Made by a program: the position numbers and the translations under genes. Under the pieces are notes generated by a model, which did not search any database, was not told the origin of the DNA, and worked only from the letters and a program-made list of their open reading frames with translations. Of a stretch of DNA of 64,000 nucleotides, positions 1-64,000 are shown in pieces. Source of the stretch: Erysipelotrichaceae bacterium (lineage in GTDB: Bacteria > Bacillota_I > Bacilli_A > Erysipelotrichales > Erysipelotrichaceae). Numbering within the stretch: position 1 is the first letter of the stretch; each line of letters opens with the position of its first letter. The stretch is taken from the NCBI GenBank assembly GCA_022772735.1, contig JALEZD010000008.1, forward strand, positions 62,001 through 126,000, read 5' to 3'.

Positions 1-837
1 GAAGGTGGATCATTTAGAGCTATATTTACTGCAGGGGTTTTAGATGGATTTATGGAAAACAATATTTATTTCCCATATGTAATAGGCGTTTCTGGTGGAA
101 TAAGTAATGCTGCTTCATATATTTCAAAACAAAATGGAAGAAATTTAAAGGTAATTAAAGAATATAGGAATGATAAAAAATATGCAGGATTAAATAACTT
201 TTTTACTGACAAAAGTATATTTGGAGTTGAATTTGTTTTTGAAACTATTCCAAACGAACTAGTTCCTTTTGATTATGAAACTTTTTATAATTATAAAGGT
301 ATGGTTCTTGCCGCAGTGACAAATGCACATACAGGCAAGAGTGAGTATTTGGATGCACTTGCTGGTACGACACAGAATGAAGTATTTAAAGCAACATGCT
401 CAATTCCAGCATTGTTTGAACCACAAAAAATTGGAGATAATTTATATTTTGATGGTGGAGTAAGTGATTCAATTCCAATTGTAAAAGCAATGAATGATAA
501 AAATGATAAACATATAATAGTTTTAACACAGCCAAAAGGTTATAAAAAGGAACTTGATGTTCAAACAAAAATGGCAGCAATGATTATTGAAAAAAAATAT
601 CCAATGATTGCATATAAACTAAGACATAGGTATGAACTGTATAATTTACAAGTTAAATTATGTGAAAAACTTGAACAAGAGAATAAGGCGATAATTATTA
701 GACCAAATACCTTATTAAAGTCAGATGAAAATGATATTGAAATTTTAGAGAATACTTATAATGAAGGTAAAAAATGGGTATATGATAATTTAGATAAAAT
801 AAAAAAATTTTTAGGAAATGAGAAATTGGATTATTAA
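1..837 (+). CDS. Patatin-like phospholipase (5' truncated by window edge)
   Basis: The reading frame is open from base 1, so the gene starts upstream; the first ATG in view (base 52) is internal. The visible 278 codons begin inside the glycine-rich patatin nucleophile region: GGSFRAIFTAG, then the nucleophile elbow GVSGG (GxSxG). The second catalytic signature DGG appears in YFDGGVSDSIP about 135 residues from the first visible residue, giving the expected Ser-Asp dyad. These features fit the bacterial RssA/YjjU-like patatin family of cytosolic lipid acyl hydrolases; the substrate cannot be told. No signal peptide can be judged because the N-terminus is missing. The next gene has its own promoter, so the two are probably separate units. 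Confidence 0.85.
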   Translation, partial: EGGSFRAIFTAGVLDGFMENNIYFPYVIGVSGGISNAASYISKQNGRNLKVIKEYRNDKKYAGLNNFFTDKSIFGVEFVFETIPNELVPFDYETFYNYKGMVLAAVTNAHTGKSEYLDALAGTTQNEVFKATCSIPALFEPQKIGDNLYFDGGVSDSIPIVKAMNDKNDKHIIVLTQPKGYKKELDVQTKMAAMIIEKKYPMIAYKLRHRYELYNLQVKLCEKLEQENKAIIIRPNTLLKSDENDIEILENTYNEGKKWVYDNLDKIKKFLGNEKLDY

Positions 838-853
838 ATTAAAACTATTATCA

Positions 854-862
854 TGATATAAT
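854..862 (+). promoter_or_regulatory. Extended -10 promoter of nupO operon
   Basis: TGATATAAT is an extended -10 (TGn + perfect TATAAT). No good -35 is seen 17 bases upstream. The start would be near 869, leaving a leader of about 19 nt with the Shine-Dalgarno sequence AAAGGG (874-879) before ATG 888. Confidence 0.55.
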
Positions 863-887
863 ATTTTAAAATGAAAGGGTTTTAAAG

Positions 888-2420
888 ATGGAATATGCAA
901 TAGAAATGCTTAATATCTATAAAGATTTTCCAGGTATTCGTGCTAATGATGATGTCACAATACGAGTAAAAAAAGGTGAAATACATGCGTTACTTGGTGA
1001 AAATGGTGCTGGGAAATCAACATTGATGTCAATCCTTTTTGGATTATATCAACCAACTTCAGGAATAATAAAAGTAAATGAAAAAGAAGTTAAAATAGAT
1101 AATCCCAATATTGCGAATGACTTAGGAATAGGGATGGTTCATCAACATTTTAAACTTGTTGATTGTTTTAGTGTTACTGAAAATATTATTCTAGGTAGAG
1201 AGGATTTAACTAAATTAAAAACTGTTGATTTAAAGAAATCTTCAATAAAAATTAAAGAATTATCTGAAAGATATGGATTGTCAGTTGATCCAAACTCAAA
1301 AATTCAAGATATTACTGTTGGAATGCAACAAAGGGTAGAAATATTAAAAATGTTGTATAGAAATGCAGATATACTTATTTTTGATGAACCAACTGCAGTT
1401 TTAACTCCTCAAGAAATTATCGAACTTATGGATATAATGAGAGAGTTATGTAAGGAAGGTAAAACAATTTTATTAATTACTCATAAATTAAAAGAAATAA
1501 AATCTGTTGCAGATAGATGTACTGTATTAAGAAGAGGGAAAGTTATTAAAACTGTTGATGTTAAAACTACTTCTGAAAAAGAAATGGCAGAATTAATGGT
1601 TGGAAGAGAAGTCGATTTTAATGTTGAAAAACCTGAAGCTAAAGTTGGAGAAGTTGTTTTAGAGGTTAAAGATTTAACTGTTAAATCTTTAAGAGGAACA
1701 ACAGCAGTAAATAATTTAAGTTTAAATGTTTCCAAAGGAGAAATATTAGGTATTGCAGGGATTGATGGTAATGGACAATCAGAATTAATATATGCAATAA
1801 CTGGTTTAATGAAGTCTACAAGTGGAAATATTTTTGTGAATGGTGTAGATATTACAAAATTCGATGTTAGAAAACGATATGAAAGCGGGCTAGGACATGT
1901 ACCTGAAGATAGACATAAACATGGATTAGTTCTTGACTTTAAGTTGAAGGAAAATTTTATTATTCATGGCTATAATACAGAATCATTTAGTAAAAATGGT
2001 ATTTTAAAATTTCAAGAAATTGATAAGTATGCAAAAAGACTTATTGAAGAATTTGATGTAAGAAGTGGTGAAGGTTTAGAAACCATTACAAGGAGTATGT
2101 CTGGTGGTAATCAACAAAAAGCAATAATTGCTAGAGAAATAGATAGAAGTCCAGACTTGTTAATTGTTGTTCAGCCAACAAGAGGATTAGATGTAGGGGC
2201 AATAGAGTACATACATAAAAGAATCGTAGAAGAAAGAAATAAGGGTAAAGCAGTATTACTTGTTTCGTTTGAACTTGATGAAATTTTAGGGTTAAGTGAT
2301 AGAATTGCAGTTATATATAATGGTGAAATAACAGGTGTTTTAGATGCTGATAAAACAAATGAGAAAGAACTTGGATTATTGATGGCTGGTTCAAAAATTG
2401 AGGGTGTAACAAATGAATAA
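888..2420 (+). CDS. nupO: ABC importer ATPase, nucleoside/simple-sugar type (NupO/YufO-like)
   Basis: A 510-residue protein with two fused ABC ATPase domains, as in the NupO/YufO and RbsA families. The first domain has Walker A GENGAGKST (about 37-45) and Walker B LIFDEPTAVL (about 164). The second has the variant Walker A GIDGNGQSE (about 297), signature SMSGGNQQK and Walker B LLIVVQPTRGLDVG, where the usual catalytic Glu is Gln, as is normal for this family. The segment GHVPEDRHKHGL is typical of NupO-like rather than ribose RbsA proteins. It would energise uptake through the two permeases encoded next, with which it overlaps (8 nt). Purine nucleosides are the likely substrate by family; this is inference. 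Confidence 0.88.
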   Translation: MEYAIEMLNIYKDFPGIRANDDVTIRVKKGEIHALLGENGAGKSTLMSILFGLYQPTSGIIKVNEKEVKIDNPNIANDLGIGMVHQHFKLVDCFSVTENIILGREDLTKLKTVDLKKSSIKIKELSERYGLSVDPNSKIQDITVGMQQRVEILKMLYRNADILIFDEPTAVLTPQEIIELMDIMRELCKEGKTILLITHKLKEIKSVADRCTVLRRGKVIKTVDVKTTSEKEMAELMVGREVDFNVEKPEAKVGEVVLEVKDLTVKSLRGTTAVNNLSLNVSKGEILGIAGIDGNGQSELIYAITGLMKSTSGNIFVNGVDITKFDVRKRYESGLGHVPEDRHKHGLVLDFKLKENFIIHGYNTESFSKNGILKFQEIDKYAKRLIEEFDVRSGEGLETITRSMSGGNQQKAIIAREIDRSPDLLIVVQPTRGLDVGAIEYIHKRIVEERNKGKAVLLVSFELDEILGLSDRIAVIYNGEITGVLDADKTNEKELGLLMAGSKIEGVTNE

Positions 2421-3489
2421 AAAGAATGAAAAAATATTGGTTCCTTTAGTAGCCATCTTTATTGGTATTTTAGTTGGATGTATTATGCTTTTACTTTCTG
2501 GTAAAAGTATTTCAGCACTTTTTGTTGGATTAATTAAAGGGTTAGTTGGTTTTGATTTTTACAAACCTCAACTGGGAATAAATTTAAGATATCCAGGAGA
2601 ATTTTTGGTAAGTGCAATGCCTATTTTGCTTACGGGTTTAGCAATAGGTTTTGCATATAGATGTGGAATGTTTAATATTGGAGCAGAAGGTCAAGTAATA
2701 ATGGGATCACTTGCAAGCTGTATGTTAGCTATTCTTGTGCCTATGCCATTTAGTGCGGTGTTTTGTTTGATTGCGGGAGCGATTTTTGGTGCGCTCTGGG
2801 CATTTATTCCTGGATTTTTAAAATGTAAATTTAATATTTCAGAAGTTGTAACAGGAATAATGTTAAATTATACTGCTATGTATGGTGCTAATTATTTTTT
2901 AAGAAATTTACCTGGTTCTAATCCACAAAGAACAGTGGATATCCCTCAAAATGCAAAATTGCAAACAGAATTTTTAGCAAATATATCACAAAATTCAAGA
3001 TTACATTGGGGATTTATTGTTGTAATAATTGCGTTAATTGTTTATTGGTTTATTATAGAAAAAACATCATTTGGTTATTCTTTAAGAGCTACTGGATTTA
3101 ATAAAGAAGGTGCTAGATATGCCGGTATTAAAGTTGATAGAAGTATAATATATTCAATAATGATTTCTGGAGCACTTGCAGGACTTGCTGGCGCAATAAT
3201 TGTTCAAGGAACATTTGGCTATGGAAGAATAATGGTTGCACAAGATAATTATGGATTTGACGGTATTGCAGTTGCACTAGTAGGTGCAAGCAATGCAATT
3301 GGAATTTTATTTTCTGGAATGTTATTTGCATTATTAAAAGTTTCTCAACCTATTTTACAAATTAATGGCATCCCAAAAGAAATTGGAGAAATAATTTCAT
3401 CATCGATAGTTTTCTTTGTTGCACTTCAATATGCAATAAAAATAGTTTTAGCTAAATTTACAAAAAAAGATAGTGGAGGTGCAAAATGA
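2413..3489 (+). CDS. nupP: ABC importer permease, nucleoside type (NupP/YufP-like)
   Basis: A 358-residue multi-spanning membrane protein of the BPD_transp_2 family (simple sugar/nucleoside permeases), with about eight to ten hydrophobic segments. Family-typical stretches include FNIGAEGQ (about 94-101) and GYSLRATGFNKEGARYAGI (about 221-240), the cytoplasmic loop that docks on the ATPase. It overlaps nupO by 8 nt and nupQ by 4 nt (ATGA), so the three are translationally coupled. Start ATG 2413 follows GAGGGTG at 2400-2406. It should form the translocation pore with NupQ; substrate specificity is inferred from family resemblance only. Confidence 0.87.
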   Translation: MNKKNEKILVPLVAIFIGILVGCIMLLLSGKSISALFVGLIKGLVGFDFYKPQLGINLRYPGEFLVSAMPILLTGLAIGFAYRCGMFNIGAEGQVIMGSLASCMLAILVPMPFSAVFCLIAGAIFGALWAFIPGFLKCKFNISEVVTGIMLNYTAMYGANYFLRNLPGSNPQRTVDIPQNAKLQTEFLANISQNSRLHWGFIVVIIALIVYWFIIEKTSFGYSLRATGFNKEGARYAGIKVDRSIIYSIMISGALAGLAGAIIVQGTFGYGRIMVAQDNYGFDGIAVALVGASNAIGILFSGMLFALLKVSQPILQINGIPKEIGEIISSSIVFFVALQYAIKIVLAKFTKKDSGGAK

Positions 3490-4445
3490 GTTTAATTATT
3501 GAAATGTTTCCAACTGTTTTACTTGTTGCAACACCTATAATAATTGGAGGATTAGCTGGTCTATTTTCTGAAAGAAGTGGGATAGTAAATATTTGTATTG
3601 AAGGAATAATGGTTGTTGGTGCTTTTACTGGTGCAACAGTTTGTGTGTTTTTAGAAAAAGTTCCTAGTCTTGCTCCTTATGCTGGTTGGATTGCATGTGT
3701 CGCAGCTATTGTTGCAGGTACTATTTACTCAATTTTATTAGCAGTTTCAACAATAACATTTAAAGCAGACCATACAATTGCTGGTACAGCAATAAATTTA
3801 TTATCAACAGGTTTAACTGTTTATTTATGTCAAATTATTTTTAATCAACAAAGAACTGAAACCTTTGTTAAAGGAATAAGTAGAATTAAAGAAGTTGCAG
3901 TTCTTTCAGATATTCCAATAATTGGCAATATGTTTTTCAAAAATGTTTATCCAACAACATTTATTGCATTATTATTAGTTTTAATTTCATACTATATTAT
4001 TTTTAAAACATCATTTGGTCTTAGATTACGCTCATGTGGAGAAAATCCACAAGCTGCCGCAAGTATGGGAATAAATGTTTACAAAATTAGATATGCTGCA
4101 GTGTTATGCTCTGGAGCATTTGCAGGTCTTGCAGGTGCGGTAATGGTATTTACTAATGGAATTCAATTTACAGTTTTATCAATACATGGAGTAGGTTTTA
4201 TTTCTATTGCTGCATTAATATTTGGTAAATGGAATCCATTTGGAATATTAGGTGCTAGTATATTCTTTGGTTTTTCAACTGCATTAGGAAGTTATGCTAG
4301 TTTTATTCCATATCTAAATAAACTTCCAAGTGAATTTTTTGCGGCAATACCATATGTACTGACTGTTGTTGCATTAATAGTATTTAGTGGAAAAGCCATT
4401 GGTCCAAAAGCTGCTGGTGAAATATACGATTCTGGAAAAAGATAA
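3486..4445 (+). CDS. nupQ: ABC importer permease, nucleoside type (NupQ/YufQ-like)
   Basis: A 319-residue partner permease of the same BPD_transp_2 family, with about eight hydrophobic segments. It has the N-terminal loop SGIVNICIEGIM (about 31-42) and the ATPase-docking loop GLRLRSCGENPQAAASMGI (about 177-195). Start ATG 3486 overlaps the nupP stop as ATGA and follows GGAGGT. It would pair with NupP as the second half of the channel. The operon ends right after it at a hairpin terminator. No substrate-binding lipoprotein gene (BmpA/NupN type) lies in the visible part of the locus, although these transporters need one, so it must be upstream of the window or elsewhere. Confidence 0.87.
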   Translation: MSLIIEMFPTVLLVATPIIIGGLAGLFSERSGIVNICIEGIMVVGAFTGATVCVFLEKVPSLAPYAGWIACVAAIVAGTIYSILLAVSTITFKADHTIAGTAINLLSTGLTVYLCQIIFNQQRTETFVKGISRIKEVAVLSDIPIIGNMFFKNVYPTTFIALLLVLISYYIIFKTSFGLRLRSCGENPQAAASMGINVYKIRYAAVLCSGAFAGLAGAVMVFTNGIQFTVLSIHGVGFISIAALIFGKWNPFGILGASIFFGFSTALGSYASFIPYLNKLPSEFFAAIPYVLTVVALIVFSGKAIGPKAAGEIYDSGKR

Positions 4446-4453
4446 ATATTATG

Positions 4454-4480
4454 ACGCTTACTTGGGTAAGCGTTTTTTAA
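4454..4480 (+). terminator. Intrinsic terminator after nupOPQ
   Basis: Perfect 8-bp stem ACGCTTAC / GTAAGCGT (4454-4461 with 4466-4473), TTGG loop, then a T run. Confidence 0.9.
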
Positions 4481-4506
4481 TTTTCTAAAATTTTTCTAAT
4501 TTTTGT

Positions 4507-4512
4507 TATAAT
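4507..4512 (+). promoter_or_regulatory. Possible -10 of the M16 peptidase pair
   Basis: A perfect TATAAT lies 28 bases before ATG 4540, between the upstream terminator and the gene. The -35 region is A/T-rich without a good TTGACA match. Confidence 0.45.
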
Positions 4513-4539
4513 TAACATTAAGTTTATAAAGGAGAACAT

Positions 4540-5802
4540 ATGAATAAGTACAATTTAAACAGTAATGTTACATTACATGTGTATAATACAAACAAATTTA
4601 AGGATATATCTATATATATTGGTTTATTAGATAACAGTAATGAATTGGATCAAACAAAAAGATTATTATTATCTTTAATGTTAGAAGATAGTTGTAGTTT
4701 GTATGATACAAAAGAAAAAGTTTCAAATCTTTTGGCTAAATATTATGGGGCAAGATTGAGTTTTTTTCCTGATGTTAAGGGGAATGCAAGAATTTTTGAG
4801 ATAAAAAGCTCGATTATAAACGGTAAATATGTTGATGATTTTGAACTTTTAGAAAATCAATTTAAACTTATGAATGAATTTCTATTTAATCCAATTTGGA
4901 AAAGTAAAGATTATCCAAAAAAATTATTTGATGAAATAAAAGATAGATTAAAACTTATTATTAATTCTGAAAATGATAATCCAATTTCATATTCAAATAA
5001 AAAAGCTGATTATATTTTTGGAAATTTTTTAAGAGTAAAAAGTGATTACAATATTGAAAAACTTGATGAGATTAAAATTAATGACATTATAAATTTATAC
5101 AATGATTTAATTAATAATAGCTTGGTTGATATATTTGTTGTAGGTGATATTGATGAAAATACAATTTATGATTTGTCATTAAAATATTTTAAGTTTGAAG
5201 GAAGAGAATGTAGTAAAACTTTAGTGTATAAATCTTTTTTTGATGGATATAAAGAAGAAATTGAAGAAAGAAAAATAAACCAGACACAAATTCAATTAAG
5301 ATATACCACTAATAAAACTTCTTATGATGATTTTTTTTCAGTTATAGTCGGTAATGGTATTTTAGGAACATTACCTACATCGCTTTTATTTCAAGAAATA
5401 AGAGAAAAAAGAAGTTTGTGTTATTCAATTTATTCAAGTGTTAATGGATATGATGGTGTATTAAAAATTTCTACAGGAATTAATTATAAAAATATTGATG
5501 AAGTTAAATATTTGATTAATGAACAAATAAATAAAATAAAATCAGGTGATTTTAGTGATGAAATTCTTGATACGACAAAAAAAATGTATATAAATGCTTA
5601 TAGACAAGGCGATGACAATGTTAAGTCTATTATTTGGGATGAATATAGAAATACATTAATTAATGATGATTTAAATTTAGAAAAGAGTATTGAAAAAATT
5701 AATAATGTTTCAAGAGAAAGCATTATGAATGAATTTAAAGATGTTGAATTAAAGGTTTGCTTTATCTTAAAGCAAAAGGAGATTGATAATGAAAAAAACT
5801 GA
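4540..5802 (+). CDS. M16 peptidase-like subunit lacking the zinc site (YmfF-like)
   Basis: A 420-residue cytosolic protein of the M16B (insulinase/processing peptidase) fold, like YmfF of Bacilli. It has no HxxEH zinc motif at the expected N-terminal place (the segment around LLLSLMLEDSC). It keeps the C-terminal-domain signature FQEIREKRSLCYSIYS (about 284-299), which holds the Arg/Tyr pair that contacts substrate in M16B enzymes. Start ATG 4540 follows AAAGGAGA. It overlaps the next gene, which supplies the zinc motif, so the two probably form a heterodimer. In Bacilli this pair often follows a nup-type transporter, as here. The physiological substrate is unknown. Confidence 0.85.
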   Translation: MNKYNLNSNVTLHVYNTNKFKDISIYIGLLDNSNELDQTKRLLLSLMLEDSCSLYDTKEKVSNLLAKYYGARLSFFPDVKGNARIFEIKSSIINGKYVDDFELLENQFKLMNEFLFNPIWKSKDYPKKLFDEIKDRLKLIINSENDNPISYSNKKADYIFGNFLRVKSDYNIEKLDEIKINDIINLYNDLINNSLVDIFVVGDIDENTIYDLSLKYFKFEGRECSKTLVYKSFFDGYKEEIEERKINQTQIQLRYTTNKTSYDDFFSVIVGNGILGTLPTSLLFQEIREKRSLCYSIYSSVNGYDGVLKISTGINYKNIDEVKYLINEQINKIKSGDFSDEILDTTKKMYINAYRQGDDNVKSIIWDEYRNTLINDDLNLEKSIEKINNVSRESIMNEFKDVELKVCFILKQKEIDNEKN

Positions 5803-7078
5803 ATTTAAAAAATATAATGAAGTTTGTTATGAAGATGTTTGTGACAATGGATTAAAAATATTTGTTTGGCATAAACCTTCATTTAAAACAACTGCCTGTT
5901 TATTTGGTACACCATTTGGTAGTTTTGGCATAAAACAACAAGATAATGAAAATAATTTTTATGAATTTGAAAAGGGAATTGCACATTTTTTAGAACATAA
6001 ACTTTTTGAGTCAGATAGAGGAGATGTTTTAAGTGAATTTAGTGAATTGGGTGCTAATGTTAATGCTTTTACAAGTTATAATGAAACAGTTTATTATTTT
6101 AATACTTGTAATGAAAATATAGATGTTCCATTAAACTTACTTTTAGATTTTGTACAAGATTTAAATATAAGTGATGAATCTGTTGAAAAAGAAAAAGGTA
6201 TAATTATTCAAGAATTAATGATGTATATGCAAAATCCAGATTCTAGAATTTATTTTGAAACTTTTAAAAGTATGTATCATACATATCCATTAAAGGATGA
6301 TATAGGTGGTGATGAGGCTTCTGTTTCAAAAATCACAAAAAATGATTTAGAAAATTGTTATAATTTAAACTATCATCCATCAAATATGATTATTGTAGTC
6401 GCAACAGATAAAAATCCAGAATATGTAATAAAACTTATAAAAGAAAATCAAAATAATAAAAAATTTACAAAGATTAATAAGATAAATACCATATATGATA
6501 GAGAACCTTCAAATGTTTTATCTGAATATAAATTAATTACTATGGATATTAATGAGACTAAATGCTGTGTTGGTATAAAATTAACTCCGTATGAAGAAAA
6601 TAAATATGAAAGAATAAAAAAAGATTGGATGTTAAATTTATCATTAGAAGCATATTTTTCTTCATTAAACAAAATGTATCAAACATGGATTGATGATAAA
6701 AAAATAACTGCATATTTTAGCTTTGAAGCTGATTTAGGGAATGGACATAGCTATTTGTTATTTAATGATAATTGTGATAATCCAGAGGAATTTAAAAAGT
6801 TTGTACTATCAGAATTAGAAAATTTTAAAAATTATTATATTAATGATGAAACATTAAAAATGTTAAAAAATAAAAACTTAGGACAACTTATTAGAACTTT
6901 AAATAAACCTGAAAATATGATTGTTTCATACTTTAGAAATTATTTTTATGGTATTTCTATTTTTGAATCAATTGATATTTTAAAAGATTTAACTTCACAA
7001 GAATGTTATACATTTATTAATAGTTTGGGCTTTTCAAACAATTGTTTAACAGTTATTAAAAATGTAGAAAATGAATAA
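5789..7078 (+). CDS. M16 zinc peptidase-like subunit (YmfH-like)
   Basis: A 429-residue M16B family protein with an intact zinc-binding motif HFLEH (in GIAHFLEHKLFE, about 67-78) and a downstream Glu in EKEKGIIIQELM, about 75 residues later, as needed for metal ligation. The C-terminal half lacks the Arg/Tyr motif kept by its upstream partner. An in-frame TTG at 5783 would add two residues, but AAAAGGAG ending at 5781 sits 7 bases before ATG 5789, so the ATG is preferred. It overlaps the partner's stop by 14 nt, consistent with a one-to-one complex. The role is probably processing of a small peptide or protein; not known. Confidence 0.87.
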   Translation: MKKTEFKKYNEVCYEDVCDNGLKIFVWHKPSFKTTACLFGTPFGSFGIKQQDNENNFYEFEKGIAHFLEHKLFESDRGDVLSEFSELGANVNAFTSYNETVYYFNTCNENIDVPLNLLLDFVQDLNISDESVEKEKGIIIQELMMYMQNPDSRIYFETFKSMYHTYPLKDDIGGDEASVSKITKNDLENCYNLNYHPSNMIIVVATDKNPEYVIKLIKENQNNKKFTKINKINTIYDREPSNVLSEYKLITMDINETKCCVGIKLTPYEENKYERIKKDWMLNLSLEAYFSSLNKMYQTWIDDKKITAYFSFEADLGNGHSYLLFNDNCDNPEEFKKFVLSELENFKNYYINDETLKMLKNKNLGQLIRTLNKPENMIVSYFRNYFYGISIFESIDILKDLTSQECYTFINSLGFSNNCLTVIKNVENE

Positions 7079-7139
7079 AATATTCTAATTTTTAATAACA
7101 AATTTGTAAAAAGTGGGAAAATTATACAAGTTTGAATGT

Positions 7140-7168
7140 TTGTTTTTATTAATTGTATTTAAGATAAT
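7140..7168 (+). promoter_or_regulatory. Candidate promoter of ssb
   Basis: TTGTTT (7140-7145), 17-base spacer, GATAAT (7163-7168). An AGGAGG-type ribosome binding site precedes ATG 7188. Confidence 0.45.
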
Positions 7169-7187
7169 CTAGAAAAAGGAGGATTTT

Positions 7188-7502
7188 ATGTTAAATCAAT
7201 GCGTTCTTGTTGGAAGAGTAAAAATGTTACCAACTACAAAACAAACATCACAAAAAAACACAGTTGCACAAGTATTATTAGAAGTAGATAGAAATTTTAG
7301 AAATAGTGATGGTACTCTTGGAAGTGATATATTTCAAGTTACTCTTTGGAAAGGTATAGCTGAAATGTGCATAGACAATTGTAAAGTGGGAAGTATTATT
7401 GCAGTTAAAGGAAGATTACAGGCAAATATTTATGAAACTGATAAAAATAAAACATTTTACAATTATGAAATTATTGCAGAGAAGGTATCGTTTATTTCTT
7501 AA
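7188..7502 (+). CDS. ssb: Short single-stranded DNA-binding protein
   Basis: A 104-residue OB-fold protein starting MLNQCVLVGRV, the typical SSB first strand, with the core FQVTLWKGIAEMC and VKGRLQANIY. It is shorter than housekeeping SSB (about 160-175 residues) and lacks the Gly-rich linker and acidic DDDIPF-type tail that recruits partner proteins. The length resembles the competence-type SsbB of Bacilli, which fits the presence of dprA at 16633, although the two loci are far apart. Monocistronic: its own promoter and a terminator flank it. Whether a full-length SSB exists elsewhere cannot be seen. Confidence 0.85.
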   Translation: MLNQCVLVGRVKMLPTTKQTSQKNTVAQVLLEVDRNFRNSDGTLGSDIFQVTLWKGIAEMCIDNCKVGSIIAVKGRLQANIYETDKNKTFYNYEIIAEKVSFIS

Positions 7503-7503
7503 T

Positions 7504-7527
7504 AAATAGCTCATTTGAGCTATTTTT
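7504..7527 (+). terminator. Intrinsic terminator after ssb
   Basis: Stem AAATAGCTC / GAGCTATTT (7504-7512 with 7517-7525), 4-base loop, T run. Confidence 0.85.
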
Positions 7528-7564
7528 ATGTTAAGATATTGTAAGAAGAATTAGGAGGATTTAT

Positions 7565-8959
7565 ATGGCATTTGATTTGCTGAGTGAAAGACTTAATAAA
7601 GCATTTAAAAATATAAGTGGAAAAGGTAAACTTACAGATGATAATATGGAAGGCATGCTTAAAGAAATTAGAATTGCCTTACTTGAAGCAGATGTTAATT
7701 ATAGAATTGTTAAAAGTTTTTTGGAAAGTGTAAAAGAAAAATCAAAAGGAATTGATGTAATTAGTAACGTTAATCCTGGAGAGATGGTTGTTAAAATTGT
7801 TCATGATGAAATAATAAAATTGTTAGGTGATGAACAAACTGGTTTGAATTTCAAGGAAACAGGAATAAGTGTTTTAATGATGGTTGGTTTACAAGGTACT
7901 GGTAAAACAACTAGTATTGCGAAAATTGCGAATATTGTAAAAAATAAATTAAACAGAAAACCACTACTTGTTGCAGGAGATATAATTAGACCAGCTGCAA
8001 TAGAACAATTAAAAACTCTTGGAAAATCAATTGATGTAGAAGTTTTTTCACTAGGAGAAAATGTTGATGCTGTTGAAACAAGTAAAAAAGCATTGGAGTA
8101 TGCAAAAGAAAATGGTTATGACACAGTTTTAATAGATACTGCTGGTCGTTTACATATTGATGAAGAATTAATGAATGAATTAAAAAACATTAGTGATTAT
8201 GTAAAACCTGATGATATTCTTCTTTCTGTTGATGCAATGACAGGTCAAGATATAATAAATGTTGCATCAACTTTCAATGAACAATTAAATGTTACAGGTT
8301 TGGTTGTAACTAAGTTTGATGGTGATTCTAGAGGTGGAGGAGTACTTTCTGTAAAATCAATTACACAAGTACCTATTAAATTTGTTGGTCAAGGTGAAAA
8401 AATAGAAGACATGGATATTTTTTATCCTGAAAGAATGGCTGATAGAATTTTGGGTATGGGTGATATTGTTTCACTTGTTGAACATGCTCAGGAAAAGCTT
8501 GATATGGAAGAAGCAGAAAAGAGTGCTCAAAGAATGTTAGAGGGTAAGTTTACTATGAATGATATGTTGTTTCAACTTGAACAAACAAGTAAACTTGGCT
8601 CAATAAGTGGTTTATTAAAAATGATACCTGGAATGAGTAACTTGGCAGGAAGTATAAATGATAGTGATGCTGAAAAACAAATTAAAAAAACACGAGCAAT
8701 CATTCAAAGTATGACAAAAGATGAAAGAGAAGATCCATCTATTATGAGAAGTAGTCATAAACGTAGAATTGCAGCTGGTAGTGGAACTAGTATTAATGAT
8801 GTTAATAAGCTTGTAAACCAATATGGCAAAATGAAAACAATGTTTAAACAGCTAGGTTCTATACAAAAACGAGGTATTGATCAAAACATGATGGATAAAA
8901 TGATGAAACAAGCAAAAGATATGAAAATTCCATTTAACAATAATAAATTCAAGTTTTAA
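7565..8959 (+). CDS. ffh: Signal recognition particle protein Ffh
   Basis: A 464-residue SRP54-type GTPase that, with 4.5S RNA, delivers nascent membrane proteins to FtsY. Domains in order: N helical bundle (1-90), G domain with GLQGTGKTTS (P-loop, about 107-116), DTAGRLHID (about 192), TKFDGDSRGGG (about 248-258), then the methionine-rich M domain from about 300 to the end (many Met, including MLFQLEQ and MIPGMSNLAG). Length is normal. Start ATG 7565 follows TTAGGAGG. The regulator YlxM that precedes ffh in many Firmicutes is absent. No clear terminator follows; rpsP has its own promoter. Confidence 0.97.
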   Translation: MAFDLLSERLNKAFKNISGKGKLTDDNMEGMLKEIRIALLEADVNYRIVKSFLESVKEKSKGIDVISNVNPGEMVVKIVHDEIIKLLGDEQTGLNFKETGISVLMMVGLQGTGKTTSIAKIANIVKNKLNRKPLLVAGDIIRPAAIEQLKTLGKSIDVEVFSLGENVDAVETSKKALEYAKENGYDTVLIDTAGRLHIDEELMNELKNISDYVKPDDILLSVDAMTGQDIINVASTFNEQLNVTGLVVTKFDGDSRGGGVLSVKSITQVPIKFVGQGEKIEDMDIFYPERMADRILGMGDIVSLVEHAQEKLDMEEAEKSAQRMLEGKFTMNDMLFQLEQTSKLGSISGLLKMIPGMSNLAGSINDSDAEKQIKKTRAIIQSMTKDEREDPSIMRSSHKRRIAAGSGTSINDVNKLVNQYGKMKTMFKQLGSIQKRGIDQNMMDKMMKQAKDMKIPFNNNKFKF

Positions 8960-8987
8960 GTTATTTGAAGGTGTTAAGTAAAATACC

Positions 8988-9015
8988 TTGACACATATAA
9001 AAATTGTGTTATTAT
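8988..9015 (+). promoter_or_regulatory. Strong promoter of rpsP operon
   Basis: Consensus -35 TTGACA (8988-8993), 16-base spacer ending in TGT, and -10 TATTAT (9010-9015), so also an extended -10. It drives rpsP, khpA, rimM and trmD. Confidence 0.85.
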
Positions 9016-9043
9016 TTTAAAGTGATTATAGGAGGAATAAAAA

Positions 9044-9319
9044 ATGGCAGTTAAATTAAGATTAAAACGTATGGGTGCAAAAAAAGCTCCGTTCTATAGA
9101 ATTGTTGCGGCAGACTCAAGATTTGCTCGTGATGGACGTTCAATTGAAACAATTGGATACATCAATCCAACAACTAATCCAGCAACAGTTAGAGTTGATG
9201 AAGAATTAGCTCTAAAATGGATGAATAACGGTGCTCAACCATCTGATACAGTAAGAAATATCTTTTCTGAACAAGGTATCATGAAAAAATTTCACGAAGG
9301 AAAAAAGAAGAGTAACTAA
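9044..9319 (+). CDS. rpsP: 30S ribosomal protein S16
   Basis: A 91-residue basic protein with the S16 N-terminal pattern [20 protein letters not shown] and the segment [13 protein letters not shown]. Normal length. A strong ribosome binding site (TAGGAGGA) precedes ATG 9044. First gene of the conserved rpsP-khpA-rimM-trmD operon; it is followed by khpA with a 2-base gap. Confidence 0.98.
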
Positions 9320-9321
9320 TT

Positions 9322-9570
9322 ATGGTTGAACTAGAAAAGGTCTTATATAATCTTGTTAAACCAATTGTTGAAGATGATAAGAGTCTAGATGTTCGTCTAA
9401 TGCCAAGTTTAAATGAAAATGAGGCAGTATTACATGTTTATGCTGCGAATGAAGATATTGCTAAATTAGTAGGACGTCAAGGTTCTATGGCAGTTGCATT
9501 AAGGCAGATGATGTCAATTGCGTCTCATGCAGATAACAAGAAAATATCAATAAAATTTGAAACAATATAG
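9322..9570 (+). CDS. khpA: KH-domain RNA-binding protein KhpA
   Basis: An 82-residue single KH domain protein (YlqC family) with the RNA-gripping loop VGRQGSMA (G-x-x-G at about 50-53). KhpA works with KhpB/Jag in Gram-positives to bind RNA and influence cell division and elongation. It lies between rpsP and rimM, its usual place. The stop codon TAG overlaps a hairpin with a T run that separates it from rimM. Confidence 0.93.
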   Translation: MVELEKVLYNLVKPIVEDDKSLDVRLMPSLNENEAVLHVYAANEDIAKLVGRQGSMAVALRQMMSIASHADNKKISIKFETI

Positions 9571-9590
9571 GATGCTATGCATCCTTTTTT
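9570..9590 (+). terminator. Internal terminator/attenuator between khpA and rimM
   Basis: GGATGC / GCATCC stem (9570-9575 with 9579-9584), TAT loop, six T bases. It is followed at once by the rimM ribosome binding site AGGAGG (9591-9596). The 3-base loop and 6-bp stem suggest partial termination. Confidence 0.7.
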
Positions 9591-9601
9591 AGGAGGCAAA
9601 T

Positions 9602-10108
9602 ATGGAATTAATTGTAATAGGAGTTATTGCAAATACTTTCGGTATTAAAGGTGAAGTTAAAATTAAAAGCTATTCAGACTTTGACGAAGAAAGATACAGA
9701 CATAATAATACAGTATATATTGAATATAATAATGAGTATGTTCCATTAATAGTTAATTCTTTTAGAATTCATAAGGGTATGAGTATTGTATCGTTTAAAG
9801 AACATTTAAATATAAATTTGATTGAAAAATATAAAGGATGCAATGTTTGTTATGAAAAATCAAAAATTAAACCTCTAAAAAAAGGGGAATATTATAGATT
9901 TGAAATAATTGGATTAGATGTTTATGATGATAAAGATAATTATTTAGGAAAAGTTAAACAAATTGAAGAAACCCTTGCGAATGCTAATTTAAGAATTCAA
10001 AGGGATGATGGTAAAAGTTTTCTAGTTCCTTATATAAAACAGTTTATTTTAAATATCGATAAAGATAATAATAAAATTAAAATAAAGGTTATAGAGGGAT
10101 TGCTATGA
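9602..10108 (+). CDS. rimM: Ribosome maturation factor RimM
   Basis: A 168-residue protein with the RimM N-terminal barrel (GVIANTFGIKGEVKI, about 6-20) and the C-terminal PRC-barrel (YRFEIIGLDVYD, about 97-108; LVPYIKQFI near 143). It binds S19 and assists maturation of the 30S head. ATG 9602 follows AGGAGG by 5 bases. It overlaps trmD by 4 nt (ATGA), its normal partner. Confidence 0.95.
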   Translation: MELIVIGVIANTFGIKGEVKIKSYSDFDEERYRHNNTVYIEYNNEYVPLIVNSFRIHKGMSIVSFKEHLNINLIEKYKGCNVCYEKSKIKPLKKGEYYRFEIIGLDVYDDKDNYLGKVKQIEETLANANLRIQRDDGKSFLVPYIKQFILNIDKDNNKIKIKVIEGLL

Positions 10109-10812
10109 GAATTACTATTTTAACACTTTTCCCAGAAATGTATGATTCATTTATTAATACATCGATAATTAAACGTGCAATCAATAAAAATAGAATTGAA
10201 ATAGAGTGTATAAATATAAGAGATTTTACAAAGGATAAACACAACCATGTTGATGATACACCATACGGTGGAGGAGCTGGTATGCTTATGCAAATTCAGC
10301 CTGTTTTAGATTGTTTAAATTCTTGTAGAAATGAAAATTCTTATGTAATTTTAACTGCACCAATTGGTAAGATATTTAAACAAAAAATTGCAAGAGAAAT
10401 TTCAAAACATGAACATATTATAATTATTTGTGGTCATTACGAAGGAATTGATGCAAGAATAAATAAATATGTTGATGAAATAATAAGTATTGGAGATTAC
10501 GTATTAACAGGTGGTGAATTAGCATCTATGGTTATAAGTGACGCAATAATTCGTATTACAGATGGTGTAATACTTGAACAATCACATGAAGATGAATCAT
10601 TTGAAAATGGACTTTTAGAATATCCACAATATACAAAGCCATATGATTATAATGGTGATGTTGTTCCAGATGTATTATTATCTGGTCACCATGAAAACAT
10701 TAGAAAATTTAGACTTAGTGAGTCATTAAAAATAACAAAAGAAAATAGACCAGATTTACTTGAGAAAAGAGAATTCACAAAAGAAGAGTTAGATATCTTA
10801 TCTAACTTATAA
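10105..10812 (+). CDS. trmD: tRNA (guanine-N1)-methyltransferase TrmD
   Basis: A 235-residue SPOUT-fold enzyme that makes m1G37 in tRNAs to prevent frameshifting. Family marks: TLFPEMYDSF (N-terminus), DDTPYGGGAGMLM (about 51-63), the SAM-binding trefoil knot with CGHYEGID (about 112-119) and SIGDYVLTGGELA (about 133-145), and LSGHHENI. Normal length. It overlaps rimM by 4 nt and converges on the minus-strand vanW-like gene, whose stop codon it overlaps by 11 bases. Confidence 0.97.
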   Translation: MRITILTLFPEMYDSFINTSIIKRAINKNRIEIECINIRDFTKDKHNHVDDTPYGGGAGMLMQIQPVLDCLNSCRNENSYVILTAPIGKIFKQKIAREISKHEHIIIICGHYEGIDARINKYVDEIISIGDYVLTGGELASMVISDAIIRITDGVILEQSHEDESFENGLLEYPQYTKPYDYNGDVVPDVLLSGHHENIRKFRLSESLKITKENRPDLLEKREFTKEELDILSNL

Positions 10813-11626
10813 CTTTTATGTCAAGATTACTAGAATCATATAATACTTTTGCATGATTCTTTTTAATTAATTCTTTTTTGATTATTTTCCCAGTTTTTTT
10901 ATCAATTATATTTCTATATATTGTGTTGTTTCTGTAAACTATGTTGTTTTCTTTTGAAAAAAATTCATCTTCAACTTTTATATGGTATGAATTATCCAAA
11001 TTTTTGTTTGCTCTAAGTTCTCCACATAAATATTCATCTGTTGTATATGTTATAAGTTGAAATGTTGTATTTGTGTTATTTTTAAATCTATAATCTAAGT
11101 AATTATACACTATTGATGTACCACTTCCAAAAGGAATTACTCTATTATAATCAGGAAATAAATCGAATTGATCATGGTGGTGATGCTCTATAATATCAAG
11201 AGGTGAATGTAAAATCATCCAGTGTATTAAGTTTGTAAATTGGCACATGCCTCCACCAATTCCACTTGATGTTTGATTTTTTGAAATTGTTAAGCCTTCT
11301 TTATATCCTTTTTTAACAGAAGGGCATCCAACTAGTTTCCAAAAAGAAAATATTTCGTTTGGTTTTATAATTATTTTGTTTACTTTTAATGTTGAAATTT
11401 TAAGATTAATAGCCTTATTTTCTTGAAGTTGCATATCAACATTTCCAAGTCTTCTTCTTATTAATGAATTATGTTTATAAACAAGAACTGGTAAATTTTC
11501 TTTTTCTTTATTATTCGCAAATTTGATGCCTTTTGAAAAATCAATGCAATTTCTAAATAATATATTTTTAAAAACTGATATTTTGTATGTTAAAGGTGAT
11601 AATTCACAAAATAATTTTCTAGACAT
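10802..11626 (-). CDS. VanW family protein
   Basis: A 274-residue protein with the VanW family core: SGIGGGMCQFTNLIHWM (about 145-161), HSPLDIIEHHHHDQFDLFP (about 163-181) and GSGTSIVYNYLDYRFKN. The N-terminus MSRKLFCELSPLTYKIS matches short VanW proteins. The open frame extends 28 codons upstream, but AAAAAGGAG lies 6-7 bases before the ATG at 11626-11624, so this start is used. VanW was named from vancomycin-resistance clusters; its function is unknown and this copy is not linked to resistance genes. No signal peptide is seen. One of only two minus-strand genes in the window. Confidence 0.87.
   Translation of the reverse strand: MSRKLFCELSPLTYKISVFKNILFRNCIDFSKGIKFANNKEKENLPVLVYKHNSLIRRRLGNVDMQLQENKAINLKISTLKVNKIIIKPNEIFSFWKLVGCPSVKKGYKEGLTISKNQTSSGIGGGMCQFTNLIHWMILHSPLDIIEHHHHDQFDLFPDYNRVIPFGSGTSIVYNYLDYRFKNNTNTTFQLITYTTDEYLCGELRANKNLDNSYHIKVEDEFFSKENNIVYRNNTIYRNIIDKKTGKIIKKELIKKNHAKVLYDSSNLDIKVIS
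10832..10865 (+). terminator. Terminator of the rpsP-trmD operon, inside the vanW-like 3' coding end
   Basis: AGAATCAT / ATGATTCT (10832-10839 with 10853-10860), 13-base loop, then TTTTAATT. It lies within the coding sequence of the convergent gene. Confidence 0.55.
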
Positions 11627-11645
11627 ATTATGCTCCTTTTTGTAC

Positions 11646-11654
11646 ATTATATCA
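11646..11654 (-). promoter_or_regulatory. Extended -10 promoter of the vanW-like gene
   Basis: Read on the minus strand, TGATATAAT lies about 20 bases before the ATG. The start would be near 11639, giving a leader of about 13 nt that is almost entirely the ribosome binding site. Confidence 0.55.
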
Positions 11655-11656
11655 TA

Positions 11657-11685
11657 TTGATTTTGCCTAAATATTATGATATTAT
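11657..11685 (+). promoter_or_regulatory. Promoter of rplS
   Basis: TTGATT (11657-11662), 17-base spacer, TATTAT (11680-11685). Divergent from and overlapping the vanW-like promoter region. Predicted start near 11692. Confidence 0.6.
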
Positions 11686-11691
11686 CATAAG

Positions 11692-11769
11692 GCGCAAGTC
11701 GCATCATCACTCCGCTGTTTAAATAAATATGAGTGTAATGATTACATATTGTTAAAGGAGAAAAAGAAA
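11692..11769 (+). ncRNA. Candidate L19 ribosomal leader (autoregulatory 5' UTR)
   Basis: The leader of about 78 nt contains a hairpin ATCAT-CACTC (11703-11712) pairing with GAGTG-(TA)-ATGAT (11731-11742), whose loop starts CCGCTGTTT. A conserved ACTCCGCTGTT-containing hairpin just before rplS is what I recall of the Rfam L19 leader of Bacilli; I could not run the covariance model. Most other leaders in this window are much shorter. Confidence 0.6.
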
Positions 11770-12117
11770 ATGAATTTAAATTTAGTTAAAGAAATTACTA
11801 AAAATCAACTAAGAACAGATATTCCTGACTTTCGTCCAGGTACAACTTTAAAAGTTAATGTTCGAATTAAAGAAGGAGATAAAACTCGTATCCAAGTTTT
11901 TGAAGGTCTATGTATTTCAAGACAAGGTTCAGGAATTGGTGAAACATTTACTGTTAGAAAAATTTCTAATGGTGTAGGTGTTGAAAGAACTTTCCCAATA
12001 CATTCTCCAATTATCGAAAAAATAACTGTTGAAAGAGTTGGAAAAGTGAGACGTGCTAAATTGTTCTATCTACGTGGTAGATCTGGAAAAGCTGCAAGAA
12101 TTAAAGAAGTTAGATAA
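11770..12117 (+). CDS. rplS: 50S ribosomal protein L19
   Basis: A 115-residue basic protein with the L19 core [37 protein letters not shown] (split here by position, about 36-56) and the C-terminal [23 protein letters not shown]19 sits at the 30S-50S interface. A TTG seven codons upstream (11749) is in frame, but AAAGGAG at 11754-11760 is placed for ATG 11770. Normal length. It has its own promoter and structured leader and is followed by a terminator. Confidence 0.97.
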
Positions 12118-12139
12118 AACCGGATTAAACCGGTTTTTT
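12118..12139 (+). terminator. Intrinsic terminator after rplS
   Basis: AACCGG / CCGGTT stem (12118-12123 with 12130-12135), 6-base loop, then a T run. Confidence 0.8.
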
Positions 12140-12167
12140 CATTTATAATATAAATGAGGTGTTTTTA

Positions 12168-12719
12168 ATGAAGAAGGAATTTAATTTGATGAAAGAATTA
12201 TTTGATTTTATTAAAACAATTATTATATGTTTTTTACTTGTATATTTAATCACACAGTTTTTATTTAGACCGATTAAAGTTAAGGGAACTTCTATGTATC
12301 CAACTTTAAATGATGGTGATTATGGTATTTCCAATGTTATTTTAAAAAATATTAATGGTATAAATAGGTTTGATATTGTTGTTATTAAATTAAAAGACAG
12401 TAATGAGTATTTAATCAAGCGAGTAATCGGGTTACCAAATGATGTAATTAGTTATAAAGATGATAAATTATACATAAACGGGAATGTTGTTTCAGAAGAA
12501 TTTTTAAATACTGAATATGTAAAAAACTATATTAGTGAAAATTTCACTGATAATATCCAAGAAATTGTAGTAAATGATAATGAATACTTTTGTATGGGAG
12601 ATAATAGACCACATTCTAGAGACTCAAGGTATTATGGAACTTTTTTTAAAGAACAAATTATTAGTAAAGATGTGTTTGTTGTTTTTCCATTAGATAGATT
12701 TGGAAGTGATGTAAAATGA
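12168..12719 (+). CDS. lepB: Type I signal peptidase
   Basis: A 183-residue Gram-positive-type (S26A) signal peptidase that removes signal peptides from secreted proteins. One N-terminal membrane anchor (about 15-33), then the nucleophile box KGTSMYPTL (Ser42), the general-base box YLIKRVIGLPND (Lys84) and box E MGDNRPHSRDSRYYG. A GTG start at 12159 is in frame, but GAGG at 12156-12159 fits ATG 12168 (8-base spacing). The stop overlaps the rbgA start (ATGA), so secretion and ribosome-assembly genes are coupled, as in Bacilli. Confidence 0.95.
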   Translation: MKKEFNLMKELFDFIKTIIICFLLVYLITQFLFRPIKVKGTSMYPTLNDGDYGISNVILKNINGINRFDIVVIKLKDSNEYLIKRVIGLPNDVISYKDDKLYINGNVVSEEFLNTEYVKNYISENFTDNIQEIVVNDNEYFCMGDNRPHSRDSRYYGTFFKEQIISKDVFVVFPLDRFGSDVK

Positions 12720-13570
12720 GCAGTATACAATGGTTTCCTGGTCATATGACTAGAGCAAAAAGAGAAATGGAATCATCTATCAAATTATGTGATATGATTA
12801 TTGAAATTAGAGATGCTAGAATACCTAAATCTTCTAGTAATCCAATTTTAAAAAAATTAATAAATAATAAACCACATTTAATAATTTTATCTAAAAAAGA
12901 TAAAGCAGATAAAAATATTACAAAAAAATGGGAAGAATATTTTAAGAGAAATGGGATAGATTGTATATCTTTGGATTTGATAAATGATAATGTTATAAAA
13001 GAAGTTAAAAATAAAATTTTTGAAATAATGAGACCTTGGTTTGAAAGACAAAAAAGAAGAGGTATAAATCCAAGAAGTGTTAGAGTGATGGTTAGTGGAA
13101 TACCTAATGTTGGTAAAAGTACTTTAATAAATAAGATTGCAAAAAAGAAAATTGCTAAAACTGCTGATAAGCCTGGAGTTACGAGAAGTTTACAATGGAT
13201 AAAATTAGATAAGGACATTGATTTGTTAGATACACCAGGTATATTATGGCCAAAATTTGATGATGAGTTAATCGGATTGAATTTAGCTGTTGTTGGTTCT
13301 ATAAATGATGATATTCTAGATTTTGAAAAATTAGGTATTTATGCTTTAGATTTTATTATTAAAAATTATCCTGAATATATCAATAAACGATATGGAATTG
13401 ATGCTGTTGATGATTTATATGAAAACTTTAAAAAAATAGGTGAAGCAAGAAAAATTTATACTAAAAATGAAGTTGATATCAATAAAACAATAATAATGTT
13501 TATAAATGAGATAAGAGATGATAAGTTAGGTGAAATAACTTGGGATGTTTTAAATGAAAAAGACGAGTAA
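12716..13570 (+). CDS. rbgA: Ribosome biogenesis GTPase RbgA (YlqF)
   Basis: A 284-residue circularly permuted GTPase (order G4-G1-G3): SKKDKAD for G4 (about 58-64), P-loop GIPNVGKST (about 123-131), DTPG for G3 (about 170-173). The N-terminus SIQWFPGHMTRAKREM is diagnostic of YlqF/RbgA. It drives late 50S subunit assembly (uL6/uL16 region). Coupled to lepB by ATGA and overlapping rnhB by 17 bases; the lepB-rbgA-rnhB order is conserved in Bacilli. Confidence 0.97.
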   Translation: MSSIQWFPGHMTRAKREMESSIKLCDMIIEIRDARIPKSSSNPILKKLINNKPHLIILSKKDKADKNITKKWEEYFKRNGIDCISLDLINDNVIKEVKNKIFEIMRPWFERQKRRGINPRSVRVMVSGIPNVGKSTLINKIAKKKIAKTADKPGVTRSLQWIKLDKDIDLLDTPGILWPKFDDELIGLNLAVVGSINDDILDFEKLGIYALDFIIKNYPEYINKRYGIDAVDDLYENFKKIGEARKIYTKNEVDINKTIIMFINEIRDDKLGEITWDVLNEKDE

Positions 13571-14165
13571 TGAATATGAATTAGAATTTTGGCCAAAAAA
13601 AATAATTGGTATTGATGAAGCAGGTAGAGGACCAATAGCTGGACCTCTAGTAGTATGTGGAGTAGTTTTACCAGTTGGTTATGAAAATGATGAAATATAT
13701 GATTCGAAAAGTATAAGTGAAAAACAAAGAATTAAATTATTTGAATTAATTAAAGATATAGCCCTTGATTATAAAATTAAAATTGTAAGTATTGAAGAAA
13801 TTGATAGTTTAAACATTTATCAAGCAACTAAAAAAGCTATGTACGAAATTGCTTCTGAATTAGACGGGGAAATTGTTCTAACAGATGCGATGCCACTGAA
13901 TGTAAATAACAAAAAAGTTTTATCAGTTATTAAAGGAGATACAAAAAGTATAAATATAGCTGCAGCAAGTATTTTAGCAAAAGTTACAAGGGATAAAATT
14001 ATGTGTGAATACGATAGTAAATATCCTGAGTATGGATTTAAAAAAAATAAAGGTTATCCAACTAAAGCACATTTAGAGGCATTAGATAAATATGGAGTTT
14101 TAGATATACATAGAAAAAGTTATGGACCAGTATTAAAAAAACAACAATTAACACTTGATATATAA
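13554..14165 (+). CDS. rnhB: Ribonuclease HII
   Basis: A 203-residue RNase HII that removes ribonucleotides and RNA from DNA duplexes. Catalytic motif IGIDEAGRGPIAGP (about 20-33, Asp and Glu of the DEDD set), then LTDAMPL (Asp, about 108) and SIAAASILAKVTRD-type segment (SINIAAASILAKVTRDK). It starts inside rbgA (17-base overlap), with only a weak ribosome binding site, suggesting translational coupling. No terminator follows. Confidence 0.96.
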   Translation: MKKTSNEYELEFWPKKIIGIDEAGRGPIAGPLVVCGVVLPVGYENDEIYDSKSISEKQRIKLFELIKDIALDYKIKIVSIEEIDSLNIYQATKKAMYEIASELDGEIVLTDAMPLNVNNKKVLSVIKGDTKSINIAAASILAKVTRDKIMCEYDSKYPEYGFKKNKGYPTKAHLEALDKYGVLDIHRKSYGPVLKKQQLTLDI

Positions 14166-14176
14166 AGCGGTTACAA
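14162..14176 (-). promoter_or_regulatory. cre-like (CcpA) site before the glycyl-radical enzyme gene
   Basis: Read on the minus strand, TTGTAACCGCTTTAT matches 14 of 15 positions of the degenerate consensus WTGNAANCGNWNNCW. It overlaps the rnhB stop, 80 bases before ATG 14256. The consensus is loose, so chance cannot be excluded. Confidence 0.3.
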
Positions 14177-14255
14177 ATTTTATAAAAATGGGAGTATTTA
14201 ATTTGTTAAAGTTTAAATATTATGATATTTTTAAAATATAAAAGAGGAGAAATTT

Positions 14256-15794
14256 ATGTTAGCAACTAAAGAAGACTTACTTAATGTTATTACGTCAAAT
14301 AATTTGACATATCACCAAAAATTAATGTGTTTGGGAAATAGTGCAGAAAGACTTTTTGATCCAAGGGAACTTTTAGGATACACAGATGAAGAATGGGAAT
14401 ATATCAACAATCAAATGATATGTGATTTAAATGAAGGTTATGCAATATATAGACCTAGGTATATTATTCCTGATTATGAAGTTTATATTAATAACGGTTG
14501 CAAGTTTTTAAGTTTACCTGCACCAACTGATTTAGATGAAGCACTGGATGGATTATTAATTTTATACACACATGTTCCATCAGTTACAACTTATCCAGTA
14601 TTTATTGGTCATTTAGACACTTTGTTAGACAGATTTGTAACTAATGAAGATACAGATTATATTAAAATAAAAAGATTTTTAAATCACATTGATAAAATGA
14701 TTCCTGATTCATTTTGCCATGCGAATATTGGACCAAAAGAGACTTTGGCTGGTAGATTAATTTTAAAAGCAATTATTGAACTTCAAAATCCAACACCAAA
14801 TATGTCTATTAAGTATAACAAAGAAACAACATCAAGAGAATTTGCAGAATTAGCTGCAAAAGCATGTTTGTTAGTTTCTAAACCATCATTTGCGAATGAT
14901 GAATACTATAAGAGTGATTTAGGTGATTATGCACTTGCAAGTTGTTATAATGCTTTGCCTCTTGCAGGAGGAGCATATTCTTTAACAAGATTAAGATTAG
15001 GAACAATCGCAAAAGCTGTTAAATCTGCAGATGATATGGTTAATAATCTTTTACCGAAAGTTGCAAAATTAGCACTATCTACAATGGATAAACGCCATAA
15101 ATTCCTTGTTGAAAAATCAAATTATTTTAATGTAGACTTTTTAACAAAAGAAGGATTTATTAAAAGAGAAAACTTTACAAGTATGATTGCTATTGTAGGA
15201 CTTGCTGATGCTGTAAACTTCATACTTAATCTAGAAGGACTTAATGAAACATTTGGAAAATCAAAAAGAGGGGATGAAATTGCAACTGCAATTTTAGATA
15301 AATTAAAAGAGGTTAATGATGCACATACTGGAGTTTATGTAGAAAGAACAAATAATCATTATTTATTACATGCTCAAGTAGGTGCTGGTTTACATGATGA
15401 AGATAAAAATAACACTCCAGCACATAGGGTAAAGGTTGGACAAGAGCCAATGTTACTTGAACATTTAAAACAATCTGCACCATTCCATAAATACTTTCCA
15501 TCAGGTACAGGAGATTTATTTGCATTTGATCAAACATATACAGACCACTTAGATGCAGTTGTTGATATTATTGATGGTGCATTTGCACTTGGATATCGTT
15601 ATATTACTACATATTTAAAAAATACAGATTTAATAAGAGTAACAGGTTATCTTGTTAAAAAGAGTGAAGTTGAAAAATATAGAAAAGGTGAGGCTGTATT
15701 AAGAGATACAACATGGTACGGTTCTCAAACTGATGATAATGCACAGGTATTTGATAGATCACTTAGAGATGAAGCAAATGTTAAAGGAGAATAG
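14256..15794 (+). CDS. YjjI family glycyl-radical enzyme
   Basis: A 512-residue protein of the YjjI (DUF3029) glycyl-radical family, whose natural substrate is not established. The presumed active Cys is in LASCYNALPLAGGAY (Cys230) and the radical-bearing Gly in IRVTGYLVKKSEVEKY (Gly464), close to the C-terminus as in all glycyl-radical enzymes. Such enzymes work only without oxygen. Length is normal. Ribosome binding site AGAGGAGA precedes ATG 14256. It overlaps the next gene, a radical SAM activase, which confirms the assignment. A cre-like site upstream hints at carbon control. The A/T-rich stretch 14177-14255 shows no convincing -35/-10 pair. Confidence 0.88.
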   Translation: MLATKEDLLNVITSNNLTYHQKLMCLGNSAERLFDPRELLGYTDEEWEYINNQMICDLNEGYAIYRPRYIIPDYEVYINNGCKFLSLPAPTDLDEALDGLLILYTHVPSVTTYPVFIGHLDTLLDRFVTNEDTDYIKIKRFLNHIDKMIPDSFCHANIGPKETLAGRLILKAIIELQNPTPNMSIKYNKETTSREFAELAAKACLLVSKPSFANDEYYKSDLGDYALASCYNALPLAGGAYSLTRLRLGTIAKAVKSADDMVNNLLPKVAKLALSTMDKRHKFLVEKSNYFNVDFLTKEGFIKRENFTSMIAIVGLADAVNFILNLEGLNETFGKSKRGDEIATAILDKLKEVNDAHTGVYVERTNNHYLLHAQVGAGLHDEDKNNTPAHRVKVGQEPMLLEHLKQSAPFHKYFPSGTGDLFAFDQTYTDHLDAVVDIIDGAFALGYRYITTYLKNTDLIRVTGYLVKKSEVEKYRKGEAVLRDTTWYGSQTDDNAQVFDRSLRDEANVKGE

Positions 15795-16560
15795 TTTAGA
15801 AAATATACATGTAAAATTGCATAGAATAATTCCTTTTTCAAATGTTGAAGGTATTGGAAACAGATGTAGTATATTTTTGCAAGGCTGTAATATAAATTGT
15901 TTATATTGCCACAATCCAGAAACAATTGAAATGAATGGCAATGACTCAAAAGTGGTAAGTATTGCATACTTACTTGATGAAATAAAAAAATCAATGCCAT
16001 TTATTAGAGGTATTACAATTTCTGGTGGAGAACCTACTTTACATAATAAAAAGCTTATTCCTCTTTTCAATGAGTGCCATAAACTTGGATTAACTTGTTA
16101 TTTGGATTCTAATGGTTTTTTTGACTTTGAAAATATTGGTGATTTGATAAATGTAACTGACAAATTTTTGTTTGATATAAAAGGATTAGGAACAGGTTTA
16201 GAAAAACTATGTTTTGATTATAATAACAAAAATGGAAGTGAGAATAATGATGAAGTTTCAATTCCTAAAATAATGTATAAAAATTTGGAAAATTTATCTA
16301 AATTATTAGAACTTGGAAAAGTTGAAGAAGTGAGATTAGTACACATAAAAGGATTTTATGATGCAAAATTAACTGTAAGCAAAATTGCAGAGTTGATTAA
16401 TAAATATCCAGAAGTTATGTTTAAAATTATTAGAGTACATGGCAAAGGTGCTAGAGATGAAAAATATATTTTAAAACATTCTCCAACAATAAAAGAGCAC
16501 AATGAGTTATGTGAATATGCAAAAACATTATGTAAAAATAAAATTATAGTTATTAACTAA
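15778..16560 (+). CDS. Glycyl-radical enzyme activase, radical SAM (YjjW-like)
   Basis: A 260-residue radical SAM protein with the cluster motif CNINCLYC (CxxxCxxC) in the typical activase setting IFLQGCNINCLYCHNPET, and SGGEPTLH (the GGE motif). It should generate the glycyl radical on the YjjI-type enzyme encoded just upstream. Activases often carry an extra two-[4Fe-4S] ferredoxin insert after the first motif; no such Cys cluster is seen here, so this is a compact form. The start is uncertain: in-frame ATGs at 15733, 15739, 15769 and 15778 all lie inside the upstream gene; 15778 fits the usual N-terminal length best. An AAAGGAG follows it at 15782-15788. Confidence 0.85.
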   Translation: MLKENSLENIHVKLHRIIPFSNVEGIGNRCSIFLQGCNINCLYCHNPETIEMNGNDSKVVSIAYLLDEIKKSMPFIRGITISGGEPTLHNKKLIPLFNECHKLGLTCYLDSNGFFDFENIGDLINVTDKFLFDIKGLGTGLEKLCFDYNNKNGSENNDEVSIPKIMYKNLENLSKLLELGKVEEVRLVHIKGFYDAKLTVSKIAELINKYPEVMFKIIRVHGKGARDEKYILKHSPTIKEHNELCEYAKTLCKNKIIVIN

Positions 16561-16589
16561 ATATGTACTTAAATGGTACATATTTTTTA
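16560..16589 (+). terminator. Intrinsic terminator after the activase gene
   Basis: ATATGTAC / GTACATAT stem (16561-16568 with 16576-16583), 7-base loop, T run. Confidence 0.85.
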
Positions 16590-16632
16590 GGTTTTTTATT
16601 AAAAATCACTAAATTTTATTTAGAGGTATTTT

Positions 16633-17352
16633 ATGGATATAAGGAAGATATTAGCTCAGTATTCTTATAAATATGAAGGTGATTGGAATAAAATATGTAA
16701 GGCAATTATAAATAAAGAAAATATTAAAAATATCAATATAAATGAAAAATATATAACTATTTTTGATGATGAATATCCTGAAAGTTTAAAAAAACTTAGA
16801 TTTCCTCCATGGGTACTTTTTTATAAAGGGGATATTAGCTTGTTAAAAAAGGAATGTATTTCTATTGTTGGCTCAAGAAATGCATGTAATTATGGAGAAG
16901 ATATAACAAGGAAGATTGTAAATAGTAATAAAAATAAGGTTATTGTATCTGGTTTAGCTAAGGGTATTGATGCGATAGCACATGATGAAGCCATAAAGTG
17001 TACTAAAACAATTGCAGTGATTGGTGGTGGTTTAAATCATGTATATCCACTTGAAAATATAAAATTATATAAAATAATTGAAAAAGACCATTTGATTATT
17101 AGCGAGTATCCATGTTTTACAAAAGTAAAAAAATATCATTTTCCTTTTAGAAATAGAATAATTGCAGCATTATCTGAAAAATTGTTTGTAACTCAAGCAA
17201 GAGTTAAAAGTGGAACGATGTTAACTGTAAATGAAGCACTTAACTTATCAAAAGAAGTATACGTTGTTCCTTATCCACTTTTTTTAAAAGAGGGTGAAGG
17301 TTGTAACTTGCTAATATCTGAAGGTGCAAATATAATATTAGAAATAAATTAA
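16633..17352 (+). CDS. dprA: DNA-processing protein DprA (short form)
   Basis: A 239-residue DprA/Smf protein, which loads RecA on incoming single-stranded DNA in transformation. The Rossmann-like core is complete: SIVGSRNACNYGED (GSR at 80-82), VIVSGLAKGIDAIAH (about 103-117), VIGGGLNHVYP (about 129-139), FPFRNRIIAAL (about 170-180) and KSGTMLTVNEAL. It is clearly shorter than common Firmicute DprA (about 280-300 residues): the N-terminal SAM-like part is reduced and no C-terminal winged helix follows ANIILEIN. It precedes topA, the conserved order. Ribosome binding site AGAGG. Confidence 0.92.
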   Translation: MDIRKILAQYSYKYEGDWNKICKAIINKENIKNININEKYITIFDDEYPESLKKLRFPPWVLFYKGDISLLKKECISIVGSRNACNYGEDITRKIVNSNKNKVIVSGLAKGIDAIAHDEAIKCTKTIAVIGGGLNHVYPLENIKLYKIIEKDHLIISEYPCFTKVKKYHFPFRNRIIAALSEKLFVTQARVKSGTMLTVNEALNLSKEVYVVPYPLFLKEGEGCNLLISEGANIILEIN

Positions 17353-17355
17353 TAC

Positions 17356-17384
17356 TTGAAAGAATATCATATTTAGGATATTGT
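17356..17384 (+). promoter_or_regulatory. Candidate promoter of topA
   Basis: TTGAAA (17356-17361), 17-base spacer, TATTGT (17379-17384). Good -35, weak -10. Confidence 0.45.
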
Positions 17385-17415
17385 AAAAAATGTTAAATGT
17401 AGTTAGAGGTATAAA

Positions 17416-19434
17416 ATGAAGAATTTAGTAATAGTAGAATCTCCATCTAAATCAAAAACAATTGAAAAATATTTAGGTAAAGATTATCTTGTTGTGTCAA
17501 GTAAAGGGCATATTCGTGATTTGGCAATAAAAGGAAAAGATGGACTAGGTATAGATGTTGAAAATGGATTTATTCCAACTTATATAATTAGCAAAGATAA
17601 AAAAGATGTCGTGAAAGATTTAAAGAAAAAAGCTGAAAAAGTTGATAATGTTTTTTTGGCAACTGACCCAGATAGAGAAGGTGAAGCTATTTCATGGCAT
17701 CTTGCACAAGAATTGAAACTAGATGAAAATTCATTAAACAGAGTGGTGTTTAATGAAATTACACATGATGCCGTAATTAATGCTTTTAAAAGTCCACGAA
17801 CAATTGATATTGGTCTTGTAAAATCTCAAGAAACAAGAAGAATGTTAGATAGATTAATTGGGTTTAAACTTTCTAAACTTTTAAATACGAAAATAAAGAG
17901 TAAGTCTGCAGGTAGAGTACAGTCTGTTGCATTGAAGCTTGTTGTAGAAAGAGAAAAAGAGATAAAAGCATTTGTGCCTGAAGAATATTGGACAATTGAT
18001 GCAAAATTTAAGAAGAATGATATAGAATTTGATGCTTCCCTTAGTAAAATAAATGGTAAAAAGGCAAAATTATCAAATGATATTTCTGCGAAAGAGGTTT
18101 TAACAAATTGTGTTGGTGATTTTGAAATTACAAATATAAAGAAACAAATTAGAAAAAAAGAACCAAAATTACCGTTTATAACTTCTACACTTCAACAAGA
18201 AGCTTCTACTAAACTTGGATTTAGTGCGAAAAAAACAATGAGTGTTGCACAAAAATTGTATGAAGGAATAGAATTAAAAACAGGATTGGAAGGTTTAATA
18301 ACATACATGAGAACAGATAGTACAAGACTATCTGATGTGTTTGTAAAAAGTGCAATTGCTAAAATATCTGATGTATATGGTAAACAATATGTTGGAAATT
18401 ATAAATTTAAAAAGAATGATAACTCTCAAGATGCACATGAAGGTATAAGACCTACAAATGTTAATTATACTCCAGATGAAATAAAGGAATATTTAAGTAA
18501 TGATCAATATAAACTGTATAAGCTTATATATTCTCGTGCAATGGCTTTTTTAATGGCTCCTGCAATTAATAATACCGTTTCTGTATTATTAGAAAACAAC
18601 GGATATGAATTTGTTACAAATGGAACTCAATTGGATTTCGATGGATATTTAAAGCTATATAAGGACTATGAAAGTAGTAAAGATGTTATTTTGCCAGAAT
18701 TAATGGAAAAAGAATTTTTAAAACCATTAAAACTAATTGACAGTCAACATTTTACAGAAGCTCCTTTAAGATATTCTGAAGCAAGATTAATAAAAGAGTT
18801 AGAAGAAAAAGGAATTGGAAGACCAAGTACGTATGCAACTATTTTAGATACAATTGTTGCTAGAGGATATGTAACCCTTGAAAAAAATAAAGAAACTTCT
18901 AAAACTAAAGTTTTTATCCCTACTGATCAAGGAATACTTACAACTGAAAAATTAGATGAGTTTTTTTCTAGTTTGATAAATGTTGAATACACTGCAAACA
19001 TGGAAAGTAGATTAGATGAAATTGCTGATGGAATATTAGATAATGTTTCTGAATTACAAAAATTTTGGGATGAATTTGTACCACTTTTAAATATTGCAAA
19101 TCAAAATATGGAAAAAATTCAACCAGAAAAAACAGGAGAGAAATGTCCGTTATGTGGAAATGATTTAGTTTATAGAGTTGGAAGATTTGGAAAGTTTATA
19201 TCATGTTCTACATTTCCAGAATGCAAATTCACAGCAAAAATTGCAAAAGAAGAAGTTTCAAAAGAAAAACCTGAGCCTACTGGAAAATTGTGCCCTAAGT
19301 GTAATTCAGAACTTTTAAAAAGAAAATCAAGATTTAATACATATTTTTTAGGATGTTCTGCTTTTCCAAAATGTAGACATATGGAAACTTTAGATGGTGA
19401 AGAAATTGTTTCTAAAAAGAAAGGAAAAAAATGA
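17416..19434 (+). CDS. topA: DNA topoisomerase I
   Basis: A 672-residue type IA topoisomerase that relaxes negative supercoils. TOPRIM domain with [17 protein letters not shown] (Glu8) and TDPDREGEA (Asp84, Asp86, Glu88); catalytic Tyr297 in [12 protein letters not shown]. The C-terminus carries two Cys4 zinc ribbons, starting [18 protein letters not shown] and [19 protein letters not shown], one fewer than many homologues; total length is near that of Bacillus TopA. Ribosome binding site AGAGG before ATG 17416. It overlaps trmFO by 4 nt. Confidence 0.97.
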
Positions 19435-20720
19435 TAGTATCGGTAATTGGTGCAGGTTTAGCTGGATGTGAGGCGGCATATCAACTTGCAAAAAGAGGAA
19501 TAAAAGTTAAACTTTTTGAAATGAAGCCACTAAAATATACTCCAGCCCATAAAAGTGAATATTTTGCAGAATTGGTATGTTCAAATTCATTGAGAAGTAA
19601 TGATATTAATAACGCAGTAGGATTATTAAAGGAAGAAATGAGAATTTTGGATAGTTTAATAATGAGGATTGCAGATGAGACAAAAATACCCGCAGGAAGT
19701 GCTCTTGCAGTTGATAGGGATGAATTTTCTAGAAGGATAAGTGAAGAAATAAAAAACAATCCACTAATTGAAGTTATTAGTGATGAAGTATTAGAAATAC
19801 CTAACACTCCTTGTATTATTGCTAGTGGACCATTAACAAGCGAAAGTCTTTACAACTCTATTAAATCATTAATAAAAGATGATGGTTTGTATTTCTTTGA
19901 CGCTGCTGCACCAATAATTGAAAAAGATTCTATTGATTTTAGTAAGGCATATTATAAGTCAAGGTATGATAAAGGTGAGGCAGATTATATAAATTGTCCA
20001 ATGAATAAAGAAGAATTTGAAAAATTTTATAAAGAATTAGTTACTGCAGATGTAACCAAAGTAAAAGATTTTGAAAAAGAAATATATTTTGAAGGATGCA
20101 TGCCTGTTGAAATTATGGCTAAAAGAGGTATGCAAACATTGTTATTTGGACCATTAAAACCTGTTGGTTTAGAATACAATGGTATTAGACCATATGCAGT
20201 TGTTCAACTTAGACAAGATAATGTTGCAGATAGTTTGTACAATATAGTTGGTTTTCAAACCCACTTAACATGGCCAGAACAAAAAAGAGTTTTTTCACTT
20301 ATTCCTGGTTTAGAAAATGCAAAATTTGCAAGATACGGAGTCATGCATAGGAATACATTTATTAATTCTACAAAGATTTTGAATTCTACATATCAAATGA
20401 GAAATAATAAAAATATATTTTTTGCAGGTCAAATAACTGGTGTTGAAGGCTATGTTGAAAGTTGTGCGAGTGGGCTACTTGCAGGTATAAACATGGCAAA
20501 GCATATAAAAGGTGAAAAAATGTATGAATTGGATAATTCTACAATGATTGGTGCAATGGCATATTATGTTTCTCATGGTAATAATGACAACTTTCAACCA
20601 ATGAATGCTAATTTTGGAATATTAAAAAATATAGATGGTGTAAAAAAGCATGAAAGAAAATCAGCTTATGTGGCTCGTGCAATTAAAACTTTAAAAGAGG
20701 AATTATGTCAAGAGATTTAA
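19431..20720 (+). CDS. trmFO: Folate/FAD-dependent tRNA (m5U54) methyltransferase TrmFO
   Basis: A 429-residue flavoprotein that makes m5U54 in the T-loop of tRNA using methylene-tetrahydrofolate. FAD-binding [10 protein letters not shown] (about 7-16) at the N-terminus; the conserved Cys50 in [12 protein letters not shown]; second conserved Cys in [14 protein letters not shown]-terminal [16 protein letters not shown] overlap with topA and a 16-base overlap with xerC place it in the usual topA-trmFO-xerC block of Bacilli. Normal length. Confidence 0.97.
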
Positions 20721-21619
20721 TGGAATCTTGTTCTAAATTTATTAGTCAAGTTAGATTAAATAATACAGGTTCTTTAGAGACTGAAGATGCTTATTCAAGA
20801 GATGTTGAAAGATTTATAAAATATCTAAATGATTGTGGAATTAAAAGTTTTGAAGATGTAAAAAAAGATACAATCATGGATTATAGCATTAAACTTAGAA
20901 GCGGTGAATTAGGTGGAGTTAAACTTGCCAATTCATCATATTCTAGAAATTTATCTTCATTAAGATCTTTTTATAAATATTTAAATAAATTTGAAGGTGT
21001 AAAAAATAATCCATTGATTTTTTTTAAAAATCCAAAAAAAGAAAAAAAACTTCCTTCATTGCTTTTGAAAGATGAAATGATTAAACTCTTAAAATCTTTT
21101 GATTTAAATTGTGATGTTGATATAAGAAATAGATGTATTATTGAAGTCATATATGCATGTGGATTACGGATAAGTGAAGCTACAAGTTTAAAGTTAAGTA
21201 AAATAAATTTTGATGAGTGTTATCTATTTGTTATTGGGAAAGGAGATAAAGAAAGACTTGTTCCTTTCTATCCTAGATGTAAGGAAATAATTATAATGTA
21301 TATTAATACATATAGAAATAACTATTTAAAAGAAGAACACGATTATTTATTTATTAATAAAAATGGTAAGCCAATATCAAATAGAAGTGTACAACTAATG
21401 TTACAAGATGTTTCAATTAAGGCTGGTTTAACAAAAAATGTTCATCCACATATGCTAAGGCATTCTTTTGCAACACATTTATTAGATAATGGTGCAAATT
21501 TAAGAGTTGTCCAAGAACTTTTAGGTCATGAAAATTTATCAACAACCCAAATTTATACACATGTAAGTATTGATAAGTTAAACAAAGTTATTAAAGATAG
21601 TCATCCAAGATCAAAATAA
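20705..21619 (+). CDS. xerC: Tyrosine recombinase XerC
   Basis: A 304-residue tyrosine recombinase with N-terminal SAM-like core-binding domain (about 10-100) and full catalytic set: Arg155 (ACGLRISEA), Lys179, His249 and Arg252 (HPHMLRHSF), His275 (LLGHENL) and Tyr284 (TQIYTHV). Its place right after trmFO is that of codV/xerC in Bacilli, so it is the chromosome dimer-resolution enzyme and not a phage integrase. The hslV, hslU and codY genes that follow codV in Bacillus are absent; rpsB comes next. Start ATG 20705 follows AGAGGAA. Confidence 0.94.
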
Positions 21620-21652
21620 CAGTTTATGTAATGAATATAAACTGTTTTTTTA
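21618..21652 (+). terminator. Intrinsic terminator after xerC
   Basis: 10-bp stem AACAGTTTAT / ATAAACTGTT (21618-21627 with 21637-21646), 9-base loop, T run. It ends the topA-trmFO-xerC unit. Confidence 0.88.
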
Positions 21653-21681
21653 TTGTTTAAATTCATAAATTATGTTATATT
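21653..21681 (+). promoter_or_regulatory. Promoter of rpsB-tsf
   Basis: TTGTTT (21653-21658), exact 17-base spacer, TATATT (21676-21681). Start predicted near 21688. Confidence 0.65.
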
Positions 21682-21687
21682 ATTCAA

Positions 21688-21802
21688 TGGCGCAAAATGT
21701 TGCGTACTACACACATCATGGATTCACTAATCCGTGCCCAATTATTGGGTTATTAGTGTTCGAAATGGTGGAGGGACAACGGAAAGTGAGGAAAAAAGAA
21801 AA
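21688..21802 (+). ncRNA. Structured leader of rpsB (candidate S2-binding autoregulatory RNA)
   Basis: The leader of about 115 nt has two clear hairpins. First: CGCAA / TTGCG (21691-21695 with 21700-21704), 4-base loop. Second: an outer stem CACTAAT / ATTAGTG (21725-21731 with 21752-21758) with an inner stem CCCAA / TTGGG (21737-21741 with 21745-21749), joined by a 5-base/2-base internal loop. A purine-rich segment 21768-21780 follows. There is no T run, so it is not a terminator. Feedback by S2 is inferred from position. An open frame from 21734 runs through it into rpsB but has no ribosome binding site. Confidence 0.55.
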
Positions 21803-22753
21803 ATGGCTGTTGTTACAATGAGAAAACTACTAGAGAGTGGTGTACATTTTGGACATCAAACTCGCCGCTGGAATCCTAAAATGAAACCGTATATTTATAC
21901 GGCAAAAAATGGAAACTACATTATTGATTTGGAAAAAACTATTCCAATGATTGAAACTGCTTATAATGCTTTAAAGGAAATTTCTGAAAATGGTGGAAAA
22001 GTATTATTTGTTGGTACAAAAAAACAAGCACAAACTGCAATTTTAGAAGAAGCGTTACGTTCAGGTTCATTCTATGTTAACCAAAGATGGTTAGGTGGTA
22101 TCTTAACTAACTTCCGTACTATTCAAAAAAGTATTAAAAAATTACTTGAAATTGAAGAAATGGAAAACAGTGGAACTATAAATTTATATCCTAAAAAAGA
22201 AATTGCTGTTTTAAAGAAGAAAAAAGATAGATTAGAAAATTTCCTTGGTGGAATTAAAGAAATGAAAAAATTGCCTGATGCAATATTTGTTGTTGATCCA
22301 ACTGAAGAACACAATGCTGTTGCAGAAGCAAATAAATTAGGTATTCCCGTATTTGCATTAATTGATACAAATGCTGATCCTGATAATATTACTTATCCAG
22401 TACCTTCAAATGATGATGCTGTACATTCAGTTTCTTTATTAGTTGCTTTATTTGCAGATGCTATTGTTGAAGGAAAAGGTGGGGTGTTATCTTATGCGCA
22501 CCAAGAAGATGATGCTGATGATATTACAATGAGCGATGTTATGATTAAGGTAGAAGAACAGGCTGCAGAAGCTGAAAAACGTCGTCGTCAAAAAATAGAA
22601 GAAAGACGTGCTGCACAAGCAAATCGTCGTGGTAACTTTAATAACTCAGAAAGAAGATTTATTAAAAGAGACAATAAACCTCAAACTGAAGAAGTAAAAA
22701 CAGAAGAAGTTAAAGAAGAAAAAGTTGAAGAAGTTAAGGAGGTAAGTGAATAA
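21803..22753 (+). CDS. rpsB: 30S ribosomal protein S2 with extended acidic/basic tail
   Basis: A 316-residue S2 protein: N-terminal [20 protein letters not shown] (shown here as the family mark, residues 6-25), [14 protein letters not shown] and the conserved [20 protein letters not shown]2 is usually about 230-260 residues; here about 65 extra residues follow, first basic ([20 protein letters not shown]) and then a Glu/Val/Lys low-complexity run to the end. Start ATG 21803 is chosen by homology and the GTGAGGA at 21785-21791. The stop shares one base with the tsf start. Confidence 0.96.
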
Positions 22754-23643
22754 TGGCAATTACTGCATCACTTGTTAAAGAACTTAGAGAAAAAACTGGC
22801 GCAGGAATGATGGATTGCAAAAAAGCTTTAGAAGCTACAGAAGGTGATCTAGAAAAAGCTGTTGACTGGTTAAGAGAAAAAGGTATCGCAAAAGCAGCTA
22901 AAAAGGCTGGAAGAATTGCTGCTGAAGGTTTATCACAAGTTAAAGTTTCTGGTAATAAGGCTGCATTAGTTGAAGTTAACTCTGAAACTGACTTCGTTGC
23001 AAAGAATGAACAATTCCTTTCACTTTTAGAAACTGTAACTGAAACAATTTTAAATAATTCTCCAAAAACAATGGAAGAAGCATTAGCATTAAATGTTAAT
23101 GGAACTACACTAGATGCTCTATTAATTGATGCAACTGCAACAATTGGTGAAAAAATAACATTAAGAAGATTTGAAGTTGTTGAAAAAGAAGATAGTGATG
23201 TGTTTGGTTCATATGTTCACATGGGTGGAAAAATAAGTGCTGTTGTAGTTTTAAGCAATGGTGCTTGTGAAGAAGTAGCTAAAGATATGGCAATGCAAGT
23301 TGCATCAATGTCTCCTTCTTACGTATCTAGAAATGATATGCCTGCTGATGTAATTGAACATGAAAGAAAAGTTCAAGAAGAAATTGCAAAGAATGATGAA
23401 TCTTTACAAAATAAACCTGAAAAGATTCTTCAAGGCATTATTGAAGGAAGAGTTTCTAAATCTTTACAAGATATTACATTAGTTGATCAAATTTTCTTTA
23501 AAAATCAAGATCAAAAATGTGGTCAATACTTAAAAGAACACAATACAGAAGCAAAATCATTTGTTAGATATGCTGTAGGTGAAGGTATTGAGAAAAAAGA
23601 AGAAAACTTTGCTGAAGAAGTAGCAAAACAAATTGCAAAATAA
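22753..23643 (+). CDS. tsf: Elongation factor Ts
   Basis: A 296-residue EF-Ts, the guanine-nucleotide exchange factor of EF-Tu. N-terminal UBA-like ITASLVKELREKTGAGMMDC (about 3-22), then ALVEVNSETDFVAKNEQF (about 72-89), the EF-Tu contact region. Normal length. Start overlaps the rpsB stop by one base, with AAGGAGG at 22736-22742. Followed by a strong terminator. Confidence 0.98.
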   Translation: MAITASLVKELREKTGAGMMDCKKALEATEGDLEKAVDWLREKGIAKAAKKAGRIAAEGLSQVKVSGNKAALVEVNSETDFVAKNEQFLSLLETVTETILNNSPKTMEEALALNVNGTTLDALLIDATATIGEKITLRRFEVVEKEDSDVFGSYVHMGGKISAVVVLSNGACEEVAKDMAMQVASMSPSYVSRNDMPADVIEHERKVQEEIAKNDESLQNKPEKILQGIIEGRVSKSLQDITLVDQIFFKNQDQKCGQYLKEHNTEAKSFVRYAVGEGIEKKEENFAEEVAKQIAK

Positions 23644-23650
23644 AAAACTA

Positions 23651-23680
23651 ATACAAACATCATTTGATGTTTGTATTTTA
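23651..23680 (+). terminator. Intrinsic terminator after tsf
   Basis: Perfect 11-bp stem (23651-23661 with 23666-23676), ATTT loop, T run. Confidence 0.92.
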
Positions 23681-23696
23681 TTAATCAGGAGTATTT

Positions 23697-25331
23697 ATGA
23701 ATATTTTAAATATAATATTAACATCAATTTTTACTGTAATTTTGTTTGTTGTGATATTTTTAATTGTTGTTTTTGTAATTTTTAATATTTTTGTAAACAA
23801 AAAAGAAAGTAAACTAAAAATTAAGGATGTAGAAAAGATAGTTTTTAAAATTAAAAAAATTCATGAAGATGAAAAAACATCAATGATAAATATTAACGAT
23901 GAATCTGTGAAATTATATGATGTTATTGAAGGGTTAAATAATCTTTTAAAAGAAAAAAGTATTAAAGAAATAATTATTGATGTTGAAAATGTTAATTTAA
24001 CTAAATCTCAGATTGATGAATTATCACCAATTTTTAAAAAACTAAATAAAAAGTTTAAAGTTAGTTCAATCGCAAGTAACATGGATAATTTAAACTATAT
24101 GATTGCATTACTTGCGGATAATGTATATATGTATAAATCGTTAAACAGTATGATTACACTAAATGGTTATTATCAAGTTTATAGCTATTTTAAAAAGTTT
24201 TTACAAAAAATCGGAGTGAAAATGAATGTTATACATATTGGAGATTTCAAAGGTACTGGTGAAAACTTTAGTAGAGATTTTATGAGTGATGAAAGACGAA
24301 TTTCAATAAAAAATATAAATGATAAATTTTATAAAAACTTCACTGATTATGTGAAGGAAAGAAGAAATATAGATGTTGAAAGTCTTATAAATAATAATGA
24401 TTTATCATTTGTTGGTTATGAAGAAGCAATAAAATTTTCGCTTATTGATGGAGTTTATACTCATAATGATTTTAAGCTTGATTATGAAAAAGACACTATG
24501 TTATTTACAAACTATATTTCAAATTATAAAAAAGAGAAAAATAAAAGTAAAAATATAATAGGAGTAATAAGTTTAGAAGGGAATATATCTTCAAAAAGTT
24601 CTGATGAATCTATATCTTTTGAAAGTGTAGATGAAAAAGTTAACAAGTTATTGGATATTGATAATTTAAAAGGTGTAATTTTAAAAGTTAATTCTCCTGG
24701 AGGAAGTGCATTAGAATCAGAAAAAATATATCAAAGACTTAAAGATATCAAAGTTCCCTTATATGTTAGTATGTCTGATGTTTGTGCAAGTGGTGGTTAT
24801 TATATTTCCATGGCAGCTGATAAAATCTTTGCGAATACATCAACTATTACTGGCTCAATAGGTGTTGTACTTATGTATCCTGAATTTAGTGAATTAGCTA
24901 AAAAACTTGAAATAAATCAGGAATTTATTACAAATGGACATAAAGAAATAAATTTTTTTGAACCATTAACTGAAGATTTAAAGATAAAAATCACTGAACA
25001 AATGAAGAAAACATATATAGAATTCAAAGATAGAGTAATAAATTCAAGAAAAATTGATGGAGAAAGTTTAGAAAAAATCGCTCAGGGTAAGATTTGGATT
25101 GCTAATGATGCAAAAGAAATTGGTTTAATTGATGAAGTTGGTAATTTTGAGTATTGTTTAAATTCTCTTGTCAAAGATTTAAAACTTAAAGATTATAAGA
25201 TAAATCACATTTTAAATGAAAAGAAACTAGAAGTTAATCCAGAAAAAATATTAAAAAAATACATTATGAATAATTCAATATTTTTTGATAAAAATGAAAT
25301 TATGTACTATGAAGATTACCAATCATTTTAA
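23697..25331 (+). CDS. sppA: Signal peptide peptidase SppA, two-domain form
   Basis: A 544-residue S49 serine protease that degrades cleaved signal peptides at the membrane. One N-terminal membrane helix (about 7-33). It is the long double-domain type, as in E. coli SppA, not the half-length type of Bacillus: the catalytic Lys185 lies in the N-terminal half (HIGDFKGTGENFSRD) and the nucleophile Ser365 in the C-terminal half (DVCASGGYYISMAAD), followed by TITGSIGVV. Start ATG 23697 follows CAGGAG. It is inserted between tsf and pyrH, which are adjacent in most Firmicutes, and is separated from tsf by a terminator. Confidence 0.92.
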   Translation: MNILNIILTSIFTVILFVVIFLIVVFVIFNIFVNKKESKLKIKDVEKIVFKIKKIHEDEKTSMININDESVKLYDVIEGLNNLLKEKSIKEIIIDVENVNLTKSQIDELSPIFKKLNKKFKVSSIASNMDNLNYMIALLADNVYMYKSLNSMITLNGYYQVYSYFKKFLQKIGVKMNVIHIGDFKGTGENFSRDFMSDERRISIKNINDKFYKNFTDYVKERRNIDVESLINNNDLSFVGYEEAIKFSLIDGVYTHNDFKLDYEKDTMLFTNYISNYKKEKNKSKNIIGVISLEGNISSKSSDESISFESVDEKVNKLLDIDNLKGVILKVNSPGGSALESEKIYQRLKDIKVPLYVSMSDVCASGGYYISMAADKIFANTSTITGSIGVVLMYPEFSELAKKLEINQEFITNGHKEINFFEPLTEDLKIKITEQMKKTYIEFKDRVINSRKIDGESLEKIAQGKIWIANDAKEIGLIDEVGNFEYCLNSLVKDLKLKDYKINHILNEKKLEVNPEKILKKYIMNNSIFFDKNEIMYYEDYQSF

Positions 25332-25342
25332 ATACGAAAATC

Positions 25343-25371
25343 TTTAATAATGCAATCATGAATGGTATAAT
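25343..25371 (+). promoter_or_regulatory. Extended -10 promoter of pyrH-frr
   Basis: TGGTATAAT (25363-25371) is an extended -10 with perfect hexamer. A weak -35 TTTAAT lies 17 bases upstream. About 20 nt to the gene leader start, with TAGGAGAA before ATG. Confidence 0.6.
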
Positions 25372-25397
25372 ATTTCTAGCAGATTAGGAGAATAAAC

Positions 25398-26108
25398 ATG
25401 TATAAAAGAATATTACTTAAACTAAGTGGTGAAGCCCTATCAGCAAATGGTAATAATTTTGATCCTGAGATATTAAGTGATTTAGCACATCAAATAAAAG
25501 AAATTTATGATGATGGAGTAGAAATTGCTATTGTTGTCGGTGGTGGGAATTTTATCAGAGGTAAGTTAGCTGAAAATATAGGTATTGAAAGAGTTCAAGC
25601 TGATTATATGGGAATGCTAGCAACTGTAATAAATGCATTAGCAATTCAAAGCTCTTTAGAAAAAGTTAATGTACCTACAAGAGTTTTAACTGCAATTGAT
25701 ATGCCAAAGGTTGCAGAACCATTTATTGTTAGAAGAGCAATCAGACATTTAGAAAAAGGAAGAGTAATTATATTTGGTGCTGGAACAGGCAACCCTTATT
25801 TTAGTACAGATACTACAGCTGCATTAAGAGCTTCAGAAATAAAAGCAGATGTAATCCTAATGGCAAAAAATGGTGTTGATGGAGTATACAGTGCCGATCC
25901 TAAAAAAGACAGTTCAGCATTAAAATATGATGAGTTAAATTATATGGAAGTATTACAAAAAGGTCTTCAAGTTATGGATACAACTGCGACAAGTATGTGT
26001 ATGGATAATAATATTGATTTGATTGTATTTAATATGAATGAAAAAGGAAATATTAAAAAAGCTGTAATGAAAGAAAAAATTGGAACAGTAATAAAAGGAG
26101 ATAAATAA
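25398..26108 (+). CDS. pyrH: UMP kinase
   Basis: A 236-residue bacterial UMP kinase (amino acid kinase fold, hexameric), forming UDP from UMP and ATP. Family marks: [11 protein letters not shown] (about 4-14), [12 protein letters not shown] (about 49-60), [18 protein letters not shown] (about 69-86), [19 protein letters not shown] (about 132-150). Normal length. A 1-base gap to frr with its own AAAGGAG, so the two are co-transcribed as in nearly all bacteria. Confidence 0.98.
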
Positions 26109-26109
26109 T

Positions 26110-26658
26110 ATGTCATATGAAATTTTAAATAATGTTAAAGAAAAAATGGAAAAAGCTGTAGTACATTTTGAAAATGAATTAAAATCTATTAGAACTGGAC
26201 AAGCAAATGCTAATATGTTGGATGGTGTTGAAGTTGAATATTATGGTTCACTTACTCCTGTAAAACAAATTGCAAGTATTTCTATATCTGAAGGTACACA
26301 ATTTGTTATTAAACCGTATGATTCAAGTAGTTTAAAAGATATTGAAAAAGCAATAAATACTTCTGATTTAGGATTAGTTCCTCAAAATGATGGTTCGCTA
26401 ATAAGATTAAATGTTCCAAAACTTACTGAAGAAACTCGTAAGGAAATGGTAAAAAAAGTTTCTAAACTAGCTGAAGAAAATAAAGTTATTGTAAGAAATG
26501 TTAGACGTGATGCAAATGATTTAGTTAAAAAAGATAAAGAAATGACTGAAGATGCACAAAAAGATTGCCTAAATGAAATTCAAAAATTAACAGATAGTTT
26601 TATAAAGAAATTAGATGATATTGCATCTGCAAAAGAAAAAGAAGTAATGAAAGTATAG
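26110..26658 (+). CDS. frr: Ribosome recycling factor
   Basis: A 182-residue RRF that splits post-termination ribosomes with EF-G. Typical stretches: FENELKSIRTGQANANMLDG (about 20-39) with VEYYGSLTPVKQIASIS following, and RKEMVKKVSKLAEENKVIVRNVRRDAND split across 120-145. Normal length. Ends at a terminator that overlaps its stop codon. Confidence 0.98.
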   Translation: MSYEILNNVKEKMEKAVVHFENELKSIRTGQANANMLDGVEVEYYGSLTPVKQIASISISEGTQFVIKPYDSSSLKDIEKAINTSDLGLVPQNDGSLIRLNVPKLTEETRKEMVKKVSKLAEENKVIVRNVRRDANDLVKKDKEMTEDAQKDCLNEIQKLTDSFIKKLDDIASAKEKEVMKV

Positions 26659-26679
26659 ATGCTTATTTAGCATCTTTTT
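26657..26679 (+). terminator. Intrinsic terminator after frr
   Basis: AGATGCT / AGCATCT stem (26657-26663 with 26669-26675), 5-base loop, T run. Begins inside the frr stop codon. Confidence 0.85.
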
Positions 26680-26687
26680 ATTAATTT

Positions 26688-27563
26688 ATGGATATTAAAG
26701 AATTTTTACAAAATATTAGCTTTATCAGTAATGTTAATTTCTTTGTTAAATACAGTGATATTAAATATGGTGAAATGATTGAAAATAATTATATAGAATA
26801 TTCTTATTTAGATGATTATATTCGTGTTGAAGACAATAGTGAAAAGTCAAAATATGTCTTAAACTTAATTAAAAGCAAATTATTTGATGTGGATGTAATT
26901 AAGACAGTAATATTTGAAGAAATTGACGAGGAGTTTGCTGAATATTTATTAAACAATCCTAAATATTTAAATTATGAATATTATTTATACATATTAGAAA
27001 GTAACAACAAGTCTGATGAAATTATTAAAGGTATAAACAGTGTTTTATATGTTTCTTATATTTTAAAATTAGATGAAAATAGAATTCTGATATTGAATAA
27101 ATATGATATTGGAATGGATATTTTAGATTTAATTACAACACAATTAATGATTTTAATAAAAATAGGGTACAGTCAATTTCATAAAAATTTATATAATTTA
27201 AAACTAGCCTATAATGAAGCTAAGATTGCTTTAGAACTAGTAAATGTTTTTTCTAAAGATAATATATATAAATTTAATAACAGCAAGTTAGATTTGATTA
27301 TTAAAGGATTAATTAATGCGAATATTAATGTAGAAAAAATTATTGGATTATTGGATGAAGAAGATATAACTACTATTCAAACTTTTCTAGATGTAAATTT
27401 AAATCTTTCTGAAGCTTCAAGAAAACTTTATTTACATAGAAATACTTTATTGTATAGACTCGATAAAATAAATAAAAAAACAGGATTAGATATTAGAAAC
27501 TTTGATGATGCATTGGTTGTAAGAATATATTTATTATTAAAGTATACAAAAATAAAGAAATAA
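26688..27563 (+). CDS. PucR/CdaR-type regulator with C-terminal HTH
   Basis: A 291-residue protein with a C-terminal PucR-type helix-turn-helix: FLDVNLNLSEASRKLYLHRNTLLYRLDKI lies at about 226-254, followed by LDIRNFDDALVVRIYLLL. Residues 1-220 are not recognised and would hold the sensing part. Related CdaR/PucR proteins control sugar or purine genes. It lies directly before an MsmX-type sugar ABC ATPase, a possible target. The ATG is only 9 bases after the frr terminator and has no ribosome binding site; the next in-frame Met is 25 codons in and would cut the conserved length. Translation may depend on read-through or be weak. Confidence 0.75.
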   Translation: MDIKEFLQNISFISNVNFFVKYSDIKYGEMIENNYIEYSYLDDYIRVEDNSEKSKYVLNLIKSKLFDVDVIKTVIFEEIDEEFAEYLLNNPKYLNYEYYLYILESNNKSDEIIKGINSVLYVSYILKLDENRILILNKYDIGMDILDLITTQLMILIKIGYSQFHKNLYNLKLAYNEAKIALELVNVFSKDNIYKFNNSKLDLIIKGLINANINVEKIIGLLDEEDITTIQTFLDVNLNLSEASRKLYLHRNTLLYRLDKINKKTGLDIRNFDDALVVRIYLLLKYTKIKK

Positions 27564-27594
27564 TATTGTACATATTGTCAATATTATTTTTTTT
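27562..27594 (+). terminator. Weak A/T-rich terminator after the PucR-type gene
   Basis: AATATTG / CAATATT (27562-27568 with 27579-27585), 10-base loop, then a long T run. Weak stem. Confidence 0.45.
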
Positions 27595-27637
27595 ATTATT
27601 ATATTAAAATTATTTTCGTAAAAGGAGTTATGAACAA

Positions 27638-28747
27638 ATGGCAAGTTTATCATTAAAGAATATTAATAAAGTATATTCAAATGGATTTAAAGCAGTAAAA
27701 GATTTTAATTTAGAAATTGCAGATCATGAATTTATAATTTTTGTTGGACCATCAGGATGTGGTAAATCAACAACACTTAGAATGATTGCAGGATTAGAAG
27801 ATATATCTAGCGGTGATTTGTTAATTGATGGAGTAAGAGTTAATGATGTTGAACCAAAAGATAGAGATATAGCGATGGTTTTCCAAAACTATGCATTATA
27901 TCCACATATGACAGTTTTTGAGAACATGGCTTTTGGGTTAAAATTAAGAAAATTACCAAAGGAAGAAATCAAGAAAAAAGTTGAAGAAGCTGCAGAAATT
28001 CTTGATTTAGGTCCGTTATTACAAAGAAAACCAAAACAATTATCTGGTGGACAAAGACAAAGGGTTGCAATGGGTAGAGCTATTGTAAGAAGTCCTAAAG
28101 TATTTTTAATGGATGAACCTTTAAGTAATTTGGATGCAAAATTACGTGTTCAAATGAGAACAGAAATTTCAAAATTACATCAAGGATTAAATGCAACAAT
28201 TATCTATGTAACTCATGACCAAACAGAGGCAATGACTCTAGGGACAAGAATTGTTGTTATGAGTGATGGTGTTATGCAACAAGTTGATACTCCTACAAAT
28301 CTATATGATCATCCAGATAACCTATTTGTTGCTTCATTTATTGGTTCTCCTCAAATGAATTTTATTGTTACTCAATGTATTGAAGAAAATAATGAATTAT
28401 ATTTAGTGTTTGAAGGACATAAAATCTTATTACCAGAAAATAAAGCTAAAGTTTTAAGAGAAAAAGGTTATATTGATAAAAAAGTTATGATGGGTATTAG
28501 ACCAGAATCATTGTACGATCCAGAATTCTGCTTAAAACCATTAACACAAAAAATTAAAGCACATGTAACAGTTTATGAAATGGTTGGTGCTGAAGCATTC
28601 TTGTATTTTGATTTACTAAGCACTACTATGACTGCTAGGGTAGATCCAAAAACTTCTGCAAGAGTTGGAGATGAAATTGAACTTTTAATTGATACAGATA
28701 AAATTCATGTGTTTGACATTGAAAGTGAAAAGAAAATAGTTGATTAA
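27638..28747 (+). CDS. Sugar ABC transporter ATPase (MsmX/UgpC/MalK type)
   Basis: A 369-residue CUT1-family ATPase: Walker [10 protein letters not shown] (about 37-45), Q-loop [13 protein letters not shown], signature [14 protein letters not shown] (about 134-147), Walker [13 protein letters not shown] (about 155-166), H-loop VTHDQTEAM, then the C-terminal regulatory OB domains (about 240-369) typical of MsmX/MalK. No binding protein or permeases accompany it. In Bacillus and streptococci, MsmX-type ATPases serve several sugar importers encoded elsewhere, and a lone gene like this fits that role. Ribosome binding site AAAGGAG. The substrate cannot be told. Confidence 0.9.
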
Positions 28748-28770
28748 ACCTAGGTATCCTAGGTTTTTTT
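28746..28770 (+). terminator. Intrinsic terminator after the MsmX-type gene
   Basis: 9-bp stem AAACCTAGG / CCTAGGTTT (28746-28754 with 28758-28766), TAT loop, T run; overlaps the stop codon. Confidence 0.88.
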
Positions 28771-28777
28771 ATGTAAC

Positions 28778-28795
28778 AATAACTATATAGTTATT
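28778..28795. promoter_or_regulatory. Perfect 18-bp palindrome in the uppS -35 region
   Basis: AATAACTATATAGTTATT reads the same on both strands. It lies 10 bases before the -10 box of uppS and covers its -35 position, as an operator would. Not recognised as a known site; it could also be chance in A/T-rich DNA. Confidence 0.35.
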
Positions 28796-28801
28796 TTATT
28801 A

Positions 28802-28810
28802 TGATATAAT
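28802..28810 (+). promoter_or_regulatory. Extended -10 promoter of the uppS operon
   Basis: TGATATAAT extended -10 with no recognisable -35. About 16 nt of leader with TGAGG before ATG 28833. Confidence 0.6.
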
Positions 28811-28832
28811 CATATAGAAATGAGGTTTTTTT

Positions 28833-29528
28833 ATGAGTGAATGTAAACATGTTGCAATAATTATGGATGGTAATGGAAGATGGGCAAAATCTAAGGGTTA
28901 TCCAAGAACACAGGGACATCTTGTGGGTACAGATAATGTTAGAAATATTGCGATTGCAGCAAATGATGCAGGAATAAAAGCATTAACTGTTTATGCGTTT
29001 AGCACTGAAAATTGGAAAAGATCTAAAGAAGAGGTTGATTATTTAATGAAATTACCTTTTGTGTTTTTTAAAAAATTTATTGACGAGCTCATGGAAAAAA
29101 ATATTAAAATAACTATGATAGGTGAAATGAGTGAAATTCCTAAAGATACTGCAAAAGTATTACAGAAAGCTATAGATCAAACTTCATCAAATACAGGTAT
29201 GGTCCTTAATTTTGCGATGAATTATGGTTCAAGAAATGAAATTGTACGCGCAGTAAATAATATTTTAAATGATGTAAAAAGTGGAAAAGAAATAAATGTT
29301 ACTGAAGAAAATTTTAATGATTATTTATATACTAATAATTTACCAGAAGTTGATTTAGTGATTAGAACAAGTGGTGAACAAAGAATTTCAAATTTTCTTT
29401 TATGGCAAATTGCATATAGTGAACTTATTTTTACTGATGTTCCATGGCCTGAATTTACTCCTGATAAGTTTTTGGAATGTTTAGATAATTTTAAAAATAG
29501 AGATAGAAGATTTGGGGGAATAAAGTAA
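28833..29528 (+). CDS. uppS: Undecaprenyl diphosphate synthase (isoprenyl transferase)
   Basis: A 231-residue cis-prenyltransferase that makes the C55 lipid carrier for wall synthesis. Marks: IIMDGNGRWAKSKG (about 9-22, Asp binding Mg-pyrophosphate), GHLVGTDNV, YAFSTENWKRS (about 64-74), and the C-terminal RTSGEQRISNFLLWQ (about 182-196). Normal to slightly short length. Its stop shares a base with the cdsA start. It heads a dense operon of isoprenoid, phospholipid and envelope genes. Confidence 0.97.
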   Translation: MSECKHVAIIMDGNGRWAKSKGYPRTQGHLVGTDNVRNIAIAANDAGIKALTVYAFSTENWKRSKEEVDYLMKLPFVFFKKFIDELMEKNIKITMIGEMSEIPKDTAKVLQKAIDQTSSNTGMVLNFAMNYGSRNEIVRAVNNILNDVKSGKEINVTEENFNDYLYTNNLPEVDLVIRTSGEQRISNFLLWQIAYSELIFTDVPWPEFTPDKFLECLDNFKNRDRRFGGIK

Positions 29529-30295
29529 TGTTTCAAAGAATTACGACTGCAATATTAATAATTTCATTAGTGATTCCTCCTTTAATATTTGGAGGAATAT
29601 TGCTTAGAATATTAATTTTTGCGATATGTGCAATTTCATCATATGAAATTGTTTCTTTAAGAAACAAAGAAGGAGATTGGCCATTAATAATTTTTACATT
29701 TATTTCTACAATAGTAATGTACAATGTTGACATTGTATATTATGTTCCATTTTTAATTTTCTATATGGTTATTTTATTTTTAATAATAATTATTGACGAT
29801 AAATATAATGTTAATGATATTTGTTTTATTTTAGTTGTTTCATTAATCTTAACAATTGCATGTAAAGGTGTTGTATACATATATGATTTAGGTGCAGAGA
29901 ATATGCTTTATTTGATTTTAGCTTGTTATGTAACAGATACAATGGCATATTTTACTGGTTATAAGTTTGGTAAGCATAAAATGATACCTAGAATTTCTCC
30001 AAAGAAAACTTGGGAAGGTGCAGTTGGAGGATATGTTTTTGGCTTTTCAGTATCACTTATTTTTGGATTGATTTTTACAAGCTTAAAATGGGAAATTATA
30101 CTTGTTTCATCTTTTATTCTGCCTATAATATCACAAATTGGTGATTTATCATTTAGTGCCATAAAAAGAAATTATAATGTTAAAGATTTTGGATCTATAT
30201 TTCCTGGTCATGGTGGTGTTTTAGACAGAATAGATAGCTTGTTGTTTTGCATTATTTGTTTTTATGGCTTAATAATAATTTATTGTGGAGTGTAA
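29528..30295 (+). CDS. cdsA: Phosphatidate cytidylyltransferase
   Basis: A 255-residue membrane enzyme that makes CDP-diacylglycerol, precursor of phosphatidylglycerol. Seven to eight hydrophobic segments; the CDS signature is complete near the C-terminus (S-A-I-K-R-N-Y-N-V-K-D-F through PGHGGVLDRIDS, about 215-238). Start overlaps the uppS stop by one base, and dxr follows after 12 bases. Conserved neighbour set uppS-cdsA-dxr-rseP. Confidence 0.97.
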   Translation: MFQRITTAILIISLVIPPLIFGGILLRILIFAICAISSYEIVSLRNKEGDWPLIIFTFISTIVMYNVDIVYYVPFLIFYMVILFLIIIIDDKYNVNDICFILVVSLILTIACKGVVYIYDLGAENMLYLILACYVTDTMAYFTGYKFGKHKMIPRISPKKTWEGAVGGYVFGFSVSLIFGLIFTSLKWEIILVSSFILPIISQIGDLSFSAIKRNYNVKDFGSIFPGHGGVLDRIDSLLFCIICFYGLIIIYCGV

Positions 30296-30307
30296 AAGAG
30301 GAATAAA

Positions 30308-31459
30308 ATGAAAAAGATAGTTTTATTAGGTGCATCTGGTTCAATTGGTTTACAAACTATTGATGTAGTTAAAAGTAATTTAGATTTATTTGAAATTGTT
30401 GGTATAAGTATTGGGAATAATATTGAAATTTTAGAGAAAATATTATTAGAAATTAATGTTAAAAATGTTTGTGTTAAAAACGAAAAGGATTTTTTGATTT
30501 TAAAAGAAAAATATAAATATATTAATTTTTATTATGGTGATGAAGGACTAATTCATTTAGTAAATTTAAGTGATTATGATTTACTTGTTAATGCACTTGT
30601 AGGATTTGTTGGTTTTAAACCCACACTTACTGCGATTGAAAATAAAAAGGATATTGCACTTGCCAACAAAGAAACATTAGTTGTTGCAGGGGAATTGGTA
30701 AATAAAGCTTTAGAGAAAAATAATGTAAAACTATTTCCTATTGATAGTGAGCATTCTGCAATTTTACAATGTTTACAAGGTAATAAATTTAAAGAAGTAA
30801 AAAAGATGATAATAACTGCATCAGGTGGTTCATTTAGAAATTTAAGTAGAAATGATTTAAAAAGTGTGAGTATTGATGATGCATTAAATCATCCTAACTG
30901 GAAAATGGGTGCAAAAATTACAATTGATAGTGCTACAATGATGAACAAAGGTTTTGAAGTAATAGAAGCTCATTGGTTATTTAATATTGATTATGATAAA
31001 ATTGATGTTGTTTTACACGATGAGAGCATTATTCACTCGATGGTAGAATATATAGATGGTGCAATTATTGCACAGATTGGTGATGCAGATATGCGTGTTC
31101 CAATTCAATATGCACTTTCTTATCCAAATAGATTAAAAAGAAATAGTAATTTTTCTATTACAGATTTTAAAGCATTACATTTTAAAGAAATGGATTATGA
31201 TAGATTTCCACTTCTTAAATTGGCTTTTGATGTTGGGAAAAAGAAAGGTAATTTACCATGTGTTTTAAATGCAGCAAATGAAGTTGCGAATAATGCATTT
31301 AGAGAGGGTAAAATTACATTTTTAGATATTGAAAAGATTGTTTTTAAATGTGTAGAAGAATTTGAGTTTATTGAAAATATTGATTTAGATATTCTAATTG
31401 ATACTGATTACAGAGCACGTAAAATGGCTATTTCAATAATTGAAGGAGAAATTAAATGA
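30308..31459 (+). CDS. dxr: 1-deoxy-D-xylulose 5-phosphate reductoisomerase
   Basis: A 383-residue enzyme of the MEP isoprenoid pathway (DXP to MEP with NADPH). N-terminal NADPH site LLGASGSIGLQTIDV (about 5-19), LANKETLVVAG (about 117-127), metal/substrate site PIDSEHSAIL (about 142-151), SGGSFR, HPNWKMGAKITIDSATMMNKG (around 194-214). Normal length. So the organism makes isoprenoids by the MEP route, feeding UppS in the same operon. Overlaps rseP by 4 nt. Confidence 0.98.
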   Translation: MKKIVLLGASGSIGLQTIDVVKSNLDLFEIVGISIGNNIEILEKILLEINVKNVCVKNEKDFLILKEKYKYINFYYGDEGLIHLVNLSDYDLLVNALVGFVGFKPTLTAIENKKDIALANKETLVVAGELVNKALEKNNVKLFPIDSEHSAILQCLQGNKFKEVKKMIITASGGSFRNLSRNDLKSVSIDDALNHPNWKMGAKITIDSATMMNKGFEVIEAHWLFNIDYDKIDVVLHDESIIHSMVEYIDGAIIAQIGDADMRVPIQYALSYPNRLKRNSNFSITDFKALHFKEMDYDRFPLLKLAFDVGKKKGNLPCVLNAANEVANNAFREGKITFLDIEKIVFKCVEEFEFIENIDLDILIDTDYRARKMAISIIEGEIK

Positions 31460-32499
31460 CAGTAATATATTTTTTACTATTGTTATCTTTTATTGTTTTA
31501 GTTCATGAACTAGGACATTTAATTACTGCAAAGATATTTAAAGTGTATTGTTATGAATTTTCTATAGGTATGGGTTTTAAATTGTTTAGTATTAAATGTA
31601 AAGAAACAATTTATAGTATTAGAGCGCTTCCTATTGGTGGATTTGTAGCAATGGCAGGTGAAGATGAAAATGATAGAGATATAGTTGTTCCATTTGAAAG
31701 AACAATAAAAGGTATTGCAAAATGGAAACAAATAATTATTATGTTGGCAGGTATTTTTATGAATTTTGTACTTGCATGGATAATTATTAGCGGATTGTTT
31801 ATGTATAATGGCACTTATGTTTCAAGTCCAAAACCAATTGTAGAAAGTGTTGTTGAAAATTCACCAGCACAAGAAGCTGGTTTATTGGCAAATGATTATA
31901 TTAAAAAAATCAAATTGAGTGATGGTATGGTTATTACACCAAAGAGTTTTAGTGAAATTTTACCTTTTATACAAGATGATAAAGAGGTTATTTATACAAT
32001 AGTAAGAGGAAATGAAACACTTGAAATTCCTATTACACCTAAGTTTGATACAGAGAAACAAATATATTTTATTGGTATAAAAGGTGTAAAAGGTACTGCT
32101 GAAAAAATAAATATATTTAATGCACCTTATTATTCAGCAAAGTTTATCATAGATATGACAAAAACAATGTTTATAACTCTTGTTAGATTATTTAAAGGTA
32201 TTGGTTTAAATAATATATCAGGTCCAATAGGTGTGTATTCACAAACTGCCAAACAAATATCATTAGGTTTTTACAATATGTTAATGCTTATGGCTATGTT
32301 ATCTTTAAATATTGGCATTTTTAATTTATTGCCATTGCCAGTTTTAGATGGTGGAAGAGCATTAATAACATTTGGTGAAATGATTACAGGTAAAACATTA
32401 AATAGAAAGGTAGAAATGGCTATAATGATGGTCGGATGGATATTGATTTTAGGATTAATGATTTTTTCTACTTGGCAAGATATAGCTAAATTAATTTAG
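31456..32499 (+). CDS. rseP: Site-2 protease RseP/RasP
   Basis: A 347-residue intramembrane zinc metalloprotease (M50). First membrane segment carries HELGH (about 17-21); the second motif LLPLPVLDGGRA (about 292-303) supplies the Asp ligand; one PDZ domain lies at about 120-200 (SPAQEAGLLANDYI). About four membrane segments. It probably cleaves anti-sigma factors and leftover signal peptides. Somewhat shorter than Bacillus RasP (about 420). Overlaps dxr (ATGA), with the next gene starting directly after its stop. Confidence 0.96.
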   Translation: MTVIYFLLLLSFIVLVHELGHLITAKIFKVYCYEFSIGMGFKLFSIKCKETIYSIRALPIGGFVAMAGEDENDRDIVVPFERTIKGIAKWKQIIIMLAGIFMNFVLAWIIISGLFMYNGTYVSSPKPIVESVVENSPAQEAGLLANDYIKKIKLSDGMVITPKSFSEILPFIQDDKEVIYTIVRGNETLEIPITPKFDTEKQIYFIGIKGVKGTAEKINIFNAPYYSAKFIIDMTKTMFITLVRLFKGIGLNNISGPIGVYSQTAKQISLGFYNMLMLMAMLSLNIGIFNLLPLPVLDGGRALITFGEMITGKTLNRKVEMAIMMVGWILILGLMIFSTWQDIAKLI

Positions 32500-33339
32500 A
32501 TGATTATGAAGAATATAAAATTATTTTTAATTGGAATAGTAATGGGAATTGCAAATGTAATTCCAGGTGTGAGTGGGGGAACAATTGCAATAATATTTAA
32601 TATTTATGATGAATTAATGGAGTGTATTACAATAAATATTAAAACTATATTTAAACATTTAAATTTTTTAATTCCACTCGGAATTGGGATGATTTGTGGA
32701 ATTATTGGATTGAGTAAATTAATGGAAATTTTATTTGATAATTTTCCAACACAAACTTATTTTGCGTTTGTAGGTATAATAATAGGTAGTTTACCATTAA
32801 TGTTTTCTAAGGTAAAAGCTAATGGAAAGATTGATTTAAAATCAATTATTTCATTTTTAATAATGTTTTCAATAATGATTTTAACAACTTATACAAAAAC
32901 AGATAAAGAAGCTGGAGAAGTTTTATTTACTACTTTAAATTTCAATTCATTTTTGATTTTATTTTTTTCAATGGCATTAGCTTCGGCAACAATGATTATT
33001 CCTGGAGTAAGTGGTTCAATGCTTTTAATAGTTTTGGGTATGTATAAAACTATTATGTTTGAAGTAATAAATAATAGAAATATACCTTTATTAATTCCAT
33101 CTGCCTTAGGAGGAATAGTTGGTATTCTTTTAGGAGCAAAACTTATTAGAGTTTTATTAGAAAAATTTCCGAAAATAACATATATGGGAATTATTGGTCT
33201 ACTTATTGGTTCTGCATATCAACTTGTTTATCAAAGTGGAATAAATTTTGATTTTAATTTATTTATTTCGATATTAATAATGTGTTTAATGGCTGTTATA
33301 ATATATTTGTTTAGTTTAAGTGAAATAAAAGGAGAGTAA
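32500..33339 (+). CDS. DUF368 membrane protein, candidate undecaprenyl-phosphate translocase (PopT-like)
   Basis: A 279-residue polytopic membrane protein with the DUF368 pattern: IANVIPGVSGGTIAIIF (about 17-33) and its internal repeat MIIPGVSGSMLLIVLGMY (about 165-182), inverted-repeat-like halves. DUF368 (PopT) proteins were recently identified as flippases that return undecaprenyl phosphate across the membrane; I rely on that published family work. The setting supports this: uppS, which makes the lipid, is the first gene of the same operon. The start is ATG 32500, directly after the rseP stop; ATG 32506 is also possible and neither has a strong ribosome binding site. Confidence 0.82.
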   Translation: MIMKNIKLFLIGIVMGIANVIPGVSGGTIAIIFNIYDELMECITINIKTIFKHLNFLIPLGIGMICGIIGLSKLMEILFDNFPTQTYFAFVGIIIGSLPLMFSKVKANGKIDLKSIISFLIMFSIMILTTYTKTDKEAGEVLFTTLNFNSFLILFFSMALASATMIIPGVSGSMLLIVLGMYKTIMFEVINNRNIPLLIPSALGGIVGILLGAKLIRVLLEKFPKITYMGIIGLLIGSAYQLVYQSGINFDFNLFISILIMCLMAVIIYLFSLSEIKGE

Positions 33340-33343
33340 AAAT

Positions 33344-34345
33344 ATGGCAATATTAGTAACTGGTGGAACAGGATTTATTGGTAGTCATACCGTTGTTGAG
33401 CTTATAAAGGAAAATTTTGAAGTTGTTATTTTAGATAATTTATACAATTCAAATATTGAAGTTTTAGATAAAATTGAAACAATTACAAATATTCGACCAA
33501 AATTTTATAAAGCAGATATTTTAGATAAAGAAGCTTTGAGAAAAATTTTCTCTGAAAATAAAATTGAAGCAGTTATTCATTATGCTGGTTACAAAGCTGT
33601 AGGTGAGTCAGTAGAAAAACCAATTTTATATTATGAAAATAATGTTACAGGAAGTTTAAATTTATATGAAGTAATGAGTGAGTTTAATGTTAAAACATTA
33701 GTATTTAGCTCAAGTGCAACAGTTTATGGTGATCCTGCAAAATTACCGATTAAGGAAGATTTTCCACTTAGTACAACAAATCCTTATGGAACTACAAAAT
33801 TATTTAATGAAAGAATTTTAGAAGATATTTATGTTTCTGATAATAATTGGAGCATTATGATTTTAAGATATTTTAATCCTATTGGAGCTCATAAAAGTGG
33901 TTTGATTGGAGAGACACCCAATGGTATTCCTAATAACTTAGTTCCTTATATTGCACAAGTTGCAACAGGAGAAAGAGAATTTTTAAGAGTTTGGGGTAAT
34001 GATTTTAATACTGTTGATGGTACAGGTGTAAGAGACTATATTCATGTTGTTGATTTGGCACTTGGACATATAAAAGCAATACAATATGCACTTAGCCATA
34101 AAGGTGTTGAAAAGGTTAACTTAGGAACAGGAAATGGATATTCTGTTTTACAGGTTAGAGAAGCATTTGAAAAAGCATGTGGTAAAAAAATACCTTATAA
34201 AATTATGGATAGAAGACCAGGAGACATTGCTGAATGTTATGCAGATACAACAAAGGCATACGAGCTATTAGGTTGGAAGGCTAAATTTGGAATTGATGAA
34301 ATGTGCCAAGACGGATGGAATTTTTCAAAAAATATAATTAAATAA
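33344..34345 (+). CDS. galE: UDP-glucose 4-epimerase
   Basis: A 333-residue extended short-chain dehydrogenase: NAD site ILVTGGTGFIGSHT (about 3-16), VIHYAGYKAVGES (about 76-88), Ser/Thr of the active site in FSSSATVYGDP (about 121-131), catalytic Y-x-x-x-K in NPYGTTKLFNE (about 145-155). It interconverts UDP-glucose and UDP-galactose, feeding wall or surface polysaccharides. Ribosome binding site AAAGGAGA, 4 bases after the DUF368 stop, so it is the last gene of the uppS operon. Followed by a strong terminator. Confidence 0.96.
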   Translation: MAILVTGGTGFIGSHTVVELIKENFEVVILDNLYNSNIEVLDKIETITNIRPKFYKADILDKEALRKIFSENKIEAVIHYAGYKAVGESVEKPILYYENNVTGSLNLYEVMSEFNVKTLVFSSSATVYGDPAKLPIKEDFPLSTTNPYGTTKLFNERILEDIYVSDNNWSIMILRYFNPIGAHKSGLIGETPNGIPNNLVPYIAQVATGEREFLRVWGNDFNTVDGTGVRDYIHVVDLALGHIKAIQYALSHKGVEKVNLGTGNGYSVLQVREAFEKACGKKIPYKIMDRRPGDIAECYADTTKAYELLGWKAKFGIDEMCQDGWNFSKNIIK

Positions 34346-34390
34346 AAAGTCTAAAAGATTTTCTGTTTTGAAAATCTTAAGACTTTTTTT
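34344..34390 (+). terminator. Strong terminator ending the uppS-galE operon
   Basis: Two stacked stems: AAAAAGTCT / AGACTTTTT (34344-34352 with 34380-34388) and AAGATTTTC / GAAAATCTT (34355-34363 with 34370-34378), then T run. Confidence 0.92.
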
Positions 34391-34402
34391 GTTTAAAAAA
34401 TG

Positions 34403-34430
34403 TTGATTATAATTGTATTAGTGATATAAT
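34403..34430 (+). promoter_or_regulatory. Promoter of the macA-macB-type operon
   Basis: TTGATT (34403-34408), 16-base spacer, TATAAT (34425-34430) preceded by TGa: an extended -10 with a usable -35. Confidence 0.72.
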
Positions 34431-34454
34431 ACAGTAATGTATAGTGAGGTAATT

Positions 34455-35363
34455 ATGAAGAAATTTATTAAAATTATTATTGTAATTGTAGTATTAGTTT
34501 TATGTTATATAGGGTATTCAATATTTTTTACCCAAAAAGAAAACGTGCAAACAAAACAAGAGGGCGAACAATCTAGTGTTGGATTATCAATTTCTGGTGG
34601 TGGACAAGAAGCTGAAAGTGAAGTTGTTGAAACAAATGAAGGAGTTGTTTATACAGGTAAAGTTATTCCAGTTGAAACTAGATATTACACAAAAGATTCT
34701 ACAAAAGAATTTAAAGGTGTGTATGTGAATGCTGGAGATTTAATTGAAAAAGGAAAAGTTTTATTTGATTATTACCCTGATTATTCAGCAGATGCTCAAA
34801 TAGAAGTTTTAAATAAAGGTTTTTCAAGATTACAACAAGAGTTAAATGATTACTATTCAAGAATTGAAGAGTATAAATCTTGGCTTGCAGGTTCTAGTGA
34901 TAATGCATATAACGAATATTTAAGAAATGAAATAAAAAATACTGAAGAATTAATTGCAAAAAATAAAGTTGAATGGATTAAGGCAGAAGAATCAATAAGA
35001 AAACTAAGAGATGGTAAAGATGATTATTTTGTAAAATCAGAAATTAGCGGTTTAGTTTATGCGGTTAACAAAGATAACACTTTAACACCTAGCAACAATA
35101 TTTCTTCATTTGTAACAGTTTATTCACTTGAAAAGAAAGTAAGAATTAGCGTTAGCGAATATGAATATAAAACATTACAAGAAGGTGAAAAAGTTAAAGT
35201 CAAAATTGAAGGTTTAAACAAAGAATATGAAGGTACAATTATAAAAATCGATTCTTTACCAAATAATTTAGAAAGCAGTGATACATCTTATTATAATGTT
35301 GATGTTTCAATAGAAGATGAAGTTCCTTATGGATATACTGCAGTTGTTACGGTGAAAAAATAA
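34455..35363 (+). CDS. MacA/HlyD-like adaptor of an ABC exporter
   Basis: A 302-residue membrane-anchored adaptor: one N-terminal membrane helix (about 2-22), then a barrel-sandwich half VVYTGKVIPVETRYY, a coiled-coil hairpin (about 115-185, Glu/Lys rich), the second half-motif EISGLVYAVNKDNTLTP, and beta-barrel strands to VTVKK at the end. Gram-positive adaptors of this kind work with MacB-type exporters, encoded next with a one-base overlap. An upstream ATG at 34437 falls at the predicted transcription start; GTGAGG at 34444-34449 supports ATG 34455. Likely cargo is a peptide or drug; not known. Confidence 0.85.
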   Translation: MKKFIKIIIVIVVLVLCYIGYSIFFTQKENVQTKQEGEQSSVGLSISGGGQEAESEVVETNEGVVYTGKVIPVETRYYTKDSTKEFKGVYVNAGDLIEKGKVLFDYYPDYSADAQIEVLNKGFSRLQQELNDYYSRIEEYKSWLAGSSDNAYNEYLRNEIKNTEELIAKNKVEWIKAEESIRKLRDGKDDYFVKSEISGLVYAVNKDNTLTPSNNISSFVTVYSLEKKVRISVSEYEYKTLQEGEKVKVKIEGLNKEYEGTIIKIDSLPNNLESSDTSYYNVDVSIEDEVPYGYTAVVTVKK

Positions 35364-36052
35364 TGAGTGTACCTGTAATTGAATGTATAGATATTAAAAG
35401 GGTATTTAATCCAGGACCAAATGAAGTTCAAGCCTTAAAAGGTGTAAGTTTTAAAATTGAAAGAGGTGAATTTGTATCAATAATTGGTACAAGTGGAAGT
35501 GGAAAAAGTACACTTTTAAATACACTTGGATTATTAGATAATCCAACTTCTGGAACATATTTGTTAAATGGTAAAGATGTAACAAAATATACAGACTCGC
35601 AACTAACAAAAACAAGATTAAATTCATTTGGTTTTATATTTCAATCATTTAATTTAATGAATAATATTAGTTGTTTAAGTAATGTAGAGCTTCCAATGCT
35701 TTATGCAGGTGTTAGTGTTAGTAAAAGAAAACAAAGAGCTTTAGAATTAATGGACAAAGTTTTAATAAAAGATCAAGCGCATAAAAGACCAATGACACTA
35801 TCAGGTGGACAAAGGCAAAGAGTGGCAATCGCAAGAGCTTTAGGAAACAATCCTGATATTATTTTTGCGGATGAGCCAACAGGGGCACTTGATAGTAAAA
35901 CAACAGAAAGTATATTGAATTTATTAAAGGAATTAAATGAAGCAGGTAATACAATTGTTGTTGTTACACATGATATGCATGTTGCAAAAAGTGCAAAAAG
36001 AATTATAACAATAAAAGACGGTTTGATTGAAAGTGATGTGATGAATATATGA
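35363..36052 (+). CDS. MacB/LolD-type ABC exporter ATPase
   Basis: A 229-residue ATPase of the MacB/FtsE/LolD type: Walker A GTSGSGKST (about 41-49), Q-loop FIFQSFNLMNNIS, signature [14 protein letters not shown] (about 140-153), Walker B IIFADEPTGALDS (about 160-172), H-loop VVTHDMHVA. Start shares a base with the adaptor stop, and it overlaps the permease gene by 4 nt. Together the three genes form one mechanotransmission-type exporter. Such systems expel antimicrobial peptides or move envelope factors. Confidence 0.93.
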   Translation: MSVPVIECIDIKRVFNPGPNEVQALKGVSFKIERGEFVSIIGTSGSGKSTLLNTLGLLDNPTSGTYLLNGKDVTKYTDSQLTKTRLNSFGFIFQSFNLMNNISCLSNVELPMLYAGVSVSKRKQRALELMDKVLIKDQAHKRPMTLSGGQRQRVAIARALGNNPDIIFADEPTGALDSKTTESILNLLKELNEAGNTIVVVTHDMHVAKSAKRIITIKDGLIESDVMNI

Positions 36053-37275
36053 TTTTTGAATATATAAAACTTTCTATAAATGAACTTTTTAACAATAAAC
36101 TTAGAACATTTCTTTCTTTAATAGGTATTGTAATTGGAGTTGCAGTTGTATATATAATTTTCTCAATAAGCGATATTGCGAATGTTGCTATTACAAGTAA
36201 TGTTAATGGTAATAATGGAGCAGTAAATATCAACTATTTAAATGACAAAACAAATCCTGATGAAGTTTTTTACGCATCATTAAGTTCTAGTGAGGGGTAT
36301 GGTTCAAATGGGGGATACAAATTCAATTTAGATTATTTAGAAGAATTAAAGAAAATAGAAAATATAACTGATGTATTACCACATTATTCTTCATCACAAA
36401 AAATAACTATTGATAGAAAAATGGTTGATATAAATGTAAAAAGAAATAGTGATAATTTTGTCTCGTTTTATAATTTAAACATTATTTATGGGAAAAACAT
36501 TAATGACTATCCTGAAAATGAGAGACAAAATCTTGCAGTAGTTAGTGATAAAATTTTAAAAAATTCTTTTAAAATTTCTCCAGATAAAGCAGTTGGAAAA
36601 ACTATAAAATTAAAAAATAGATTATTTACAATTGCTGGAGTTTCTTCAAGTACAAATTCAAATGTCAATACAATGATGCTTATTTCAAAGGAAGCGTATG
36701 ATTCAATGTTTTCTAGAGGAACTATTCAATATGCATCAATAAAGATTGCACCTGGTGCGGATATTAAAGAAACTACAAAACTGGCTGTTGATAAATTAAA
36801 TGAATTAAATGGTACTTTGAATAGTAAAAATGGATATGCAGAAGAAGATTTATCGTTTATTATAAATCAAATCAAACAGATTACTGGTATTTTAAGTATT
36901 GTAATGAGCGTAATAGCTTCAATTTCATTACTTGTTGCGGGTATTGGAGTTATGAATATTATGCTTGTATCTGTTGTTGAAAGAACTAGAGAAATAGGTG
37001 TTAAACGTGCACTTGGGGCCAGTAAAGGAGCAATCCAATTCCAATTTATTGTTGAATCGAGTTTACTTACTCTTTTAGGTGGTATATTTGGTGTTTTAAT
37101 AGGAATAGGAGTAATAGCTATAGCCCTTCAATTGTTAAAAATGGATATGCCAATTAATTTAACTTATATTATGTATGCAGTTGTTTTCTCAATAAGCTTG
37201 GGTGTCATATTTGGATTTTTACCTGCAAAAAGAGCTGCAAATCTTAATATTATTGAGGCAATACAAAGCGAGTAA
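36049..37275 (+). CDS. MacB-type ABC permease
   Basis: A 408-residue permease with MacB/FtsX topology: one N-terminal membrane helix (LRTFLSLIGIVIGVAVVYIIF, about 18-38), a large extracytoplasmic MacB_PCD domain (about 50-270), then three helices with the conserved loop VVERTREIGVKRALGAS (about 313-329) and C-terminal PAKRAANLNIIEAIQSE. It overlaps the ATPase gene (ATGA). A terminator overlaps its stop codon. Confidence 0.93.
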   Translation: MIFEYIKLSINELFNNKLRTFLSLIGIVIGVAVVYIIFSISDIANVAITSNVNGNNGAVNINYLNDKTNPDEVFYASLSSSEGYGSNGGYKFNLDYLEELKKIENITDVLPHYSSSQKITIDRKMVDINVKRNSDNFVSFYNLNIIYGKNINDYPENERQNLAVVSDKILKNSFKISPDKAVGKTIKLKNRLFTIAGVSSSTNSNVNTMMLISKEAYDSMFSRGTIQYASIKIAPGADIKETTKLAVDKLNELNGTLNSKNGYAEEDLSFIINQIKQITGILSIVMSVIASISLLVAGIGVMNIMLVSVVERTREIGVKRALGASKGAIQFQFIVESSLLTLLGGIFGVLIGIGVIAIALQLLKMDMPINLTYIMYAVVFSISLGVIFGFLPAKRAANLNIIEAIQSE

Positions 37276-37287
37276 ATCTCGCTTTTT
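37265..37287 (+). terminator. Intrinsic terminator after the exporter operon
   Basis: AAAGCGAG / CTCGCTTT stem (37265-37272 with 37278-37285), 5-base loop, short T run; begins inside the coding end of the permease gene. Confidence 0.82.
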
Positions 37288-37301
37288 GCTTTTAAATTTT
37301 G

Positions 37302-37307
37302 TATAAT
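37302..37307 (+). promoter_or_regulatory. Possible -10 for the 323-residue anchored protein
   Basis: Perfect TATAAT 18 bases before ATG 37325; no clear -35. Ribosome binding site AAAGGTGA follows. Confidence 0.45.
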
Positions 37308-37324
37308 GAATAAAAGGTGATAAT

Positions 37325-38296
37325 ATGAAAAATATTGGTATAAAAATTATTGTATTATTAATTGTTTTATTGTTTTTAGTGTTCTTTTTTGCATATTATG
37401 TATTTTTTGCAAACAAGATAAAAAATACAAGTTTATCGGATAATAATGATATAGCTGAAAATGTTCAAATAAAACCAACTGAATCAACAGTTCTAAATGA
37501 TATAAAAACCGAACTTGTTGATTATAGAGTATATAAATCAGATAAAATTGATTTTAATTTTATAATTGCTAAAGTTAGAATTACTTCAAATGAAAGTACT
37601 AACATAAGCTTAAGTCATTTTAAAACAAGTGAAAATATTACCTTGGATAATGTTGATACATTTGTTTCAAAACTAGAAGAAAAATCATTTTTTCTTGGAA
37701 AAGAAAATGTAGTATTTAGCTTAGTTTCAAATGAAAAACAATATTTTGCAAATATATTTATACCAGTAAGTGATAAGGGGCTATCTAATATTAAAGTATT
37801 AAATTCTATTGATAATTCAGAATTTAACTTTAATTTAAATTCAAAAATAGGAAGTATAAATCAACTTAAGTATAAAGCAGATGATGTAATAACAGATGGA
37901 AAAACATATCAAATGAAAGTTTCAAGCGCATTTTCAATCACAGGTAGTTATATGAGTGAAACAATAAATGGTAATACAAGTGAATATTTATTACCATCAA
38001 CTGTTGAAGTGTATTCATTTAATTTAGAAGCTATTTCTCTTTGGGGTGATGAAGTAATAATTGAAAGTGCGGAATATGAAACTGATAAAGGTGATAAGTT
38101 TGAAGCTCTTAACTCAAGTATTAACTCGGAGAAATATGAGAATATTATCGATAGAAAAATAATTGATAAAGATAAAGGAAGTTTATTTTTTGTAGCATAT
38201 AATCCTGTTGACAATCCAATAACATATAAAGGAGTTTTAAAACTCAAGGTAAAGGGTAGTAATTCTTGGATTATAATTAATGTTGATTTAAATTAA
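37325..38296 (+). CDS. Membrane-anchored extracytoplasmic protein of unknown function
   Basis: Not recognised. 323 residues: a strongly hydrophobic N-terminal segment (about 7-30) without a lipobox, so a signal anchor, then about 290 polar residues rich in Ser, Asn, Asp and Lys with alternating beta-strand patterns. Two beta-rich halves seem present (about 55-170 and 185-323); the second starts near ADDVITDGKTYQMKV. No Cys. It lies between the MacAB-type exporter and the autolysin gene, whose ribosome binding site overlaps its stop. This suggests co-expression with the autolysin. It could be a DUF4352-like surface protein, but the match is not clear. Confidence 0.8.
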   Translation: MKNIGIKIIVLLIVLLFLVFFFAYYVFFANKIKNTSLSDNNDIAENVQIKPTESTVLNDIKTELVDYRVYKSDKIDFNFIIAKVRITSNESTNISLSHFKTSENITLDNVDTFVSKLEEKSFFLGKENVVFSLVSNEKQYFANIFIPVSDKGLSNIKVLNSIDNSEFNFNLNSKIGSINQLKYKADDVITDGKTYQMKVSSAFSITGSYMSETINGNTSEYLLPSTVEVYSFNLEAISLWGDEVIIESAEYETDKGDKFEALNSSINSEKYENIIDRKIIDKDKGSLFFVAYNPVDNPITYKGVLKLKVKGSNSWIIINVDLN

Positions 38297-38309
38297 GGAG
38301 GTAGATGTT

Positions 38310-41300
38310 ATGAAAATTGTTAAATTAATATTGAGTTTTTTAATAGCATTTACCAGCTTTATGTTTGTAAATAATAATCTGATTGTGGTAAATGCAGCAG
38401 TAGAATACAATTTATATCCTATGGCATGTGGCAATTATGAAGTTGCATATGTAAGTGATAGTGGTGGTTTTGCTAATCAGGGATGTTTTAATGATTTAAA
38501 TAGTGCAATAAGAAGAATGTATGAATTAGGCAATGATGCTGTAGTTAGGCATGGCGCAAGTTATAGCCCAAGTAAAGTTATTGCAATGTCATCAGGAGTT
38601 GTATATTCATATCCAACAAGAAGTAATAGTAACACATTAAATGTTTCCCAATATGAAAATGGTGGGAAAACAACATATGTAACCATGCATAGGGAAATGG
38701 CATATTTTAATACACATAGTTATGATGGTAATGGAGATGGAAAGGTACATATAAACCTTAATGGATTTGATGGATATGTGAGTTTAAAAAATGTAGACCT
38801 TGTACCAATGAAGTTTGTTAGAAATGAGCTTCCAATTTACCTTGGTGGTAATGATATAAGACCTACAAATGAACAACCTTTTAGTACAAGAATTTATCAA
38901 AATCAATACGAAGTAAAACAAAATGGTAATTATAAAGATTTAGTTTTTGTAGCTCATAGTGGATGGTCAAAAAATGGATGGCCAGAAGCATTTAGAATTG
39001 TTGTTGGTCCAGCTGCAGATTGGATGAATGTTAACTCTGTTTATTATAGTTATAATGGATATGATTTTTATAGTGATAGAGAATATAAAAACAAGGTAAA
39101 TACTTATTATAATTATTATACTTTTTTACCATTAAGAACTAAAAGTAATATAAGTGTCGATACTTACAACAGGTATTTAAGTTCAAAAAATATTTCGTCT
39201 AACAGCAAGCTATGGAATACAGGACAGGTTTTTGTTGACAACCAAAATACATATGGAGTAAATGCAACAATTATTTTTGCGATGGCAGCACTTGAATCTG
39301 GTCATGGTACAAGTGGCTTTGCAATGAAAAATAATAACTTGTTTGGATGGAACGCATTTGACTCTAATCCATCATCAGCAGCATTTTTTAATTCTATAAA
39401 TGATGGAATTAGAGAACATATGTCAATAAATATTAGAGGATACCTCGATATAAAAGATTCAAGATTTTTTGGTATGCATATAGGAAACAAAGGTTCTGGT
39501 TTAAATGTTAAGTATGCATCTGATCCATACTGGGGATATAAAATTGCAGGTATTTCTTATGAGATTGATAAAATTAATAATAACTATAGTGGAAATCTGT
39601 CAGATTATAATAAGTATTCATTAGGTCTGATAAATAAATATGATGTTAGTTTTTATTCTGGTAATAGTACATCAAGTAGTAGGTTATATAAATCTGCATA
39701 TGGAGCTACTTATCAATCAAATTTTATAGTACCAGTATTAAATCAAGAAGGTACAATGGTTAAAGTTCAATCAACTAATGGAATAAGAGATAATGGCAGT
39801 TTAATAGAACATAGGGTATCAAATAATGTACAAAGTGGTGAACCATATAACTGGGATAGAAGTATAGGATACATCGTAAAAGATGATATAACTTCTTTAA
39901 ATTTCTTACCTATTGATAATTCTGGCAAGGTTGCGACAGGGGATTTTGTATTTACAGTAGATAACATGTCTATTAATTCTAATAAGCTGGTATTAAATGG
40001 ATTATCATATAGACCAGGAATATTTGTTAATGATGAAAATAAGGTTTTATCTAAAGTACATATAAAATCTGAATATTTAGAAATAGAGAAAGATAAAACT
40101 TTTGACTTGACAACTACTATTTCTAGCAAAGATAAAGTTACATATAGTGGAGAAATAGATTTGACTTCATTAGCAAATGGCAGATATTTCTTTAAAATTC
40201 AGACAGATTATAGTAAATATGTTGAAAATAATGCTATAAATGAAATTACAGATAAATTCAATTTTACTTCAGTTTCTGAATTTGAAAATAAAAAATATGA
40301 ACTTGTAAAAGAGTTTGGAACTATATATTTAAGCGTTAGTGATAAAGTTGTTGAACCTGTTGTTACACCAGAAGTAACACCTTCACCAACTGTTGATGTA
40401 ACTCCAACACCAGAAGTGAAAAATGAACTTTCAATGAGAAATGTATTAAATACTTTTAGATACAAAGATGATGAGAAGAAATCAATAATTATTGAAGGTT
40501 ATGCATTTATTAAAGGAATGGATGCAAATGATGAGAGTGTAGTTTCTCATAAGCTTATTATAACTAATATGGAAACTACTGATAAAAAAGTTATAGATCT
40601 TATTACTTCAAGTGTTGATGAAAGACTAAATATGAATGATGGTTTTAATTATAAAAAGGTCAAATATATTGGTGAAATAGATTTAACACAATTAGAAATT
40701 GGTGATTATCATTTAAAAATACAAGTTACAAATGATAATGAAACAAAGAGTAAATTTGTTGTTGATACTAATTTAGATAAACTTGTAGAACAAACAACTA
40801 TTGATGATAAAAAAGTATCATTTAATCAAAACCAAATGTTTGGTTATAGATATGAAATTAGTGTTTATAAGCATAGTATTGATAAATCATTAATAAATAA
40901 ACCTACTAGAAGAATTTCAATGCATAAATTAAATAACTTAACTTTAGAAAATCAATTACTAAATATAAATGGTATTTCTTGGATGTATAATGTAAACTAT
41001 ACAAATGATGATTTATCACAATTTAAATTAGGATTATTATCGTTAGATACAGGTGATTATAAAGAATATACACTAAATACTAATAAATGTGATGTTGATT
41101 ATGCAGCATTACTAAAATCTAAATTTAACAGAGATTATACTTGTTTCGATAATAAATTAGATTTGAGTAGTTTGAGTGATGGTAAATATTTAGTATACTT
41201 AGATAGTTCTACAAAAACATATAGAGATATATTTGAGATTAATAATATATTAAAACCTGAAATAGTTTCTTCTGAATTTGATAATAGAATTTATAGCTTA

Positions 41301-41351
41301 AGATATAGTGATACTCGCTATAGATTAGAACTAGAAATTAAAACAAAATAA
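38310..41351 (+). CDS. Secreted N-acetylglucosaminidase (GH73) autolysin with three C-terminal repeat domains
   Basis: A 1013-residue secreted protein. Signal peptide about 1-29 (cleavage after VNA). Residues 30-280 are a beta-rich N-terminal part. The catalytic GH73 glucosaminidase domain spans about 285-425, with the acid Glu329 in MAALESGHGTSGFA and the NLFGWNAFD segment. An SH3-like stretch follows (about 455-535). Then three related modules: A (about 551-680), a Thr/Pro linker (683-703), B (about 706-860) and C (about 874-1010), each with a GEIDLTSL-like strand (615, 788, 949). Four Cys occur as pairs (40/59, 927/945). It should cut peptidoglycan during growth or separation. Ribosome binding site AAGGAGG overlaps the upstream stop. 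Confidence 0.9.
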   Translation: MKIVKLILSFLIAFTSFMFVNNNLIVVNAAVEYNLYPMACGNYEVAYVSDSGGFANQGCFNDLNSAIRRMYELGNDAVVRHGASYSPSKVIAMSSGVVYSYPTRSNSNTLNVSQYENGGKTTYVTMHREMAYFNTHSYDGNGDGKVHINLNGFDGYVSLKNVDLVPMKFVRNELPIYLGGNDIRPTNEQPFSTRIYQNQYEVKQNGNYKDLVFVAHSGWSKNGWPEAFRIVVGPAADWMNVNSVYYSYNGYDFYSDREYKNKVNTYYNYYTFLPLRTKSNISVDTYNRYLSSKNISSNSKLWNTGQVFVDNQNTYGVNATIIFAMAALESGHGTSGFAMKNNNLFGWNAFDSNPSSAAFFNSINDGIREHMSINIRGYLDIKDSRFFGMHIGNKGSGLNVKYASDPYWGYKIAGISYEIDKINNNYSGNLSDYNKYSLGLINKYDVSFYSGNSTSSSRLYKSAYGATYQSNFIVPVLNQEGTMVKVQSTNGIRDNGSLIEHRVSNNVQSGEPYNWDRSIGYIVKDDITSLNFLPIDNSGKVATGDFVFTVDNMSINSNKLVLNGLSYRPGIFVNDENKVLSKVHIKSEYLEIEKDKTFDLTTTISSKDKVTYSGEIDLTSLANGRYFFKIQTDYSKYVENNAINEITDKFNFTSVSEFENKKYELVKEFGTIYLSVSDKVVEPVVTPEVTPSPTVDVTPTPEVKNELSMRNVLNTFRYKDDEKKSIIIEGYAFIKGMDANDESVVSHKLIITNMETTDKKVIDLITSSVDERLNMNDGFNYKKVKYIGEIDLTQLEIGDYHLKIQVTNDNETKSKFVVDTNLDKLVEQTTIDDKKVSFNQNQMFGYRYEISVYKHSIDKSLINKPTRRISMHKLNNLTLENQLLNINGISWMYNVNYTNDDLSQFKLGLLSLDTGDYKEYTLNTNKCDVDYAALLKSKFNRDYTCFDNKLDLSSLSDGKYLVYLDSSTKTYRDIFEINNILKPEIVSSEFDNRIYSLRYSDTRYRLELEIKTK

Positions 41352-41376
41352 ACAAGCATTTAGCTTGTTTATTTTT
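41347..41376 (+). terminator. Intrinsic terminator after the autolysin gene
   Basis: 11-bp stem (41347-41357 with 41363-41373), 5-base loop, T run. The gene-free stretch 41377-41470 between the two convergent terminators holds nothing else that I can see. Confidence 0.88.
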
Positions 41377-41473
41377 AGTATTAACTATTTATAAGTATAA
41401 AAGTTATTATAACTATATTTTTAAACTATCATAAATTTAATGTTTTGATAATATAAAGTTTTTATATAAATAA

Positions 41474-41502
41474 AAAATGGCAGATATAATAGCTGCCATT
41501 TT
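41474..41502 (-). terminator. Terminator of the PASTA gene (possibly bidirectional)
   Basis: AAAATGGCAG / CTGCCATTTT (41474-41483 with 41493-41502). On the minus strand it is followed by a T run, just after the PASTA stop codon. Confidence 0.85.
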
Positions 41503-41508
41503 ATCATT

Positions 41509-43701
41509 TTAATTAGATGGTTTATAAACTTCAAATGTAATTGTACTTCCACAATCAAGTTCTGGAGCGAAAGGAGAAATATTTCTAATTGTACCATTAA
41601 GGTTGTTAGGGTTATCTGTTTCACCAGTAATATCAACAATTACAACATTAAAGTTGCTATAAACACTTCTTATTTCATTCACAGTCTGTGTATAATCGTT
41701 AGTATTATAACCTGTGTTTACTACGTTTGAAGTAGGGCATTTAGTGACAGGTTTTGGACCTAAAGAAACAACTAAGTTAACTGTTGTACCAACATTTACT
41801 GAAGTTCCACCAGCAATGCTTTGACTAATTATTGTTCCTGCAGGTTTCTCATTATACTCTTCATTGAAAGTTAAAACATAGTTTTTGTTATTACTTGTGC
41901 ATTGTTTACCACAAGTTTGACCAACATAATTATCTACAACTACTTTTTCAGGTTCTTTTTTACCTTTAGATACTTTCAAGTTGACGGTTGTATTAGGGCT
42001 TACTACAGTTCCACTTGCAATATCCTGAGAAATAACATATCCATTTGCAATTGTGTCGCTATTTTCATAAGAAGAAATTTTATATGTTATACCGTTTATA
42101 ACACAACTATCGTTACAAGGTTTTGGTTTATTTACATAATCAGCAACTTTTGGTTGAGATCCAAGAGAAACATTACATGATAATGTTTTACCATTTATTC
42201 CACAAGAAATAATATTTCCTTTAGCTACAGAATCATGATAAACATCTGTTTTTGAAATAGACCAACCTGCTCCTTTGGCATTTCCTTCATTGATTACATT
42301 TTGTGCTTGACTGTATGGTTTACCAGCAAGAATACCTGTATTGACATCAAATTTTCCTATAGAAATTACATAGTTGATACCAGTTCCTGCAGTAAAGCTA
42401 CCTGTGTCATTGCTAATTATCAAACTATCCGCAACACTATCGCTATATCTTTCTGTTTTATTTCCTAGTTTCAAACCAATGTCAGTTAAGTATTTTGTAA
42501 AGTCTTTTATATGAACATTTGCTTTATTTACAACATTTATTTTTTTAGAAGGTGTTTTTGATACCTTTATTGTTACAGTTGTACCAGGAGCTACATTTAC
42601 GCTTGAATTTACTACTTGGTTGTTTATAGTTTGCGATAAAATAGTTCCTGCGGTTTTACTGTTTTCTTCTTGAACAACATTTATTTTTATATTTGCAGAT
42701 TTATTATATGACGCATTTAATTTTGCTATGTAATTTTTAAAATCTGTTTCAGTTTTATTTGTATAGTTTTCAATAGGTACTAAACCAATTGAAATATTAA
42801 ATTGTATACTTCCACCAGTCTTAATGCTTCCTTTATTAGGAGTATTACTTATAATTAAATCATTTTTTACTTTTCCATCATACATTTGAACATATGTTGC
42901 TTTTAATTTGTTTTCTTTAACCCATTTTTCTGCTTCGGCTTTTGTTTTGTTTGAGAAATCTAACACGCTTACTCCAGAACCACTTGAAAGAGTAACACTT
43001 ATTTTATCACCAGTTTTGATTTTATTTCCAGCAGCAACAGATTGAGAAATTAATTTTCCTTCTGCAACTTTACTAGAACTTTCATACTTTATAGAAAGAG
43101 TAATATTGTTGCTTTTTGCCCAAGCCTGCATATTTGCTTTTGTATAATCTTTAAAGTCAGGCATATCAATTTCTATTCCAATTGCATCTTTTCCAGCAGA
43201 AATTGAAACGACAATTAATGCACTTCTTTTTTGTAGATTATTATCAACATTTAATGAAACAAATTTGTCTTTTTCTATTTTGTCACTAATAACATATTCA
43301 AATGATACATCAGTAAATAAATTTGTATCAAACCACTCTTTTATTTCTGATTCTGTTTTATTTGTAAAATCAGGTATTGAAACTTCTAAATTTGGATCTT
43401 TACCATTTGAAACTACAATTTTAAGTATATCTTTTTCACTTATTTTTTTACCAACTTCAATTGATTGACTTATTACTTTATCCTTTTCAACTGTTTCACT
43501 ATATTCATATGATATTTCATAATTTTCTTCATTTAATTTATTTTCTTGAATAAATAAATTTACCTCATCAATTGTTTTATTTGATAAATCTACCATTGTT
43601 ACTGAAGGAGTCAATAAATAAAAATATGCAAGAATTCCTCCAATTAATATTATTAAAAATGTTAAAATCGCACCCAAAATTAATGTTGTCTTATTTTTCA
43701 T
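41509..43701 (-). CDS. Membrane-anchored protein with ten PASTA-type repeats, no kinase domain
   Basis: A 730-residue protein: short cytosolic start (6 residues), one membrane helix (about 7-30), then only PASTA-type repeats of 60-75 residues. Repeat ends are visible as IVVSNG (95-100), VVSISAG (164-170), VTLSSG (236-241), FNISIG (301-306), VTIKVSK (376-382), YVISIG (444-449), CNVSLG (509-514), VNLKVSKG (573-580), VNLVVSLG (641-648) and ITFEVYK (721-727). PASTA domains usually sit on PknB-type kinases or PBPs and bind wall fragments; here neither is present. All eight Cys lie after residue 499. ATG at 43701 follows TGAGGTGA. Likely a wall-binding sensor or scaffold; inference. Confidence 0.9.
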   Translation of the reverse strand: MKNKTTLILGAILTFLIILIGGILAYFYLLTPSVTMVDLSNKTIDEVNLFIQENKLNEENYEISYEYSETVEKDKVISQSIEVGKKISEKDILKIVVSNGKDPNLEVSIPDFTNKTESEIKEWFDTNLFTDVSFEYVISDKIEKDKFVSLNVDNNLQKRSALIVVSISAGKDAIGIEIDMPDFKDYTKANMQAWAKSNNITLSIKYESSSKVAEGKLISQSVAAGNKIKTGDKISVTLSSGSGVSVLDFSNKTKAEAEKWVKENKLKATYVQMYDGKVKNDLIISNTPNKGSIKTGGSIQFNISIGLVPIENYTNKTETDFKNYIAKLNASYNKSANIKINVVQEENSKTAGTILSQTINNQVVNSSVNVAPGTTVTIKVSKTPSKKINVVNKANVHIKDFTKYLTDIGLKLGNKTERYSDSVADSLIISNDTGSFTAGTGINYVISIGKFDVNTGILAGKPYSQAQNVINEGNAKGAGWSISKTDVYHDSVAKGNIISCGINGKTLSCNVSLGSQPKVADYVNKPKPCNDSCVINGITYKISSYENSDTIANGYVISQDIASGTVVSPNTTVNLKVSKGKKEPEKVVVDNYVGQTCGKQCTSNNKNYVLTFNEEYNEKPAGTIISQSIAGGTSVNVGTTVNLVVSLGPKPVTKCPTSNVVNTGYNTNDYTQTVNEIRSVYSNFNVVIVDITGETDNPNNLNGTIRNISPFAPELDCGSTITFEVYKPSN

Positions 43702-43718
43702 TTTTTCACCTCATTCAA

Positions 43719-43727
43719 AGTATATCA
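43719..43727 (-). promoter_or_regulatory. Extended -10 promoter of the PASTA gene
   Basis: On the minus strand, TGATATACT (extended -10) about 18 bases before the ATG, giving a leader of about 11 nt. Confidence 0.5.
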
Positions 43728-43787
43728 TATTATTATTTTTTAAATATATATGCTTAACAACAAATTAAGATAAAATTAAGAAATCTA

Positions 43788-43796
43788 TGTTATATT
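43788..43796 (+). promoter_or_regulatory. Extended -10 promoter of tex
   Basis: TGTTATATT extended -10, 19 bases before ATG 43816; the -35 is weak. GCGAGGT serves as ribosome binding site. Confidence 0.45.
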
Positions 43797-43815
43797 AAAT
43801 TAGCGAGGTAAAAAT

Positions 43816-45939
43816 ATGATTGATTTAATTATTCCGATAGCTAATGAATTGAATATTCAAAAGCAACAAGTTGAAAACACATTAAAATTGATTGAAGAAG
43901 GAAACACAGTTCCATTTATTGCAAGGTATAGAAAAGAAATGACAAAAGGGCTTGATGAAGAACAAATTTTATTTATACAACAACAATATGAATATCAAGT
44001 AAGTTTGTTAAAAAGAAAAGAAGATGTTATTAGATTAATAGAAACTCAAGGAAAACTAACAGATGAAATAAAAAACGCAATAATGGAATGTGATAAATTA
44101 TCAAAAGTAGAAGATATTTATCGACCATACCAACAAAAGAAAAAAACAAGGGCAAAAGATGCGATTAATAAAGGATTAGAACCTCTGTCAAATTGGATAT
44201 TAAGTTTACCTAGATTTGGTAATATTGAAGAAGAAGCAAAAAAATATTTAAATGATGAAGTAAAAACAATTGAAGATGCGATTAATGGTGCAAAAGACAT
44301 AATTGCAGAAGTAGTAAGCGATGATGCAAAACTAAGATGGAAGGTTCAAGAATCAATACTTAGATATGGATATATAATTACTAAAAAGAAGAAAAATTCT
44401 GTTGATGAAAATCTTACATATAAAATGTATTATGATAGAAGCGAAAAATTAGCATATATTGCAAGTCATAGAATTATGGCAATTGACAGAGCAGAGAAAG
44501 AAAAAGTAATTAGCGTAAGTTTGAGTTTTGATGAAGAATATCTAACTAATTATGCGATTAGAGGCATTACAAGAAATAGAGAAACTATTGTAAATGGTAT
44601 AATTGTTGATGCTGTGAAAGATGGTTTAAACAGATTATTATTTCCAAGTGTTGAAAGAGAAATAAGAAGTGGATTGAGTGAAAAAGCTCAAAAACAATCT
44701 ATTGATATATTTTCACTGAATTTAGAAAAATTATTATTACAACCCCCAATAAATAATAAATGTGTTTTAGGATTTGATCCTGCATTTAGAACAGGATGTA
44801 AGCTTGCGATTGTTGATAGTACAGGAGCACTTAAAAAAATTGATGTTATTTATCCACATCAACCAGTAAATAAAGTTGCAGAAGCAAAAGAAAAAGTATT
44901 GAAATTAATAAGTGAGTATAATGTTGATTTAATCGCAATTGGTAATGGTACAGCTAGTAGAGAATCAGAGTCATTTATTGCCGAATTAATAAAAGAAAAC
45001 AATTTAAATGTAAGTTTTACTATTGTATCTGAAGCAGGAGCTTCTGTTTATAGTGCAAGTGATATTGCAAGAGATGAATTTCCCGATTTACATGTTGAAC
45101 AAAGATCTGCAATTTCTATCGCAAGAAGACTAATAGATCCACTTTCTGAATTGATAAAAATAGATCCAAAAAGTATAGGTGTTGGACAATATCAACACGA
45201 CTTACCACAAAAACAATTAAATGAAAGATTAGATTTTGCAATTTTAAAATCAGTAAATTTAGTTGGAGTAGATTTAAATACTGCAAGTAAAGAACTTTTA
45301 ATGCATGTTTCAGGATTAAATAAATCAAGTGCAACTGCAATTATTGAACATAGGAATAAAATTGGAAAATTTAAAAATAGAGAACAATTAAAAACAGTTA
45401 AAAAGTTAGGTGAAAAAACATTTGAACAATGTGCGGGTTTTTTAAGAATTAATGATGGCGATGAACCATTAGATAAAACTCAAATACATCCTGAAAGTTA
45501 TGGAATTGCCAAAAAGATAATGAATCATTATAAAATAGAAAAATTAGGTGAAAAAATCACAAGAGATTTAGATGGTTTTAAAAATGATATAGGTATTGAT
45601 GAGTATACATTAAAAGATATTATTGAAAGTATTGAACAACCTCTTAGAGATTATAGGGATAAGTATGATGCACCTATTTTACGACAAGATGTTCTAGAAA
45701 TTACCGATTTGAAAGTGGGAGACGCTTTGTTTGGCACAGTTAGAAATGTAGTGGATTTTGGAGCTTTTATTGATATTGGATTACATGAAGATGGATTAGC
45801 ACATATATCAAAAATTTCAAATCTAAAAAATATTCACCCTAGTGAAATAGTATCTGTTGGAGATATTGTTAAGGTGTGGGTTAGTGATATAGATTTACAA
45901 AGACAAAAAGTTCAATTAAGTTTAATAGAAGGCAAGTAA
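43816..45939 (+). CDS. tex: Tex family RNA-binding protein with S1 domain
   Basis: A 707-residue Tex protein: N-terminal helical domain with PFIARYRKEMTKGLDEEQ (about 34-51), YqgF-like nuclease fold (CVLGFDPAFRTGCKLAIVD, about 315-333), helix-hairpin-helix (DLNTASKELLMHVSGLN, about 489-505), and a C-terminal S1 domain (about 635-705; GTVRNVVDFGAFIDIGLHEDGL). Tex binds nucleic acid at transcription complexes; its exact role is debated. Slightly shorter than usual because the protein stops at the end of S1. Monocistronic, with its own promoter and terminator. Confidence 0.95.
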   Translation: MIDLIIPIANELNIQKQQVENTLKLIEEGNTVPFIARYRKEMTKGLDEEQILFIQQQYEYQVSLLKRKEDVIRLIETQGKLTDEIKNAIMECDKLSKVEDIYRPYQQKKKTRAKDAINKGLEPLSNWILSLPRFGNIEEEAKKYLNDEVKTIEDAINGAKDIIAEVVSDDAKLRWKVQESILRYGYIITKKKKNSVDENLTYKMYYDRSEKLAYIASHRIMAIDRAEKEKVISVSLSFDEEYLTNYAIRGITRNRETIVNGIIVDAVKDGLNRLLFPSVEREIRSGLSEKAQKQSIDIFSLNLEKLLLQPPINNKCVLGFDPAFRTGCKLAIVDSTGALKKIDVIYPHQPVNKVAEAKEKVLKLISEYNVDLIAIGNGTASRESESFIAELIKENNLNVSFTIVSEAGASVYSASDIARDEFPDLHVEQRSAISIARRLIDPLSELIKIDPKSIGVGQYQHDLPQKQLNERLDFAILKSVNLVGVDLNTASKELLMHVSGLNKSSATAIIEHRNKIGKFKNREQLKTVKKLGEKTFEQCAGFLRINDGDEPLDKTQIHPESYGIAKKIMNHYKIEKLGEKITRDLDGFKNDIGIDEYTLKDIIESIEQPLRDYRDKYDAPILRQDVLEITDLKVGDALFGTVRNVVDFGAFIDIGLHEDGLAHISKISNLKNIHPSEIVSVGDIVKVWVSDIDLQRQKVQLSLIEGK

Positions 45940-45951
45940 TTGCCTTTTTTT
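45929..45951 (+). terminator. Intrinsic terminator after tex
   Basis: AAGGCAA / TTGCCTT (45929-45935 with 45940-45946), 4-base loop, T run; overlaps the stop codon. Confidence 0.87.
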
Positions 45952-45972
45952 ATTGAAAATATAAAAAACTAA

Positions 45973-46008
45973 TAGTACAATTAATACAGATAGTACAGAT
46001 AATACAGT
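45973..46008 (+). repeat. Four tandem 9-bp repeats at the YtrA-type promoter
   Basis: Four head-to-tail copies with exact 9-base period: TAGTACAAT, TAATACAGA, TAGTACAGA, TAATACAGT. Each holds TACA. They end 15 bases before the regulator's ATG, and a -10-like GATAAT (45998-46003) lies inside the array. They may be operator sites for the GntR-type protein encoded next; alternatively a simple-sequence expansion. Confidence 0.75.
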
Positions 46009-46023
46009 TTTAGGGGGTATTAT

Positions 46024-46380
46024 ATGTTTTTAATTAATTTTCAAAAAAATGAACCGATTTTTATGCAGATAATAAAACAGGTAATAAAGTTTTATGAAAT
46101 AGGAGTTTTAAAAGAAGGAGATAAATTACCTTCGGTTAGACATTTAGCAGTAGAATTAGGAGTTAATCCAAATACAGTTGCCAAAGCTTATCAAGAATTA
46201 GAAAATTTACAAATTGTTGAAACTTTAAACAAAAAAGGTGTTTTTATTAAAAAAATAAATGATAATTCAGTTAATAAAAGTTTAATAAAAAATTTAGAAA
46301 TACTATTATGTGAATGTAAAGATTCAAACATTTCAAAAAAACAAATAATTGATTTAATAGAAAATATATGGAGGGATTAA
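46024..46380 (+). CDS. GntR-family regulator, YtrA subfamily
   Basis: A 118-residue regulator with an N-terminal winged helix-turn-helix: PIFMQIIKQVIKFYEIGVL (about 11-29), LPSVRHLAVELGVNPNTVAKAYQEL (about 38-62, recognition helix), and a short C-terminal helical part of about 40 residues for dimerisation. This small effector region is the mark of the YtrA subfamily, which represses adjacent ABC-2 transporters in Bacilli and responds to wall-active stress. It precedes exactly such a transporter (1-base gap). Ribosome binding site AGGGGG. Probably autoregulated through the tandem repeats upstream; inference. Confidence 0.9.
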   Translation: MFLINFQKNEPIFMQIIKQVIKFYEIGVLKEGDKLPSVRHLAVELGVNPNTVAKAYQELENLQIVETLNKKGVFIKKINDNSVNKSLIKNLEILLCECKDSNISKKQIIDLIENIWRD

Positions 46381-46381
46381 A

Positions 46382-47254
46382 ATGATTGAACTACAAAATG
46401 TTTTCAAAAGACTTGGTGGATTAACTGTTTTAGATGATTTTAATGTAACAATAAAAGATAAAACTGTTTTTGGTTTGATTGGCACTAATGGTGCAGGAAA
46501 AAGTACCATGCTTAGATGTATTGCAGGTGTGTATGAAGTTGATAGTGGCAAAGTAACAATTGATGGTTTAGATATAAAAAACAATGATATTATCAAAAAA
46601 AATATGTTTTTTGTCGGAGATGACTGTTATTACCCGATAAATTCAACAATTAATTCACTAAAAGAATTTTATAAGACATTTTATAATTTTGATGAAGTTA
46701 AGTATGAAAAATATTTGAAAATATTAAATTTAGATCCAAATAAACTAATTAATAACTTTTCAAAAGGGATGAAAAGGCAAGTATTTTTATTAATCGCTAT
46801 TTCACTTGATATAAAAGTTTTAATATTAGATGAATCCTTTGATGGTTTAGATCCATATGTGAGATTAATATTTAAAAAAGAAATTGCAACATTAGTCGAA
46901 GAAAAAGATATAACAGTTATTATTTCTTCTCATAACTTAAGAGAATTAGAAGATATATGTGATACTTTTGCGATTATTGAAAATAAAAAAATAATTGTTA
47001 GTGGGGATATTGATTTTTCAAAAAATTCAATAAATAAGTTTCAAGTTGTTTTTAATGAAGATTTAGATATTAATTCATTTAAAGATTTAGACATTTTCCA
47101 TTTTAATAAAATTGGAAGGGTAATTACAATTGTGTGTAAGGGTGATATTGAATATATAAAAAAATATATTAATGATAAAAACCCAATATTTATGGAGATT
47201 TTACCAATAAACTTTGAAGAACTTTTTATATATGAAATAGAGAAAAGGAGATAA
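46382..47254 (+). CDS. ABC transporter ATPase (YtrB-like)
   Basis: A 290-residue ABC-2 type ATPase: Walker A GTNGAGKST (about 35-43), the degenerate signature FSKGMKRQVFLL (about 125-136, in place of LSGGQ) as common in YtrB/EcsA-like proteins, Walker B LILDESFDGLDP (about 148-159), H-loop SSHNLRELED. Residues 215-290 form an extra C-terminal domain. It lies between the YtrA-type repressor and the permease, with 1-base and 3-base gaps. Ribosome binding site GGAGGG. Confidence 0.9.
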   Translation: MIELQNVFKRLGGLTVLDDFNVTIKDKTVFGLIGTNGAGKSTMLRCIAGVYEVDSGKVTIDGLDIKNNDIIKKNMFFVGDDCYYPINSTINSLKEFYKTFYNFDEVKYEKYLKILNLDPNKLINNFSKGMKRQVFLLIAISLDIKVLILDESFDGLDPYVRLIFKKEIATLVEEKDITVIISSHNLRELEDICDTFAIIENKKIIVSGDIDFSKNSINKFQVVFNEDLDINSFKDLDIFHFNKIGRVITIVCKGDIEYIKKYINDKNPIFMEILPINFEELFIYEIEKRR

Positions 47255-47257
47255 ATT

Positions 47258-48679
47258 ATGGCTAGTAAATATTTTAATTATTTATTTAAAGAAAATAATA
47301 AGATCTTATTTATTTTAATGTTTATTGGATTTATTGTATGTCCTGTACTAATGACTGTTTCAACAACATCAAAAAGTGAAGTTTTTTACGGAAATTTTAT
47401 GTTCTATAATTTTGTGGTGTTTATATTATGTTATTTAATTCCGTTTATTAATTTTTATTTTATTAATAGAAAAAAAAGTGTTGATACATTTTTTTCATTA
47501 CCAATAAGTAAATCAAAACTATTTATTTTTAAAGTTTTATTTACTTTAATTGAAATTTTTGGAATTTATTTGTTAAATATGATTATTTCTTTTTTGATAA
47601 TTTTATTTAAAGGTTCTTATATTAATGTTCAATATTTTATTTTAGCAATATTAGTTAACATTGTTTTAGGTATAACATTAGTGTTTGTAAATATATTTAT
47701 TATTGTTAAATGCAATAATTATATTGATTCATTAATTTGTATGATTGTATATTCAATTTTACCACCAGTTATTATTGAAACAATAAATGTATTTTTAAAT
47801 AATGTAACTTATGGTATTAATTACAGTCTAATAAATAGTAATTGTTTTTCAATACCAGCAATTTATTTTAGTGATTTTTCATATGCATTAAATAAAGTAT
47901 TAAAAGTTAATCCATACTCATTTATTAATGATTTTGATGTGGTTACAATTTATGTGATGTTTTTAATTGGTATATTATTGTTAGGAGTAAGTTATGTATG
48001 TTTTAAAAATAGAAAAGGTGAATATGCAGAACAAATGACGACTTCTAAATTAATGTATAAATCATTTCTTCCAATTGCACTTATATCTTTATTAATTATT
48101 TTTGGTAATGAAAGAAATGATGTAAATGTATACTTGTTTTCTACAGTTATTGCGATTCTTGTATATATAATTGGTGTGTTTATATATAATAGAAATTTAA
48201 AGCTACATAAGTACAATATTATAATTATTTTATTTTCAGTTATTTTTTCAAATAATTTATATTATGTATTTGATAAAAATAATGGATTTAATATTTCTAA
48301 AATTTATCCAAAAAATTATAATAGTTTATATCTTTCAATAAATAGTTATGGATATAAAGATAGTTTTGAGATTATTGTGGATAGTGGACTTGATGTAAAA
48401 AAAGTTCAGAAGTTTCAAGATGAATTAGTAGATTGGCATTATAAGCATAAAACAAATATAGATGAAAATTACTCTTATGGAATTAGGGTAAATTATATTT
48501 TAAAAAACAATAATAAATCACATTTTTATCTATTAAATGGAAAAAAGGAAATTATAAATTATTTAAATGAATATTTTAAAAATCAAAATATTAAGTATAA
48601 GATTATTATTTATTCTGAAAAATATGAAGAAAAGATAATTACATATGACGAATTAATTGAGATTATATCTAAAAATTAA
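47258..48679 (+). CDS. ABC-2 permease with C-terminal extracytoplasmic-type domain (YtrC-like)
   Basis: A 473-residue membrane protein with about nine or ten hydrophobic segments between residues 18 and 335, then a polar domain of about 130 residues (FDKNNGFNISKIYPKNYNS onward) like the DUF6449 tail found in YtrC/YtrD-type permeases. It follows the YtrB-like ATPase by 3 bases with AAAGGAGA. Together with the regulator it forms a three-gene ytrABC-like operon. Bacillus has six genes (ytrABCDEF), so this is a reduced version. Function by analogy: response to cell-wall antibiotics or wall state. Confidence 0.83.
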   Translation: MASKYFNYLFKENNKILFILMFIGFIVCPVLMTVSTTSKSEVFYGNFMFYNFVVFILCYLIPFINFYFINRKKSVDTFFSLPISKSKLFIFKVLFTLIEIFGIYLLNMIISFLIILFKGSYINVQYFILAILVNIVLGITLVFVNIFIIVKCNNYIDSLICMIVYSILPPVIIETINVFLNNVTYGINYSLINSNCFSIPAIYFSDFSYALNKVLKVNPYSFINDFDVVTIYVMFLIGILLLGVSYVCFKNRKGEYAEQMTTSKLMYKSFLPIALISLLIIFGNERNDVNVYLFSTVIAILVYIIGVFIYNRNLKLHKYNIIIILFSVIFSNNLYYVFDKNNGFNISKIYPKNYNSLYLSINSYGYKDSFEIIVDSGLDVKKVQKFQDELVDWHYKHKTNIDENYSYGIRVNYILKNNNKSHFYLLNGKKEIINYLNEYFKNQNIKYKIIIYSEKYEEKIITYDELIEIISKN

Positions 48680-48700
48680 CCTTATTTAATAAGGTTTTTT
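48678..48700 (+). terminator. Intrinsic terminator after the ytr-like operon
   Basis: AACCTTA / TAAGGTT (48678-48684 with 48690-48696), 5-base loop, T run; overlaps the stop. Confidence 0.85.
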
Positions 48701-48735
48701 TAAATTTATTCATATATTTTAATGAGGAAATTAAG

Positions 48736-49410
48736 ATGATTTTAAAAGAAATACCAAAAAGTGAAAGACCTAGAGAAAAAGCACTTAAATTTGGGATTAC
48801 TGCTTTAAGTAATAGAGAGTTAATAGCAATATTAATTAAAACAGGATTCCAAGGATATTCTAGTTTGAAAATTGCAGAAGATGTTTTAAAAATTTCAAAT
48901 GGAATTGGTAATTTGTCTAAATTAGAACTACGAGATTTTTTAAAAGTTAAAGGTATCAAAGAAGCAAAAGCCCTTGAAATACTTGCTTGTATAGAACTTT
49001 CAAAAAGGCTGAACTATGAAGAGTGTTTAGATTTAAATATCATTGATAGACCAAAAGCTTTAATAACATGGCTTAATAAAGAAATTGGAAGTAGTCAACA
49101 AGAACAGTTTATGGTTGTTTATTTAAATACTAAAAACAGAATAATTACTTATAGAATATTATTTAAAGGTACAATTGATTCAAGTTTAATACACCCTAGA
49201 GAAATTTTTAAAGAGGCACTATTATTGTCTTCCTCTAAAATACTTTTAGTTCATAATCATCCTAGTGGGGACACTACACCAAGTGATGCAGATATAAAAA
49301 GTACATATAAAATTATTGAAGCAGGTAATTTGATGGGAATAAAAGTTATCGATCATATTATTGTAACCTGTAATAAACATTTTAGTTTTGTAAATGAAGG
49401 AATAATTTAA
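48736..49410 (+). CDS. radC: RadC family JAB/MPN domain protein
   Basis: A 224-residue RadC protein: N-terminal helix-hairpin-helix part (RPREKALKFGITALSNRELIA lies at about 11-31; LKVKGIKEAKALEI) and a C-terminal JAMM metalloprotease-like domain with E-x..., HNHPSGDTTPSDAD (about 172-185). The metal-site residues are intact. Despite the name, a DNA-repair role is not supported in the literature and the function is unknown. Normal length. Ribosome binding site TGAGGA. Confidence 0.93.
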   Translation: MILKEIPKSERPREKALKFGITALSNRELIAILIKTGFQGYSSLKIAEDVLKISNGIGNLSKLELRDFLKVKGIKEAKALEILACIELSKRLNYEECLDLNIIDRPKALITWLNKEIGSSQQEQFMVVYLNTKNRIITYRILFKGTIDSSLIHPREIFKEALLLSSSKILLVHNHPSGDTTPSDADIKSTYKIIEAGNLMGIKVIDHIIVTCNKHFSFVNEGII

Positions 49411-49448
49411 ACATATTGCTTAATATACAACAATTTATGTATTATTTA

Positions 49449-49457
49449 TGATATACT
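49449..49457 (+). promoter_or_regulatory. Extended -10 promoter of the ZnuA-like lipoprotein gene
   Basis: TGATATACT extended -10; no good -35. Ribosome binding site GTGGAGGG precedes ATG 49489. Confidence 0.5.
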
Positions 49458-49488
49458 TTTTAATGCAAAAAGTGGAGGGTTTAAATAA

Positions 49489-50490
49489 ATGAATAGAAAA
49501 CTTTTAATCCTTTTAACATTAATGATGACTTTATTAAGTGGATGTACAAATATAAGCAATCAAGTTGCATATACTGTTTATCCTATTGGATATATTTTAC
49601 AAAGAGTTGGTGGAAATAACTATAAATATGAATCAATTCAAAATAGTGAGATAGTACAAAGAGCAACCATAAAAGAAAATTATGAAGAAATTTTAAAAAA
49701 CTCTGAAGTATTATTTAATGTTGGGAAACTTGAACCGTATTTATCTGTTTATAATGATACTGTTTCAAAATTTTCAAAATCGAGCTACGATTTATCGTCT
49801 TTAAATGCAATTTATACTTTTCAAAGATATACACCTGTTTATAATGATGGAGATATAACATATATTGAAGGTCCATATTACAAAGGGGATGAGTTTAACT
49901 TAATAGATGTAAATTCAAAAGATTTATTTTTATGGATTGATCCAATCGCAATGTTAAGTATGTCAAAAAATATAAAAGATTGGATGATAAAAACATATCC
50001 TGAAGATGAAAAACTTTTTAGTGAAAACTATGCAGTTTTAGAAAATGATTTAGTTAGATTGGATGCTGAATATCAAGCGTTATCAACAAAAATTCAATCA
50101 ACTAATAAAGAAATAAAATTTGTTAGTATGACTGCCAGTTTTGGAAATTGGCAAAAAACATATGGTATTCAAGTATATCCAATAATTCTTTCAAAATATG
50201 GTAGTTTACCCAATGATGAACAACTTGAAATAATTAAAACAAGAATAAAAAATGATAATGTTAAATATATAGTATATGAGCCAAATATGAGTAATGATAT
50301 GGCAAAATTATTTGAACAGCTTGTAAATGAATTAGGTTTAACAAGAGTTGAGCTTTCTAATTTAAGCAGTTTAACATCTTCACAAGAGAATAATGGTAAA
50401 GACTACATTTCAATTATGTATGAAAATTTGAGTGTTTTAGAAACTATGGCTAGTGATATAGTAAAATCTGATACAACAAAAACAGAATAA
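49489..50490 (+). CDS. ZnuA/TroA-fold lipoprotein lacking all metal-binding histidines
   Basis: A 333-residue lipoprotein: signal peptide with lipobox LLSGC (Cys19). The fold signature of cluster A-I (Zn/Mn) binding proteins is visible: VYPIGYILQRVGG at the N-terminus, EVLFNVGKLEPYL (about 73-85), LFLWIDPIAMLSMSKNI (about 146-162), ASFGNWQKTYGI (about 216-227), IVYEPNMSNDMAKLF (about 261-275). In real ZnuA proteins the corresponding places hold His ligands (PHxWLDP, HxAFGYF). Here they are Phe147 and Thr215, and the protein contains no His at all. Binding of zinc by the usual site is therefore excluded. No permease or ATPase is adjacent; it has its own promoter and terminator. Ligand unknown. 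Confidence 0.8.
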   Translation: MNRKLLILLTLMMTLLSGCTNISNQVAYTVYPIGYILQRVGGNNYKYESIQNSEIVQRATIKENYEEILKNSEVLFNVGKLEPYLSVYNDTVSKFSKSSYDLSSLNAIYTFQRYTPVYNDGDITYIEGPYYKGDEFNLIDVNSKDLFLWIDPIAMLSMSKNIKDWMIKTYPEDEKLFSENYAVLENDLVRLDAEYQALSTKIQSTNKEIKFVSMTASFGNWQKTYGIQVYPIILSKYGSLPNDEQLEIIKTRIKNDNVKYIVYEPNMSNDMAKLFEQLVNELGLTRVELSNLSSLTSSQENNGKDYISIMYENLSVLETMASDIVKSDTTKTE

Positions 50491-50491
50491 T

Positions 50492-50513
50492 ACAGCAATT
50501 GCTGTGTTTTTTT
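50492..50513 (+). terminator. Intrinsic terminator after the ZnuA-like gene
   Basis: ACAGC / GCTGT stem (50492-50496 with 50501-50505), AATT loop, then an eight-base T run after one G. Confidence 0.82.
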
Positions 50514-50514
50514 G

Positions 50515-50543
50515 TTGACATAAAAAACTGAATTAACTATATT
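50515..50543 (+). promoter_or_regulatory. Strong promoter of the C39-potABCD operon
   Basis: Perfect -35 TTGACA (50515-50520), exact 17-base spacer, TATATT (50538-50543). It abuts the upstream terminator. The leader is about 30 nt. Confidence 0.85.
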
Positions 50544-50579
50544 TAGAATAACCTTTTTATAGGTGTGATGAGGGATAAT

Positions 50580-51164
50580 ATGAAAAATTTACTTGGTTAT
50601 CAAGTTTCAGAATATGATTGTGGTACAACTTGTTTAAAAAATGGGTTGAGCTATTTGTTTGACAGGAATGAAATTCCTGTTGAACTTTTAAAAATAATTA
50701 ACTTATATTCATTAGATTTAGCTAATCAAAAAGGTATTTTTGGAAAAATGGGAACATCGGATATTGCACTTAAGCATATATGTGAAAGCTTTAATGATTA
50801 TTCTAAAAAAACAAAGTTTAATCTAAGTTGTAAAATAATTGAAAAAAGCGATGTTAATTTTAATAATTGTGAACTGATAAATTGTTTAAAAAATAATGGT
50901 GCATTTATTGTTAAATGTATGATAGGTATTCCACATTTTGTTTTAGTAACTGATATTTTAGATGGATATGTTTATTTTTTTGATCCTTATTATAGAAAGA
51001 AAGCTTTTTATGAAAAAGATGTTGAAATAGTTGATATGCCATTTAGGGCAAATAGGAAAATCAGTATAAAGAAAATGGAATTGATTAGAAATATTTATTT
51101 TTCACTTGGTGAAATAGAATCTAGAATTGCGATGACTTTTAACAAAATTAAGGAGAAAAAATAA
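50580..51164 (+). CDS. C39-like cysteine peptidase at the head of the pot operon
   Basis: A 194-residue stand-alone protein with the papain-like C39 triad: Gln8 (oxyanion) and Cys14 in [17 protein letters not shown], His119 in [12 protein letters not shown] and Asp135 in YFFDPYY. C39 domains usually form the N-terminal part of bacteriocin exporters, where they cut double-glycine leaders. Here there is no transporter domain and no signal peptide, so it should act in the cytosol. It shares one base with potA and the operon promoter lies just upstream, so it is co-transcribed with the polyamine importer. Starts at 50565 and 50568 are also in frame; GAGGG at 50570-50574 favours 50580. Its substrate is unknown. 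Confidence 0.82.
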
Positions 51165-52132
51165 TGAACGAAATAATTCTTCAATTAAAAAATGTAAAAA
51201 AATCATTTAATGATAATGATGTTTTAAAAGGTATTACTCTTGATGTAAAAAAAGGTGAGTTTATAACACTTTTAGGTTCATCTGGTTGTGGTAAAACTAC
51301 TACAATTAGAATAATTGCAGGTTTAGAAAACTTAGATTCTGGTGAAGTCATTTTAAATGGTAAACTCATTAACAATTTAGAGCCAAACAAAAGAGATGTA
51401 AATACTGTTTTTCAAAATTATGCACTTTTTCCTCATATGAATGTTGAAAAAAATATTAGTTATGGTTTGAAAATCAAAAAAATTCCTAAAGAACAAATTG
51501 ATGAAGAGGTAAAACAAGCTTTAAAGCTTGTTCAGTTAGAAGGTTTTGAGAAAAGGATGACAAACGAGTTATCAGGTGGGCAAAAACAAAGGGTTGCAAT
51601 AGCACGTGCAATAGTAAATAAACCTAGTGTTTTGTTGCTTGATGAACCACTTGGAGCATTAGATTTAAAACTTAGAAGACAAATGCAAGTTGAATTAAAA
51701 AAATTACAAAAACAGTTAGGAATTACTTTTATTTATATTACTCATGATCAAGAGGAAGCAATAAATATGTCTGATAGAATTGTGGTTATGAATAATGGCG
51801 TTTTTGAACAAATAGGAACTCCCAATGAAATATACTACACTCCAAAATCAACATTTGTTGCAAGTTTTATTGGTGGTGCAAATATATATAAAATTAATAA
51901 TAAAACTTTTGCGATAAGAGGAGAAAATATTGAAATTAATAAAGGAGATTTAAAAGCAAAGGTAATAGAAAAATCGTTTGTAGGAGGTCAATTAAAAATA
52001 TCATTTTTACTTGATGATGGCCAGATTTTAACTTCAAGCCATTCAGGAGTTGACTATCCACTTGATATTAATCAAACTGTAAATATTTTTTGGGATAAAA
52101 AATATCAAATAGAGGTAATTGATAATGGTTAA
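51164..52132 (+). CDS. potA: Spermidine/putrescine ABC importer ATPase
   Basis: A 322-residue PotA-type ATPase: Walker [10 protein letters not shown] (about 37-45), Q-loop [14 protein letters not shown], signature [14 protein letters not shown] (about 134-147), Walker [14 protein letters not shown] (about 154-166), H-loop ITHDQEEAI, and a short C-terminal TOBE-type region (about 240-322). It is shorter than E. coli PotA (378 residues) because that region is reduced. One-base overlap with the C39-like gene and overlap with potB. It would energise polyamine uptake with PotB, PotC and PotD below. Confidence 0.94.
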
Positions 52133-52976
52133 ATTTATTAAAAATAAAGTATTAAAATTTCCAATTTATTTTTACACTATATCATTTATACTTTTGCCAA
52201 TTATTTATTTGTTTATTTTAAGCTTTATGAGTAAAGCAGAAACTTGGGGTATTGAATTTGTTTCAACATTAGATAATTATAAAAATGTATTTGATAAATT
52301 TTATTTAAAAATATTTTTAAATTCTTTAAAATTGGCACTTTTATCAACATTTTTTGTTGCGATTATAGGATATCCATATGGTTATTTCATGGCAAAACTT
52401 AATAATAAATGGAAAAAAATATTTATGATATTGTTGATGATTCCATTTTGGACAAGTGGATTAATTAGACTTAACGGATGGATTATTATTTTTAGAAGTA
52501 ATGGTGTTTTAGATAAATTACTAATGATGTTTAATGTTATTGAAAAGCCACTTAAACTTTTATACTCATATCCTGCAGTTTTAGTGGGAATGATATATTT
52601 TTTACTGCCATTTATGATATTAGCTGTCTATTCAAGCGTGGAAAAAATGGATTGGAACTTAGTTGAAGCAGCAAGAGATTTGGGAGCTTCTTCGTTTCAA
52701 ACATTTATGACGATAACATTTAAATTAACTATTCCAGGTTTGTTAAGTGGACTTATTTTAACATTTGTTCCAAGTATGGGATTGTTTTATATTGCAGAAG
52801 TATTAGGTGGTAATAAAATAGTTTTAATAGGAAGTGTTATTTCTGAACAAATTACTAAAGGAAGAAACTTACCATTTGCAGCTGCATTGAGTGTTATTTT
52901 AATGATTATAACTTCAATAATACTTAGATTATATAAAAAGATTTCATCCAAAGATGAATTGGAGGGATTATTTTGA
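52125..52976 (+). CDS. potB: Spermidine/putrescine ABC importer permease PotB
   Basis: A 283-residue permease with six membrane segments and the EAA loop [19 protein letters not shown] (about 175-193) that contacts PotA. Family-typical segments: [11 protein letters not shown] and [22 protein letters not shown] at 52119 is in frame, but GAGG at 52112-52115 is spaced for ATG 52125. Overlaps potA by 8 bases and potC by 4 bases. Confidence 0.94.
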
Positions 52977-53752
52977 AAAAGATATCTAAACCTGCAATTA
53001 TATTTTTATTCTTGATAACCATTTTGAATTACTTACCAATCATATTAACTGTTATTTATTCATTTAACTTTTCTAAAATAACTAGTGTCTGGGGAGGTTT
53101 TTCATTAAAGTGGTATAAATTATTATTTGAAAATAGAGATATACAACAGTCGTTTATAAATAGTCTAATATTAGCATTTTTTAGTTGTTTTTTTGCAGTA
53201 ATTATTGGAGTTAGTGCTGCAATATCAATGCGAAACAAACAAACTAAGTTAGATAAATTTATTACATACTTTAGCACATTACCAATTATGATTCCTGAAA
53301 TAATTTTAGGAATGTTATTTATGGCTATATTTTCATTTATTAACATACCATTTGGATTTATAACTTTAATAATTGCGCATACATCATTTTGTATACCTTA
53401 TGTATTTTTAATTGTTAAATCAAGATTAATTGGAATGGATGATACTTTAATTGAAGCTGCAAAAGATTTAGGAGCATCTAATCTTCAAATATTTGTGGAT
53501 ATAGTTTTGCCATATATTTATCCAAGTATAATTAGTGGTGTTCTTTTATCATTTGCGATGTCTTTTGATGATGTGGTGATTTCAATATTTACAACTGGTT
53601 CAACTGTAAATTTATTAGCCATTAAAATATACACTAGAATGAAAACAGGTGTTACACCTGAAATAAATGCATTAGCGACAATAATATTAATAATAACTGT
53701 TATAATTATTATTGTTTTTGAAAGAATTAATTCAAAACATGAAAAATTTTAA
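52973..53752 (+). CDS. potC: Spermidine/putrescine ABC importer permease PotC
   Basis: A 259-residue permease with six membrane segments and the EAA loop EAAKDLGASNLQIFVDIVL (about 160-178). The segment MSFDDVVISIFTTGSTVNLLAIKIYTRMK begins at about 196 and is characteristic of PotC. The start codon is TTG (52973-52975), with GGAGGG at 52961-52966 six bases upstream and no better ATG nearby. The overlap with potB is 4 bases. Confidence 0.93.
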   Translation: MKKISKPAIIFLFLITILNYLPIILTVIYSFNFSKITSVWGGFSLKWYKLLFENRDIQQSFINSLILAFFSCFFAVIIGVSAAISMRNKQTKLDKFITYFSTLPIMIPEIILGMLFMAIFSFINIPFGFITLIIAHTSFCIPYVFLIVKSRLIGMDDTLIEAAKDLGASNLQIFVDIVLPYIYPSIISGVLLSFAMSFDDVVISIFTTGSTVNLLAIKIYTRMKTGVTPEINALATIILIITVIIIIVFERINSKHEKF

Positions 53753-53764
53753 AAGGAGAAAGAA

Positions 53765-54826
53765 ATGTTAAAAAAACTTGGAGTTATATTATCTGTTTTT
53801 ATTTTAGTATCAGGTTGCACAAGTAAGCAGGTTGATAAAAAATTTTCGGGTAGTACATTAAATTTATTTACATGGGATGGAATGTTTCCACAAGAAGTTT
53901 TAGATAGTTTTGAGGAAGAAACAGGAGCCAAAATTAATTATTCTAATTTTGATTATGATGAAACAATGTTATCTAAATTATCAGAAGCTAAAGGTGGAGA
54001 TTATGATGTTGTTATTGCGGATGATTATATCATTGAAGTTGCAATTAAAGAAGGACTGGTTGCTAAGTTAGATAAAAATAAAATTACTACTTTTGAAAAC
54101 ATAAATCCTTTATTTCAAAATCAATTTTTTGATTTAAATAATGAATATACAGTACCTTATGGTGCAGGTATTCCACAAATAGTTTATAATCCGGAAGAAA
54201 TTAATTTTGATGTTACAGGATATGAAGATTTATGGAATGAATTATTGGTAAATAATGTTGGTATAACTGCAAACTATCGTGTTATAAATGGTATTACTTT
54301 GAAAACTTTAGGGTATTCATTTAATACAAATAACTTAGAAGAAATAAATGAAGCAAAGGATAAGCTATTAAAGTTAGCACCAAATATTAGAGTCATTGAT
54401 GATAATAATTTACAAGATTATTTAATAAGTGGTGAAATTAGCATTGGATTTATGTATAATTCTCAAGTTTTCCAAGCGCTACAAGCTAATCCAAATTTCA
54501 AAGCTGTTTATCCAAAAGAAGGTTTAGGTTTTGGTTTGATGGCTGCCTTTATTCCAGTAAATGCACCGAATAGTGATTTAGGACATGCTTTTTTAGAGTA
54601 TATAAATAGACCAGAAGTAGCTGCAAAATGTTTTGAATATTTAGGTTATTTTTCTACGAATAAGGCTGCAGATAGCCTAATAAATGATGAATTAAAACCA
54701 TTAATTGTATTTCCAGAAGAACTTGAAGATTTATTAAAAAATGCTGAAATCATTGAAAACGTAAGTGATGAAGCAAATGAATTACATACTAAAGTTTGGG
54801 AAGAGTTTAGACAAGCTACAAATTAA
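53765..54826 (+). CDS. potD: Spermidine/putrescine-binding lipoprotein PotD
   Basis: A 353-residue substrate-binding lipoprotein: lipobox LVSGC (Cys18), then the PotD start LNLFTWDGMFPQEVLDSFEEE (about 31-51), YDVVIADDYII (about 80-90) and PYGAGIPQIVYNPE. The acidic and aromatic residues that bind polyamine amines in PotD (for example Asp in VIADDY and Trp in FTWDGM) have counterparts. It is the last gene of the operon, with AAAGGAGAAAG before its ATG. No clear terminator follows. Confidence 0.93.
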   Translation: MLKKLGVILSVFILVSGCTSKQVDKKFSGSTLNLFTWDGMFPQEVLDSFEEETGAKINYSNFDYDETMLSKLSEAKGGDYDVVIADDYIIEVAIKEGLVAKLDKNKITTFENINPLFQNQFFDLNNEYTVPYGAGIPQIVYNPEEINFDVTGYEDLWNELLVNNVGITANYRVINGITLKTLGYSFNTNNLEEINEAKDKLLKLAPNIRVIDDNNLQDYLISGEISIGFMYNSQVFQALQANPNFKAVYPKEGLGFGLMAAFIPVNAPNSDLGHAFLEYINRPEVAAKCFEYLGYFSTNKAADSLINDELKPLIVFPEELEDLLKNAEIIENVSDEANELHTKVWEEFRQATN

Positions 54827-54839
54827 TTGTATTTTGTAA

Positions 54840-54845
54840 TATAAT
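54840..54845 (+). promoter_or_regulatory. Possible -10 before the 264-residue membrane protein
   Basis: Perfect TATAAT 34 bases before ATG 54880; no recognisable -35. Confidence 0.35.
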
Positions 54846-54879
54846 GTACTTGGATATAGTGTATTCGAGGGTATAATAT

Positions 54880-55674
54880 ATGAAAGATAAAAAATTTTAT
54901 TTTGAGGTTGATGAACTAGCGAAGAATTGTCAACCTTTGATTGTTGTTTCTACAATAGTAATATCTATCATTTCAAGTTGCATTAGTGAAATTGGTACTA
55001 AAGGTAGTAGTTACAATTATTTTGATGTCATATCATCTTATTTAAAAACAGGTAATATGATTCATTTAAACCAAATAAATGATATATTTAGTCCCAAAAC
55101 AGATATATTTACCTTATTGGGCAATATAGTTTTTATAGGATCTTACTTTATATTGAATATGTGTGTTTTGAAGTATAAACAAAATGGCAAATTAAGTATT
55201 TCAGATATTTTTGAAGTTGCTAAAAATAATTATTTTAAAACTTTGATTGTAGTATCTATTTATTGTGTTTTAACTTATTTTATATCTAAAATATTAATTG
55301 TTGGGATTATTATTGTTTTAGTTTTAATATATGTTTTTATGTATTTACCATACTTAATAATTTTAAAACCTGAATTAAGTTTTAAAGAATATTTTATCGA
55401 AAGTTATAATTTAACAAATGGACATAAATTTGAATTATTAAAAAATGATTTACGCTATGTAGTTAGAATTATTGGAATAACTTTTTGTGGATTTATTGCA
55501 GGAATTATCGTTATAAGTTTATCGAAATCAATTCTATCTGTTGTGGTATTTTATATTCTATTTGTTGTTGCACTACTTTATTCAATTTTAAAATATTTAC
55601 CAAATCTCATTTGTTCAAGAACTTTGTATTTTATAAATCATATGGATAGTTTAGAAAATAAAAAAACAGTTTAA
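54880..55674 (+). CDS. Polytopic membrane protein of unknown function
   Basis: A 264-residue protein with about six hydrophobic segments (about 18-35, 80-98, 118-135, 137-158, 195-220, 222-245) and polar loops. The layout, with a segment like NYFKTLIVVSIYCVL and PYLIILKPELSFKEYFIES before a terminal pair of helices, recalls DUF975-type integral membrane proteins, but I do not recognise it with certainty. Ribosome binding site CGAGGG. The 3' coding end forms the left arm of a terminator whose loop contains a 46-bp inverted-repeat element. Confidence 0.75.
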   Translation: MKDKKFYFEVDELAKNCQPLIVVSTIVISIISSCISEIGTKGSSYNYFDVISSYLKTGNMIHLNQINDIFSPKTDIFTLLGNIVFIGSYFILNMCVLKYKQNGKLSISDIFEVAKNNYFKTLIVVSIYCVLTYFISKILIVGIIIVLVLIYVFMYLPYLIILKPELSFKEYFIESYNLTNGHKFELLKNDLRYVVRIIGITFCGFIAGIIVISLSKSILSVVVFYILFVVALLYSILKYLPNLICSRTLYFINHMDSLENKKTV

Positions 55675-55743
55675 CAGTTGAAGTGCACCCCATAATTTGG
55701 ACATAGATTATGGAGGGCACTTCATTTTAATAAACTGTTTTTT
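55661..55743 (+). terminator. Terminator-like hairpin interrupted by a 46-bp element
   Basis: Perfect 12-bp arms AAAAAACAGTTT / AAACTGTTTTTT (55661-55672 with 55732-55743). Without the nested element the loop would be 13 bases; with it the loop is 59 bases but carries its own stem, so the arms can still meet. Confidence 0.65.
55679..55724. mobile_element. 46-bp inverted-repeat element resembling fused IS3-family ends (MITE-like relic)
   Basis: Terminal arms of 18 bases start TGAAGTGC on both strands and match at 16 of 18 positions (mismatches at 55687/55716 and 55689/55714), around a 10-base centre (TTGGACATAG). The left arm continued into the centre, TGAAGTGCACCCC then CATAATTTGGACA, resembles the left ends of IS3-family (IS150-like) elements as I know them. 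No transposase lies between. No target duplication is evident. No second copy was seen in the window. Confidence 0.5.
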
Positions 55744-55767
55744 AGTTTAGAACATAACATAAGTATA

Positions 55768-55776
55768 TGTTAGAAT
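55768..55776 (+). promoter_or_regulatory. Candidate extended -10 promoter of polA
   Basis: TGTTAGAAT, 18 bases before ATG 55795, with a weak TAGAAC 17 bases upstream. Ribosome binding site ATGGAGG. Confidence 0.4.
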
Positions 55777-55794
55777 TGTAATGGAGGTTTTATT

Positions 55795-58335
55795 ATGAAA
55801 AAAATGTTATTAGTAGATGGATACTCAATGTTGTTTAGAGCTTTTTATGCAACTGCATATGGAAAAATGATGACAACAAAAAAAGGTATTCCTACAAATG
55901 CGATATATGGATTTGCGAACATGTTACAGAAAGCTATTGATATAGTTCAACCTGATTATTTAGTAGTTGCATTTGATGCAGGTAAATCAACTTTTAGAAA
56001 TGAAATATTTTCTGATTATAAAGGTACACGAAAATCAGCCCCTGAAGAACTTATCCCACAATTTCAATTAGTTAGAGATTATTTGAATTCTTTTAACATT
56101 AAGTATATAGAAAAACAGGGATTTGAGGCAGATGATATTATTGGTACAATCGCAAAAAGATATCCTGAATATGATATAAATATTTTAACTAGTGATAGAG
56201 ATATGCTTCAACTTATTGATGAAACAACTTCTGTTTGGTTAATGAAAAAAGGTATAAGTGAAATTGTTAAAATGGATGAAAAACAACTATTTGATGATAT
56301 GGGTATAAGTCCTAGTCAAATAATTGAGCTTAAAGCACTTATGGGAGATACTGCAGATAATATTCCTGGTATTGCAGGAATTGGTGAAAAAACTGCATTA
56401 AAATTAATTGAAGAATATAAATCTATTGAAAACCTATTTCAAAATGTAGACTCTTTAAAAGGTAAACTGAAAGAAAAAATTGAAAATGGAAAAGACAGCG
56501 CATTTATGAGTAAAAAGCTTGCAACAATTATTACTGATGCAGATATTCCTGTCGAAGATTATACATTTAGTCCAAATTATAAAACTTTAGTTTCATTTTT
56601 AGATGTAATAGAAATGAATAGTATTAAAAAACGATATGAGCCACTTGTAGCTAGTAATACTTTAAAAACAGAAGATGAATATATAATTGTAAATAAAATT
56701 CCCGATGAATTTAAAAAGGAGATTTTATATATAGCTCTTGATGATGATAAAGAAGTTTTTTATAAATCAAAATTAAATGGTATTGCAATAAATAATGGAG
56801 AAAAAACTATTTATATAAACATAGATGATGTTTTAAAAGATACTAATTTATTAAATATTTTAAAAAGTGACAGTTTAAAAGTTGGTTATGATTGTAAAAG
56901 AGATTTACATATTTTAAAAAAATATGGAATTTATATTAACTATGGATATGATGTAATGATTTCATCGTTTTTGTGTGATAGCACTTTAACAAGTTTAGAT
57001 AAGATAATTGAAAATTATAATCTTAATACTTTAAGTAAGGAGCTTAATAACGTAGAATATACAACAACATTAGCCATAAATATAAATAAATTATATTTTG
57101 AAACTGTTAGTGTTCTTAAGGAATATGATTTAGAAGATTTATTTTATAATTTAGAGCTTCCACTTTCAAAAGTGTTATTTAAAATGGAAGAAGAAGGTGT
57201 AAATGTTGATGTTGAAGTGTTAGATAAAATATCTAATGAAACACTTGATAGAATTAATGAGCTTACAAAACTTATTTATGAAATATCAAATGTTGAATTT
57301 AATATCAATTCTCCAAAACAATTGGCAGAAATATTATTTGATACATTAAAACTACCTGCGAATAAGAAAAGAAGCACATCTGTTGATGTTTTAGAAAAAT
57401 TGCAGGGTATACATCCAATAATCGATTATTTAATGGAATATAGAAAATTACAAAAAATATACAGTACATACTCTGAAGGATTAAAAAAATATATTCAGGT
57501 TGATGGTAAGATGCATACGGTTTTTAATCAATGTATAAGCCAAACTGGCAGATTATCAAGTACTGATCCAAACTTACAAAATATATCTGTAAAGGATGAT
57601 GTTGGAAAACAAATAAGAAGGGCTTTTTTACCGAGTAATAATAATGTTTTACTATCATGTGATTACTCTCAAGTTGAGCTTAGAGTATTAGCTGATATGG
57701 CTAATGAAAAGGGTTTAATAGAAGCTTTTAATTCTAAGATGGATATACATACTAAAACAGCAATGGATGTTTTTAATGTAAGTGAGAGTGAAGTTACATC
57801 ATCATTAAGAAGACAAGCTAAAGCTGTTAATTTTGGAATTGTGTATGGTATTAGTGATTTTGGTTTAGCTGAACAGTTAGGTATTACAAGAAAAGAAGCC
57901 AAAGAATTTATGGATATTTATAATGAAAAGTTTCCAAGAATTCATGAGTATATGAATGAAGTCATAGAATATTGCAAGGAAAATGGTTATGTAAAAACAC
58001 TTTTAAATAGAAGAAGATTCATTCCACAAATAAATGATAAATCACATATGATTAGAGAATTTGGAAAGCGTGCAGCTATGAATGCACCAATACAGGGTAC
58101 AGCAGCTGATATAATAAAACTTGCGATGATAAATATAGATAGTGAAATTGAAAGATTAAATCTAAAATCAAAAATGATTTTACAGGTTCATGATGAATTA
58201 ATTTTTGATGTTTATGATGATGAAATTGAAATAATGAAAAATTTGATTGAAGATAAAATGAGTAATGCTTATAAATTAAAAGTTCCACTTTTTGTTGAAG
58301 CTAAATGTGGTAAAAACTGGTTAGAGGCTAAATAA
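55795..58335 (+). CDS. polA: DNA polymerase I
   Basis: An 846-residue family A polymerase for Okazaki fragment processing and repair. Domains: 5' nuclease (about 1-290; LLVDGYSMLFRAFYA, YKGTRKSAPEEL, EADDIIGTIA, TSDRDMLQL, GDTADNIPGIAGIGEKTA), a 3'-5' exonuclease fold (about 300-460) and the polymerase (about 470-846; motif A CDYSQVELR, motif B RRQAKAVNFGIVYGIS, motif C QVHDELIF). The exonuclease fold lacks the usual D-x-E first motif (LYIALDDDKEVFY in its place), so proofreading is probably absent, as in Bacillus and Thermus enzymes. Its stop shares a base with mutM. Confidence 0.97.
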   Translation: MKKMLLVDGYSMLFRAFYATAYGKMMTTKKGIPTNAIYGFANMLQKAIDIVQPDYLVVAFDAGKSTFRNEIFSDYKGTRKSAPEELIPQFQLVRDYLNSFNIKYIEKQGFEADDIIGTIAKRYPEYDINILTSDRDMLQLIDETTSVWLMKKGISEIVKMDEKQLFDDMGISPSQIIELKALMGDTADNIPGIAGIGEKTALKLIEEYKSIENLFQNVDSLKGKLKEKIENGKDSAFMSKKLATIITDADIPVEDYTFSPNYKTLVSFLDVIEMNSIKKRYEPLVASNTLKTEDEYIIVNKIPDEFKKEILYIALDDDKEVFYKSKLNGIAINNGEKTIYINIDDVLKDTNLLNILKSDSLKVGYDCKRDLHILKKYGIYINYGYDVMISSFLCDSTLTSLDKIIENYNLNTLSKELNNVEYTTTLAININKLYFETVSVLKEYDLEDLFYNLELPLSKVLFKMEEEGVNVDVEVLDKISNETLDRINELTKLIYEISNVEFNINSPKQLAEILFDTLKLPANKKRSTSVDVLEKLQGIHPIIDYLMEYRKLQKIYSTYSEGLKKYIQVDGKMHTVFNQCISQTGRLSSTDPNLQNISVKDDVGKQIRRAFLPSNNNVLLSCDYSQVELRVLADMANEKGLIEAFNSKMDIHTKTAMDVFNVSESEVTSSLRRQAKAVNFGIVYGISDFGLAEQLGITRKEAKEFMDIYNEKFPRIHEYMNEVIEYCKENGYVKTLLNRRRFIPQINDKSHMIREFGKRAAMNAPIQGTAADIIKLAMINIDSEIERLNLKSKMILQVHDELIFDVYDDEIEIMKNLIEDKMSNAYKLKVPLFVEAKCGKNWLEAK

Positions 58336-59108
58336 TGCCAGAACTTCCAGAAGTACATAAGGTTTCTCAAGTTTTAAAAAATAGATTAATCAACAAAACA
58401 ATAATTAAATATGAAATTTTTTATGATAAAATCATAGAAAATAGTATTGAATGTATTTTAAATAAAAAAATAAAAGATATTTTTAGAATAGGTAAGTATA
58501 TTATTTTTGAATTTGATGAATATTATTTGCTTTCTCATATGAGAATGGAAGGAAGGTTTTATGTAGGTAGTGATTTAGAAATGAATCATGTCTATTTAAA
58601 ATTATATTTAAATGATTCAAACATTTTATACTACCAAGATTTTAGAAAATTTGGTAGATTTAAAGTCGTTGAAAAAAACTGTGATTTATATGAATTTTTA
58701 AAACTCGGAAATGATGCTATGGATGTTGATTATATATATCTTAAGCGCATATTTAGTAGATCAAATAAATGTTTAAAAAACATTTTAATGGATCAAAAAT
58801 TAATATCTGGTATTGGAAATATCTATGCAGATGAAATATGTTTTGAATCGAAAGTTCATCCTTTATCAAAAGTTAAGAATATTAAAAATGTTAAAAGAGT
58901 TGTTGATAGTATAAAAAATGTTTTAAATAAGAATATTAAGTTAGGTTTAAATTCAATAGATAATAGCGAGTATATTTCTTGGGAATTTGATATGGATTTA
59001 AATGTTCACTTTAAAGTTGAATGTAAAATATGCAAAAGTAAAATAAAAAAAATAAAGATTAATCAAAGGACAACATATTATTGTGAAAGGTGTCAAAAAT
59101 TATGGTGA
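58335..59108 (+). CDS. mutM: Formamidopyrimidine-DNA glycosylase
   Basis: A 257-residue Fpg/Nei-family enzyme removing 8-oxoguanine and FapyG. N-terminal catalytic PELPEV (Pro1 after Met removal, Glu2), Lys in IGKYIIFEF, H2TH domain with DQKLISGIGNIYADEICF (about 153-170), and a C-terminal zinc finger (CKICKSKIKK ... CERCQKLW). It is slightly shorter than the usual 270-275 residues. The operon polA-mutM-coaE-dnaB-dnaI is that of Bacilli. Overlaps coaE by 7 bases. Confidence 0.96.
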   Translation: MPELPEVHKVSQVLKNRLINKTIIKYEIFYDKIIENSIECILNKKIKDIFRIGKYIIFEFDEYYLLSHMRMEGRFYVGSDLEMNHVYLKLYLNDSNILYYQDFRKFGRFKVVEKNCDLYEFLKLGNDAMDVDYIYLKRIFSRSNKCLKNILMDQKLISGIGNIYADEICFESKVHPLSKVKNIKNVKRVVDSIKNVLNKNIKLGLNSIDNSEYISWEFDMDLNVHFKVECKICKSKIKKIKINQRTTYYCERCQKLW

Positions 59109-59686
59109 AAAAAATTGCTATTACAGGGACTATCGCATCTGGTAAATCTACGTTTTGTAATATAATAAGACAAATGGGATATCCTGTTTTTGACAGTGAT
59201 AATTACGCAAAGCTTGTTTATCATAAAAACAATCCTATTTATAATGAAATAGTTAAACTATTTAAAGAGGAAATATTAGACGAAAATAGGGAAATTAACC
59301 TTAAAATAGTCGCAAAAATTATTTTTGAAAATGAATATAAAAGAAAAGAACTTGAAAAATTGATTCATCCATTTGTTTTAAATGGAATAAATAATATGAT
59401 AGAAAAATCTAATGATTTTTTCTTTGCAGAAGTTCCGTTATTATTTGAAAGTGGTTTTGATAAATATTTTGATGAAATTATTTTAGTAACATGTGACAAA
59501 GAGATTGCTTTAGAAAGATGTATAAAAGACAGAGGTTATACTAAAGAAGAAGCACTATCAAGATTAAATTCACAAATTGATGCTAAATATAAAATTGAAA
59601 GAGCTGATTATGTAGTATATAATAATGGCACTATAAGTGATTTGAAGAAGAGTACTAGAGAGTTAATTTTAAAAATAGGTGGTTAA
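59102..59686 (+). CDS. coaE: Dephospho-CoA kinase
   Basis: A 194-residue P-loop kinase for the last step of CoA synthesis. Walker A GTIASGKST (about 8-16), FDSDNYAK (about 30-37), EVPLLFESGFDKYFDEIILV (about 105-124), RGYTKEEALSRLNSQ. An in-frame GTG at 59090 exists, but AAAGGTG at 59086-59092 fits ATG 59102. In Bacillus an nrdR gene stands between coaE and dnaB; here it is missing and dnaB starts within the coaE stop. Confidence 0.95.
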   Translation: MVKKIAITGTIASGKSTFCNIIRQMGYPVFDSDNYAKLVYHKNNPIYNEIVKLFKEEILDENREINLKIVAKIIFENEYKRKELEKLIHPFVLNGINNMIEKSNDFFFAEVPLLFESGFDKYFDEIILVTCDKEIALERCIKDRGYTKEEALSRLNSQIDAKYKIERADYVVYNNGTISDLKKSTRELILKIGG

Positions 59687-60834
59687 TGGATATTAATGAT
59701 ATTTACAGGGTTATAAAATCAGAATCAATTGGAGAAAAGTTGATTTCTTCACTTTTTTTAATGTATCAACCAATTATTGGACATAGAGCTATATCCTTGT
59801 ATATGACTTTATTATCAGATGAAAATGTATTTTTATTTCAAAATCATAATAGATTATCATTAATTACAAATATGAGTATTAATGAAATAGAATCAGAAAG
59901 GAAAAGATTAGAAGAAGTTTTATTATTAAAAACCTTCTCTAGACGAGTTGATAATAAGGAAGAGTATGTATATAAACTTTTAAATCCACTAACAATTAAT
60001 GAATTTTTAAAACATGATATTTTTTCCGGATTATTAAAAAAATCTCTAGGTATTCAAGAGTTTCAAAATATTTTATCAAGTTTTTATAGAGATGAAAAAT
60101 TAAATGATTTTAAAGAAATAAGTGCTAAAATAGACTATTCTGCAGATCCTTTTTATAATGGTGTTGAATTTAAAAAAATTGAAGAAGTAAATTTAAATAA
60201 TATGATGAACAATATTGATTTTGATTATGAAAAATTACTTAGAGAAACAACTCCGCTGATATTTCCAATAAAGGCTAGAACTTCTGAAAACTTAAAAATA
60301 ATAGGTAATATTGCTAATTTATATGGTTTAAGTGTGGATGATATGAATTTTTTAATTGGAAAATGTAGTAATTTTGAAAATGAATCTTTAGATATTGAAC
60401 TTTTAAAGAGTATGGCTTTGTCTATAAAACCTAAAGATAAGAAAATAAATGATAAATATGAACTTTCACCAATTGTTTTTTTACAAAATATACAGAATGG
60501 AACAGAAGTTACAAAAGTTGATGCAAGACTATTAGAGTATTTAAGTTTAAAATTAAATATGAAAAATGATGTTATAAATGTTTTAGTTGAATATGTTTTG
60601 GATATTAGTAATAACAGATTGCCTAGAAATCTAGTTGAAAAAATTGCTGGTGAATGGATTAGAGAAAACATTAATACTAAAGATAAAGCAAAATCAAAAA
60701 TACAAAAAGAAAATAAATCAAAAACAAATATGATTTTACCTGATTATTATAGTAAGATAACAGAAAATACGGATTTAACAATTAGTGATGAAGATATTGA
60801 AAATTTAAAGATGAAACTTAAGGGGAAATCGTAA
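59686..60834 (+). CDS. dnaB: Helicase loader/replication initiation protein DnaB (Bacillus nomenclature)
   Basis: A 382-residue protein of the DnaB/DnaD superfamily, which with DnaD and DnaI loads the replicative helicase in low-G+C Gram-positives. N-terminal winged-helix part (about 1-110: EKLISSLFLMYQPIIGHRAISL) and C-terminal DDBH2-type helical region (about 255-345: LSLKLNMKNDVINVLVEYVLD, NRLPRNLVEKIAGEWIRENI). The sequence diverges and is shorter than B. subtilis DnaB (472 residues), but the position between coaE and dnaI is diagnostic. Shares single-base overlaps with both neighbours. Confidence 0.88.
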   Translation: MDINDIYRVIKSESIGEKLISSLFLMYQPIIGHRAISLYMTLLSDENVFLFQNHNRLSLITNMSINEIESERKRLEEVLLLKTFSRRVDNKEEYVYKLLNPLTINEFLKHDIFSGLLKKSLGIQEFQNILSSFYRDEKLNDFKEISAKIDYSADPFYNGVEFKKIEEVNLNNMMNNIDFDYEKLLRETTPLIFPIKARTSENLKIIGNIANLYGLSVDDMNFLIGKCSNFENESLDIELLKSMALSIKPKDKKINDKYELSPIVFLQNIQNGTEVTKVDARLLEYLSLKLNMKNDVINVLVEYVLDISNNRLPRNLVEKIAGEWIRENINTKDKAKSKIQKENKSKTNMILPDYYSKITENTDLTISDEDIENLKMKLKGKS

Positions 60835-61739
60835 TGGAGCACATAAAATTTCAAAATATAAATATAGAAAAAGATTTGAACCTGATTAATAGTTTAAAGG
60901 CTAATAAAATTATTTTACAGTTTTTAAAAGATAATAATTTATCTATTGACTATATTGAAAATAATGCCCAAGCACTTAATACTTATTTATTAAATCTAAA
61001 GCCTTGCGAAGGTTGTAAAGGTTTGAAGGATTGTAAACAAAGTATTAATGGTAAAGTTTTTAAATTAAAATATGATGGGATATTATCAAGTGTTCTTGTA
61101 CCTTGTAAATTTAAAGTTCAAGATACAATAAAAAAAGCGCATCTAAAAAACTTTGTAATAAATGATATGAGTGAAAAGTTTTACGACATTAGTTTTGAAA
61201 ATATAAATATTGATGAAGAAGTTAAAAATAAAAATATGGATTATATAGCAAAACTGCCTACAATAGTTGATTCAACTGATAATTTAAATAAAGGTTTATA
61301 TTTAGTAGGTAAACCAGGTGTTGGAAAAAGTTTCTTAGCTGCATGTGCTGCAAATAAATTTGCAAAATTAAAAAAAAGTGTGGCATTTGTTAATGTTCCA
61401 TTATTATCGCAAAGAATTAAAACAAATTTAGAAAATAATGAGTACAAAAATGAAGTAAATAAAATTGTTAAGGCAGATTTTGTTGTTTTAGATGATATTG
61501 GTGCTGAAACTGTTACATCTTGGTTTAGAGATGATATTTTATTTAATATTTTAAATGAAAGAATGGAAAATAATAGGCTTACGTGGTTTACTTCTAATGA
61601 AGATTTTAAAAGCTTAAAAAATCATTATGAATTAAATAATAAGAGGGTTGAAGAGAAGATAAAAGGTGAAAGAATAATGGCTAGAATCAAAAGTCTTTCA
61701 AATGAAATAAATATTGATGCAAAAGATAGAAGAATTTGA
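60834..61739 (+). CDS. dnaI: Primosomal protein DnaI (helicase loader ATPase)
   Basis: A 301-residue AAA+ loader. N-terminal zinc-binding domain with Cys in LKPCEGCKGLKDCKQS (about 57-72) and LVPCKFK (about 90); AAA+ core with Walker A GKPGVGKSF (about 158-166), Walker B FVVLDDIGAETVTSWFRDD (about 214-232), sensor region WFTSNEDF. It loads the DnaC/DnaB helicase on the chromosome with DnaB and DnaD. Normal length; one-base overlap with dnaB. No terminator is obvious; pfkA has its own promoter. Confidence 0.95.
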   Translation: MEHIKFQNINIEKDLNLINSLKANKIILQFLKDNNLSIDYIENNAQALNTYLLNLKPCEGCKGLKDCKQSINGKVFKLKYDGILSSVLVPCKFKVQDTIKKAHLKNFVINDMSEKFYDISFENINIDEEVKNKNMDYIAKLPTIVDSTDNLNKGLYLVGKPGVGKSFLAACAANKFAKLKKSVAFVNVPLLSQRIKTNLENNEYKNEVNKIVKADFVVLDDIGAETVTSWFRDDILFNILNERMENNRLTWFTSNEDFKSLKNHYELNNKRVEEKIKGERIMARIKSLSNEINIDAKDRRI

Positions 61740-61753
61740 TTATCTTTATTTAA

Positions 61754-61782
61754 TTAATAAAATAAAAGTGGTAATATATAAT
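61754..61782 (+). promoter_or_regulatory. Promoter of pfkA-pyk
   Basis: TTAATA (61754-61759), 17-base spacer, perfect TATAAT (61777-61782). Ribosome binding site TTGGAGTG before ATG 61800. Confidence 0.55.
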
Positions 61783-61799
61783 ATGTTTGGAGTGAAAAT

Positions 61800-62762
61800 A
61801 TGGTCAAAAAATTGGGTATATTAACTTCAGGTGGAGATGCTCCTGGAATGAATGCTGCAATTAGAGCAGTAACAAGAGTTGCCTTGGCTAATGGTGTAGA
61901 AGTTGTTGGCATTAGAGATGGATATAGAGGGCTTATAGAAAGAAGATTTAAAAACTTTTCTAAAAGTGATGTATCAGATATTTTATCCAGAGGTGGAACA
62001 ATACTAGGCTCAGCACGTTTACCTGAATTTAAAGAAGAAGAAGTTCAAAATCAAGCTGTAAAAATTTTAAATGAAGAAAAGATTGATGCACTTGTAGTTA
62101 TTGGTGGAGATGGCTCATATAGAGGTGCTTTAGCTTTAACTAAAAAAGGAATTAATTGTATTGGTTTACCAGGGACAATTGATAATGATATTGCTGGAAC
62201 TGATTATACAATTGGTTTTAATACTGCGCTTGAAACATGTGTTGAAAATGTAGACAAACTACGTGATACATCTAGTTCTCATCATAGATGTTCTGTTGTT
62301 GAAGTAATGGGTAATAGATGTGGAGATTTAGCTGTTTATACAGCGATATCATGTGGTGCTGAAATAGTTGTTACACCTGAAAGCGGATATGATGAATTAG
62401 ATATCATTGAACGCCTTAGATATTTGGGTAGTGCTGTTAAAAAGAATCATGCAATAGTAATTATTTCAGAAAAAATTACAGATGTTGAAGCACTTGCTAA
62501 AAAAATTTCTCAACATACAGATTTTAGTGGTAGAGCAACTGTTTTAGGTCATATACAAAGAGGTGGAAGTCCTTCTCCATTTGATAGACAGCTAGCTTCA
62601 CAAATGGGTGAATGTGCTGTTGATATGTTGATGGAAGGAAAAGGTGGACTTTGCATTTGTAGTGTCGATAACAAGATTGTTGGTGTTCCTATTGAGGAGG
62701 CTTTATCTAAGCCAAAAAACTCTAGAAAACATTTACATAGATTATTTGAAAGGTTGGTATAA
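61800..62762 (+). CDS. pfkA: ATP-dependent 6-phosphofructokinase
   Basis: A 320-residue glycolytic PfkA, allosteric tetramer type. ILTSGGDAPGMNAAIRA (about 7-23, ATP site), VVIGGDGSYRGA (about 100-111), substrate site PGTIDNDIAGTDYTIGF (about 124-140; catalytic Asp in TIDND), MGNRCGDLAVY. The Gly-Asp-Gly at 105-107 region indicates ATP rather than pyrophosphate use. pyk follows after 2 bases, the classical pfkA-pyk operon of Firmicutes. Confidence 0.98.
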   Translation: MVKKLGILTSGGDAPGMNAAIRAVTRVALANGVEVVGIRDGYRGLIERRFKNFSKSDVSDILSRGGTILGSARLPEFKEEEVQNQAVKILNEEKIDALVVIGGDGSYRGALALTKKGINCIGLPGTIDNDIAGTDYTIGFNTALETCVENVDKLRDTSSSHHRCSVVEVMGNRCGDLAVYTAISCGAEIVVTPESGYDELDIIERLRYLGSAVKKNHAIVIISEKITDVEALAKKISQHTDFSGRATVLGHIQRGGSPSPFDRQLASQMGECAVDMLMEGKGGLCICSVDNKIVGVPIEEALSKPKNSRKHLHRLFERLV

Positions 62763-62764
62763 AA

Positions 62765-64000
62765 ATGAATAGTAGTTTATTAGAAAAAAAGACAAAAATT
62801 ATTTGCACAATTGGTCCTTCTAGTGAAAGAAAAGAAGTCATGAGTGAACTTGCTAAGGCAGGGATGAACATTGTTAGATTAAATTTTAGCCATGGTTCAT
62901 ATGAAGAACATCTAAACAGAATTAAAAATGCTGAGGCTGTTAGTGATGAAACAGGTATCAATTTAGGTATATTACTAGATACTAAAGGACCTGAAATTAG
63001 ATGTGGTTTGTTTGAAAAAGATAAAGAAGAGTATAAAATTGGTGAAATAGTTACAATTGTTAAAGAAGAAATATTAGGAACACATGAAAGATTTCATATA
63101 AGAGTTCCAGAAGTTTTTGATGATGTTGTTGCTGGTAACTTTATACTTATCAACGACGGTAAAATGAAACTTACTGTTCTTGAAAATAATGGTTCTGAGT
63201 TAAAATGTAGAGTAGAAGTTAATGGAGTTATTAGTTCTAATAAAGGATGTAATATTCCTGGCGTTAAACTATCTATGAATTTTATATCTAAAAAAGATGA
63301 TTCTGACATTAGATTTGGATGCCAAAACAATGTTGACTTTATTGCTGCATCATTTGTTAGAAGAGCAGAGGATGTTTTAGCTATTAGAAAAATTTTAATT
63401 GAAGAAGGAAAACCTGAAATACAAATTATTGCAAAAATTGAAAACCAAGAAGGTTTTGATAATGTTGAAGCTATTTTAGAAGTTGCTGATGGAGTAATGG
63501 TTGCTCGTGGTGATTTAGGAGTTGAAATTGCTCCTGAGCTTGTACCTGTATATCAAAAGGCAATTATTAAAGCAGCTAATAAAGTTGGAAAACCTGCAAT
63601 CACTGCTACTCATATGCTTGATTCTATGACTGCAAATCCTCGTTGTACTAGAGCTGAAGCAAGTGATGTTGTTAATGCTGTTCTTGATGGTTCTGACTGT
63701 GTAATGCTTTCTGCAGAAAGTGCTGCAGGTGATTATCCAGTTGAAGCATGTGCAATGATGGCTCAACTTGCATTAACTGCTGAAAAAATTATTCCTTATG
63801 CTCAAAGACTTGAGTATTCAAAACGTTCTTCAAGAGCTTCTGTACAAGATGCAATTGGAATTTCTGTTTCTGATGCTGCTTTAACACTTGATAAAGTAAA
63901 AGCAGTTGTGGCATTTACTCAAGGTGGTACAACAGCAAGAAGAATATCTAAATTTAGACCTTCTGTACCTGTATTAGCTATTACTTTTACAAAGAGTGTT
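62765..64000 (+). CDS. pyk: Pyruvate kinase (3' truncated by window edge)
   Basis: 412 codons are visible from ATG 62765 to the end of the window, with no stop. Marks: TKIICTIGPSSERKEVM (about 10-26), RLNFSHGSYEEH (about 39-50), ILLDTKGPEIRCG (about 71-83), IIAKIENQEGF (about 223-233), MVARGDLGVEIAPE (about 245-258), and ATHMLDSMTANPRCTRAE (about 282-299). The frame continues into the C-terminal regulatory domain. A Bacillus-type enzyme would have about 475-585 residues, so 60 or more are missing. Co-transcribed with pfkA (2-base gap). Confidence 0.97.
   Translation, partial: MNSSLLEKKTKIICTIGPSSERKEVMSELAKAGMNIVRLNFSHGSYEEHLNRIKNAEAVSDETGINLGILLDTKGPEIRCGLFEKDKEEYKIGEIVTIVKEEILGTHERFHIRVPEVFDDVVAGNFILINDGKMKLTVLENNGSELKCRVEVNGVISSNKGCNIPGVKLSMNFISKKDDSDIRFGCQNNVDFIAASFVRRAEDVLAIRKILIEEGKPEIQIIAKIENQEGFDNVEAILEVADGVMVARGDLGVEIAPELVPVYQKAIIKAANKVGKPAITATHMLDSMTANPRCTRAEASDVVNAVLDGSDCVMLSAESAAGDYPVEACAMMAQLALTAEKIIPYAQRLEYSKRSSRASVQDAIGISVSDAALTLDKVKAVVAFTQGGTTARRISKFRPSVPVLAITFTKSV

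Follow-up and report, generated by a model that had tools for sequence, protein, structure and literature searches.

The window, a 64,000-nt stretch of an Erysipelotrichaceae genome, holds on its forward strand a gene that starts with ATG and encodes a lipoprotein of 333 amino acids, preceded by radC and followed at some distance by polA (Table 1). The protein carries the lipobox LSGC of bacterial lipoproteins (Cys19) and matches the ZnuA profile PF01297 across residues 26-318 (97.3 bits, gathering score 29, E=1.4e-27), and its translation contains not a single histidine; the preliminary description, a histidine-free ZnuA-family lipoprotein with signal peptide and lipobox, was thus correct on each of these points. 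The NCBIfam cut-offs for AdcA (NF033605, 72.3 versus 700 bits), AztC (NF040870, 41.4 versus 350 bits) and ZnuA (NF007091, 23.6 versus 268 bits) were missed by the protein, and its closest solved relatives by sequence are YcdH of B. subtilis and pneumococcal AdcA. The gene had also been credited with a promoter and a terminator of its own. The second holds, with two terminators found in the region against 0.3 expected in shuffled sequences, which is above chance; the first is not supported, promoter-like sites in the region showing no excess (20 found, 19.6 expected in shuffles).

Table 1 Features of the lipoprotein gene and its locus, in window coordinates
Feature	Coordinates	Strand	Basis
radC, upstream of the lipoprotein gene in the conserved locus	48736..49410	+	synteny; named from sequence
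ZnuA-fold lipoprotein gene without canonical metal ligands	49489..50490	+	ORF, translation; PF01297; orthologues
Signal peptide and lipobox, residues 1-19, lipidation site Cys19	49489..49545	+	sequence LSGC; Cys in 110/110 orthologues
Gln57, first zinc-ligand His position	49657..49659	+	His in 11/11 canonical; Gln in 108/110 orthologues
Segment with beta-hairpin, residues 99-141 (Arg113, Glu127, Tyr131)	49783..49911	+	alignment, model strands
Phe147, second zinc-ligand His position	49927..49929	+	His in 11/11 canonical; replaced in orthologues
Thr215, third zinc-ligand His position	50131..50133	+	His in 10/11 canonical; Thr in 92, Ser in 18 of 110 orthologues
Ser293, acidic zinc-ligand position	50365..50367	+	Ser in 106 of the 108 orthologues not gapped at this site
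Intrinsic-terminator-like hairpin and T run, straight after the stop codon	50489..50518	+	scan match 50489-50508 plus T-rich tail
polA	55795..58335	+	ORF, synteny; Pfam DNA_pol_A on orthologue

Taken alone, the absence of histidine is a weak and only mildly unusual signal, and we rejected it as the key observation: at the histidine frequency of the window (1.16%), 3.9 residues would be expected in this protein and none would occur with a Poisson probability of ~0.02, and of the 50 window ORFs that reach 200 aa, 3 lack histidine altogether (the other two lie at 34437-35363 and 52119-52976). The strong half of the signal is the loss of ligands at specific positions. Orthologues have a median of two histidines, which almost never fall at ligand positions (3/110 at position 147 and 1/110 at position 293); seeming orthologues with 8-14 histidines proved to be products of untrimmed N-termini. 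The proposal that alignment might reveal a conserved histidine-free clade was therefore upheld in one part, the ligand loss extending throughout the clade, and not in the other, the complete lack of histidine.

To compare the ligand positions, 110 orthologues were aligned with 11 canonical ZnuA proteins from related genomes. The zinc ligands of AdcA are His63, His140, His204 and Glu279 (PMC7858048), and their equivalents in the window protein are Gln57, Phe147, Thr215 and Ser293, respectively. Phe147 and Thr215, which had been singled out as changed ligands from the sequence of the gene alone, indeed stand where YcdH and AdcA as well as the related ZnuA proteins have their canonical histidines; Gln57 and Ser293 add two further losses. 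The acidic position is itself mixed among the canonical proteins (Glu in five, His in four, Ala in two). At position 147 the orthologues have Tyr (49), Phe (20), Met (9), Cys (7) or His (3) among other residues, 107 of the 110 being non-His, and, judged from the alignment, this position is too variable for a ligand role. Neither the window protein nor its clade thus has the ligand set of the metal carriers, in which an Asp or Glu joins either three His or two His and a Glu, and homologues with intact ligand histidines, which would have pointed to decay in the window genome, were not found among the orthologues, since these also lack the canonical ligands.

The residues that replace the ligands bear directly on whether metal is still bound in some other way, for instance by a metal store, sensor or chaperone that uses Glu264, tyrosines or, where present, His77. 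Glu264 is invariant (109/109 orthologues) and His77 occurs in 70/110 orthologues, or 8/30 in a one-per-genus set; residue 77 is elsewhere Tyr, Asn, Glu or others, and Asn in the window protein. All four canonical ligands are gone, and where their replacements are conserved they are Gln, Thr or Ser. These three residues are poor transition-metal ligands. Although the affinity of the streptococcal carrier AdcAII, which tolerates the loss of single ligands, falls only gradually when they are changed (PMC8416893), we regard metal binding through other ligands as improbable for the clade. Weak or unusual binding may occur in some members, because His147 is present in three orthologues and His77 in 70 of the 110.

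Structure prediction had been proposed as a check on the fold, a better match to a non-metal family being the outcome that would speak against the assignment. An AlphaFold model built from a 30-row orthologue alignment (mean pLDDT 89.5) conforms to the cluster A-I solute-binding fold, which is defined by two lobes and a rigid helix between them, and has a long helix at residues 171-204. The best 50 PDB matches listed for it are cluster A-I proteins, among them AdcA, YfeA, Lbp, TroA and PsaA, with TM-scores on the target of ~0.8 (mostly 0.74-0.86), and no better non-metal fold appeared among these 50. The protein therefore belongs to the ZnuA superfamily by both sequence and fold, but it lacks the ligand set that defines the metal carriers. 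Furthermore, residues 99-141, which in canonical ZnuA proteins are mostly gapped or variable and often form a His-rich loop, constitute a conserved segment in the clade, with strands at 113-119 and 122-128 in the model and with Arg113 and Tyr131 present in all 110 orthologues. The loops that follow the strands on the cleft side carry 3.24 bits of information compared with ~2.7 elsewhere, a difference equalled in 1 of 10000 permutations of random labels and in 4 of 296 rotations; we consider this test supportive rather than decisive, since the loop classes were assigned by hand from the secondary structure of the model and not from coordinates.

The distribution of the gene was determined with an alignment-based scan of the order (a single-sequence scan of genome contigs gave no match), which found orthologues in 225 of 316 genomes, all carriers listed being Erysipelotrichaceae. 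At 36-70% identity, they are spread over most of the genera sampled in the family; carriers include Holdemania, Anaerorhabdus furcosa and many metagenome-assembled genomes labelled Solobacterium or Erysipelotrichaceae. An exploratory tree built from 43 proteins unites the Erysipelotrichaceae sequences in a long-stemmed clade with full SH-aLRT support. Presence and absence map onto a polA tree with about four changes, and most non-carriers have the order radC-mreC-mreD-polA with an empty mreD-polA interval. We infer ancestral presence followed by several losses; the direction is an inference because the polA tree is midpoint-rooted. Close orthologue pairs gave dN/dS values of 0.01-0.13, the 30-row alignment has 30 columns that do not vary among its 30 genomes, and reading frames are intact throughout the family. 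Decay from a former zinc carrier would account for the loss of every canonical ligand and for the repeated loss of the gene, but it is contradicted by the selection test and is scarcely credible; the earlier view that the gene is functional is instead well supported by its conservation and by purifying selection. At the level of sequence comparison, the orthologues constitute a conserved, selected clade of predicted ZnuA-fold lipoproteins without the canonical metal site.

The locus is conserved as well. In its fullest form radC, mreC, mreD, minC, minD and genes for an AI-2E family protein, an M23-like protein and an M50 protease lie upstream, and the lipoprotein gene is followed by polA, mutM, coaE, dnaB, dnaI, pfkA and pyk; parts of the upstream stretch are absent in several genomes, and polA comes next in nearly all. 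In the window polA, the direct downstream neighbour in most relatives, has been displaced by an insertion (50565-54826) that comprises a gene for a C39-peptidase-like protein and a potABCD-like importer and was found only in the genus of the window, including two other sampled genomes. MreC was considered as a partner and rejected, since its presence is uncoupled from that of the lipoprotein (26/41 carriers and 13/17 non-carriers) and the window genome has no MreC. Two Erysipelotrichaceae genomes (G018 and G057) gave no MreC, ABC-3 or PolA match despite being listed as 98-99% complete and are possibly unusual or mis-assigned.

These neighbours also weigh on the idea that the protein serves an unrelated ABC permease encoded elsewhere, its cleft having been altered for an organic or anionic solute. 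The carrier fold, with its highest conservation in the cleft loops, would suit such a role, as would the precedent of AdcAII, an orphan carrier that shares the permease AdcCB with AdcA (PMC8416893). No permease gene is conserved alongside the lipoprotein gene, however, and the adjacent potABCD-like block was rejected as its transporter, being limited to one genus and equipped with its own potD-like protein. Moreover, the Glu of the EP[ST] signature that follows the third-ligand region in canonical proteins (9/11) is Leu240 in the window protein. We therefore hold service to an unrelated permease to be unlikely, if worth keeping in view.

A zinc importer proved a poor match at the level of the clade. 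No ZnuB-type permease lies beside the lipoprotein gene in the loci read, and the protein does not qualify as a component of a ZnuABC or AdcABC importer, which would have its permease and ATPase genes next to it or at least in the genome. A strong ABC-3 permease match (PF00950, E<1e-20) is missing from 25 of the 41 carrier genomes sampled, and 21 have no match even at E<=1e-3, compared with 13 of 14 control genomes that were positive; a ZnuBC-type importer therefore cannot be the general partner. The remaining 16 of the 41, the window genome included, do have an ABC-3 permease, so that sharing is possible in principle and the lipoprotein could act there as a second zinc carrier, feeding the AdcCB importer of the same cell in the manner of AdcAII. 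The window genome also has a separate zur-adcA-adcC-adcB-like operon (within 57001-65000 of contig C23; names taken from translations) whose AdcA has 493 aa. With all four zinc ligands replaced, an AdcA already present in that operon and a strong match missing from 25 of the 41 carriers, a second zinc carrier is very improbable, and a shared AdcBC importer was rejected for the clade as a whole. From the lack of an adjacent permease, the 25 of 41 genomes and the window genome's own operon, we conclude that the lipoprotein is not generally the carrier of a zinc importer.

Taken together, the evidence favours, with a probability of roughly 0.6, a vertically inherited, Erysipelotrichaceae-specific lipoprotein whose ancestor was a solute-binding protein of cluster A-I (ZnuA type) and which no longer acts as the metal carrier of a ZnuBC-type importer. 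All four zinc-ligand positions are replaced across the clade, three of them by one polar type of residue (Gln57, Thr or Ser at 215, and Ser293). The protein is probably anchored at the outer face of the membrane, where its two lobes may use the conserved cleft to hold a polar non-metal ligand or a peptide or protein segment. It would then act as a non-transport component of the envelope, such as a sensor, a scaffold or a chaperone-like factor; service to an unrelated permease as its carrier is less likely. That the cleft should still bind something is suggested by the retention of Gln, Thr/Ser and Ser at the former ligand positions and by the cleft loops being the most conserved; among the roles first suggested, which were binding of another ligand, of a protein or of metal through acidic or Tyr residues, a non-metal one is favoured because of these same replacements, the variability of position 147 and the lack of a strong ABC-3 match in most carriers. 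The lipoprotein thus probably has a different, undescribed job, since its zinc positions are all replaced and the matching zinc pump is often absent from the genome. The broader proposition that the whole family has recast a carrier for metal import as an ancestral envelope lipoprotein with no part in transport, with a new, conserved cleft of receptor-like or partner-binding kind and a fixed place beside polA and the mre/min genes, is put forward tentatively, as plausible rather than probable.

The practical consequence is that a match to PF01297 readily earns such proteins the name of a zinc or manganese transport protein, which is very likely wrong for this clade and hence for hundreds of genomes. 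The clade is a clean natural example of functional change in a binding-protein fold. Related lineages have partly changed forms, and the cultured carriers Holdemania filiformis and Anaerorhabdus furcosa would allow tests of ligand and role. No published work on the Erysipelotrichaceae ZnuA-like lipoprotein was found in the literature searched, which is not proof that none exists.

Among the systems with which the clade can be compared are orphan ZnuA-like lipoproteins of other families in the same class (f13, f14 and f17), which likewise have no adjacent ABC-3 gene in the loci read, a partly changed ligand set and a Trp in the third-ligand motif. In contrast to the clade, they keep two or three His with one or two ligands changed and have none of the Erysipelotrichaceae motifs; with these ligand histidines kept, they were rejected as distant members. 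An ABC-3 permease was present somewhere in all 19 class genomes checked. The f14 type, seen at 11 loci, sits in a conserved locus resembling tilS-hpt-ftsH-S4 protein-X-lysS-cysK (names judged from translations) and keeps the first two His, with mostly Val, Thr, Ser or Ala at the third position and Gly at the acidic one. The f13 type, at two loci beside tmk/holB-like genes, has three His and Ala at the acidic position and is weakly nearest to the clade in the tree. Orphans of these types may resemble intermediate stages, but even the nearest is joined to the clade with weak support (79). The stand-alone streptococcal zinc carriers AdcAII, Lmb and Lbp are likewise cluster A-I lipoproteins, but AdcAII keeps His65, His141, His205 and Glu280 whereas the Erysipelotrichaceae clade has lost its ligands and most of its sampled carriers have no strong ABC-3 match. 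The best sequence and structure matches are YcdH and the N-terminal, ZnuA-like domain of AdcA (PF01297), with which the clade shares its lipoprotein nature, the fold with its long connecting helix, a DxxxWxDP-type motif and a C-terminal YxxxMxxNL-type motif; it differs from them in having no adjacent zinc permease and ATPase and in carrying a conserved segment in the variable loop region.
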